The position numbers and the translations under genes are program-made. Shown one piece after another: positions 1 to 34,866 of a stretch of 34,866 bases of DNA; within the stretch, counting starts at the first letter, position 1, and each line of letters opens with the position of its first letter. The notes under the pieces were generated by a model. It did no database searches. It saw only the letters and a list, made by a program, of their open reading frames with translations, and was not told where the DNA came from. Source of the DNA: a virus. The stretch is taken from positions 1 through 34,866 of the IMG/VR virus record IMGVR_UViG_3300032282_001777, one strand, 5' to 3'.

Positions 1-1544
1 AGCTTGACGAATCGGCCACCAAGCAGGCGATACAGTGAAGCCTTCACAGCTGAGATGATGCGCTTGACCAGGGGCAGCTCAGGCCGGTTCTGAACCAGGT
101 AAGCCAGCGCTTCGTCTTTGACCTTGCCGGCAGGCGTATCAGCTGGCACCTGGCGCAAGGCCTCAGCAAAGCCTGCCTCACCGGCAGCGCCTCGATCGGC
201 CACTTCCTGGGTCAGCTTTCCATACAGCTCAGTGCCGAGCATTTTCTCCATGCCAACGTGCGCACCGACTTCATGGAGGATGACGCCTTTGGCCTCGTTT
301 GCAGAGACATTGTCGCCCACCAGGTAGACGCGCTCGCCATCGTAATAACCCTTTGCGTCCTCTGGGTGAGGCTGGCCGTCAGACCGCGCAGGAAGGTCGC
401 TGGCGCGTTCCACGATTTGGATGGCTCCAGAGTCCATCAAGCGTGCTGTGTCTTCTCCAAAGGCCTCTCTCGCAGCCTGGGTGACCTTCTCTACGCCATC
501 GCCTACGGCAGTTCCGCGGGAATACAGGTTTTCGTCTGTAGGCAGGCCGCGCGCCTCAAGCTCGCTTCTCAGGGAATCTAATGGGCCAACGTGTTCCTGG
601 ACCGCGGCACCAATCTCCTGCCGTGCAGCTTCAGCTGCAGGGTTGGGTATGAAGTTGCCGTTGACCGCCTCATCGGAGGGTAGGGGAGGTGTCTCGTCAC
701 GCAGCAGTGCATCCAGGTGCGCATTGACTGCATCAACGTGAGCCTGCCTGGTCTGTACGTCTGCAGGAATGCCAGGTGCTGTATCCAGCTCGATGTGGTT
801 TGCGTTGTTAGCGGTAAGCGCCGCGTCGACCTCTGAAGGCTTTACTTCCTTGGTTGGACGGTGGCCAAGCAGGCCACCAAACGCAGCACCAAGGACCAAG
901 TCAGTAGCAATAGAGGCAGCATCGAGTGCCTTATATTGCTGTGCCATGTCGTGATAGCCGGCATTGTCCAGCTCTGCGCCAACGACGCCTCGACCTGCAG
1001 CGCCAAATCCTGCAAAGCCAATACCGCCACTAACCATTCTAGTGGCAAGACCGCCAGCAACGCTCATCGGCACTACAGCACCAAGGCCAGCGATAACACC
1101 TTCAGTGCGTGCTACGTTTGTACGAGTTTCTTTGTCCAGCTCAGGATGTGTTGCATAGCTGACAGCCTCGCCCTGACGAGTGAAGCGCTGTGCCATTTGA
1201 ATTGGTGTTATGTCTAAGTCAGCAAGCGCCTGAACAACGTCAAGGCCCATCTCAGATATTGAACCAAGCAGATTGCCGGCGGTCCCTACTGTTTTTGGGT
1301 CTGGCGTATAGCGCTGATACATCTCAACGCCGCGCTTTAATGTCTCATTTTCACGATCGGGATTTTCCGCATCGTACGCAAGATTGATTGTGCTTTTTGC
1401 AAAAGATCTCGCGCCGCCTGCATAGATCCCTGTCGGTATGCCTTCATACCAGGAGGCGTGTATGGCGTTTGGATCGATTGGGTTCGCAGTCGCGCGTTCG
1501 AGTAATGTTTCTTGCGCGGACGGATCTAGATCAAAAACGCTCAT
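1..1544 (-). CDS. Large polyvalent virion protein with zincin-like metallopeptidase domain, 5' part only
   Basis: The gene starts at 1544 (ATG overlapping the stop of the 911-residue gene as ATGA) and stays open to the left edge, giving 514 codons of an incomplete protein. Residues about 145-190 and 213-226 are Gly/Ala-rich and hydrophobic, possibly membrane-inserting. Residues 424-429 read HEVGAH, an HExxH zinc-protease signature, preceded by a YLVGDNVSANEAKGVILHE context that I know from large phage polyvalent (DarB-like/LPD) proteins. Such proteins are usually packaged in the head and ejected with the DNA, where they may act in host takeover or anti-restriction. Its place right after the other internal virion genes fits. 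Proteolytic activity and substrate are inferences. The 3' end is outside the window, or is the fragment at the right edge. Confidence 0.75.
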   Translation of the reverse strand, partial: MSVFDLDPSAQETLLERATANPIDPNAIHASWYEGIPTGIYAGGARSFAKSTINLAYDAENPDRENETLKRGVEMYQRYTPDPKTVGTAGNLLGSISEMGLDVVQALADLDITPIQMAQRFTRQGEAVSYATHPELDKETRTNVARTEGVIAGLGAVVPMSVAGGLATRMVSGGIGFAGFGAAGRGVVGAELDNAGYHDMAQQYKALDAASIATDLVLGAAFGGLLGHRPTKEVKPSEVDAALTANNANHIELDTAPGIPADVQTRQAHVDAVNAHLDALLRDETPPLPSDEAVNGNFIPNPAAEAARQEIGAAVQEHVGPLDSLRSELEARGLPTDENLYSRGTAVGDGVEKVTQAAREAFGEDTARLMDSGAIQIVERASDLPARSDGQPHPEDAKGYYDGERVYLVGDNVSANEAKGVILHEVGAHVGMEKMLGTELYGKLTQEVADRGAAGEAGFAEALRQVPADTPAGKVKDEALAYLVQNRPELPLVKRIISAVKASLYRLLGGRFVK

Positions 1545-4276
1545 TTAGTCTTAGGCCTCGTGGTATTAGGCTTCGCAGATTTTTCAGGCTTGACCGTGGT
1601 AACAGGAGCTGCAGTCATATTGCGATTGACTGCTTGCTGCGTCATATCGAGAACAATAGGCTTGCCCTGTTTGTCATGCAGATAGTTGGTGCCTGAAACC
1701 ACCAGATACTTATCGCCGCCTGCATTCTGCAACCCGTACAAACCAAATCTATAACCATTTCCGATTAACCCCGCGTCAGCAACTGCCTTGTCGAACGCAG
1801 CTTTTGCATGGTCCGTGAATACGTCCTCTGGCATTCCCCAGGGACGAATGACTTCACTCTTCCCATTCACATTTGAGACGCCACCAAGCACGGCAGTGAT
1901 CGACTGCTTGAGGATTGTTGGGTTTGCAATTCCAGACACATCACCAATGCGTGCCGCTTTGCCTGCGTAATATGCCTTCACAGATTGATAGGCGGTGTCA
2001 GCAGCTGAAGGGTTGCCGGCAAATGCCTTGCCAACCACGTTATTGAACTGCAGGCGCAGGTCCTCTTCTTTCGGCATTGGGAATGTCTTGCCTTTGCCGT
2101 CCTGGTTCTGCGCTGCCTTTGTCGGGTTGATCAGCGCTTCGCCTTCTAAAATGGTGCCGGCAACATCCTGTGGAGAATAATGCTCATCTTGTGTTGCCCA
2201 TGGTAACCATGTAAACGAGTGCTTGACATCGATTGAGCTATTCTTGCTGAGGATATTGCCGGCGACCGCTGTTACAGGGCTGTCAGGCGCGATCTGCTGA
2301 AGGATAGACGTGTAGGCCTTGTCATTCGTCAGCGCTGTCCTGAAGGTGTTTAGATACGCCAGCTTCTGCTGGGTCGTCATCTTCTGGAAGCCCTGGTTAA
2401 GTGTCGTGGCTTCTGCCTTGGTTAGCAAGGTGTACGGGGTCTGATATTTGTCTTGCATCGTCTGAGCAACGCCGGCACGATTTGCCAGTGCTGCATTGAG
2501 CTTGTCAGGCTCGTTGAATGGCAGTGTGGCTGCTTCTGCAATCTTGTTCTGCATTGCATATGCGATCGGGTCTGATGACCTGGATGTCACCACAGCATCG
2601 CGTGCCTTCAACAATGCGTCATAGCGTTTCAGCGCTAAGTCGTATCCAGGTTGACCGGCCTGATCTTTCGGATCGTGGCTTGCCACCATTGCGTCAAGCT
2701 CTGTAGGCGGCATCAGCTTCATTGAAGAGATGTCGTTACCCAGCTGTGCAATCGCTGAATAGTTGGCATAACGCTGCTGTCCTTCGATCGGACCATAGGC
2801 CTTCACGTAGTCGCCTTCGCTCAATGGCTTTTGCACGTCCTGGCCGTTCATATAGGCCGCAACGTGGTCGCCCTCTGTAGTCGTTATCTGGCTACGGTAT
2901 ACAGCCTGCTGACGGTTTACTTCAGTGCGAGCTGCAGATAGGAATGAAGGCAGGCGGTCAGGCTCGATGCCGGCAATTAGGCTGTTTGCAACAGGATCTA
3001 CAGGTTGCGTTGGCGCAGTGTCTGGCTTGTTTGCCAAAGATGCAGCGTCAGTCGCGGCTTTCGACGCAGATTGCAATGCAGAAACACGACGCTTCCATCC
3101 GTCAGCATGTTCCTGGTATAGGGCAGGGTTTTTTGCAACTAATTTGTCGTAATGAGCCTGACGCAACTGCATCAATTTATTCGCATCACCATTTGCTTGA
3201 GCAATCAGCGGCTTTGCGCCGTTGACGCCAAGATTGACCGCGGTATCAAACGCAGCCATTGCAAAGCCTGGGTCTTTTTTAGACAGTGCATCACCATCAA
3301 TAGCGTTCCAGAATTTATCTTTGTAGAACGCCTTAGCCTGATCTTCGGTAAGGTTTTTTATGGTATCTAATTGCTTCTCGGTTGGCTTTTCACCGGCCTT
3401 GAGGCCAAAATATGTAGATAGCAAAATGCCATACTTGTTGGCACCTCGACCAGCGTCGTTGGTTATGAATTTGCTGCCCTCAAACTTTAGCGTCTGATTG
3501 ATGGCATTATTCCAACTAGCGTCAGGATTGGTTGTGGCTGGAGTTTCTGGAATTTCAGTATTTGCATTTAGGTGGGTCTCGATTGTAGACACAACTGCTG
3601 CAGGATCGCTCTGAACCCTCGACATCAACCCAGCTTCTCGGATCGTCTTTTCAGCGGCAATCGCTTTTACATATCGAGTATGCTCATCAAGCCCAGAATT
3701 GGCGATCTGAGTTTTGATCGACCGAATGGATGCATCAACAGAGGCCGGATCTGTAGAGGCCTGTTTTGCATAGTCAGCAGTGGACTGGTCCACCTTGTCG
3801 CTGCGGTTTTCTACACCGAGCTTCGCCTCTGTCCTAAGCGATGATTCGTAAACACTCGACCAAAGAGAATCGACGTGTTGCTGTGCATACAGTTTCGCCT
3901 TCGGGTTTTCGATGCCACCAAGGAATGTCGTTTTCCATTCATTAAATTCATTTTCGAGCTGGTTGCTCATGCCGATCGACTGGCCGTCCTTATCCTGGAC
4001 GATGCCGCCGTCTCTGCTCGACTGTGCAAGCGACGTTACTCTGTTCGCCCAAACGCCATTGGCTTTTGCCAGCTCAGGTCCCGTGTTGGCAATGGCGTCC
4101 GCGTCCACCTTCTGCTGATGTATCTCAAAGAAGTTGGTTGCTGCATTGCTTAGCGTGTTGCCAGCGTTCTGCAGGCTGCGCCCCATCGCATCAGATACTT
4201 CAGCCGCAGTTGCGCGCTGCGTCTGCATCCCAGACGGTGTCAGGCGTGAATCATATGTTGGAATGCGTACTGGCAT
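1541..4276 (-). CDS. Internal virion protein with GH108-type lysozyme domain (911 aa)
   Basis: Large, mostly helical and hydrophilic protein in the position of T7 gp15/gp16-type ejection proteins. Residues about 255-400 resemble the glycoside hydrolase family 108 N-acetylmuramidase plus peptidoglycan-binding unit: FEGSKF at 265-270 with the likely catalytic Glu266, then GRGANKYGI (the GGATNKGI-like block), then an Asn-Leu-Gly helix and a final GWKRRVSAL. This suggests a virion-carried muralytic activity that opens the cell wall during DNA entry. The same family occurs in the free endolysin at 29129-29602. The remaining roughly 500 residues have no motif I recognise; the C-terminus is Lys/Pro-rich. 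The start lies a few bases after the stop of the core-protein gene, and the stop overlaps the next start. The domain call is by motif only, with EGS instead of the usual EGG. Confidence 0.78.
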   Translation of the reverse strand: MPVRIPTYDSRLTPSGMQTQRATAAEVSDAMGRSLQNAGNTLSNAATNFFEIHQQKVDADAIANTGPELAKANGVWANRVTSLAQSSRDGGIVQDKDGQSIGMSNQLENEFNEWKTTFLGGIENPKAKLYAQQHVDSLWSSVYESSLRTEAKLGVENRSDKVDQSTADYAKQASTDPASVDASIRSIKTQIANSGLDEHTRYVKAIAAEKTIREAGLMSRVQSDPAAVVSTIETHLNANTEIPETPATTNPDASWNNAINQTLKFEGSKFITNDAGRGANKYGILLSTYFGLKAGEKPTEKQLDTIKNLTEDQAKAFYKDKFWNAIDGDALSKKDPGFAMAAFDTAVNLGVNGAKPLIAQANGDANKLMQLRQAHYDKLVAKNPALYQEHADGWKRRVSALQSASKAATDAASLANKPDTAPTQPVDPVANSLIAGIEPDRLPSFLSAARTEVNRQQAVYRSQITTTEGDHVAAYMNGQDVQKPLSEGDYVKAYGPIEGQQRYANYSAIAQLGNDISSMKLMPPTELDAMVASHDPKDQAGQPGYDLALKRYDALLKARDAVVTSRSSDPIAYAMQNKIAEAATLPFNEPDKLNAALANRAGVAQTMQDKYQTPYTLLTKAEATTLNQGFQKMTTQQKLAYLNTFRTALTNDKAYTSILQQIAPDSPVTAVAGNILSKNSSIDVKHSFTWLPWATQDEHYSPQDVAGTILEGEALINPTKAAQNQDGKGKTFPMPKEEDLRLQFNNVVGKAFAGNPSAADTAYQSVKAYYAGKAARIGDVSGIANPTILKQSITAVLGGVSNVNGKSEVIRPWGMPEDVFTDHAKAAFDKAVADAGLIGNGYRFGLYGLQNAGGDKYLVVSGTNYLHDKQGKPIVLDMTQQAVNRNMTAAPVTTVKPEKSAKPNTTRPKTK

Positions 4277-4284
4277 TTATGCAC

Positions 4285-4809
4285 CTAGCGTATTTTGGCT
4301 TTCATGCCAGAGTAGTTTGAAGCGCCGTTAAGCAACGATGCGCCGGCATTGATGTAGCCAGCTGTCATTGCATCCTTGCCGGCCTGGCGCGATGCATTTG
4401 CATTGAATCGATCAAGCTCAGACTGCGCCATTAGGCCTTGCGATTGTGTCTGACCGCCATATCGAATCGTCAGTGCGTCAAGCTCGTTGTTGATTGCGTT
4501 CTGCTTCAACACGTCTGCATTGCTGCCACCAAAGCCGGTGCCAGACTGCGCAATGCCTGCAATGGCCTGACCCTGCAGTTGACCAAACTCACGTCGCTGC
4601 CTTTCTTCAGCTGAGTTAGCCTGAGCCAGCGCAGTGTCGGCATTGTTCCTCTGAACCTGTGCGTTATATTCCTGTGCATCAGCCTGAGCTTTTGCCTGGG
4701 CATTTGCTGCCTGACCCTGCTTGATAGCGCCATATGTCGAAACAGCTGCACCAGCTGCTGCAGTGTACATGGCTACTGTCGCCATTGTTGCTGCCGTTAC
4801 ACCTGACAT
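4285..4809 (-). CDS. Virion core protein, T7 gp14-like (174 aa)
   Basis: A small Ala-, Gln- and Asn-rich protein with a hydrophobic N-terminal stretch (about residues 5-30) followed by a long heptad-like helix (about 36-80) and a Gly-rich middle. Length, composition and position between the nozzle/acetyltransferase genes and the two giant internal proteins match the internal core protein A (gp14) of T7-like phages, which is ejected and forms a pore-like channel in the outer membrane. The gene begins one base after the upstream cupin-like gene ends and stops 9 bases before the next start. The family assignment rests on composition and synteny rather than on conserved residues. Confidence 0.65.
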   Translation of the reverse strand: MSGVTAATMATVAMYTAAAGAAVSTYGAIKQGQAANAQAKAQADAQEYNAQVQRNNADTALAQANSAEERQRREFGQLQGQAIAGIAQSGTGFGGSNADVLKQNAINNELDALTIRYGGQTQSQGLMAQSELDRFNANASRQAGKDAMTAGYINAGASLLNGASNYSGMKAKIR

Positions 4810-4810
4810 T

Positions 4811-5272
4811 TTATTCCCCTGTAATGGTGAAAGTGTTTCGCGCTACATGGCTGCGCGACAACAATAAATGCGATTCATCGGAAAATGCGTCTTCTGCTTC
4901 TTCGATCGATGTCGCATCGGTCGCAAAGCTCATGGTGATGTATGTGTCCTGGTTTGCAATAAACGCCTGCTTACGGCCTGCGCTCGCTGCCAGCACCTGG
5001 TAACCATTGACGCGAATAACTGCATCACCGATGTAGACCCAGCAGTCGCCACAGATCACCAGGGTGGTTGCAATCTTGATCAGCGCGCCGGTAATCATCA
5101 CGCCTGCCGGCACCAGTATCGTGCGAGTGTATTGGCCACCATGCAACACGTGGTCAGTATCGATCTGGCTTTGCGGCATGTCAGCCACAGCGGTCTCAAG
5201 CGCACGGACCTTCTCGATCGCGTCGTTCTGCATCGCTGGCACGTGTCGGTCTGCAATGATTAGCTCAGACAT
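4811..5272 (-). CDS. Cupin-like phage protein of unknown function (153 aa)
   Basis: I place the start at 5272 (MSELIIAD) because an AGGAGG box lies about 8 bases upstream; the longer reading from 5308 would cut into the preceding gene. The middle (HVLHGGQYTRTILVPAG, then ICGDCWVYIGD) alternates hydrophobic and polar residues with regularly placed glycines, like a cupin or jelly-roll strand pattern. No enzymatic metal triad is clear: only one or two histidines lie near the first block. Its place among virion assembly genes suggests a minor structural or assembly role. Function is not known to me. Confidence 0.6.
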   Translation of the reverse strand: MSELIIADRHVPAMQNDAIEKVRALETAVADMPQSQIDTDHVLHGGQYTRTILVPAGVMITGALIKIATTLVICGDCWVYIGDAVIRVNGYQVLAASAGRKQAFIANQDTYITMSFATDATSIEEAEDAFSDESHLLLSRSHVARNTFTITGE

Positions 5273-5720
5273 CTGCCAGCCTCCTGAAGAATACGCGGTT
5301 GGTTTCACGGTAGGTGTCTACGGATTCCAGTATTTTATCAAGACGGCCACCGATAGGGGCAGAGACAAGTATGCAAGAGGCACCAAGCTCTTTGGCAAGG
5401 GTCTCAGCTTCTCGTAGTAACGCAAGGCCTGCACCAGTGTGTCTCTTCTCTTTGGTGACAAAATAGCTCTCTGTCGTGGCCACCTTCACCCCAAAGTGCG
5501 GAAGAATAGAAACCAATAGGCATAGGAAGCCACTTAGCTCTCCGTTGTCGTAACTGGCCAATACCGTAATAGCGCCAGCTGATTCCAGCATCTCATAGAT
5601 GTCAATCCGCGGTTCGCCAGGATCGATTCCTGCGATTGCGGACTCAGCAGCATATTCGCGCAGAAGCTGTCGAAATAGTGGATCTGCGGAAAGCTCAGCG
5701 ACCGATTTGCGCTCGATCAT
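5265..5720 (-). CDS. GNAT-family N-acetyltransferase-like protein (151 aa)
   Basis: I start the gene at 5720 (MIERKSVAEL), whose ATG overlaps the stop of the preceding gene as ATGA; the longer frame from 5810 lies inside that gene. The central block YFVTKEKRHTGAGLALLREA is a good GNAT motif A: a beta strand, then the R-x-x-G-x-G/A pyrophosphate loop that binds acetyl-CoA, then a helix. The final strand is VFFRRLADV. GNATs are frequent in this spot of podophage genomes, next to nozzle and core genes. The substrate (a virion protein, a host protein or a small molecule) cannot be told from sequence. It follows a second, weaker GNAT-like gene. Confidence 0.72.
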   Translation of the reverse strand: MIERKSVAELSADPLFRQLLREYAAESAIAGIDPGEPRIDIYEMLESAGAITVLASYDNGELSGFLCLLVSILPHFGVKVATTESYFVTKEKRHTGAGLALLREAETLAKELGASCILVSAPIGGRLDKILESVDTYRETNRVFFRRLADV

Positions 5721-6142
5721 TGCACTCTCGCGTAGAGGTCGAAATCTTCGCCATTCAGGCCGTGCTTGCGCATTGTGCCTTCGTATTGCATGCCCAGCAT
5801 CTCTGCCCAACGAGCGCCTTCTGCAAAGCCTGTTTTGACGACAGTCTCCACGCGACGGTATGGATGGGCATTGAGCGCTTTCAGCACCGCACGGTGTATT
5901 GCCAGGAAATGTTTAGCGGCATTGCTGCCAACCAGCGCCCAGACGATTGCGCGGTTTTCGTGCTGAGGCACAAAGCCGGCACAGGCGATCATCTCGTCAC
6001 CTACAAAGCCAGAATACGCAGGGCCGACATCAGCCAGCCACTGCGCATATTTGTCACTGCCGAGATACACCCGAAATTCAGATTGGCCTTGCTGTAGGTC
6101 CAGCAGCTTCAGGTGTTCCGGCGTGTAGGGTATGACTTTCAT
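5717..6142 (-). CDS. GNAT-like virion-associated protein, T7 gp13-like (141 aa)
   Basis: The sequence begins with MKVIPYTPEHLKLLDLQ, a common GNAT first strand and helix, and ends with RWAEMLGMQYEGTMRKHG and a final strand, typical of the GNAT C-terminal half. The acetyl-CoA loop is poorly kept (a GSNAAKHFLAIHRAV region in place of R/Q-x-x-G-x-G/A). This is the pattern of the T7 gp13 (DUF2833-type) proteins needed for virion maturation, which look like degenerate acetyltransferases. The start at 6142 overlaps the stop of the nozzle gene by one base. I infer a structural or assembly role more than catalysis. Confidence 0.68.
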   Translation of the reverse strand: MKVIPYTPEHLKLLDLQQGQSEFRVYLGSDKYAQWLADVGPAYSGFVGDEMIACAGFVPQHENRAIVWALVGSNAAKHFLAIHRAVLKALNAHPYRRVETVVKTGFAEGARWAEMLGMQYEGTMRKHGLNGEDFDLYARVQ

Positions 6143-8973
6143 TATCGGTCAAAGGTCGTCACTTGTGGCATTACCGCGACAACTGTCATCGGCAGCGGTT
6201 GATCCTGCTTGACCATTACGTAGCCGTCGAAGTCATAGCCGCCTGGCCATTCTATCAGCTTGTCGCCAGTGAATACCGGGGGAGGCGCATTCATAGGGTC
6301 AGATCCTGTGCGGAACTGGATCTCGTCCAGGTTGTTTTCGTCTGGACCAGCTTTAGCGCCAAGTGTGTTGTAAAACCTAATAACACATTTGTTAATACGC
6401 TTCGTCTTTCCCTGGGCAGTGCCATCACCGGCACCAGCTTCAATGCGGTTTGTTTGCAAGGTTGACTCATAGCCAAGTCCGACCTGCGCGACGATTGCAG
6501 GGAACTGCAGTGTGATAGATCCAGATGTGACTGTGCGATCAGGATGTGCAGCACCGTCAGCAAGGACCTGCACAGTTTGTCCTTCAAGGTGGCTTAATCC
6601 AGTAACAGAGGTCTTTTTAATTTGCCAAGTTGACCTTGGGGTTGCCTGTAATGAAGCTGGCAGGTTTACTGTAGATTCGACTGAAACCACGGTTGTTGAT
6701 CGCAATGGGTATGTCCCATATAGCAACTCAATGATCGTAAAGTCATAAGCATCTCCGTTGCCATCAGTAATACGGACTACGTCTCCAATGTCTGTCGTGC
6801 CTGGCCATGTGAATACAGCTGAAGAACATTCAAGGCGCAAGTTTGCACCTGCGCTGTAGTCAGGCGTCCCATCAAAGAAATCGACGCGCTGCGGCAATCC
6901 ACCAGTGTATGGCAAAACATTATTTGTTGTGACGTAGTAAAGATCATTTGTCCCGTCGTAAAGAAGATCTGAAGTCAGTATTGTTCCTGCAGGGATTGAG
7001 TCGCCAGCAACTGAAAAACCATTGCAATATGCTAATAGCCCCACATCCGCACCGCTAACGGCGATCAAATTGGCAGGGCTTCCATACCAACTTAGAATGC
7101 ATTCCAATGTTAGCTTCGGCGCTGTGATAGTCATCGTAGCTGCCGTGCTATTTGTCGCGTCTGATGTATGTCCAGAATCAACGTAAAATGCGCTGCTCTG
7201 CGCGTCTCCGTCTTGGTACTCCCGCTCAAGGTACTCGACGTATCTCTTCGTAGAGCCGTTTATAGTGCGCTTGACGACCATCCACAGGTCATCTTTATCT
7301 GCATTTGGGTTTGGAATAACACAGACAGACTCAACGACCGCATCTCCACCGGCATAACTGCCGCCTAAAATATGGCGGTGCCAGCCAACCACGTCCTGCT
7401 CTTTGTTGAACGTGAAACCGAGCAGCTGCCCATCACCACGCACTGCCCACAAAGCGACGTATGGCTCCTTGTGCCAAGCCATATCGACGATGCCGCCTTT
7501 CGTGACATGTTCAGCCAACGTAGTCAGGTCTGCAGCAACATAGCCGTTTTGCTGGAAACTGTAATTGATCTCTTTGAGCTTGCGGCCTGATCTCTGGACC
7601 ATCAATGTGGAAAAGCCGACTAGCACAGGGTATACAGCTCTACTGCCTTCGCTGGTCTGCTGCTCAATCTTTACGTTGCCAGGCGCGAACGCCTCGTTTG
7701 AAGTGTTCTCAGCGCACGAGAATTCAGCGCCTCTTGTGCCGATCAACAGCGCTTGTGATGGGGAAAGCCACTGCACTTCGTTGTATTGATCGGATGATAT
7801 TTCCACCTGGATTGCTCGATCAGCGACGACTTGATTGGCGCTATCTGTCGCAGCAAAATTCTCAAAGTCACCAGCGCAAGAGAAATAGATCTTCTGACCC
7901 TTAGCCAAGGTCAATCTCTCGCGAAAGAACGTCACATTGGTTGGATAGCCGGATGTCGCGCTGAATGAGCCAAGCGCCCAGCGGAAGGTCTGGTGCGTGC
8001 TGCCAACGACTCCAGCGGGCAATGGCCAGTCGCTTGCTACAGTTGCAGTGACGACTGTAGATGACGTGTATCCAGTGATCTCTACGTATCCATAGCCAGA
8101 ATCAATGTAGGTCCAGTCAATACCTTCGCGCTCGACGTTTGTGCCTGTCTTGCCGTTATAGTCGCCGTCAGCCGCTGTCCCGTAGGTATGAGTAGGCTTA
8201 TCTGCGCCAGTTCTCCATACCTTGCCGGCTGTGGGAGTGCCGTTGGTTGCGCACGAATATGTCTTGCCATCAGAGCGTCTCAGCGATCCATATGGATTGC
8301 TTGAATACTCCTGACCTGCAGTCCACGGTTTAATTGTCGATAAATCTGAAGGCTCTAGATACACAAGACGGCCAACGTCAGTTGAGCTGAACACTGCAGA
8401 TGTTGCCGTCAGCGTCACCGTGCCTGTTGACGCGCTGGCGTATATCTTCAGCGTCTTATCGGTATTCTGTGATTCAAATGGGCCGCTGATCAGGTCAACA
8501 TTAGTCAACGTCCAGTTTGTATTACCGTATCGAGATAGCTTTTTTAGCGGGTAATTTGGATGGGCGATATACACGATGTCGTTTGACTGAGCCATTGATA
8601 GCGTGAACGTGCCATCAACTGAGTCAGTCAGATCAGCAGCTGTGTATGGCGTGACGACTTCGTATGGCGTGCCAGATACCTGAACCTGCGCGTGGTTTTT
8701 GTAGAAGCGAATGTATTGATTCCCGAATTCCAGAACATAGGAATCGGATGCGCTAAATTGGAACGACACTAGCCAAGGCCGATCTGTGCTGCTCTTTGTC
8801 TCTGAGACATATCGAGTGCCAGCCCTGCGGACAGCAGGACCCTGAACGGCCGGAATGAAATTCTCTAATACCCTGCAGCCATTATTGTATTTGCCAATAT
8901 CGGTGCGGCCAGCAAGCATGGGCGACAGTTCGCCAGCATTGAATGACGACTGTATCGGTGATGCTTTTGGCAT
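6142..8973 (-). CDS. Tail tubular protein B / tail nozzle (943 aa)
   Basis: Forms the distal nozzle of the short tail below the adaptor ring and carries the fibres, by family knowledge. The N-terminus has the family signature SFNAGELSP (residues 10-18), followed by AGRTDIGKYNNGCRVLENF, GPAVRRAGTRYV and a FQFSASDSYVLEFG strand. The middle is rich in Thr/Ser/Gly beta repeats; FFRERLTLAKGQKIYFS is another hallmark block. Length is at the usual size for the T7 gp12-like family in temperate podophages (700-950 aa). The start overlaps the stop of tail tubular A by one base (TAATG), which indicates translational coupling. Confidence 0.93.
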   Translation of the reverse strand: MPKASPIQSSFNAGELSPMLAGRTDIGKYNNGCRVLENFIPAVQGPAVRRAGTRYVSETKSSTDRPWLVSFQFSASDSYVLEFGNQYIRFYKNHAQVQVSGTPYEVVTPYTAADLTDSVDGTFTLSMAQSNDIVYIAHPNYPLKKLSRYGNTNWTLTNVDLISGPFESQNTDKTLKIYASASTGTVTLTATSAVFSSTDVGRLVYLEPSDLSTIKPWTAGQEYSSNPYGSLRRSDGKTYSCATNGTPTAGKVWRTGADKPTHTYGTAADGDYNGKTGTNVEREGIDWTYIDSGYGYVEITGYTSSTVVTATVASDWPLPAGVVGSTHQTFRWALGSFSATSGYPTNVTFFRERLTLAKGQKIYFSCAGDFENFAATDSANQVVADRAIQVEISSDQYNEVQWLSPSQALLIGTRGAEFSCAENTSNEAFAPGNVKIEQQTSEGSRAVYPVLVGFSTLMVQRSGRKLKEINYSFQQNGYVAADLTTLAEHVTKGGIVDMAWHKEPYVALWAVRGDGQLLGFTFNKEQDVVGWHRHILGGSYAGGDAVVESVCVIPNPNADKDDLWMVVKRTINGSTKRYVEYLEREYQDGDAQSSAFYVDSGHTSDATNSTAATMTITAPKLTLECILSWYGSPANLIAVSGADVGLLAYCNGFSVAGDSIPAGTILTSDLLYDGTNDLYYVTTNNVLPYTGGLPQRVDFFDGTPDYSAGANLRLECSSAVFTWPGTTDIGDVVRITDGNGDAYDFTIIELLYGTYPLRSTTVVSVESTVNLPASLQATPRSTWQIKKTSVTGLSHLEGQTVQVLADGAAHPDRTVTSGSITLQFPAIVAQVGLGYESTLQTNRIEAGAGDGTAQGKTKRINKCVIRFYNTLGAKAGPDENNLDEIQFRTGSDPMNAPPPVFTGDKLIEWPGGYDFDGYVMVKQDQPLPMTVVAVMPQVTTFDR

Positions 8974-9572
8974 TAGAGTCTCCCAACAACCCAGGAATCA
9001 TCAGGCGGCTGCACAGGAAGGCGCTCAATCGCATTAGTGCGTATAGCCTTGCTGATGGCCTGCTTGTATTCATCCCACGCCAGTTGGCGCTTCTGGTTTG
9101 ACTGAGTCAGATCTTCGGCAAGCTCAGCGGCAATACGGCACGCAAGCGCCTCTCTGAAATTGATGTCCCACATATTCGGGTCCGTGATCTGCGCGATGTA
9201 GCGCACATACAGTGGTGCCTCAAAGTCAGTCAGGACCTTCTTGCCTTCCAGCACGTAATCGAGCGCCTCGGCACCAATGTAATTATCCATCACCACAGAA
9301 GGGAATTGATCATTGATCATATCTAGGCGCAGGAAGTCAGACGGCAGCTGGTATTGATATTCATAGCCAAAGGCCGGAGCTTCTGACAGTGCAGCCAATG
9401 ATGTGCGCTTCAATGCAAATGACCAACGGTGTGAACGCAGCTCGTCGTCTCGCAGATCTTCAAAGCACGACTTCACCGATCGCGCTGCCTTAACGTCATC
9501 ATCGATTGACGTGATGCGTGCTGAACCAAGCTTGGTCAGCGCCCTGTTTGCTACTTGAATGACGCTTGCCAC
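8973..9572 (-). CDS. Tail tubular protein A / adaptor (199 aa)
   Basis: Adaptor ring protein joining the portal to the nozzle. The N-terminus (VIQVANRALTKLGSARI, then SIDDDVKAARSVKSCFED) and the block HRWSFALKRTSLA are the classical T7 gp11-like pattern, as is FREALACRIAAELAEDLT followed by a C-terminal helix. The length of about 200 residues is normal for the family. It sits directly upstream of, and overlaps, the nozzle gene. Confident on family and role. Confidence 0.93.
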   Translation of the reverse strand: MASVIQVANRALTKLGSARITSIDDDVKAARSVKSCFEDLRDDELRSHRWSFALKRTSLAALSEAPAFGYEYQYQLPSDFLRLDMINDQFPSVVMDNYIGAEALDYVLEGKKVLTDFEAPLYVRYIAQITDPNMWDINFREALACRIAAELAEDLTQSNQKRQLAWDEYKQAISKAIRTNAIERLPVQPPDDSWVVGRL

Positions 9573-9580
9573 GATAACCC

Positions 9581-9739
9581 CTAATTCTTTTGCGCGGTCA
9601 CTTGAAGCGACGCGCCGTTAAATGACGAACAAACTTGAAACGTCACGCCGAAAGTTACACCGACATTTGACGCTGGCGGGATGACAATGATCCCAAATTC
9701 AGCAAACGCCAGCTCAGCAAATGCAGCAAAGCCAAACAT
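9581..9739 (-). CDS. Small phage protein (52 aa), coupled to upstream gene
   Basis: An ATG at 9739 overlaps the stop of the 115-residue gene (ATGA), and the frame runs to TAG at 9581, leaving only 8 bases before tail tubular A. The product starts MFGFAAFAELAFAEFG with a periodic Phe/Ala pattern, followed by IIVIPPASNVGVTFGVTFQV. Small proteins with an FG/FA-rich start are common just before the tail tubular A gene in podophages. The tight packing and stop/start overlap support a real gene. Function unknown. Confidence 0.55.
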   Translation of the reverse strand: MFGFAAFAELAFAEFGIIVIPPASNVGVTFGVTFQVCSSFNGASLQVTAQKN

Positions 9740-10086
9740 CAGTTAGCCCAGGGTAGCGGTGGAGACACAACAGGCGGCGTGATTAGCGCATCAAGCATCT
9801 TCTGTATTTCACTCTCTGTCGCATCTTTAACAGATACCGCAGGCTGATCTTTCAGCTTGTAGGCTTCTGCATTCCAGACCCAGTCCATCACCTGGCTCTC
9901 AGTCAACTGATCAAATGGCGTGAAATTGCCATCTGTGTATTCAACCTTGGTGTTTCGCTCTAGGACCGCATTATAGCCGTCCTGCTCACCTCTGCATCGC
10001 CAATAGACAACGTAAACCACATTTGTGTTGTTGTCCTTCTGTGGGTAGCAATCAAGGTTGAGAATTTGCCAGGTGAATGTAGCCAT
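9739..10086 (-). CDS. Phage protein of DUF7936-like type (115 aa)
   Basis: Short protein beginning MATFTWQILNLDCYP, followed by VVYVVYWRCRGEQDGYNA, then a conserved-looking FTPFDQLTESQVMDWVW and a proline-rich end. This matches my memory of a family found beside fibre and neck genes of many phages (MATFTW...V..V.WR), described only as a domain of unknown function. It lies two bases after the fibre gene and overlaps the next gene by an ATGA. A role in fibre attachment or assembly is only inferred from position. Confidence 0.62.
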   Translation of the reverse strand: MATFTWQILNLDCYPQKDNNTNVVYVVYWRCRGEQDGYNAVLERNTKVEYTDGNFTPFDQLTESQVMDWVWNAEAYKLKDQPAVSVKDATESEIQKMLDALITPPVVSPPLPWAN

Positions 10087-10088
10087 GA

Positions 10089-11426
10089 TCAGTTTGCCTG
10101 CATGATGACCCAGTTGGTCCCGTCACTGACGAGGGTTGCGAATTTCCCTGCAGTTGCTGCAAGAATAGCAGTGCCTGCAGTCGTGGATGCGATCGGCACC
10201 ACGTTGGAAGATGCGGACACAACGGTCTGCGCCTGGACATTTTTGACGGTGATGATTCGGCCTATGCTGGACGAGGCGGTAGGCAATGTCAGCGTGACTG
10301 TGCCGGCGCGATTAGCTATCAAATAAATATCAGTTGCCGCGACGGTGTATGTCGCAGCGGTGATTGTCACGGGCGCATTGCCCTGACCGGCCGGGTAAAT
10401 CCAGCTGGTATAACCCGATCCATCAGTTTTTAGGACTTGGTTGTTTGATCCTGATCCGCTTGGTAGGAAAAAACCATAACTCGTAGAAGATGAATTAAGT
10501 TGAATACTGACTGCTGCTGTATTTGCCGGCGTTGTCAAAAACAATAATGATCCATTTCTTAAATATAGCCCAGTGTCTAACTGGAATTGATATGGGTTAA
10601 AACTGGTATCATATACAGATGCAGTCAAATTATAAGTTGTTGGATCAATATAAAATGTGCCAATGACTCCAGAATTGGCACTATCATCCAATACGAATCC
10701 CACACTTCCATTAGTAGCCGTTACCGTAGTGCCGGTAATCGTATTTGGCGTAGTGCCGCCGATCGGTGGTGGTGATGCAAAATAATTAGTAAATCCTGTG
10801 CCTGATACAGAACCGGATACTGCCAAAGTAGAAGAAGATAATTGTAAAGTTGTTCCGGGGTATGCTGATAACGTACTTGTTCTCAAACCATAAGGAAAAT
10901 CTACTGCGGTATTTTGTAAATTATCGCCTGAATCTTGAGTTCCACCAAGATGTAAAGTTTTTGTTGATTCAGTAGGCGCAAGTTGCATTTTTGCAAAGCC
11001 TGTTGCACCAACGCCAACGCCACTACTTAAATTATATCCACCTATTTCTGATGTTCCTAAAAAATTTTGCCCTGAAATGGTAGTCCCATTAATAAAATTA
11101 GGCGTAGTGCCGCCGATCGGTGGAGCAACAGCGAATCCTTCAGCAGGGAAGGTTGCAAATACGTCCTTCGTGCCAGCGCCAAAGCTGACTGCAGCGCCAC
11201 CATTTGTAGACGCCAGGATCGTGTCGCGTGATAACTGATTAGGCGATGTCCAGGTGCCGATACCGACTTCCCAGTCAGATGCGCCAGCAATGGTGTAATA
11301 GGTCGAATTGCCGGTGCCGATCGCGGAAAATGACTGAAACCCAGCAACGGTGCCAGAAAGCGTAAAAGCACCTGGGCCGGTGCTTGTGGAGGTCTGTCGG
11401 ACTCGATCTTTCAGGACTAAGGCCAT
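10089..11426 (-). CDS. Fibre / appendage protein (445 aa)
   Basis: Residues 1-100 (MALVLKDRVRQTSTSTGPGA, then SFSAIGTGNSTYYTI, SDWEVGIGTW and SRDTILASTN) form a widely shared N-terminal anchor domain of phage fibres. After it comes the linker PPIGGTTPN twice (residues about 102-110 and 220-228), each followed by a variable Ser/Thr/Gly/Asn-rich beta segment, then a C-terminal domain (APVTITAATYTVAATDIYLI) seen at the tips of other fibres. It lies between head and tail tubular genes, separate from the T7-type fibre at 30850-31998, so it could be a head or neck fibre. The central segments are AT-rich compared with the ends, a sign of module exchange. Confidence 0.78.
   Translation of the reverse strand: MALVLKDRVRQTSTSTGPGAFTLSGTVAGFQSFSAIGTGNSTYYTIAGASDWEVGIGTWTSPNQLSRDTILASTNGGAAVSFGAGTKDVFATFPAEGFAVAPPIGGTTPNFINGTTISGQNFLGTSEIGGYNLSSGVGVGATGFAKMQLAPTESTKTLHLGGTQDSGDNLQNTAVDFPYGLRTSTLSAYPGTTLQLSSSTLAVSGSVSGTGFTNYFASPPPIGGTTPNTITGTTVTATNGSVGFVLDDSANSGVIGTFYIDPTTYNLTASVYDTSFNPYQFQLDTGLYLRNGSLLFLTTPANTAAVSIQLNSSSTSYGFFLPSGSGSNNQVLKTDGSGYTSWIYPAGQGNAPVTITAATYTVAATDIYLIANRAGTVTLTLPTASSSIGRIITVKNVQAQTVVSASSNVVPIASTTAGTAILAATAGKFATLVSDGTNWVIMQAN
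10747..10769. repeat. Direct repeat, copy 1 (23 bp) in fibre gene
   Basis: This 23-bp segment beginning GGCGTAGTGCCGCCGATC is identical to positions 11101-11123. The distance is 354 bases, exactly 118 codons, so it encodes the same PPIGGTTP linker in frame. It bounds one AT-rich variable segment of the fibre. Confidence 0.85.
11101..11123. repeat. Direct repeat, copy 2 (23 bp) in fibre gene
   Basis: Identical to 10747-10769. Identity at the DNA level within an otherwise diverged gene suggests recombination or a recent duplication at the linker rather than protein-level constraint alone. Confidence 0.85.
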
Positions 11427-11434
11427 TGTTGCCC

Positions 11435-11725
11435 CTAGAGGTCAATCGTGCAGGCGATCGCGTATAAAGCGCTTGGCGTGCCACCAGTTACAGCGGCCCT
11501 GATCTTTCCCTGCGGCAGGTCAAAGTTCCCAACGCCATTGGCCGTAAATGTGGTGTAGGAGCCTGCATCGATCCACGTGGAACTATCTGGACCCAGCACC
11601 TGCAGTGACACTGTGCTGCCGCCAAATGTGCCAGAGGCCAGGAAGGTCCCTCGACCACCTGGCCATATCACTGCAGCTCCAGTGCTGCTTGCATTTGTGA
11701 GTAGGTCAACGCGTGCTGCGCGCAT
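11435..11725 (-). CDS. Small virion-associated beta protein, paralogue 1 (96 aa)
   Basis: Beta-strand rich: WPGGRGTFLASGTFGGSTVSLQV, then a short W-containing strand, then LPQGKIRAAVTGGTPSALYAIA. The same arrangement (GG...F..GT.GG.T.SLQV ... W ... LP...R.A.T.GTPSA.YA) occurs in the gene at 12231-12548, so the two are paralogues on either side of a coiled-coil gene. Location within the structural operon suggests a minor virion or decoration protein. No specific function known. Confidence 0.68.
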   Translation of the reverse strand: MRAARVDLLTNASSTGAAVIWPGGRGTFLASGTFGGSTVSLQVLGPDSSTWIDAGSYTTFTANGVGNFDLPQGKIRAAVTGGTPSALYAIACTIDL

Positions 11726-11734
11726 GCGCTACTC

Positions 11735-12223
11735 CTATGCTTGCAACAGCTTGAGTTTCGCGTCTAGCGTCTCACGAATCGACTTGGCGTCTGCATTAGC
11801 GGCATTGGCCTCTTCCATGACCTTGTCAGCAGCTGCGAGCTTCTCTTCGATAGACGCGTCAAATGCAGCTTTCTCAGCCTTGAATGCAGCGACATCGTCA
11901 GCGAATGCAGCCAGGTCCTTTTCAAATTTAGCCTGGTTGAACGCCCATTCAGCGAGCTTGGCATCTACTGCTTCCTGATCACGCGCAGCCTGCTCGATGA
12001 TGCCAACGCATCGATCGCGAGTCGCTTCGGTTTCCTGCTTGGCCAGATAGGCCTTGGACATCGCCACTTCATTGCCAACGCGTTCTGCGTGGTAGGCCTC
12101 GCTGGCAGCTTTGAACTGGTCAACGGCAGCTGACACCTGGTCGATGTTCTGAATAAACGACACCAGGTCGTGAAGGCTGTCGATCAATTCAGGAGCAACA
12201 ACAGTTACTTTATCGTTCATCAT
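11735..12223 (-). CDS. Coiled-coil phage protein (162 aa)
   Basis: Almost wholly alpha-helical and rich in Ala, Glu, Lys and Asp, with heptads from about residue 20 to the end (for example AFKAEKAAFDASIEEKLAAA). No enzyme motif. It sits between two paralogous small beta proteins in the head/neck module. It could be a structural rod, a tape-like spacer or an assembly helper. Two in-frame ATGs (MMNDK) leave the start ambiguous by one codon. Function unknown. Confidence 0.65.
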   Translation of the reverse strand: MMNDKVTVVAPELIDSLHDLVSFIQNIDQVSAAVDQFKAASEAYHAERVGNEVAMSKAYLAKQETEATRDRCVGIIEQAARDQEAVDAKLAEWAFNQAKFEKDLAAFADDVAAFKAEKAAFDASIEEKLAAADKVMEEANAANADAKSIRETLDAKLKLLQA

Positions 12224-12230
12224 TTACTCC

Positions 12231-12548
12231 TTAGCCTTCACCAACAAGATAGGCATAAACCGCTGATGGCGTGCCGCTGGTCAATGCAACACGCACGTTA
12301 CTTGCAGGCAGGCTGATACCCGTCTGCACGTAAGGCAATGTCGTAGATTTGACGACCGAGCCGGAGTAGACAGAGATGTCACTCCAGGTGCCGTTCAGCG
12401 ATTGAACCTGCAAGCTCGCAGTGGTGCCGCCAGCCGTGCCTTCAACGGTGAACATATACTCACCACCCTTGATAGCGGTCGAGCTACCAGTGGCACTGAT
12501 ATTTGATCCTAGCGTGTAGGATGTATCGTCTGCGCGCCTGATTGGCAT
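12231..12548 (-). CDS. Small virion-associated beta protein, paralogue 2 (105 aa)
   Basis: I take the ATG at 12548 (MPIRRADDTSYTLGS) as the start; the longer frame from 12647 reads through the upstream gene. The sequence AIKGGEYMFTVEGTAGGTTA followed by SLQVQSLNGTWSDI and ending VRVALTSGTPSAVYAYL parallels the 96-residue protein at 11435-11725. Such short Gly/Thr-rich sandwiches are typical of head decoration or joining proteins. A weak GGTGA lies before the start. Role inferred from context only. Confidence 0.68.
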   Translation of the reverse strand: MPIRRADDTSYTLGSNISATGSSTAIKGGEYMFTVEGTAGGTTASLQVQSLNGTWSDISVYSGSVVKSTTLPYVQTGISLPASNVRVALTSGTPSAVYAYLVGEG

Positions 12549-12552
12549 ATGA

Positions 12553-12744
12553 TCACCAGTTCTTAGAATTTGCTGATAGGTATGCGTACATCTTTTCAAC
12601 AGCGAGGATGAGGTCCTCACGTGTTGGCACCTTGGTGGTGTCGGCAATCACGATTTCCACTTCTTTGCTGGTTGTGGACGTGCCGTCAGTGATGGCACCC
12701 ATTGCGCCAGCGCCGACATTGATTCCAATGTAATAAGCGGCCAT
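12553..12744 (-). CDS. Small conserved-looking phage protein (63 aa)
   Basis: Begins MAAYYIGINVGAGAMGAITD, with a Gly/Ala-rich hydrophobic N-terminal half, and ends in an amphipathic helix (REDLILAVEKMYAYLSANS). A clear GGAG ribosome site lies 7 bases before the ATG. It follows the capsid/decoration pair and its terminator-like hairpin. I recognise the type as a frequent small protein next to podophage coat genes but know no function. Confidence 0.65.
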   Translation of the reverse strand: MAAYYIGINVGAGAMGAITDGTSTTSKEVEIVIADTTKVPTREDLILAVEKMYAYLSANSKNW

Positions 12745-12768
12745 TCAATTTCTCCAGAAAGTGAGAAA

Positions 12769-12792
12769 GGGGACTGTGTTTCCACAGCCCCC
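12769..12792 (-). terminator. Terminator-like hairpin after decoration gene
   Basis: On the minus strand, GGGGGCTGTG / GAAA / CACAGTCCCC forms a 10-bp stem with one G-U pair and a GNRA tetraloop, followed by TTTCTCACTTT. On the plus strand the same position would be an A-C mismatch, so the structure favours minus-strand RNA. The U tract is broken, so it may be a partial terminator or a 3'-end stabiliser for capsid mRNA, with the genes downstream still transcribed. Confidence 0.65.
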
Positions 12793-12805
12793 GTTTCAGG
12801 TCACA

Positions 12806-13270
12806 TTAGTTTGGCATGCTGTAGTAGAGATCTACAACCAACGTGCCAGACGTTGGAAGAGATGCAACAGCAACTGTAATGAATACAGTTTCTTCAGCAG
12901 ACAAGCCAGGATCTGCAACACCCACAGCAGCGGTGTTTCCGAACATAGTCGGAGTATCCGCAGAAGTGAAAGTAGCAGCAGTTCTGTATTTGCCCGTTGC
13001 ACCAGTAGTACCAATGGCCAAAGTTGCAGAGGCGCCCATTGTCGCAGAAGCAGTCAGAACACCGTAAGCAAAGGTAGCGCCTGCAGGCAGGTTACCAATG
13101 GTCAGCGTGTCTGAAGTCGTTACGGCAGTGGAGCCAAGAGTGAAAGTAGCACGCAAGCGCTTCAAGCGAGCCTGATATACCGTCGCCTTTGGCTTGTAGC
13201 CAGTAGCAGCGGATGTCTGGTTAGCTGTGGCGTTTACGCCTGATAGTTCAGCTGAAAGATAAGTTGCCAT
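12806..13270 (-). CDS. Head decoration-like structural protein (154 aa)
   Basis: Ala/Thr/Gly-rich beta protein (for example TSDTLTIGNLPAGATFAYG and ASATLAIGTTGATGKYRTAA) immediately downstream of the major capsid gene, with a GAGGTAAA ribosome site. The length and the place directly after the coat match decoration or head-stabilising proteins of podophages. There are no cysteines or catalytic motifs. High expression is suggested by the strong ribosome site and the hairpin behind the gene. Family not identified by name. Confidence 0.7.
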   Translation of the reverse strand: MATYLSAELSGVNATANQTSAATGYKPKATVYQARLKRLRATFTLGSTAVTTSDTLTIGNLPAGATFAYGVLTASATMGASATLAIGTTGATGKYRTAATFTSADTPTMFGNTAAVGVADPGLSAEETVFITVAVASLPTSGTLVVDLYYSMPN

Positions 13271-13285
13271 GTGTATTTACCTCGA

Positions 13286-14242
13286 TTAGGCGCAGTTGAT
13301 AACGGCACAGCGTTTTTCTTCCAGGCGGGTCGCACCGAACGTGCCGGTGACGTAAACCTGGTAGCTATTACGCTTGTCAGCACGACGATCGATCGACGTC
13401 TGAATGTCATTCCACATGCCGAGAGCAACGCCTGACTTGGCATACACAGGAACCAGGTAACGGCTGCCGGTGGTGTATTGACCGTCAGACGAACCGCTGC
13501 TGATGCCAGTGTTAATGGCAGCATTGAAGTTCGCGCCGCCAGGGATACGTTCGCTGTGAATGAAGTTAAAGCCCATGAAGCTGGTGATCTTACCGTTCAC
13601 AAGCACTGGAGTGTTGTTGTAGTCCAAGCTGATAGCTTGAGCTTCGTTCAACAAATCGTCGTGCTGTTTAGCAGTAATCACGCAGAACAACTGGTCATTG
13701 TCCACGTCCAGATCGGCACCCAACAGGATCTGCTTGGCTTTACGCAATTTAGCGATGTTCAAGCCAGTGGCAGAAGAAGCGCCAGTGGTAGCAGCTACAG
13801 ACTGGCTGTTGCTGGTTACGCTGTATAACGTGCCAGTTGCGCTGGTGCCGTTTTCGCCAGTGTTGTTGGAGGTTAAAACGCCAGAGATGATTTCGTCATC
13901 AATCGCGCGGCCCATCGCCCAAGCGCCAGCCATTGCGTAGCTGGAAGTCGGGTCAATCAACATGCGGAGCTTGTCCTGGCTGTCGATTAAGTCGGCCCAA
14001 TCGTAATCATTAGGATACAGCCAGCGCTTGTCTTGAGGCGTGCTAATCAGCGGGGTGTCGCTGTGGCGAGACTGATTGCGCACAGGAGACACTGAACCGA
14101 ACTGTTCAGCGGCAGAAGCTGCCTTGCCTTGGAATTTCATGTTCTGCACAGTGTTGCGCAGACGGGACCCCTGCTGTTGCAGGAGCATCATTACATTTGT
14201 CGAATACTGTTGGACAAATGCGGTACTTACGTTGAATGACAT
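13286..14242 (-). CDS. Major capsid protein (318 aa)
   Basis: The product (MSFNVSTAFVQQYSTNVMML, then LLQQQGSRLRNTVQ and DTPLISTPQDKRWLYPND) is the coat protein type found in BcepC6B/BPP-1-like podophages. It includes the block ADLIDSQDKLRMLIDPTSSY, the AMAGAWAMGRAIDDEII helix and the C-terminal KSGVALGMWNDIQTSIDRRA. By family knowledge it adopts the HK97 fold and forms the shell. It lies downstream of scaffold and portal and has a very strong ribosome site (GGAGGG about 7 bases before ATG), consistent with high expression. Confidence 0.9.
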   Translation of the reverse strand: MSFNVSTAFVQQYSTNVMMLLQQQGSRLRNTVQNMKFQGKAASAAEQFGSVSPVRNQSRHSDTPLISTPQDKRWLYPNDYDWADLIDSQDKLRMLIDPTSSYAMAGAWAMGRAIDDEIISGVLTSNNTGENGTSATGTLYSVTSNSQSVAATTGASSATGLNIAKLRKAKQILLGADLDVDNDQLFCVITAKQHDDLLNEAQAISLDYNNTPVLVNGKITSFMGFNFIHSERIPGGANFNAAINTGISSGSSDGQYTTGSRYLVPVYAKSGVALGMWNDIQTSIDRRADKRNSYQVYVTGTFGATRLEEKRCAVINCA

Positions 14243-14266
14243 TTGTTTACCCTCCGAGGGAATTGA

Positions 14267-14524
14267 TTAGGTAGATGCTGCTTTCGCAGCGCCAGTCGGA
14301 AGGCTTGTCCGCGCATTACGCGACGGGGCCGTAGTGTTCTTGCCAGCTTTCTGGCTGTCATCCGGCTCAGTTGCCTGAGTTATCGGACCTGGTGCGACCC
14401 AAGCGAGGTATTCCCTCGCTATGCCAATCACCTCGTGAGGTGAAAGGCCGGGCCGATGCGCCAGTTTTAAGCATTCTAAACGAACTTCAGAGGCTTGTGG
14501 AGTATTTGCTAATGGCGTTGTCAT
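14267..14524 (-). CDS. Small hypothetical protein between scaffold and capsid (85 aa)
   Basis: N-terminal half with a helical look (EVRLECLKLAHRPGLSPHEVIG), C-terminal half disordered and rich in Ala, Thr, Ser and Pro. Tightly packed between the scaffold stop (14532) and the capsid start. Perhaps a head assembly accessory; no family recognised. The ribosome site is weak. Confidence 0.55.
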   Translation of the reverse strand: MTTPLANTPQASEVRLECLKLAHRPGLSPHEVIGIAREYLAWVAPGPITQATEPDDSQKAGKNTTAPSRNARTSLPTGAAKAAST

Positions 14525-14531
14525 AATCGCA

Positions 14532-15404
14532 TCACATGTCTGGATAAGCGATGGACATGAGTTTCGTCATTTCGTCCTGCGCCGTCTTGTCGCCACTGAT
14601 GTATTTCTTACCCCAGTCGGCATCACTACGCAGCTGCGCAATGCGGTTCTGAGCAGCCTCTGGCGTCATGCCAAAACCTTGCGTGGTCTTGCCGCCTTCA
14701 AAGGTATGCTCAGTCAATCCGCGTCCCATGCGTGACAGCAGCTTCATCATGTCAGCTGTGCCTAGCGCATTCTCCAGGGCATCGAGCTTGCCATCGAGGC
14801 CAAACTCATGAGCTGCACGTCTACTCAGCTCGACGTTCTCATCGAAGGATCTGCCCCATTCACTGCGCAGGGAGGTAATGTCAGCCTCAGACTGCTGTGC
14901 GGTTTGCTGCTTCATCTGGCTGGATTGCGAGCCAATCTCGTTGCTATACCAGTCAGTCAGCGCTTTAGCCTGGTTGGCAGACAGCCCAAGCTCGTGGAAT
15001 TTACCTGCAGCGGCCTTTGAGAATTCAGTCGACAGGCCATCTGGCGTGGTAATGCCGTATTCGTCTGCGCTCTTCGGACGGCCAAGCGCGTCATACACGC
15101 GGCCCCAGCCTTCTGAGTCGTCAGCGCCTTTAGGCATCGGAATCTTTTCGCTGCCAAGCAGCTTCTCAAGATTGCGGTAGCCATTGGCCAATTCGTTGGG
15201 ATCTTTCCATCCCTTGTTCTGCACATAGCCTTTCAGATCGGCATCTTGGATACCGTCATACCAGTTGCCAGCCTGTGGTGCCGGTGCCTGTGATTGGATG
15301 TTATTGGGTGTTTCTGCAGGTGCTACAAAGTTATTGCCGGCAACTGCGCCATCGCCTGACGGGTTGCCTGCCAATATTGCAGACCCTGATGCGACATCTG
15401 ACAT
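14532..15404 (-). CDS. Capsid scaffolding protein (290 aa)
   Basis: Acidic, mostly helical protein with a disordered N-terminus (about 45 residues rich in Gly, Ala and Pro). A recognisable block WYDGIQDADLKGYVQNKGW leads into PNELANGYRNLEKLLGSEK and PKSADEYGI, followed by long helices. This is the common podophage scaffold pattern upstream of the coat gene. It would form the inner core of the procapsid and leave during maturation. Start at ATG 15404, preceded by AGGAG. Confidence 0.85.
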   Translation of the reverse strand: MSDVASGSAILAGNPSGDGAVAGNNFVAPAETPNNIQSQAPAPQAGNWYDGIQDADLKGYVQNKGWKDPNELANGYRNLEKLLGSEKIPMPKGADDSEGWGRVYDALGRPKSADEYGITTPDGLSTEFSKAAAGKFHELGLSANQAKALTDWYSNEIGSQSSQMKQQTAQQSEADITSLRSEWGRSFDENVELSRRAAHEFGLDGKLDALENALGTADMMKLLSRMGRGLTEHTFEGGKTTQGFGMTPEAAQNRIAQLRSDADWGKKYISGDKTAQDEMTKLMSIAYPDM

Positions 15405-15429
15405 GGATTACTCCTGGTGGTTGATAAAA

Positions 15430-15714
15430 CTATTCATCTTTCTCGTTGAGCTGCCACACCTGTTTTTCTTCGACATAGAGGTGGGCCATTATTCGATTCC
15501 AGACTTCGCGCCGGCCTTCAGCCATAGCCATCGCGATTGGGTCAATCTGCTTTGATACTGGACTGACCACGACGGTTGATGTGGATGCGCGACAAAAGCG
15601 CCTCAAGTCTGCCAGGACAATCTCGGCATCTCTGCCAAGCTTGCCATCTTCAGCCATGAAGGTGCGTCGATAGGCCTGTTTTCTTCCCAGGATTCTCGCG
15701 ATCAGTTTGTTCAC
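15430..15714 (-). CDS. Bbp19-like head protein (94 aa)
   Basis: Starts at a GTG (15714) with GAGG a few bases upstream and lies 9 bases after the portal stop. The pattern RRTFMAEDGKLGRDAEIVLA, DLRRFCRAS, DPIAMAMAEGRREVWNRI is that of the Bbp19-like proteins named after the Bordetella phage BPP-1 gene, found between portal and scaffold. The role is in head morphogenesis by synteny; the mechanism is unknown. Confidence 0.78.
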   Translation of the reverse strand: MNKLIARILGRKQAYRRTFMAEDGKLGRDAEIVLADLRRFCRASTSTVVVSPVSKQIDPIAMAMAEGRREVWNRIMAHLYVEEKQVWQLNEKDE

Positions 15715-15723
15715 TCAGCCTCG

Positions 15724-17379
15724 CTATTGCGGGAATATGTTTGCTGTCTGCTGTGACGGTGAATTGCCGGCCAGGCTCTGTGCCTGTGCTAGATCTTTCA
15801 TTGAGCTGGAAACTACAGGAGCGGCCTGGAGCAGCTGCTGAGCCTGGGCAGCGCTGGCCTGCTGTTGCTTCATTGCCTGGATCTGGTCAGGTGTGCGCAT
15901 CACCTTGGCAGGCACGCCATTGATGTCTGCAAGCTCTCTGGCCACTGCTTCAGGGTCAAACACCATCATCACGCTCGGATCGATCTGAGCGAGCGGTCCA
16001 ATAGATTCCAGTGTGCGCAGGATGGCCACGCCTTCATCAGATCGCTGGGCGCGGTTCAGTGGTGACTGGTATTCGATGTCGACCAGGCCACCGGCCTCGA
16101 TCAGCGCGTCAGGCATCTGAGGCAGCACGTTCGCACGGCCAAGTATGTCAAGCTCACGCTGAATGGTAGGACCTAGGAATTCTGACTGCTGACGGCCCAT
16201 CGTAGGTGCCAGCAATGCGCCTTTCTCCTGGGCGCGTAGCATGGCTTCGGTCGCCGTCATTTGTGGCGCTTCAACCATGATCTGGAACAAGGTCACCAGG
16301 AAGGCGTCGTTAATCGTCTTCCTGCGCTGCTCCATCATATCCATGCCGATGTCTACACGAGCGCCGGTCTGCAATGGATGCACCATTTGCTGACCCTGGT
16401 CGTTCACACCGCCATAGTTCAATGCGCCTGGACGCAGGTCGAATGCCTGCAGTGCGCCATCGTCCTGTAGTAGCAGGGGAGGATCAACGATCTTATGAGC
16501 TGCCCGCATCACAGTCTTGCTCATCTCATTGAGCATCTTGATGTCTGGCAATACAGTCATCGCAGGGCTGCGGCCGTAGACCTCTTTCGGTCCTGTGACA
16601 TACCTCCCGACCGCATATGGGAATGAGTGATAGCCGCCTTCCTCGAGGATCGTACGGCCGTCCATGTTCACATAGCAGGAATAGTAAGGCATCCCGCGGT
16701 AGTTCTTGGCTTGCGTGTCCAGCTCTTCGCGTGGTCCAACTGCATGCACGAATTCAAACTGCTGTTCTGGGTGCTTGCTGGCGATCGCCTTCTGATGCTC
16801 TGTCAGGTTCTTCTCGCCAAAGCGCTGAATGGCCTGTCGTGCCGTCATTGTAAAACGACGATGCACCGTGTCGATCATTCCCTGATAGTTCTCTGCGATA
16901 AAGATCTCGGACAACGGAATCGATCGATAGCGAATGCCCTTGCCGATGTGGTCATCGATGAACATTGCCCCAGTGCCAAAGGCACCAAGGCTCATGTAGG
17001 TTTCGTTGGCCTGGCTGGCAAAGTTTGCCTTTGGTGCATAGCGCACCGCGAACAGGATCTGTGTCACCTCGTCCAGGTAAGCCTGGATGGCTGGATCTTC
17101 ATTCAGCTGAGGATCAAGGACGCGCAGCTTGTGCCAACGCTGTGTGCGTGGCGTCAGCATGGATTCCATCGCAGCTGCAAAGCGCTCAAGCGCCAGGCCT
17201 GCAGTGGCGTCAAACACTCGCTCGGTGTGCTTATCACCTGGCTGACGATTTACGCGGAAATGATCCTGCCGTGGAAGGATACGCTCAGCAATCTCGCGCC
17301 AGTGTGCATCGAACACAGCGCGGTCGGTGGCCATCTTTTCCTGGCGACGAAGGATATCGTCCGCGCGTGTATCGGTCAT
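15724..17379 (-). CDS. Portal / head-tail connector protein (551 aa)
   Basis: Dodecameric portal at the packaging vertex. The N-terminus RRQEKMATDRAVFDAHWREI, then AERILPRQDHF, and the later TAGLALERFAAAMESMLTPR and FGTGAMFI are hallmark blocks of the podophage head-tail connector family (T7 gp8-like). Length is typical (500-560). The C-terminal 60 residues are Gln/Ala/Ser-rich and probably form the barrel or a disordered tail. It is preceded by a small polyproline protein and the terminase, and followed by a Bbp19-like gene, the usual order. Confidence 0.93.
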   Translation of the reverse strand: MTDTRADDILRRQEKMATDRAVFDAHWREIAERILPRQDHFRVNRQPGDKHTERVFDATAGLALERFAAAMESMLTPRTQRWHKLRVLDPQLNEDPAIQAYLDEVTQILFAVRYAPKANFASQANETYMSLGAFGTGAMFIDDHIGKGIRYRSIPLSEIFIAENYQGMIDTVHRRFTMTARQAIQRFGEKNLTEHQKAIASKHPEQQFEFVHAVGPREELDTQAKNYRGMPYYSCYVNMDGRTILEEGGYHSFPYAVGRYVTGPKEVYGRSPAMTVLPDIKMLNEMSKTVMRAAHKIVDPPLLLQDDGALQAFDLRPGALNYGGVNDQGQQMVHPLQTGARVDIGMDMMEQRRKTINDAFLVTLFQIMVEAPQMTATEAMLRAQEKGALLAPTMGRQQSEFLGPTIQRELDILGRANVLPQMPDALIEAGGLVDIEYQSPLNRAQRSDEGVAILRTLESIGPLAQIDPSVMMVFDPEAVARELADINGVPAKVMRTPDQIQAMKQQQASAAQAQQLLQAAPVVSSSMKDLAQAQSLAGNSPSQQTANIFPQ

Positions 17380-17381
17380 CG

Positions 17382-17573
17382 TTAGCTTCCGAGTAGCTGC
17401 TTGCCGCTAGTAGCTGTGCCCTTGTCGCCCTGAGTCAGGATCGTTGCTGCACGGCCCTTACGCAGCGCCAATGCATCATTGTTCTGCTGCTTGCTGCGTG
17501 CGTCATCCATCGTTGGGACGGGAGGAGGAGCCGGAGGAGGAGGAGGAGGAGGAATGTCTGGAGTACCGCCCAT
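17382..17573 (-). CDS. Small proline-rich protein between terminase and portal (63 aa)
   Basis: Begins MGGTPDIPPPPPPPAPPPVP, then a helix with Arg/Lys and a C-terminal RKGRAATILTQGDKG ... KQLLGS. The GRA-TIL-G-LLG ending is recurrent in small proteins placed between the large terminase and portal in this phage group. A GGGTGA ribosome site lies before the ATG. The role may be in head or portal assembly. Its gene contains a long GGA/GGC-type triplet run on the plus strand that could be prone to slippage. Confidence 0.7.
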   Translation of the reverse strand: MGGTPDIPPPPPPPAPPPVPTMDDARSKQQNNDALALRKGRAATILTQGDKGTATSGKQLLGS

Positions 17574-17576
17574 GTT

Positions 17577-18965
17577 TCACCCAAAGATTTTGTAATCGGA
17601 TATTGCGTTTGCTTGCCTGAATGATGGCCGATCGCGTTTGACCAGGGTCCGCGCTTCGCCTGCACCAATAAGCATATACTGGCCAGCTTCACACACGTGC
17701 GAATACTGACCCTTGTCTGGCACGTCGCGGTATCGCTCTTCACCAGAAACTTGCACTCGCCGGTAATTGTAACCCCCAGCCATGCCTTTACGCAAAGCAC
17801 GGCACTGAGGATGTAACAGCAAACCAGGCTCGCCATCAATCAATCTACTGAGGCAACTAGCAACAGATTCCCTTCTCTTCATAAAATCGTTCGTTGGTGC
17901 CGGTCTGGCCTCAACGCCTGCAGCTCTCAGGATCTGAAACGGTGTCGTCTCGTCTGTCTGCGCTCTGCTATCACCAGCTGGGTCGCCTGTGATGCCTGCA
18001 AAGGTCATCCCTTGATAGCGCTCATGCATGGCATTACGCAGCAGTTCAGAGAACCGCTTGGCACCCATGTCCTCAGTCACCAGCTCTGAATGCCAGCGCC
18101 ACTGACCCATTGGCGAGCGCTGACCAAATACCGCGGCAGGCGTCAGACCAAAGTCGATGCCGATGTAGACCGGCCAGCCATGCACCAGGTCAAATTCTTT
18201 GACGTGCAGGCTGTCCCTGAATTCTGGATACACAGGCTTGCCATCACGCACGAAGCCATAGTTGGCGTTCACGTAGACGTTGACCCAGTCCTGGTCCTTG
18301 CCGGCCACCTGGCGCTGGTAATAGTTTGGCGGCAGGTTGGCCACGTTCTCGGCGTCTGCATCCATGCCGCCTGGCTGCTTGAAGAAGCGCCAGCCCTCTG
18401 GCTTGGCCTCTTCTGCCAGTTTGTACCACCAATGGTCATTATCTGGCGGGTTGGTGTCAGCGATGATGCCTGACCAGCTGCAGCCACCCATCAGCACTGA
18501 CGGGAAACGGCCCACGCGGCCTGTGAGGCCATCTACAACTGCCTTGGGTATCTCTCGCGCTTCATTCAGCCAAGCGCCTGTCAGCTCCATCGAGAGCAGT
18601 TTGCTGATGTCGTCAGGCCTATCGAGCGCGATGAACATCACCTCAAGGTCCAGGTCGCCTTCCTGGATGTGATGCGTCGGCGGTCCAGTGTCCACCCATC
18701 GGCCAATGCTCGGCGGTATCCACTGGTGAAAGCTCTTGATCGTGGTCGTTCTCAGCTCAGGGTAGGTATTACGGATGACTGCCCACCGGCTGTGGCGCTT
18801 GCCATCTGTGCCGATCCGCTGGTCCTTGGCGCGTCTCAGGATCTCCATGATGCAGGCCGTAGACTTGCCTGATCCAAACGGCCCCATAAGGCCGCGGAAG
18901 AATGAATCATCGAGCATGAACGCCTTGGCCACTGGACCAGGAGGCGCGTAGGTAATTTCAGTCAT
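17577..18965 (-). CDS. terL: Terminase large subunit (462 aa)
   Basis: DNA-packaging motor. The ATPase domain has Walker A GPFGSGKS (residues 28-35), a Walker B-like strand ending GAWLNEARE (130-138, catalytic Glu near 135) and the coupling motif ADTNPP (169-174). The nuclease domain begins YIGIDFG with Asp271 and contains GITGDPAGD with Asp328 and Asp332 as metal ligands. The length is normal for podophage terminases of this group. The ATG at 18965 overlaps the end of the 30-residue membrane-peptide gene by 8 bases, so it is translationally linked to it. Confidence 0.95.
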   Translation of the reverse strand: MTEITYAPPGPVAKAFMLDDSFFRGLMGPFGSGKSTACIMEILRRAKDQRIGTDGKRHSRWAVIRNTYPELRTTTIKSFHQWIPPSIGRWVDTGPPTHHIQEGDLDLEVMFIALDRPDDISKLLSMELTGAWLNEAREIPKAVVDGLTGRVGRFPSVLMGGCSWSGIIADTNPPDNDHWWYKLAEEAKPEGWRFFKQPGGMDADAENVANLPPNYYQRQVAGKDQDWVNVYVNANYGFVRDGKPVYPEFRDSLHVKEFDLVHGWPVYIGIDFGLTPAAVFGQRSPMGQWRWHSELVTEDMGAKRFSELLRNAMHERYQGMTFAGITGDPAGDSRAQTDETTPFQILRAAGVEARPAPTNDFMKRRESVASCLSRLIDGEPGLLLHPQCRALRKGMAGGYNYRRVQVSGEERYRDVPDKGQYSHVCEAGQYMLIGAGEARTLVKRDRPSFRQANAISDYKIFG

Positions 18966-19050
18966 CCTTTGCCATCGCGAGAAGTGACATCAATGCAATG
19001 CCAAACATAAAACCAACGTAAAACACCAGAAGCGTTAGCCAGAAATTCAT
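18958..19050 (-). CDS. Tiny single-pass membrane peptide between terS and terL (30 aa)
   Basis: A frame from ATG 19050 to TGA 18958 encodes a hydrophobic helix (NFWLTLLVFYVGFMFGIA, then LMSLLAM) ending AKDD. The ATG overlaps the small terminase stop (ATGA), an AAGGAG box lies 8 bases upstream, and the stop overlaps the terL start by 8 bases. Without this gene, terS and terL would be separated by an unusual 81-base gap. These features support translation. Possible roles include a membrane-active peptide (holin- or exclusion-like) or only a coupling ORF. No family recognised. Confidence 0.6.
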   Translation of the reverse strand: MNFWLTLLVFYVGFMFGIALMSLLAMAKDD

Positions 19051-19457
19051 TTCGGTTGCTCCTTGTCGAGGTTGATGTTGATCGACAGCCCGACCTTGCC
19101 TGAATGGTTCACGTCGACCTTCTCGCTGTGTCGATGTGGATGCAGCACGCGAGCGCGCCAGCGCTGTGAAGCAAGGACCACGTTAGCTGCCTGCGGTTCC
19201 AGCTCGCCGGCCAATACCTGGCGCTCGATGTCTGACATTTCGTCCTCGATCGACTCGCTGTTAGCCTGTGCCGCGCGCGCGTAAGCAGTTGCAAAAGCTT
19301 CATTCTCTTGCCGCCATCTCCATATCGTCACGCGGTCTGGCATGTTCTCCATGCTGCAGATTTCCCGCAGGCTAAACCCTTCCGAGTAAGCATTCAGAAT
19401 GCGATCTGCCAGGTCCTGGGAAAAGATTGAAGGCCTGCCGCCTACGTTTTTACTCAT
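19047..19457 (-). CDS. terS: Terminase small subunit (136 aa)
   Basis: Recognises the packaging initiation site. The N-terminus GGRPSIFSQDLADRILNAY followed by SLREICSMENMPDRVTIWRW is the Sf6-type small-terminase helix-turn-helix (about residues 8-50). A central helical oligomerisation segment follows, and the C-terminus (NLDKEQPK) is a flexible tail that would contact the large subunit. Start ATG 19457 overlaps the upstream stop (ATGA). Confidence 0.87.
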   Translation of the reverse strand: MSKNVGGRPSIFSQDLADRILNAYSEGFSLREICSMENMPDRVTIWRWRQENEAFATAYARAAQANSESIEDEMSDIERQVLAGELEPQAANVVLASQRWRARVLHPHRHSEKVDVNHSGKVGLSININLDKEQPK

Positions 19458-19642
19458 AGCGGTATTCTACCGTTTGGTGGAATTTTCTCAACGCCATCAG
19501 TCGTGCCAGGCTCGTACACGAATTTATCGCACCACCATGGAAAGGTAGAAAAAGACACTCTGAGCTGTTCAATGCATCTGAGTGCCTTGCCATTCCAAAC
19601 CATGCGCGTGCAGTTGAAACAGGTGAGCTTGCTCTCGTTCAC
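19454..19642 (-). CDS. Small Cys-containing protein, putative zinc knuckle (62 aa)
   Basis: Starts at GTG 19642, overlapping the upstream stop (GTGA), and ends overlapping terS. It has four cysteines, Cys8-x2-Cys11 then Cys23 and Cys38, spaced like a small zinc-binding fold, plus an aromatic FSTFPWWCDKF block. There is no independent ribosome site, so it is probably coupled. It may be a small nucleic-acid or protein-binding factor. Function unknown. Confidence 0.6.
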   Translation of the reverse strand: MNESKLTCFNCTRMVWNGKALRCIEQLRVSFSTFPWWCDKFVYEPGTTDGVEKIPPNGRIPL

Positions 19643-19842
19643 TTGAGCGGCCCAACGTATTCGTATTTTGCAAACCTGGTGCCGTTCTTCTCGACCATGT
19701 GCGTCTGTATGGCGTAGCCGTCGTTGCGCAAATCATCGATGCGGGCTGCAAGCCTGAAGCATCTGTAAAGCTTCAAGGCCTGCATCGGGTTGATGGTTCT
19801 GTATTTTTTCATGTGCTTCAATATGTTAGCTGTCTGACTCAT
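19639..19842 (-). CDS. Winged-helix (HTH_39-like) small protein (67 aa)
   Basis: I choose ATG 19842 because GAGGAAA lies 6 bases upstream; the longer reading from 19887 would overlap the helicase-loader gene. The product MSQTANILKHMKKYRTINPM followed by QALKLYRCFRLAARIDDLRN is the common small phage winged-helix domain (HTH_39 type), with the wing in the C-terminal strand pair. It lies between replication and packaging genes. Likely a DNA-binding regulator; the target is unknown. Confidence 0.72.
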   Translation of the reverse strand: MSQTANILKHMKKYRTINPMQALKLYRCFRLAARIDDLRNDGYAIQTHMVEKNGTRFAKYEYVGPLK

Positions 19843-19865
19843 AATCGTTTCCTCAATAGTAAAAA

Positions 19866-20636
19866 TTATTTTCTGTAGCTTTCCCAATCAAACACAATCA
19901 ACTTTCCGCCACCCTGGCGCATGCGATCCATGATTCGATCGCCAAGAAACTGCTTCAGCTCGTCGCCTGACAAGTTGCTGATCAGAATCGTTGGCTTCAC
20001 CTGCTCGTAGCGCTTGTTGATTACCTCGAAGAGCATTTGCTTTTCGTGGTCAGATCCACTGGTCGCGCCGACTTCGTCCAGGACCAGCAGCTGCGGGGAC
20101 ACGTAGGATTTAATCATATCCGACTCGCTCATCGCTGCGCCGTCGCTGTAGGTCCTGCGGATGGCACGCGTGAGATCAGACACGGTGACGTAGGTAACAG
20201 ATGACCCGGTCTGTATCACCGAGTTAGCGATTGCAGCTGCCAGGTGCGTCTTGCCTGTGCCTGGCAATCCGGCAAAGATCATCCCCGTTCCAAGCTCTTT
20301 TCGCTCGTACCAGGTGTCGATGTACCACTGGGTGCGCTTCAAGGAACGCTGCTGGCCTTCATTAGACGCGATATAGGACGAGATCGTCGCTTCCCTATAC
20401 CTAGGTGGCACCCCACTACGTGAAATCGTCTCCTGGACGCTCTGCTTGCGTCGCTCCTCGATAATGCGGTCCATTTTTGCGTCGTGTTCTGCCTGTGCCG
20501 CCTTGGCGCACTCAGGGCATTTGTTGGTAATCACGTCCTTGCCGCCGATCTTCAGCACGCGGGCATCGTAGTCGCCATGCGTGGGGCAGGTCTTGATCGT
20601 GGAATTGATATCCATCGCAATGTTAGAAACTTCCAT
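19866..20636 (-). CDS. DnaC/IstB-like replicative helicase loader (256 aa)
   Basis: AAA+ ATPase that would load the host DnaB helicase at the phage origin. Walker A GLPGTGKT (123-130), Walker B LLVLDE (183-188), sensor ILISNLS with Asn221 and an arginine-finger region GDRIMDRMR. An N-terminal zinc-finger-like part has Cys17, Cys40 and Cys43 with His20. The length is that of DnaC-type loaders. It follows the initiator-like gene with a 14-base overlap, giving the lambda O/P-like order initiator then loader. An alternative start is Met8. Confidence 0.88.
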   Translation of the reverse strand: MEVSNIAMDINSTIKTCPTHGDYDARVLKIGGKDVITNKCPECAKAAQAEHDAKMDRIIEERRKQSVQETISRSGVPPRYREATISSYIASNEGQQRSLKRTQWYIDTWYERKELGTGMIFAGLPGTGKTHLAAAIANSVIQTGSSVTYVTVSDLTRAIRRTYSDGAAMSESDMIKSYVSPQLLVLDEVGATSGSDHEKQMLFEVINKRYEQVKPTILISNLSGDELKQFLGDRIMDRMRQGGGKLIVFDWESYRK

Positions 20637-21285
20637 CTTCGTTTACCCCCTTGTGGTAGTCGACCTTGGTGAAGTCGCGGTTGATCGCGTTGAGCTTCTC
20701 TGGCTTGGCGAATGCACGTGCGTTTCTGATCCAGGTGCGCAGGGCCGCATCCCAGTCCTTCATCGTTGAGCCTTTGGCTCGGTGGTAGTCGGTGAACTTA
20801 GGCAGCTCGACATCCAGGCTAATGCCCAGATCTCTGGCGAGCTTCAAATGGCTATCGCGTGGCAAGAAATTTTCAGGCAGTTGGCTAGCGCGTTTTTTGG
20901 CGCTCTTGGCGCTATCTGTCTCTGCCTCTCCCTCTGTCTCTGTCTCTGCCTCTGTCTCTCTCTCTGAGATAGCAACTTGATAGCTAGGCGCTAGCATCGT
21001 GCTAGCATCCAAAAAGAAACCGTTATCAATCAGGGCTTTAAGACCAGTGGAAATTTCTTTCTCGGTCATGCGCAGTCTGAACACCAATTCATCGACTGAT
21101 GCGTCAAATGACCCGTCTTTGGACTCGCTTGCTAGCAACCAGAGCAATGGCGCTAGCGCTTTGCTAGCAACTGGCAAGCACATAAATTGACGGTCGTTTA
21201 GAAGGCCGCGGTGGATCTTTATCCACGGTGGGCAACGATCTTTGTAATGCTGGAACAATGCCCAGTTCTTAGGAACAATCTTCAC
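20623..21285 (-). CDS. Replication initiator-like protein (O/DnaT-type, 220 aa)
   Basis: Starts at GTG 21285 with GGGAGG just upstream. Residues about 15-100 form a helix-turn-helix-like N-terminal domain (ALAPLLWLLASES, DELVFRLRMTEKEISTGLKA). Residues about 106-131 are a Glu/Thr linker encoded by a hexanucleotide tract. Residues about 135-195 (LPKFTDYHRAKGSTMKDWDA, ALRTWIRNA) match the C-terminal block of phage replication and primosomal DnaT-like proteins. Its gene contains six GCTAGC palindromes, a candidate origin as in lambda O. The protein would bind the origin and recruit the loader encoded next. Confidence 0.75.
   Translation of the reverse strand: MKIVPKNWALFQHYKDRCPPWIKIHRGLLNDRQFMCLPVASKALAPLLWLLASESKDGSFDASVDELVFRLRMTEKEISTGLKALIDNGFFLDASTMLAPSYQVAISERETEAETETEGEAETDSAKSAKKRASQLPENFLPRDSHLKLARDLGISLDVELPKFTDYHRAKGSTMKDWDAALRTWIRNARAFAKPEKLNAINRDFTKVDYHKGVNEDGSF
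20884..21168. other. Candidate replication origin: cluster of six GCTAGC palindromes
   Basis: GCTAGC occurs at 20884, 20990, 21001, 21131, 21152 and 21163. Within the two groups, start distances are 11, 21 and 11 bases, close to whole helical turns. Two copies extend to the perfect palindrome TTGCTAGCAA (21129-21138 and 21161-21170, 32 apart) and one to GCGCTAGCGC (21150-21159). The cluster lies in the N-terminal half and linker region of the initiator-like gene. Lambda-type phages keep their origin iterons inside the O gene, so an origin is a reasonable inference. Confidence 0.5.
20916..20968. repeat. Degenerate CTCTGT/CTCTGC hexanucleotide tract
   Basis: About 50 bases of near-tandem TCTGTC/TCTGCC units, nearly pure pyrimidine apart from regularly placed guanines on the plus strand. 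They encode the Glu/Thr-rich linker of the initiator-like protein in units of two codons, so gain or loss of units keeps the frame. It may form an easily unwound or bent element beside the palindrome cluster. Confidence 0.7.
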
Positions 21286-21287
21286 TT

Positions 21288-21340
21288 CTCCTCCCGCTAC
21301 CTCCCGCTTGGAAGATTGCGCGCCAGGCCTGTAGCGGGAG
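21288..21340 (-). promoter_or_regulatory. Hairpin able to mask the ribosome site of the replication gene
   Basis: In minus-strand RNA, CTCCCGCTAC (21340-21331) is perfectly complementary to GTAGCGGGAG (21300-21291). The second arm overlaps the Shine-Dalgarno GGGAGGAG (21295-21288) of the GTG start at 21285. A second GCGGGAG (21307-21301) in the loop could pair with the same upstream arm instead and free the ribosome site. The gap between ssb and this gene (21286-21419) is the largest in the operon and holds nothing else I recognise. Confidence 0.5.
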
Positions 21341-21419
21341 TGAGAATGCCAGGCTTTTCGGGAGCTACCCTAGACGCGCAATGTGAGGCTAACACAAGCG
21401 ATGAGAAAATCGCAACACC

Positions 21420-21761
21420 CTAGAACGGGATTGAGTCGTTAAACTCTGCCTCTTGTTTTTGTTCTGTCTCTTTCCCGCCAATTAGATCTAGTTCTGAAAT
21501 CGTCAGCCTTACGTAGACCTTGTTGTCTTTCTCTTTCTGCGAAAGCTTGCCGGTGACAGCGACAGCTTTCCCTTTGGTCAAATATTGATGCAGCGCCTGG
21601 CCGCGTTTTCCGAACAGTGCGCAGTCAAACCACATCGTGCTGGGTTGATCGCGGGTGCCAGTGTTTACGGCCAGACTAAAATTCAAAACGGGGTCACCGT
21701 TTGGCATTTCACGCAATTCAGAATCACGGCCAAGACGGCCAATACAATTATAGGTGTTCAT
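21420..21761 (-). CDS. ssb: Single-stranded DNA-binding protein (113 aa)
   Basis: OB-fold protein: NCIGRLGRDSELREMPNG, then VLNFSLAVN, MWFDCALFGKRGQALHQYL, TKGKAVAVTGKLS and a final strand VYVRLTISELDLIGG. It ends with the acidic tip DSIPF used by SSBs to contact partner proteins. Shorter than bacterial SSB because the disordered linker is brief, which is usual in phages. GGAG lies before the ATG. It sits between rusA and the replication genes and acts in replication and recombination. Confidence 0.95.
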   Translation of the reverse strand: MNTYNCIGRLGRDSELREMPNGDPVLNFSLAVNTGTRDQPSTMWFDCALFGKRGQALHQYLTKGKAVAVTGKLSQKEKDNKVYVRLTISELDLIGGKETEQKQEAEFNDSIPF

Positions 21762-21763
21762 AG

Positions 21764-22126
21764 CTACTCCATCGGGTTTATTGAGATAACAACGTGTCCA
21801 GGTTTTGCTGTATTATTTCTAACAATGTGCAGGTCGTCGATCAGACTGTCGTCCAGAATGACGCCGGCATGCACAAGAGAATCGAGAAGGCTTTTCAGGA
21901 TGTTGTCCAGGTCTCGCACACGCTTATCTGGAGGCGTGGCTGTAATAAAAACAGACATTCGATAACCTATGGACTCATCAATTTTTAATGCTTTGGACAC
22001 AATCATGACAGCTTGACGGTACGCCCGTCCTTCAGCGCTGATCAGGTGCCTGCCTGCCAATGCGCCACGGGTTGGATGCCGCCAATAGGTATTAACGGAC
22101 GGAGGCCAGGGCAGTGTGATTTCCAT
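21764..22126 (-). CDS. rusA: RusA-type Holliday junction resolvase (120 aa)
   Basis: The N-terminus LPWPPSVNTYWRHP and the block DKRVRDLDNILKSLLDSL ... AGVILDDSLIDDLH are the RusA signature; the aspartates in RDLDN and DDS/DD correspond to the metal-binding catalytic residues. A homodimeric endonuclease that cuts four-way junctions formed during phage replication and recombination. The start follows the cro-like stop directly, with no gap. Length is normal. Confidence 0.94.
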   Translation of the reverse strand: MEITLPWPPSVNTYWRHPTRGALAGRHLISAEGRAYRQAVMIVSKALKIDESIGYRMSVFITATPPDKRVRDLDNILKSLLDSLVHAGVILDDSLIDDLHIVRNNTAKPGHVVISINPME

Positions 22127-22348
22127 TTAGTAGTCGCGGCCGACAACCAGGTCGTGCGCTGTTAGATCTATCCCGCGCTCCCAGGCAATCTCAAGAACAC
22201 GCTTCTGCCATGCCGAGGGGACTCGCCCGGTTTTTTGCCAGCGAGAGACGTTTGATGGGTCGCAAGAAAGCATTCGAGCAGTGGCTCGCACGCCGCCAAA
22301 TGCCCGTACAACAACAGTTGCCGGAGAAATCAAACCTTGAGTGTTCAT
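22127..22348 (-). CDS. Cro/YdaS-like HTH regulator (73 aa)
   Basis: Small helix-turn-helix protein: VVRAFGGVRATARMLSCDPS leading into NVSRWQKTGRVPSAWQKRVLE, the Cro/YdaS (carph-isopro-like) pattern. It is the first gene of the leftward operon and is divergent from the CI-like repressor across 65 bases. It would antagonise the repressor and commit the phage to lytic growth. Strongly supported as a DNA-binding protein; the Cro role is from position. Confidence 0.82.
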   Translation of the reverse strand: MNTQGLISPATVVVRAFGGVRATARMLSCDPSNVSRWQKTGRVPSAWQKRVLEIAWERGIDLTAHDLVVGRDY

Positions 22349-22356
22349 GCGTGTCT

Positions 22357-22385
22357 ATTTTGCCAACATGTGTGGTTTTTCGCAA
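22357..22385 (-). promoter_or_regulatory. Candidate early promoter for the leftward (cro) operon
   Basis: On the minus strand, TTGCGA (22385-22380), a 17-base spacer and CAAAAT (22362-22357) give a sigma-70-like promoter with 4 of 6 matches in each box, ending 8 bases before the cro-like ATG. A TGCCAA half-site (22361-22366) overlaps the -10 box and fits an operator. Prediction by eye only. Confidence 0.45.
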
Positions 22386-22413
22386 CGGTGCTGCTTGCCA
22401 AGCATCAGGAATC

Positions 22414-23025
22414 ATGCCATGCCAAGACATGCCTATAGATACCCAATGGTTTAATGACCGCATCCTTGCCCAACACACATCGCAGCGAAAGCTTGCGAAG
22501 TTGATGGGAATCGACTCATCTGCACTGAGCCTGGCGCTGCGCGGTAAGCGCAAGCTCTCGATCGATGAGGCCTCGCAGTTGGCCGTGCTTTTGAATTCCA
22601 GCCTGCAAGAAGTGCTGACCGCGGCCGGCGCTCCACCAGCTGCAGATCGCGTCAGGATCATTGGCTATATCAATGGCGATTGCGGGGTCCAGCTGGAAGC
22701 AGACGGCATCCACGAGACTGTCGCGCTGCCACCCAATCTGCCCCAGGACACTGTCGCACTGCAGGCGCACACGGCCAGGACCAGTCAGCACCCGATCGAT
22801 GGCTGGCTATATTTCATTTCAGAATCTAAATGCAGGCCAGAGCAAACCATCGGCACCGTGGCGCTGTGCGCCGTAAAGAATAACGGCCTGCTGATTGGAC
22901 ACGTCGAGCGCGGCTACCGTGCCGGCACCTACAACCTGATGCTCAATACTGGCGAGACAAAGAAGAATTTGGAACTCGCCTGGTCCTGCCCGATCCTCTG
23001 GATTAAGACCACCACTGGCAACTAA
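22414..23025 (+). CDS. CI-like phage repressor (203 aa)
   Basis: I place the start at ATG 22414 (or 22429, five codons later); the longer frame would run through cro. The N-terminus has an XRE-type helix-turn-helix (about residues 22-45: TSQRKLAKLMGIDSSALSLA). The C-terminal half (VRIIGYINGDCGVQLEA to the end) has the strand layout of the S24/LexA-like fold. The expected catalytic Ser motif (G-x-S-M) is absent, with HTARTSQHPIDGW in its place, and no obvious Lys partner is seen. It keeps lysogeny by blocking the divergent and downstream promoters. RecA-stimulated self-cleavage looks unlikely. Confidence 0.8.
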   Translation: MPCQDMPIDTQWFNDRILAQHTSQRKLAKLMGIDSSALSLALRGKRKLSIDEASQLAVLLNSSLQEVLTAAGAPPAADRVRIIGYINGDCGVQLEADGIHETVALPPNLPQDTVALQAHTARTSQHPIDGWLYFISESKCRPEQTIGTVALCAVKNNGLLIGHVERGYRAGTYNLMLNTGETKKNLELAWSCPILWIKTTTGN

Positions 23026-23041
23026 TGCCAATTAGTTGGCA
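23019..23041. promoter_or_regulatory. Overlapping dyads at the end of the repressor gene
   Basis: CAACTAAT-GCCA-ATTAGTTG (23019-23038) is a perfect 8-bp inverted repeat around the repressor stop codon. Overlapping it, TGCCAA-TTAG-TTGGCA (23026-23041) is a 6-bp dyad whose TGCCAA half also appears three times in and around the cro/cI gap (22361, 22396, 22420). It may be an operator for the plus-strand operon; a terminator is less likely because no T run follows the stem closely. Confidence 0.45.
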
Positions 23042-23045
23042 CTTG

Positions 23046-23074
23046 TTGCTTTTACTTTTTAGTGTTGCTAATAT
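23046..23074 (+). promoter_or_regulatory. Candidate promoter for the recombination/integration operon
   Basis: TTGCTT (23046-23051), 17 bases, TAATAT (23069-23074) in the 86-base gap between the repressor and the next gene. The -35 box begins 5 bases after the dyad at 23026-23041, a position that would allow repressor control. Boxes match the consensus only partly. Confidence 0.35.
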
Positions 23075-23111
23075 CACATCACTGGTTATTTAATTACATC
23101 GATGAGGACTT

Positions 23112-23360
23112 ATGAAAACTGACAGCTTGAAACTCAAACAAGAAAACGTCGCCAGCTACAACGCGGTGATGGCGTCACCTGCAATGCAGGCAATCCTTGC
23201 CGGCGTTGTCGCAGCTGAGAAAGCCCGCAAGGCAGCTGACGCAGAATGGCTGGAGCAACGTCGCCGCATGACTGATGCCGAGCTGGACGCCGAGTTTGCG
23301 GAAGATATGCGCCGCATGGCGTTGCGCGAAGAAGCAATCGCCAATGGCTGGGGTAAATAA
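23112..23360 (+). CDS. Hypothetical early phage protein (82 aa)
   Basis: Preceded by GAGGACTT before the ATG. Highly charged and helical (AEKARKAADAEWLEQRRRMT, then ELDAEFAEDMRRMALREEA), without a recognised domain. First gene after the repressor in the plus-strand operon that leads to the recombination genes. Small acidic or charged proteins at this place often act as host-takeover or anti-defence factors, but nothing specific can be said here. Confidence 0.6.
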   Translation: MKTDSLKLKQENVASYNAVMASPAMQAILAGVVAAEKARKAADAEWLEQRRRMTDAELDAEFAEDMRRMALREEAIANGWGK

Positions 23361-23361
23361 C

Positions 23362-23562
23362 ATGACGTATTCAGAATCCATTGCACTGCTCGAAGAGCTG
23401 ACAGCGCTGCAAGTGCAGTCAAATGATCAAGAGCGTTTAGATTCGTATCGCCTTGGATACTACAAGGCCTGGCTTGCTCACGTGATTTCTTCTACCCCGG
23501 CGCAACAACAAATTTTGAAAGATTTGATCAGCTACAAAAAGGAGGCACAAAATGTCGGTTGA
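23362..23562 (+). CDS. Hypothetical early phage protein (66 aa)
   Basis: The start at ATG 23362 (MTYSESIALLEEL) lies one base after the previous stop, and the stop overlaps the nuclease gene by 11 bases. A helical protein with a tyrosine-rich middle (DSYRLGYYKAWLAHVI). The ORF can be read further upstream, but that would overlap the previous gene. No family recognised. Confidence 0.58.
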   Translation: MTYSESIALLEELTALQVQSNDQERLDSYRLGYYKAWLAHVISSTPAQQQILKDLISYKKEAQNVG

Positions 23563-24184
23563 TGTTCAGCAGGGGTCATACGAGTGGCTGATGGCGCGCG
23601 TTGGTCACGTCACCGGCAGCAAGTTTCGCTCTGTGTTAAGCCGCCTGAAAACTGGTGCGCCTTCCCAGGAGCGCAAAGACTATCTGACTGACATCACGAT
23701 TGAGCGCCTGACCGGCCAGCCCACCCAGCATTTCGTGAATTCAGCAATGGCCTGGGGAACCGAGCAGGAGCCTCACGCGCGCAATGCCTACCTGCGCCGC
23801 ACCAATTACAGGGTCGACCAGGTTGGCTTTATCAAGCACCCAGAATTGATGGTTGGCGTCAGCCCTGACGGCATCATCGAGATGGGCGAGGGCATCCTGG
23901 AGATCAAAGCGCCCACCAGCGCTACACACCTGCGCACGCTTGAGGAAGGCATGGACCCTGTGCATCAGGCGCAGATCCAGGGCGCGATGTGGATCACTGG
24001 CGCGACGTTTGCTGACTTCGTGTCGTATGACCCACGCATGCCTGAAGGCCTCGAGCTGTATGTGCAGCGCGTGTCGCGTGATCAGGATTTCATTGATCGT
24101 TTGAAGAATGAAGTGAATGTTTTTTTGGCCGAAGTTGATGAGAAAATCGTAACACTGAAGGAGATTTCTAATGTTCGTAGATAA
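23552..24184 (+). CDS. YqaJ/lambda-exonuclease type recombinase nuclease (210 aa)
   Basis: PD-(D/E)XK exonuclease that resects double-strand ends for phage recombination. QQGSYEWLMARVGHVTGSKF is the usual N-terminal block; GVSPDGII carries Asp106, and LEIKAPTSATH carries Glu117 and Lys119; QAQIQGAMW (from residue 139) provides the following Gln motif. A strong AAGGAGG lies upstream. It overlaps the Erf gene by 14 bases, so nuclease and annealing protein form a Red-like pair. Confidence 0.93.
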   Translation: MSVDVQQGSYEWLMARVGHVTGSKFRSVLSRLKTGAPSQERKDYLTDITIERLTGQPTQHFVNSAMAWGTEQEPHARNAYLRRTNYRVDQVGFIKHPELMVGVSPDGIIEMGEGILEIKAPTSATHLRTLEEGMDPVHQAQIQGAMWITGATFADFVSYDPRMPEGLELYVQRVSRDQDFIDRLKNEVNVFLAEVDEKIVTLKEISNVRR

Positions 24185-24764
24185 AGCAAACCCTGAATTT
24201 TTCACCGCTCTTGCAGGCGCTCAGTCTGAGATTGAGAACGCATCAAAGAGCAGCGTGAATCCGCATTTCAAAAACAAATACGCCGACCTGGCTGAGGTGC
24301 TGAACACCGTGCGTCCTGTGTTCGCCAAGCACGGCCTCAGCATCTTGCAGTCAACCGCAATGGAGCCTGGCGTCAGCGTCTCGGTCACCACGGTGATCGG
24401 CCACAAGGCAGGTGGCTATGTGACCAGCATGGCCAGCTGCGTGCCTGCCAAATGGGACGCCCAGGGCATCGGTGCCGCCACGACCTATCTGCGTCGTTAC
24501 AGCCTGGCTGCAATGTCTGGCGTGTCGCAAGAGGACGACGATGGCAATGCAGCTGCGCATAACAAGCCAGCGCCTGCAGCTGTTGTACGTCAGCCGTCAA
24601 AGGCGTTGACCGACATCCTGGCCTCAATCGAATCAATCACCAATGTCGATGACCTGGCCGCGGTCCGAGCCTCGTTGAGCAGCTTGAGTGACGAGGAACG
24701 TAACATCGCTATTACGGCCGGCGTAAACAAGAAGGCAGCGCTTGCCTCTAAGGCGGTCGCATGA
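24171..24764 (+). CDS. erf: Erf-type single-strand annealing protein (197 aa)
   Basis: ERF superfamily: ALAGAQSEIENASKSSVNPH then FKNKYADLAEVLNTV, KHGLSILQS and ATTYLRRYSLAAMSGVSQED followed by DDG. The conserved NP-F-N-KYADL and TY-RRY-L blocks are all present. It anneals complementary strands exposed by the preceding nuclease. The C-terminal part (about 130-197) is a linker and small helical domain. The start overlaps the nuclease gene; the stop overlaps a membrane-peptide gene (ATGA). Confidence 0.93.
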   Translation: MFVDKANPEFFTALAGAQSEIENASKSSVNPHFKNKYADLAEVLNTVRPVFAKHGLSILQSTAMEPGVSVSVTTVIGHKAGGYVTSMASCVPAKWDAQGIGAATTYLRRYSLAAMSGVSQEDDDGNAAAHNKPAPAAVVRQPSKALTDILASIESITNVDDLAAVRASLSSLSDEERNIAITAGVNKKAALASKAVA

Positions 24765-24889
24765 TCCCGCACGACTTCAAAAACCTAAAGATCCGTCAGC
24801 CACGCACTGACGGATGGCAGGAAACCTTGGCTGCTATTGGCTTCATTTTGACTATTCTTGGAATCATTCTCTTGGGAATTTTACTATGA
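24761..24889 (+). CDS. Small single-pass membrane protein (42 aa)
   Basis: ATG 24761 overlaps the erf stop and TGA 24889 overlaps the next start, both as ATGA, so it is embedded in a translationally coupled chain. The first 20 residues are polar and basic (IPHDFKNLKIRQPRTDGW); the rest is a strong hydrophobic helix (LAAIGFILTILGIILLGILL). Probably N-in. Early membrane peptides in temperate phages can be exclusion, Kil-like or lysis-timing factors; I cannot tell which. Confidence 0.65.
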   Translation: MIPHDFKNLKIRQPRTDGWQETLAAIGFILTILGIILLGILL

Positions 24890-25113
24890 GTAATGCACTG
24901 AGCTATTGCGACTTCATTGCGCACATCATTTCACGGTCGCTAAAGGATGCGAACAAAGACGAGTACTACATGCTGAGTGCCGTCAGCCCGCCTCACTACG
25001 ACCTGTCTCCAACTGGCGTCTTTCTGTCGACCAAAAAGACCATCGAGGTCGAGGATCGCTGGGGCAAGCGCTACCTCGTCACCGTCGAAGAGGTCGAGGA
25101 AAACGCCCCATGA
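24886..25113 (+). CDS. Hypothetical phage protein (75 aa)
   Basis: MSNALSYCDFIAHIISRSLK starts on the ATGA overlap with the membrane-peptide gene, and the stop overlaps the next start. Mixed alpha/beta, with a C-terminal strand pair KKTIEVEDRWGKRYLVTVEE and an acidic tail. No known family. The position between recombination and excision genes suggests a DNA-metabolism accessory, without direct evidence. Confidence 0.58.
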   Translation: MSNALSYCDFIAHIISRSLKDANKDEYYMLSAVSPPHYDLSPTGVFLSTKKTIEVEDRWGKRYLVTVEEVEENAP

Positions 25114-25286
25114 AAGAGACGCCCAGCTTTTTCACCCTTCGTAACCTCAGAAGTGTGGCCACCTGGTATGCAAAACGCGCCAGGACTGGTGGCCGAGATC
25201 TGAGCGATTTGCGTACCGACGAACAGCTGCGCCAGTGGCGCGACATCCAAACCAAGACCTGGAAAAAGAGAGACGACCATGAGTGA
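25110..25286 (+). CDS. Hypothetical basic phage protein (58 aa)
   Basis: Starts on an ATGA overlap at 25110 and ends 8 bases into the excisionase-like gene. Rich in Arg and Lys (RNLRSVATWYAKRARTGGRD, then QWRDIQTKTWKKRDDHE), so possibly nucleic-acid binding. No family recognised. Coupling on both sides supports expression. Confidence 0.55.
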   Translation: MKETPSFFTLRNLRSVATWYAKRARTGGRDLSDLRTDEQLRQWRDIQTKTWKKRDDHE

Positions 25287-25512
25287 TCTAATGACTACCG
25301 CCGAGCTTTCGGTTCGCTGGAAGATGAACCCCAAGAGCCTGAGCAACTGGCGCGTGCGCAATGTTGGACCCAGCTGGGTCAAGCTTGGCAGCGGCCGAAA
25401 TTCGCGGGTGCTTTACCGCCTGGCCGACATCGAGGCCTTCGAGCAGCAGAATCTTGTGAGCGATCCAGAAAAAAATTCTGCGACCCATATGCGACCCAGG
25501 GAGGGAACCTAA
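25279..25512 (+). CDS. Excisionase / AlpA-like HTH protein (77 aa)
   Basis: Small MerR/AlpA-like winged helix: MTTAELSVRWKMNPKSLSNW then RVRNVGPSWVKLGSGRNSRV and LYRLADIEAFEQQ, the pattern of phage Xis and AlpA DNA-binding factors. It lies directly before attP and the integrase gene. Its last codons overlap the left 20-bp attP-flanking repeat. It would bend attP DNA and steer the integrase to excision. AlpA-type transcription activation is an alternative. Confidence 0.78.
   Translation: MSDLMTTAELSVRWKMNPKSLSNWRVRNVGPSWVKLGSGRNSRVLYRLADIEAFEQQNLVSDPEKNSATHMRPREGT
25479..25498. repeat. Left attP-flanking repeat (possible integrase arm site)
   Basis: TGCGACCCATATGCGACCCA consists of two tandem TGCGACCCA units and matches 25699-25718 at 19 of 20 positions. 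It is placed 46 bases left of the tRNA-derived core, inside the 3' end of the excisionase-like gene. Paired tandem half-sites on both sides of the core are what tyrosine integrase arm sites look like. Confidence 0.6.
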
Positions 25513-25544
25513 ACTACAGGGGGGTCATAAGAAATTGTTTTGAT

Positions 25545-25589
25545 TGGCTCCCCGAGTAGGACTCGAACCTACGACCTAGCGATTAACAG
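25545..25589 (-). other. attP core: 3' half of a tRNA-Asn(GTT) gene
   Basis: Read on the minus strand, this block runs from the anticodon loop CTGTTAA (GTT anticodon at 25587-25585) through the 3' anticodon stem, the variable loop, the T arm GTAGG-TTCGAGT-CCTAC, the acceptor strand TCGGGGA, discriminator G and CCA (25547-25545). The 5' half of the tRNA is not present beyond 25589, so this is not a working tRNA gene but the identity segment by which the phage restores the host gene after integration. It sits between the xis-like and int genes. The 172 bases between those genes hold nothing else I recognise. Confidence 0.88.
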
Positions 25590-25684
25590 ACAGCTGTGAT
25601 AATCGCATCAGTGTCCGTCTATTGACATCAGACGCCTGCTTTGATTGGGTTTTCGTGATGCGGAAACCCAGTCGGAGGAATGTC

Positions 25685-26815
25685 ATGGAACACTGTGCTG
25701 CGACCCATGTGCGACCCATAGAACGAGACAAACAGGTGCCAGGCCTGCACATCAAGCACGGCACAAGAGGGTCAGCCTGGTATCTCTATTACCGCACCAA
25801 AGAAGGCCTTGAACGCCGGCCCAAGCTTGGCAGCACCGAGGTATTGAACCGCACCCAGGCCAGGGATCAGGCACGAGCCATCCTGCGCCAGGCAGCTGCC
25901 GGTGAAGATCCAAAGAAGCAGCTGGACCTGGCCAAGGCCTACACCATCGAAGATCTGCGCAACGAATACGACCGCCTCCACGCCTCGATCGAGGTCAAGG
26001 CATCAACGCGCCGCGCTGAGGGCTACATCTGGGACAAGCATATTATTCCGTTCTTTGGGCGTAATAAGCCCGTCAGGAGCATCACCAAGCAGGAGATCAT
26101 CGCCATCAAGGGCAAGATGAGAAAGACGCCCACGCAGGCAAATAGGACGCTTGCGTTGCTTTCTCACTCCCTGAACCTGTCAGAGGACTGGGGATGGAGA
26201 GACGAGCAGACCAACCCGGTCTACCGCGTCAAGCGCTACAAGGAGAAAGCTCGGCAGCGCCTGCCTGACGCCAGCGAGGCACGCCGCCTGCTGACCGTTC
26301 TGCGCAGCTGGAGGGAGGAGGAGCCGTACTTTGTCAGCCTGGTCCTGTTGCTGATCTTTACAGGGTGCCGTCGAGGTGAGGTGATGAACAGCAGGCGCAG
26401 CTGGTGGTATTCCGACCGCCTGGTCCTGCCGGATTCAAAGACCGGCCAGAAGGTCATTCCAATCAGCACCCACGCCTGGGATGTAGTGCTGGCCACGCCT
26501 GAGATGAAAGGCAACCCCTACCTGATTGTCGGCCGCAAAGAGAAGTCGCACATAAAAGATCCTAGGAAGCTCTGGGCGCGCTTACTGAAGGAGTCAGGGA
26601 TAGATAATCTGAACATGCACGACCTGCGCCGCCTGTTCGCCTCGACATCAGTGTCGTCTGGCATAAGCCTAGAGCAAACGATGCAACTGATGGGTCACAC
26701 CCAGGCGCAGACGACCAAGCGCTATGCGTTCCTTATGACCCCAGAAAAGATTGCCGCAATGCAGGCGACAGGCGATGCGCTGGCGATGATCGAAAAAAAG
26801 CCCCTGCCGGAGTAG
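25685..26815 (+). CDS. int: Tyrosine-family integrase (376 aa)
   Basis: I choose ATG 25685 because GGAGG lies 6 bases upstream; a TTG at 25622 would add 21 residues. An N-terminal arm-binding-like domain (about 12-80), a core-binding SAM-like domain (about 88-185) and the catalytic domain follow. Catalytic residues by motif: Arg229 in TGCRRGE, Lys252 in DSKTG, His312 and Arg315 in HDLRR, His338 in GHTQ and Tyr347 in KRYAF. Adjacent to attP in tRNA-Asn. The gene's 5' end carries the right 20-bp repeat, and its 3' end overlaps a minus-strand terminator. Confidence 0.95.
   Translation: MEHCAATHVRPIERDKQVPGLHIKHGTRGSAWYLYYRTKEGLERRPKLGSTEVLNRTQARDQARAILRQAAAGEDPKKQLDLAKAYTIEDLRNEYDRLHASIEVKASTRRAEGYIWDKHIIPFFGRNKPVRSITKQEIIAIKGKMRKTPTQANRTLALLSHSLNLSEDWGWRDEQTNPVYRVKRYKEKARQRLPDASEARRLLTVLRSWREEEPYFVSLVLLLIFTGCRRGEVMNSRRSWWYSDRLVLPDSKTGQKVIPISTHAWDVVLATPEMKGNPYLIVGRKEKSHIKDPRKLWARLLKESGIDNLNMHDLRRLFASTSVSSGISLEQTMQLMGHTQAQTTKRYAFLMTPEKIAAMQATGDALAMIEKKPLPE
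25699..25718. repeat. Right attP-flanking repeat (possible integrase arm site)
   Basis: TGCGACCCATGTGCGACCCA, the second copy of the 25479-25498 repeat in the same orientation, 109 bases right of the tRNA-derived core and inside the first codons of int. Because it codes for ATHVRP here and ATHMRP in the other gene, coding constraint alone does not explain the match. Confidence 0.6.
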
Positions 26816-26820
26816 GGGCT
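26793..26820 (-). terminator. Intrinsic terminator for the late leftward operon
   Basis: On the minus strand, AGCCCCT (26820-26814), an 8-base loop, AGGGGCT (26805-26799) and then TTTTTTT (26799-26793) form a textbook Rho-independent terminator. It lies antisense to the last codons of int and is the first terminator after the DUF3310 gene, so late RNA would run across the plus-strand gene at 26902-27234 before stopping. Confidence 0.85.
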
Positions 26821-26901
26821 AGTGATGAGGACTACTTGAGGAGTCGGTGATATTGTAGGAATATAAACCTACTTTAACAATGACGATATTTGAGGAATTT
26901 T

Positions 26902-27234
26902 ATGCTGCTCAGAACCAACGACCGATACGTGATCTACCAGGACCCCACCGGCCAATATAACGGTGGCCACAGCCAATACGACGAATACCAGCCCTATAGA
27001 AACCTGTGGGCTGCTGTCCTGGGCCAGATGTTTAGAGACTCGGCCAATCAGGGGAAATCAGTGGAAGCCAGGCGCTGCAGGCGTAGCGCCCTGCATTACA
27101 TCTACAGCCAAGAGACAGAGCCGCGCACGTTCATATGGTTTTGCGACCTGTTCAATTTCAGCGCTGAATACATCAGAGACAAATGCAAGACGCGCGCTGG
27201 CCGGCGAGAGATGGCCGACATCCTGACCAAGTAG
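26902..27234 (+). CDS. Phage protein of unknown function (110 aa)
   Basis: I choose ATG 26902 with GAGGAA upstream over a TTG at 26890. The C-terminal half (RRSALHYIYSQETEPRTFIW, then FCDLFNFSAEYIRDKC) has the W/F...C..L....Y-I/V-R pattern seen in a widespread small phage protein family of unknown role. It is the only gene between int and the end of the late operon, and the two ends meet one base apart (27234/27236). An inverted repeat GTAGG-N8-CCTAC (26855-26872) upstream may be an operator. Possibly a lysogeny-expressed gene. Confidence 0.6.
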   Translation: MLLRTNDRYVIYQDPTGQYNGGHSQYDEYQPYRNLWAAVLGQMFRDSANQGKSVEARRCRRSALHYIYSQETEPRTFIWFCDLFNFSAEYIRDKCKTRAGRREMADILTK

Positions 27235-27235
27235 G

Positions 27236-27487
27236 TCAGCTGTCGTAAGGGACCTCTTCCACTTCCCACTCAGGCAGATACTCGTTGAGCTTTTGGATGT
27301 AATGCAGCGCCTTCGCAATGTCGTCGCTGTTGTCTTTTTTGCCAGAGCGCATCGAGTATTTGATGATGTTGCCTTTCAGGAATCCGACAAACTCTTCAGG
27401 CGATAGCACCGCCTCCATCACGTCCCAGGGCTGGACCGCCATGTCGACATAGTGGCTCCCACCGACCTGATACTTGTTTGCGCTCAT
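27236..27487 (-). CDS. DUF3310 protein (83 aa)
   Basis: The start at ATG 27487 (MSANKYQVGGSHY) has GGGGAG 8 bases upstream and overlaps the phosphoesterase stop. The blocks KYQVGGSHY, MAVQPWDVMEA, FLKGNIIKYSMRSGKKD and DIAKALHYIQKL are the DUF3310 signature, a small phage protein sometimes fused to or near nucleotide-metabolism enzymes; its biochemical role is not settled to my knowledge. Last gene of the leftward operon before the terminator. Confidence 0.88.
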   Translation of the reverse strand: MSANKYQVGGSHYVDMAVQPWDVMEAVLSPEEFVGFLKGNIIKYSMRSGKKDNSDDIAKALHYIQKLNEYLPEWEVEEVPYDS

Positions 27488-28431
27488 AGCTTTTCTCCCC
27501 TGAAGTATGCGGCACCGTTTTGAACATAACAGAACTCTGGCCACAACATCTTGTGGTTTTCAAACTTTAGAACCGCAAATCCTTGTACAAACGGCACGCC
27601 GTCCTCAGCGTAATCAAACGCGTCAGACTTGGGATCTGCCAGGCTACCGGCGTCTACTGAGTATTTGAACCCGTGATATTGCGGGGTCACCATGCAACCG
27701 AGTTTGTGCAGGTGTCCGTGTACAAAGTTGCAGCCGGCCTTCTGTGCTTGTTGGGCAAGTGCTCCACCCAGGTGGCGATGGCGAAGGATGGTGTCGCCAT
27801 TGATCTCGATCGTCCAGGATAACGGCCAGCTCGGTATGTAGTCCTCCAGCTTGGTGCCTGGTAATCCCTCGACCTCTGGCGCTCTCATGGCTAGGAAGCG
27901 CGACAGGCGCGCGTCGTGGTTTCCTAGGGTCATCATAGTGGTGGCACCCTTTGCGGCCTTCTTGATGGCTGTCATAGACTCACAGACGCATTCAAGCTGC
28001 TCGCGTAGACTGATTGGCTGGTGCCATCCGCGGGTTGGGTCGTGCCGGCCGATCTGCGTGCCGTCGAGCGCGTCACCACCACATAGCACAGCCTGTGGCT
28101 TCAGCTGCTTTATGACCTTGATCAGAGCATCTTGTGCAACAGCATTATGGTCAGGGTAAAAATGAGGATCTGAAAAAATAACGACATAACCGTTCTTAAC
28201 CTTTAACTGTCTTCGCTTTTCCCAGCGCATTGCAGCTGCAGTGTCTGGGGTGAAATATGTTTTATGATGTGGTGATGCTGAAATGGTCGGCAACGACTCG
28301 CCCTTGGACACCAACTCAGCTCGCTTTTTGTGCGCCCACCTCAGGGTAATACCTAAAAAATTAGCAACTTTTTGCGGGGAGTGAAATTGATTCCAGGCAG
28401 CAATAAATTCAGCGTCAGTTATTTTACTCAT
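27484..28431 (-). CDS. Calcineurin-like metallophosphoesterase with N-terminal HTH (315 aa)
   Basis: The metal-binding motifs of the family are complete: SDPH (Asp88, His90), GGD (Asp120), GNHD (170-173) and GHLH (239-242). The first 45 residues (DAEFIAAWNQFHSPQKVANF, then LGITLRWAHKKRAEL) look like a helix-turn-helix. Members hydrolyse phosphodiesters or phosphomonoesters in nucleic acids, nucleotides or proteins; the HTH hints at nucleic-acid targeting. It is placed after the lysis genes and a zincin gene as late accessory cargo. The start overlaps the zincin gene by 8 bases. The substrate is unknown. Confidence 0.85.
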   Translation of the reverse strand: MSKITDAEFIAAWNQFHSPQKVANFLGITLRWAHKKRAELVSKGESLPTISASPHHKTYFTPDTAAAMRWEKRRQLKVKNGYVVIFSDPHFYPDHNAVAQDALIKVIKQLKPQAVLCGGDALDGTQIGRHDPTRGWHQPISLREQLECVCESMTAIKKAAKGATTMMTLGNHDARLSRFLAMRAPEVEGLPGTKLEDYIPSWPLSWTIEINGDTILRHRHLGGALAQQAQKAGCNFVHGHLHKLGCMVTPQYHGFKYSVDAGSLADPKSDAFDYAEDGVPFVQGFAVLKFENHKMLWPEFCYVQNGAAYFRGEKL

Positions 28432-28729
28432 ATTTACTGGTAGTCATCAGTTGGGCAAGTAATTGCCCCAAGCCCTCTGCCAGCTTTTCGTTGGCGTAGC
28501 GCTTAGGGTCCGCAACCCACAGCATTGCGTGAGCGTATTCGTGCCAGAACGTCGCAAAGATAACCGCCTGTTTGGTGGTCTTGTCTGGCTTCATTAGATA
28601 GATGGTGAGATTGCCTGGGTCGAATTGACCGTAGACGCTACCGCACTTCTTTGCGATTTCGCCAGCGTCGAGCATCACCACCTTCATGGTGTATGCACCC
28701 AGCTGAAACGTAGACGGTATGCGCTTCAC
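28424..28729 (-). CDS. Small zincin-like metallopeptidase (101 aa)
   Basis: Contains FWHEYAHAML with His63, Glu64 and His67 (HExxH), and Glu81/Glu85 in a following helix (NEKLAEGLGQLLAQ) as possible third ligand. The N-terminal strands (YTMKVVMLDA and NLTIYLMKP) match small ImmA/SprT-like zincins found in phages. Starts at GTG 28729, 4 bases after the holin stop. A protease acting on a host regulator or repressor is plausible by family (ImmA cleaves repressors), but unproven. Confidence 0.78.
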   Translation of the reverse strand: MKRIPSTFQLGAYTMKVVMLDAGEIAKKCGSVYGQFDPGNLTIYLMKPDKTTKQAVIFATFWHEYAHAMLWVADPKRYANEKLAEGLGQLLAQLMTTSKYE

Positions 28730-28733
28730 GCAG

Positions 28734-29129
28734 TTATTGCGAGGCCACGCCGTTTAGTTTCTCGATGGTGCGCAGACCACCAAGGCCTAGCATGCCCATA
28801 AGCACCGGCATCATTTCGCCAAGGTCTGCAGGGGAGATGTTAAGCGGATGGTTGAACATTGCCATCAGCAGCTTGCACACAGGCAGGCCGATCCAATTCC
28901 ATGCGCATGCGGTGCCGCAGATCCAGCCAATCGCTGGACGCCATCCAGAGACGAATACGCTTGAGCTTTTTGCTTCTTCTTGATTGACGCCGATCTGCGC
29001 CAGCTCGCCAGACTGCTGCAGTTTCAGCAGCTCGAGTTTTGCCGCAGCTGCATCAGCAGGATTCGGCCACAAACGATCGATGACTTTGCCGCCGATGTCG
29101 AGCGCGGCAGTGACTGGATCAAGCGCCAT
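28734..29129 (-). CDS. Holin of the 3TM type (131 aa)
   Basis: An N-terminal amphipathic region (PADAAAAKLELLKLQQSGEL) is followed by a hydrophobic domain with the family block SGWRPAIGWICGTACAWNW (about 61-79), then LPVCKLLMAMF and PVLMGMLGLGGLRTIEK. This is the three-transmembrane holin type also known from gene transfer agents. It would form the inner-membrane hole that releases the endolysin encoded just upstream; the two genes overlap by one base. Confidence 0.88.
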   Translation of the reverse strand: MALDPVTAALDIGGKVIDRLWPNPADAAAAKLELLKLQQSGELAQIGVNQEEAKSSSVFVSGWRPAIGWICGTACAWNWIGLPVCKLLMAMFNHPLNISPADLGEMMPVLMGMLGLGGLRTIEKLNGVASQ

Positions 29130-29602
29130 TAGTTATCCTCAGCTGCGTATTGAAGGTCTTTCGCTACACGCCTGGTCCATCCTTTTCCGAATTTTTCCCA
29201 GGTCGTGAGCGCAGTGTAATACATCAACCGTTCTGACGCGAAATTGAGCAGCACGTCATTGATGTCCTTCGATGCCAATTTAGCTGCACTGATTGGACCC
29301 CAATGGCCATCGTCTGCAACACCGATCGATGACTGCAGCTTGCGAATGGCTGTGCCGATGCCGGCGTTCACAGCAAAGTCGAATACCTGGAATTTAATGG
29401 CAGGATGCGCGTCACCGAGCTTGTCCCAGTAATCGCGCTTGTAGATCGCCTTGGCGTCATCAACGGTGAGACGTGCGATGTTTACCGTTGGATATGCGGC
29501 CCTACTGATTCCGAATTTAGTTTCGCCACCAGGGTCTGCAGGATTGTTGACATAGCCGCCTTCGTGTCCAATGAGGCGGTCAAAGGCAACGTCGAAATTC
29601 AT
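29129..29602 (-). CDS. GH108 endolysin (N-acetylmuramidase, 157 aa)
   Basis: GHEGGYVNNPADPGGETKFG begins at residue 12, with catalytic Glu14 and the family GGETK-GI loop. The middle has the DYWDKLG and FDFAVNAGIGTAIRKLQ helices, and the C-terminus is the peptidoglycan-binding part with LMYYTALTTWEKFGKGWTRR. Complete length for single-unit GH108 lysozymes. No signal peptide or N-terminal membrane anchor is present, so release depends on the holin. The start overlaps the stop of the 74-residue membrane protein. Confidence 0.95.
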   Translation of the reverse strand: MNFDVAFDRLIGHEGGYVNNPADPGGETKFGISRAAYPTVNIARLTVDDAKAIYKRDYWDKLGDAHPAIKFQVFDFAVNAGIGTAIRKLQSSIGVADDGHWGPISAAKLASKDINDVLLNFASERLMYYTALTTWEKFGKGWTRRVAKDLQYAAEDN

Positions 29603-29823
29603 AGCTTGTCCTGTTTCTTATCCAGCTTGTTGAAGATCTCGCGCAACAGGCTTTTGATCTCGTCAATGTCATCCTTGAAATCTTCTTTTGTCACGTAGGT
29701 CAATGGCATTTTGCGCACGTCAGAGTCGAGCCGTTCAAGCGACGACGTAATCGATCGCAACGTCCAGCCACCAAAGCAGGCAGCGATTCCGACAGCGATA
29801 TTGAATAGTACCTGATAGTCCAT
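29599..29823 (-). CDS. Small membrane protein with coiled coil, lysis cassette (74 aa)
   Basis: One transmembrane helix (residues about 5-21, LFNIAVGIAACFGGWTL) and a charged helix to the end (YVTKEDFKDDIDEIKSLLRE). This is a common companion of phage endolysins, directly upstream and overlapping the endolysin gene. It may be a second holin/antiholin or a short inner-membrane spanin-like protein; a matching lipoprotein spanin was not found. AAGG lies before the ATG. Confidence 0.75.
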   Translation of the reverse strand: MDYQVLFNIAVGIAACFGGWTLRSITSSLERLDSDVRKMPLTYVTKEDFKDDIDEIKSLLREIFNKLDKKQDKL

Positions 29824-29831
29824 GACGTGCC

Positions 29832-30494
29832 TTATTCGTACATGATGTTGACTGAGCCAGCATCGAATGTATCGGTGCCGTTGACAGTTGTAATGCGAAC
29901 AATACTCAATGCGCCAGCCAATGCTTTATGGCCAGCAATCGAATCATACCTGGCGCTTGCAGATTCACCGATGCCGCCTTGCAGAGCCCATGTGTTGGTT
30001 GAAGCGTCGACAAGCGTCAAAATATAAGCACCACTTCTAGTGACGTTTGCTGCCGCGCCATCGTAAAGGTCAAATCCAGCGGAATGGTTAGCAATGACAG
30101 CGCCGACAGCGTTAAGAATACCCAAGGATGACCCAACATAGCCTGTTGTTTCTACGCCTCCAGATGGGCCGATGCGCACCCGCATTTGTGACGTGCCGCT
30201 AGTGCTAACGCCAGCAAACGAGATTGTGACTCGCTTTACCCAAGAAGGAATGTTGGTAAAGTCTTTTGATGTGCCACTTGTAGTTGCTAGTGCAGTGGCT
30301 TGTGTAAATGGCTGAGTGAGCTTTGCTGGCGTGACGTTGCTGTCAGCAATAAATGACGCAGTGATGCCTTGATTGCCAATATTTGACAATGCAGCGCCAG
30401 AGGCAAGTTTGATCGCCGTGACAGAAAGGTTTACTAGATTGGCGGTGTCGATTGTTGCTGCTTCAATCATCGACCCTGTGACTTTTGTGGTCAT
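29832..30494 (-). CDS. Tail fibre protein, distal or accessory (220 aa)
   Basis: Residues 1-60 (MTTKVTGSMIEAATIDTANL then SVTAIKLASGAALSNIG) are a repeat-like fibre shaft. From about 75, FTNIPSWVKRVTISFAGVST begins a beta domain (ending ALQGGIGESASARY) common at phage fibre tips. AGGAAA precedes the ATG. It lies after a fibre-assembly chaperone gene, and so forms with the T7-type fibre gene a two-part adhesion unit. Receptor unknown. Confidence 0.75.
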   Translation of the reverse strand: MTTKVTGSMIEAATIDTANLVNLSVTAIKLASGAALSNIGNQGITASFIADSNVTPAKLTQPFTQATALATTSGTSKDFTNIPSWVKRVTISFAGVSTSGTSQMRVRIGPSGGVETTGYVGSSLGILNAVGAVIANHSAGFDLYDGAAANVTRSGAYILTLVDASTNTWALQGGIGESASARYDSIAGHKALAGALSIVRITTVNGTDTFDAGSVNIMYE

Positions 30495-30506
30495 AGAATT
30501 TCCTGC

Positions 30507-30839
30507 TTAAAGAGTTGAAGCCAGCACAAACAAATCGTGCAGCGCGGTTTCAGATACGTTTAACGCAGCTGCCATGGCCAGTACCTGTGGGTGGTTTTCT
30601 TCAAATGAAGTGGCGTATTCCCACCAGTCCTTCAGGTCTTGATCGCCAGCAGCAACGCCTGCTTCAACGGAGCTGCGTAGATTAGCTGATGTCAGAGCCT
30701 GACGAATTTGTCTTGGAGAAACAACTATTGGCTGTTGCACCATATTAGCTGCAGTAGCAGTCAGTGCGTCGATTTCTTCCTGAGTTAGTTCGATCTCAGT
30801 GACGACGCCAGTTTGAACATCTATTTCTGTGCGATGCAT
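30507..30839 (-). CDS. Tail fibre assembly chaperone-like protein (110 aa)
   Basis: The N-terminal strand (TEIDVQTGVVTEIELTQEEI) is followed by SPRQIRQALTSANLRSSVEA, DQDLKDWWEYATSFEENHPQ and a final LNVSETALHDLFVLAS. The RQ-R-AL...VE......W......HP.V..........LD.LF ending is typical of proteins encoded between phage fibre genes and thought to help fibre folding or attachment. A small measuring protein is an alternative. Confidence 0.7.
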   Translation of the reverse strand: MHRTEIDVQTGVVTEIELTQEEIDALTATAANMVQQPIVVSPRQIRQALTSANLRSSVEAGVAAGDQDLKDWWEYATSFEENHPQVLAMAAALNVSETALHDLFVLASTL

Positions 30840-30849
30840 GTTTCACCAA

Positions 30850-31998
30850 TTAGCGAGTGCGGATAACGTAAGTAGAGCCGTTTTGATATACGACTGCGAA
30901 AGTTCCAGAGCTGGTTGATGAAATTGTGGAAACATTATAATAGCCAGCAGTTAAGCCAGAGAGCGTTATTGTTCCACCCGTAACATTGAGAATGCGAAAT
31001 TCAACAGCAAACCCATTGGCGACTGTAATGCCGTAGCCAGCAGCAATAGTGGCAAGAGATGCAGTGCTAATCGAGTATGTTGTGTTGCTCGCGTTTTCAA
31101 CGATCAATGAATACGTTAAATAATCATCTGGGGTGAGTGTAATTCCAGTAGGTGAATACGCAGGAGACGTAAATCTGTAACCGCCGTTAAAATATGGCCT
31201 ACCCAAATTCGTCCAACCCAACCCAGGGTATGACATCTTTTGAGCCGTTACACTCCCATTAGCAGGAACGCCGGTTGCCATCGTTGTGCCGTAGCGCACA
31301 AAAATCAAAGCAGCAGAAGGAGGTGCCGCGAAAAAATTTAATGTCGTGTTGTTGGTTCCATTGAGGTAGTAATCACTTGTTGACCGTTGACGCACGCCAT
31401 TAACAAACACTTCTACGTTCGCAACAGCAGCCACTGCGTTTGTTAATGTAAAAGCAGTTGTTGATCCGTTTCCTGTGAAATTATTCACGGTAAATCCGTA
31501 TGAACCAGCGGCCTGATAATAGGTGGCAGGATCTATATTTGTTAGGCCAGATCCACCTGCATTCCATCCAATCATATATCCGGCATAAGGAGACGGTAAA
31601 TCAGTGCTAATAGAAGCCGATGTTGTAACTGGAAGCTTAATTGTGCGATCGCTAACCTCAGCAATCTGCTGGGTCATCATGGTCAATTTGTCTAAAGCAC
31701 GCTCGTGCGTCTGAGCAGGAAACGGGTCATTCGGCTGATAATCAGTTTCTTGAGTGTAAGGCACTTGCCTGACGATGAGGACAGTTGTCCCGATTGCTGG
31801 CGCAGCAGTACAAGTAATTGACCCGCCAGTAGACGAACCTGCACCAATCACGCTGTAGTCGGTCCCATACGTTAGAGCTGTGTCATCAAGATAAACGATT
31901 AAATCTGTTGCCGAAATAAACGGATAGGGAAACGGAAACAATACTGTTGCCGAATCCCCTGTATACGAAATTTTGTTTGTGGTTGTGCTGACGGTCAT
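30850..31998 (-). CDS. T7-type tail fibre protein (382 aa)
   Basis: Residues 1-130 are the T7 gp17-like N-terminal tail-attachment domain: VLFPFPYPFISATDLIVYLD, YGTDYSVIGAGSSTGGSIT, VRQVPYTQETDYQPNDPFPA and ERALDKLTMMTQQIAEVSDR. Residues about 165-240 are a second beta domain (FTVNNFTGNGSTTAFTLTNA, VEVFVNGVRQ). The C-terminus is variable and Ser/Thr-rich. It would project from the nozzle and bind the host surface. GGAGAG precedes the ATG. Shorter than T7 gp17 (553 aa). Confidence 0.88.
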   Translation of the reverse strand: MTVSTTTNKISYTGDSATVLFPFPYPFISATDLIVYLDDTALTYGTDYSVIGAGSSTGGSITCTAAPAIGTTVLIVRQVPYTQETDYQPNDPFPAQTHERALDKLTMMTQQIAEVSDRTIKLPVTTSASISTDLPSPYAGYMIGWNAGGSGLTNIDPATYYQAAGSYGFTVNNFTGNGSTTAFTLTNAVAAVANVEVFVNGVRQRSTSDYYLNGTNNTTLNFFAAPPSAALIFVRYGTTMATGVPANGSVTAQKMSYPGLGWTNLGRPYFNGGYRFTSPAYSPTGITLTPDDYLTYSLIVENASNTTYSISTASLATIAAGYGITVANGFAVEFRILNVTGGTITLSGLTAGYYNVSTISSTSSGTFAVVYQNGSTYVIRTR

Positions 31999-32001
31999 CT
32001 G

Positions 32002-34659
32002 TTACTCTCCAACAGCATGTTCAATATTTGGCATGCGCATACCCTCGATGCCGGTTCCAGGTTGCCACCAATACTGCTGGCCAAATTCGCGCTCTGATCG
32101 ACGCTGCATGTTCGCCAAATAGCCAGGCGAAAAATACTCTTGCATGTCATGAAATATTATATGGTCGAGGGCTGCTTTTGCATACCAAAGACTAGCGCCA
32201 GGGGTGTTGCCTTTTACGAAACGCGTAAGCTCTGCACCAAAGTTTGTGTCCTTGCCCTGCGCCGCCTGCACTAGATTTCCTTGAGTGAGATTGAAGGCAT
32301 CTTCAACCAGGCCGCCCACTGGCCCGACCACGCTGCCGAATAGGCTGTTCTGCCCACTCTGTGTTGCGCCTGAGAATAGAAAGTCACCATACAAACCAAG
32401 CGCGCCACCCTTCAGCATAGCGGCCATACTGTTTCTGATTCCGTATGGTTGCGCGGGATTGTAATTGCGCACGTCTTTTCCTGAGAGCAGGTCATTGATC
32501 GTCTGAGCAACGGCACCCAATACCGTGGTGGCGACAACCAGCGTGCCGATGTATTTTGCCTTGCTCATTGCGCCTTCTTCGGCCCAGGCGCGCTTTAGGT
32601 GGCGAGTGATCATTGCCAATGGGAATGACTTGAACAGGAAAAACGAACGGGTCAGCTCGCCCTTCCAGGTGCCGCGCTCCATGCCAGCGCCCGTAATAAA
32701 TCGGTCGCTCATGCCCGGTCTGATGACGGCCATGTCGGTTTCTTCGCCAACGACTCCCAATAGCCGCAGGACGGCATCCATGCGGATTTTGTTGGGCAAG
32801 TTAGTAATCTGTTCGTCAAAGGTCTTAGACCAGTCTGCGACAGACTGAGCGCGCTCCTGAGCTGTCATCGTGTGCATTTTGTTGATGGCTTGGATCTTGG
32901 CCTGTTTCTCAGCATTGATCTTGGCAGCTTCTGCCTGGACGATAGGATCGAGCCTGGCTGGGTCGATTTGCATGATCGATTCAGGCGTCAGCACGCCATT
33001 GCCGGCACCCCAGTTTTCCAGGTTGGCTAGTTTCCAGACAGCCCAATCGATGTCGGTAATTCCCTTGGATAGCAGGATGCGGTGATCTGTCGAATCTAGG
33101 TCAGTCAGTTTGTCGTATTTGCCTGCCATCTCGCCAAGCGCAGACATGTAGGTAACGCCAAACGCCCTGCGTCGAGCGCCGTCTAGCGCCTCAAGGCCTG
33201 ACATGCGCATCACGGTGCTGGCCATTTTTGACGACCAGGTGGGTCCAAGATTGTCCTGACCCCAGCGATTCAGGTGAGAGAGCATCGTATCGACGCCCAG
33301 GCCTGCACGGTGTGCCAGGTTTGCTTCTGTGCCGTTTGTCGGGTTAAGCGCTGAAAGCTCGTTACGTGCCAGCTGTATCTCAGGCAGGTTGTTAAGGCGT
33401 GCCGTCAGGTGCAGCGTAGCCTCGTCGGTCAGCGCTGTTACCGCGGCAGACCCAAGGCGTGACGCGATCAGCCAGTTGCGCAGTGTGTCGAACGTCTTGG
33501 ATAGCGACACATTCGCTATTGGCTGAGTCTTGCCGGTGACGAAGTCATACAAGCTGGAGAGCTTGATCGCTTCCTGCTGTGCGCGCGCCGTCTCTTCTGG
33601 CGACAGCAATGCCGCATCCTGCAGCTGCTTCTCCAACATCAGCTTAAACGTGGCGTCTGCATTCGGGCCATAAGATTCCAGCATCCCGATCTCTTTCGAG
33701 AGTCGATCGACGTGGCCGGTAATCACGCCCCACAGAGACTTGTCGCCATACTTGGTCTGATATTCGAGGTAGCTGTCTGCATCCTTGTAGTGGATCTCAC
33801 GGTGTGCTGCGTTTCGGTTTGCCAGCATCGAGGAGCTTTGAGCGCCTGATGGCTGCATGTCTGATATGCCGCCAGTGGCCAATGTCATCCAGGCATTACG
33901 CAGGAAATCGATGACCTGCTGGTCATTCATCGGGGTGCCGTCGTCGTTCAGATACTTGGAACGATCGAGTAGCGGATAGGTGTCAGAAACCCACGTGTCA
34001 CGGCCGGCAGCTGAGATCTTTACCTGGCTATGATGCTGAGGCACCGCCCAGTTTTCGAGCTTGCCGATTTTGCCGCCCAACGTATTGAACTGCGTGCGCA
34101 GTTGGTCAGATACATCGCGCCAGGCCTGGCCCCCCTTATCGATTTCAGCATTACCAGTCTGCTCACCAAAGATGGCTTTGGTCAAAAGACGAATGCCCTC
34201 GTTGCTTTCAAAGAAGCCAAAGAATTTTGGAGACACCGCTGTGAAAGTGTCCACCAGTTGGCGTATGGCGTTTGCACGCACAGCAGCGCTGCGGGTTTCT
34301 ACGGATAGCGTGTTGCTCTTGTTATCGGCAGTGAATACCAATGTGCGCCTCAGCGCTTCCAGGCCTGACATGCCTTTGGTGACTGCATCATTGATGAAAT
34401 TCTCCAGGCGATCGTGCGCCTGAATGGTCAGCATCACCCTGCGCTTTTTAAGCTCTGCTTCTTGGACCAGCTCTTGAGCTGCTAGTTGTGCGGCCTGCTG
34501 CAGTCTTTGATCTGCAGTCATTGCACGGAATGCGACGGGATCTTGTGCCGCCATAAAGCGCATATTCTTCAGAATGCGCTGCTCTATGCCTTTGGCCTCT
34601 TCCTGGGAAATTTGCCGGCCGATCGCCTGTGAGACTGCCTGAACACATCTAGCTTTCAT
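32002..34659 (-). CDS. Large ejected virion protein, LPD38-like (885 aa)
   Basis: Mostly helical. It starts ARCVQAVSQAIGRQISQEEA and ends with a block I recognise from large phage internal proteins: TPGASLWYAKAALDHIIFHD, MQEYFSPGYLANMQRRSERE, FGQQYWWQPG. A hydrophobic stretch near residues 700-725 (IGTLVVATTVLGAVAQTI), with Gly-rich hydrophobic helices to about residue 790, could insert in the cell envelope. By position and size it is an ejection protein that could line a DNA-entry channel. GAGGG precedes the ATG. Confidence 0.75.
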   Translation of the reverse strand: MKARCVQAVSQAIGRQISQEEAKGIEQRILKNMRFMAAQDPVAFRAMTADQRLQQAAQLAAQELVQEAELKKRRVMLTIQAHDRLENFINDAVTKGMSGLEALRRTLVFTADNKSNTLSVETRSAAVRANAIRQLVDTFTAVSPKFFGFFESNEGIRLLTKAIFGEQTGNAEIDKGGQAWRDVSDQLRTQFNTLGGKIGKLENWAVPQHHSQVKISAAGRDTWVSDTYPLLDRSKYLNDDGTPMNDQQVIDFLRNAWMTLATGGISDMQPSGAQSSSMLANRNAAHREIHYKDADSYLEYQTKYGDKSLWGVITGHVDRLSKEIGMLESYGPNADATFKLMLEKQLQDAALLSPEETARAQQEAIKLSSLYDFVTGKTQPIANVSLSKTFDTLRNWLIASRLGSAAVTALTDEATLHLTARLNNLPEIQLARNELSALNPTNGTEANLAHRAGLGVDTMLSHLNRWGQDNLGPTWSSKMASTVMRMSGLEALDGARRRAFGVTYMSALGEMAGKYDKLTDLDSTDHRILLSKGITDIDWAVWKLANLENWGAGNGVLTPESIMQIDPARLDPIVQAEAAKINAEKQAKIQAINKMHTMTAQERAQSVADWSKTFDEQITNLPNKIRMDAVLRLLGVVGEETDMAVIRPGMSDRFITGAGMERGTWKGELTRSFFLFKSFPLAMITRHLKRAWAEEGAMSKAKYIGTLVVATTVLGAVAQTINDLLSGKDVRNYNPAQPYGIRNSMAAMLKGGALGLYGDFLFSGATQSGQNSLFGSVVGPVGGLVEDAFNLTQGNLVQAAQGKDTNFGAELTRFVKGNTPGASLWYAKAALDHIIFHDMQEYFSPGYLANMQRRSEREFGQQYWWQPGTGIEGMRMPNIEHAVGE

Positions 34660-34662
34660 TGA

Positions 34663-34866
34663 TTACCCTCGAAGAGCGCATGCGACTGCAGCGTCGAAGC
34701 CTTGTGAATCCTGCTCCGCTTTTGCGATTTCCGCATCAGCCTTTTCAAGCGCATATCGTGCAGGAACGAGCAGGCCGTCGTCCTGTTGAATTTCCATATT
34801 TGGCTTGTCTGCTAGTGCAGCGTCAGTGCGCGATTGTTCTAGCTTGGCTCGTACAGCCTCAACGTC
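34663..34866 (-). CDS. C-terminal fragment of a large virion protein (68 codons)
   Basis: An open frame enters from the right edge and ends at TAA 34663, three bases before the next start. The sequence is helical and charged (ALEKADAEIAKAEQDSQGFD) and ends AAVACALRG. That ending (F-AAV-C-LR) is what I recall from large polyvalent phage proteins, so it may be the C-terminus of the gene cut at the left edge. The two edges joined directly are not in frame. Confidence 0.65.
   Translation of the reverse strand, partial: DVEAVRAKLEQSRTDAALADKPNMEIQQDDGLLVPARYALEKADAEIAKAEQDSQGFDAAVACALRG

Follow-up and report, generated by a model that had tools for sequence, protein, structure and literature searches.

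Iteron origins nested in an initiator gene are already known from phage lambda and from the plasmid pSK41. In lambda, the O protein binds iterons within its own gene, the adjacent region opens, and O binds the single strand of that region, with two iterons and the adjacent region being enough for unwinding (PMC5043065, PMC7466680). The Rep protein of pSK41, a Firmicutes plasmid, has a winged-helix N-terminal domain, and it binds four Rep boxes that lie centrally in the rep gene, where they encode a linker that is dispensable for function (PMC5703833). The iteron plasmids RK2, F, R6K, and P1 have helically phased direct-repeat iterons beside an opening region (PMC5043065), and at bacterial oriC double-strand boxes are followed by the DnaA-trio, a short-period repeat that is thought to be read as a single strand (PMC10797057).

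The locus described here lies in a 34.9-kb window, which is the whole stretch of viral DNA that was analyzed. It contains a group of GCTAGC sites that, in our assessment and without experimental origin data, very likely belongs to a lambda-like replication origin nested in the initiator gene. The element is a row of 11-bp repeats that runs into a purine-rich tract. Like lambda ori and the Stx-phage origins, it lies in the middle of the initiator gene, has multiple iterons, and has a loader gene next door; the lambda-type criteria of phased, constrained sites inside an initiator coding sequence and of a helicase loader that follows are met. The lambda ori sequence, as read here, also shows the same order of iterons, T-poor strand, and inverted repeat. 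Two other lambda-type criteria are not met. In lambda, O dimers bind iterons that are inverted repeats of 18-19 bp, spaced 20-24 bp apart; the iterons here are direct repeats of 11 bp that recur every 11 bp exactly, and in place of an adjacent AT-rich opening region there is a GAGACA-type repeat of 49% GC, so that the tract does not qualify as a classical AT-rich opening element. Iteron plasmids have longer iterons, which lie outside the rep gene, and their opening region is AT-rich, unlike the present tract. The DnaA-trio unit is 3 nt long and AT-containing, versus 6 nt (GAGRVA) here, and its criterion, a 3-nt repeat 3'-G/A-A-T-5' beside DnaA-boxes, is not met. The likeness to pSK41 extends to boxes in the gene centre that encode the linker (here array and tract encode residues ∼93-124), with dispensability of the linker known for pSK41 only; the pSK41 boxes differ from the present iterons, and a GAGACA tract is not known to be described for that plasmid (PMC5703833).

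The original prediction had drawn attention to six GCTAGC palindromes in 285 bases of one gene, and a direct count bears out both the positions and the spacings that it gave. The window holds six copies, all inside the gene at 20623-21285 (minus strand), at 20884, 20990, 21001, 21131, 21152, and 21163. The spacings are 11 bases (20990/21001) and 21 plus 11 bases (21131/21152/21163), and TTGCTAGCAA occurs twice, 32 bases apart (21129-21138 and 21161-21170). From dinucleotide content, ∼11 copies are expected window-wide on both strands, so the total is not high; what is high is the clustering. Synonymous-codon shuffling within the gene gave a mean of 0.90 copies, and none of 20,000 shuffles reached six, in line with the predicted excess over chance. 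Codon resampling from the usage of the window gave a mean of 0.53, again with 0 of 20,000 reaching six, and chance and codon bias are ruled out by these two procedures as the source of the cluster. Of all 64 palindromic hexamers, GCTAGC alone exceeds four copies in a stretch of 285 bases. Its sites do not share one codon phase, with GCT-AGC read as Ala-Ser and nG-CTA-GCn read as x-Leu-Ala.

While the six sites are real, a set of six palindromes does not capture the repeating unit, which is an 11-bp direct repeat, GCTAGCANNNT, with a palindromic core. Four such units follow one another with an exact 11-bp period from 21006 down to 20968 (GCTAGC, GCTAGC, GCTATC, GCTATC), the order on the coding strand being GGTTTCTTTTTGGAT-GCTAGCACGAT-GCTAGCGCCTA-GCTATCAAGTT-GCTATC-TCA-GAGAGAGAGACAGAGGCAGAGACAGAG... 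The original prediction overlooked the GCTATC units at 20979 and 20968 and the T-free GAGACA tract behind the array. All parts of the element lie on the minus strand. Iterons C1 (21001..21006), placed by site count and relatives, and C2 (20990..20995) read GCTAGC; C3 (20979..20984) reads GCTATC, where comparison shows GCTTGC or GCAAGC in most relatives; and C4 (20968..20973), also GCTATC, has 3 nt between its end and the tract, likewise in nearly all relatives. The tract (20915..20964) is 50 nt long, T-free, and purine-rich, consists of repeated GAG(AGA/ACA/GCA/GGA), and is presumed to be the opening or helicase-loading zone; at the protein level it encodes a disordered ETETE linker between the two domains of the initiator. 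Directly behind it is a possible weak hairpin (20885..20915, TAGCGC...GCGCTA), in a place where many relatives have strong ones. The sixth GCTAGC (20884..20889) lies at the far end of this weak inverted repeat and was not found at the corresponding place in diverged relatives. Upstream of the array lie site A1 (21163..21168), 162 bp before C1 and supported by constraint on codons 39-40; site A2 (21152..21157), which follows A1 at 11 bp, frequently reads GATAGC in relatives, and is under weaker constraint; and site A3 (21131..21136), present only in some relatives and without synonymous constraint. Conservation of the six sites thus holds for 20990, 21001, 21163, and mostly 21152 (G[C/A]TAGC), and fails for 21131 and 20884. 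With only some of them conserved in relatives, the six palindromes were rejected as a single functional set.

The gene that holds the whole element (20623..21285, minus strand, GTG start) encodes an O-like replication initiator of 220 aa, as judged from profile matches and AF2 models. Residues 1-129 match phrog_26426 'replication protein' (6e-33), and the C-terminal part matches phrog_1408 (replication-initiation PHROGs). A DnaT-like match at the C terminus (PF17948, 2e-4) is sub-threshold at 21.4 bits versus a cut-off of 25; membership of the DnaT primosomal family is not met by that cut-off, although PHROG replication proteins do match this part. The N-terminal domain, residues 1-106 (20968..21285, minus strand), is a predicted winged helix (AF2 pLDDT 88.0) that is presumed to bind the iterons, and residues 111-132 have pLDDT <50 in the AF2 model, as expected of a disordered linker. 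Profile searches returned no DnaA-like match, no RepA_N Pfam match was found in the initiator, none of the searches carried out here reported a match to the lambda O sequence, and a structure search with the full model gave no significant match. With the N-domain model alone, Foldseek returned only middling winged-helix matches (E ∼1). The top four VIA chains (Z 6.1-6.6, rmsd 2.9-4.8) were 4pql, 4pt7, 5kbj, and 4pta, which we take to be N-terminal domains of pSK41-type Rep; their titles read 'initiator', 'MDR initiator', and 'Rep-DNA complex'. A VIA Z below 8 for a predicted model may mean only a common winged helix, and kinship to RepA_N is not proven.

The next gene (19866..20636, minus strand) encodes a DnaC-like helicase loader (IstB_IS21, 4e-26; phrog_50, 1e-76). 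Genes for a single-strand binding protein (21420..21761, minus strand; PF00436, 9e-20) and RusA precede the initiator gene. Having the loader and the single-strand binding protein as neighbors supports the origin reading; GC skew, which the original prediction had proposed to plot, shows no clear turning point over the window and counts against it. A small terminase gene lies ∼1.5 kb from the element. A packaging site was considered and set aside, as the element travels with the N-domain of the initiator. The window also has a temperate-phage control region (22127-26815) with a CI-like HTH gene (22210-23025, plus strand), a Cro-like gene (22127-22348, minus strand), and an integrase gene (25622-26815, plus strand).

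In relatives, the array, its period, and the tract are conserved as DNA, independently of the protein. N-domain homologues found by protein search (47-76% identical) carry GCTAGC at matching distances from the gene start (118, 129, 150, 187, 198, 220, 280, and 291), and no GCTAGC is present at those distances in loci related through the C-terminal domain alone. In a codon alignment of 71 homologues, codons 93-117 are nearly without synonymous change, with observed/expected ratios mostly of 0-0.25 versus ∼1.1 elsewhere. Leu is kept as CTA, the codon in C2, in 68 of the 71, Ala as GCT in 70, and Glu as GAG in 66-70, and the codon after this Glu ends in A in nearly every case. Outside this stretch, strong constraint is seen on one pair alone, codons 39-40 (GCT AGC), which make up the site at 21163 and have ratios of 0.19 and 0.26; the site at 21152 reads GCTAGC or GATAGC in most of the homologues. 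Synonymous loss of the sites in relatives, which would have refuted the original prediction, was looked for, and the outcome for the core sites was the opposite, codons 93-117 being almost fixed. Periodicity was measured over the 55 nt that precede the tract, using 81 divergent sequences (<75% identical in that region). The self-match is 0.48 at lag 11 (z 32.7 against shuffles) and 0.43 at lag 22 (z 20.2); other lags are at ∼0.25, and a control stretch taken from these genes shows no such peak. Since 11 is not a multiple of 3, this period cannot arise from codons. The conservation of the core sites supports the suggestion of a new iteron type and of an origin that, as in lambda O, would sit within the initiator gene, in the absence of data on binding or origin activity.

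In the gene of the window alone, the T-free run is not significant given the amino acids (12% of resamples), and the case for the tract therefore rests on relatives. We collected 112 non-redundant homologues by protein, both among viral contigs and in genomes of GTDB (Variovorax, Bradyrhizobium, Rhizobiaceae, Planctomycetota, Gemmatimonadota, Bacteroidota, Thermodesulfobacteriota, and others); a few of the searched loci came via a 27-nt tract pattern. GAG-RVA-GAG is present in the linker of 105 of the 112, and the remaining seven have the purine tract in another frame (L176, L184), displaced (L172), or in a pyrimidine version (L175, L180-L182). In L172 (212 onward), the N-domain and the tract are separated by an inserted segment that resembles an HNH endonuclease. 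In L175, L180, L181, and L182, the coding strand bears the reverse complement of the tract (TCTGTCTCTG or CTCTTCTCTT) behind GCTAGC-type iterons, and this version on the coding strand counts against the explanation that we prefer.

A 24-nt version of the tract, CCAGAGACAGAGACAGAGACAGAG, occurs in at least 120 stretches of viral contigs. Among the matches listed, 80 tract loci were read, and nearly all are initiator genes, from several unrelated N-domain families: ∼60 belong to the family of the present initiator, and nearly all the remainder are initiators of other types, among which two are Phage_rep_org_N. Because these 80 loci were chosen by the tract, they are uninformative on how often initiators carry it; what they show is that it is a marker of initiator genes. 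The one clear exception is L206, where a long GAGACA tract (reverse strand of the locus, 2376-2399) lies behind a terminator-like hairpin, and no initiator was found around it. The other initiator types have their own repeats just upstream of the tract (GATCGCA, GTCACG, GGAACGCA, TGTAC, GGGGACACT, and others). None of 397 other genomes from the phylum to which the Variovorax carrier belongs contains the 18-mer CCAGAGACAGAGACAGAG.

Three main iteron classes share the same layout, namely GCTAGCANNNT, CGTAACGAAAC (L052, L053, L158, L159, and others), and GATATCANNNT. On a maximum-likelihood tree of the N-domain, built with the iteron-encoded part removed, iteron class changes 10 times versus 32.6 times in shuffles; the CGTAACG class forms one clade (100/97), and the GATATC class lies within one clade (100/94). 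This co-variation between iteron and DNA-binding domain is as predicted by direct recognition of the iterons by the N-domain, for which there are no binding data. A further iteron type, GACGCCAAAGC, stands as a perfect 11-bp tandem before the same tract in L233.

Protein binding, strand opening, and helicase loading by the element are inferred. In the proposed mechanism, the winged-helix N-domains of the initiator would bind C1-C4 side by side on one DNA face, perhaps with a second initiator complex at the A1/A2 pair, 162 bp away. The bound initiators would strain the duplex, and the adjacent T-free GAGACA-type tract would open; since the tract is without self-complementarity, both melted strands would stay unfolded. 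The DnaT-like C-domain and the DnaC-like loader could place the host DnaB helicase at the opened tract. Transcription of the initiator gene may assist opening, because sense RNA made from the tract forms an unusually favorable hybrid with the template. As a duplex, the tract (GC 0.49, T-free) is only slightly weaker than average (-1.34 versus ∼-1.42 kcal/mol per step), and as a single strand its region has the least predicted structure nearby (mean -0.8 kcal/mol per 44 nt at the best offset). The tract probably serves strand opening or helicase loading, and whether it contributes as an unstructured landing zone, as a single-strand code, or through an R-loop remains open.

Our current hypothesis for the tract could be refined, rather than excluded, by a sequence-specific single-strand code like that of the DnaA-trio, with the initiator or loader binding the repeating AGAG of one strand in steps of 6 nt. 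We regard this as a real possibility, if somewhat short of an even chance. Positions 1-3 and 6 of the GAGRVA hexamer (G, A, G, A) are 97-99% fixed, beyond the needs of DNA that is merely T-free or unstructured, and the strictness of AGAG in every unit favors a sequence-specific reading; the hexamer set was partly selected on the tract, and the protein-selected alignment of 71 homologues shows the same codons. The tract is also common to unrelated initiators, and precedents exist in the DnaA-trio, in ssDNA binding by plasmid Rep and RctB (PMC10797057), and in the binding of single-stranded AT-rich DNA by lambda O (PMC7466680). However, no conserved second binding domain was found across the carriers, whose C-terminal domains differ widely, and in four relatives it is the complement that lies on the coding strand. 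It is rather unlikely that the tract acts through an R-loop, in which transcription of the initiator gene would leave purine-rich RNA stably paired with the template and open the duplex (transcriptional activation). The energy of the sense RNA:DNA hybrid minus that of the duplex is indeed most favorable exactly at the tract (-0.20 versus ∼-0.05 per step; antisense +0.09), nearly all of the 80 loci read among the matches listed have the purine strand as initiator coding strand, and transcription is required by lambda ori (PMC5043065). Yet purine richness alone explains the energy bias, the pyrimidine strand is sense in L175 and L180-L182, and a stable hybrid does not require a strict hexamer. 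Primase start sites (CTG opposite CAG) are also unlikely as the meaning of the tract, as the tracts of phiPLPE, L150, and L176 are without CAG.

Three further readings fare worse. The tract could be a recombination boundary at which phages exchange the C-terminal domain of the initiator, and one N-domain is indeed joined to many C-domains exactly behind it. We consider this improbable, as it leaves the phased iterons and their change with the N-domain unexplained, and sharing across phyla together with strict codon constraint needs direct selection; the exchange of C-domains could be a side effect. A little more improbable still are operators through which the initiator would repress its own transcript: phased intragenic sites could act as a roadblock, and A1/A2 stand apart from the core array, but a roadblock leaves unexplained the fixed tract, its constant 3-nt distance from the last iteron, its sharing by unrelated initiators, and the hairpins behind it. 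Scarcely credible, and already contradicted by the present results, is selection at the protein level for an acidic Glu-Thr linker with biased codons and no DNA function. Most carriers do read the tract as ETETE, in a linker that AF2 predicts to be disordered, but the homologous initiators of L200 and L245 (46% identity, 104 residues) read it as RDRDRD versus ETETE, L151 reads it as EKRREE, and L180 reads its reverse complement as SVSDS. In L216, the initiator ORF (domain E = 3e-29) ends seven bases before the tract. These different codon frames and the position after a stop codon argue that the tract is a DNA element and not a protein feature. In addition, GAG serves for almost every Glu within the tract and ACA for every Thr, and codons do not account for the 11-bp period.

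Beyond the nested origin itself, our broader proposal is that the (GAGACA)n-type tract is a host-independent origin element that has not been described so far. One single-strand code for opening or helicase loading would have been retained by unrelated initiator families of phages across many phyla, which would have swapped the iterons and the DNA-binding domain in front of it and the C-terminal domain behind it; on this proposal we remain evenly divided. The literature searched as full text does not describe the element (GAGACAGAG, an ETETETE linker, or 11-bp repeats in phage initiator genes), but subscription journals were mostly outside that search, which makes this weak evidence that the 11-bp direct-repeat classes and the non-AT-rich GAGACA tract are new. 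No experiment showing origin activity of the element exists here or in the literature found. If the proposal is true, phage origins could be read from sequence in very many uncultured viruses by locating the tract and reading the iterons before it. It would separate the variable, initiator-specific part of an origin from an invariant part, and the role of the invariant GAGACA tract would become testable where opening does not rest on AT-richness. It would also relate winged-helix domains to 11-bp iterons (GCTAGC, CGTAACG, GATATCA, and others) by a code, and would provide orthogonal origins ready for use in vectors.

Perfect hairpins are enriched directly behind the tract, where stems of at least 8 occur in 14 of 132 cases versus 1, 0, and 0 further on, and stems of at least 7 in 20/132 versus 2/131, 0/129, and 1/125 downstream. 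Their recurrent loops are TAAC, TGAC, and TAGC. Those in L202, L232, L234, L005, L010, L189, L219, and L195 have TAAC or TGAC loops and are possibly a third origin module; as a universal module the hairpin was rejected, being enriched yet found in a minority of loci and weak in the window. Across L004-L061, many different C-terminal domains are fused to one and the same N-terminal domain, with the junction in every case just behind the ETETE tract, which points to strong modular exchange of the C-domain. Lastly, seven loci (L114, L116, L119, L122, L123, L140, and L141) combine near-identical arrays with tracts whose 6-nt units vary in number and kind, a pattern such as slippage or the exchange of units would leave.
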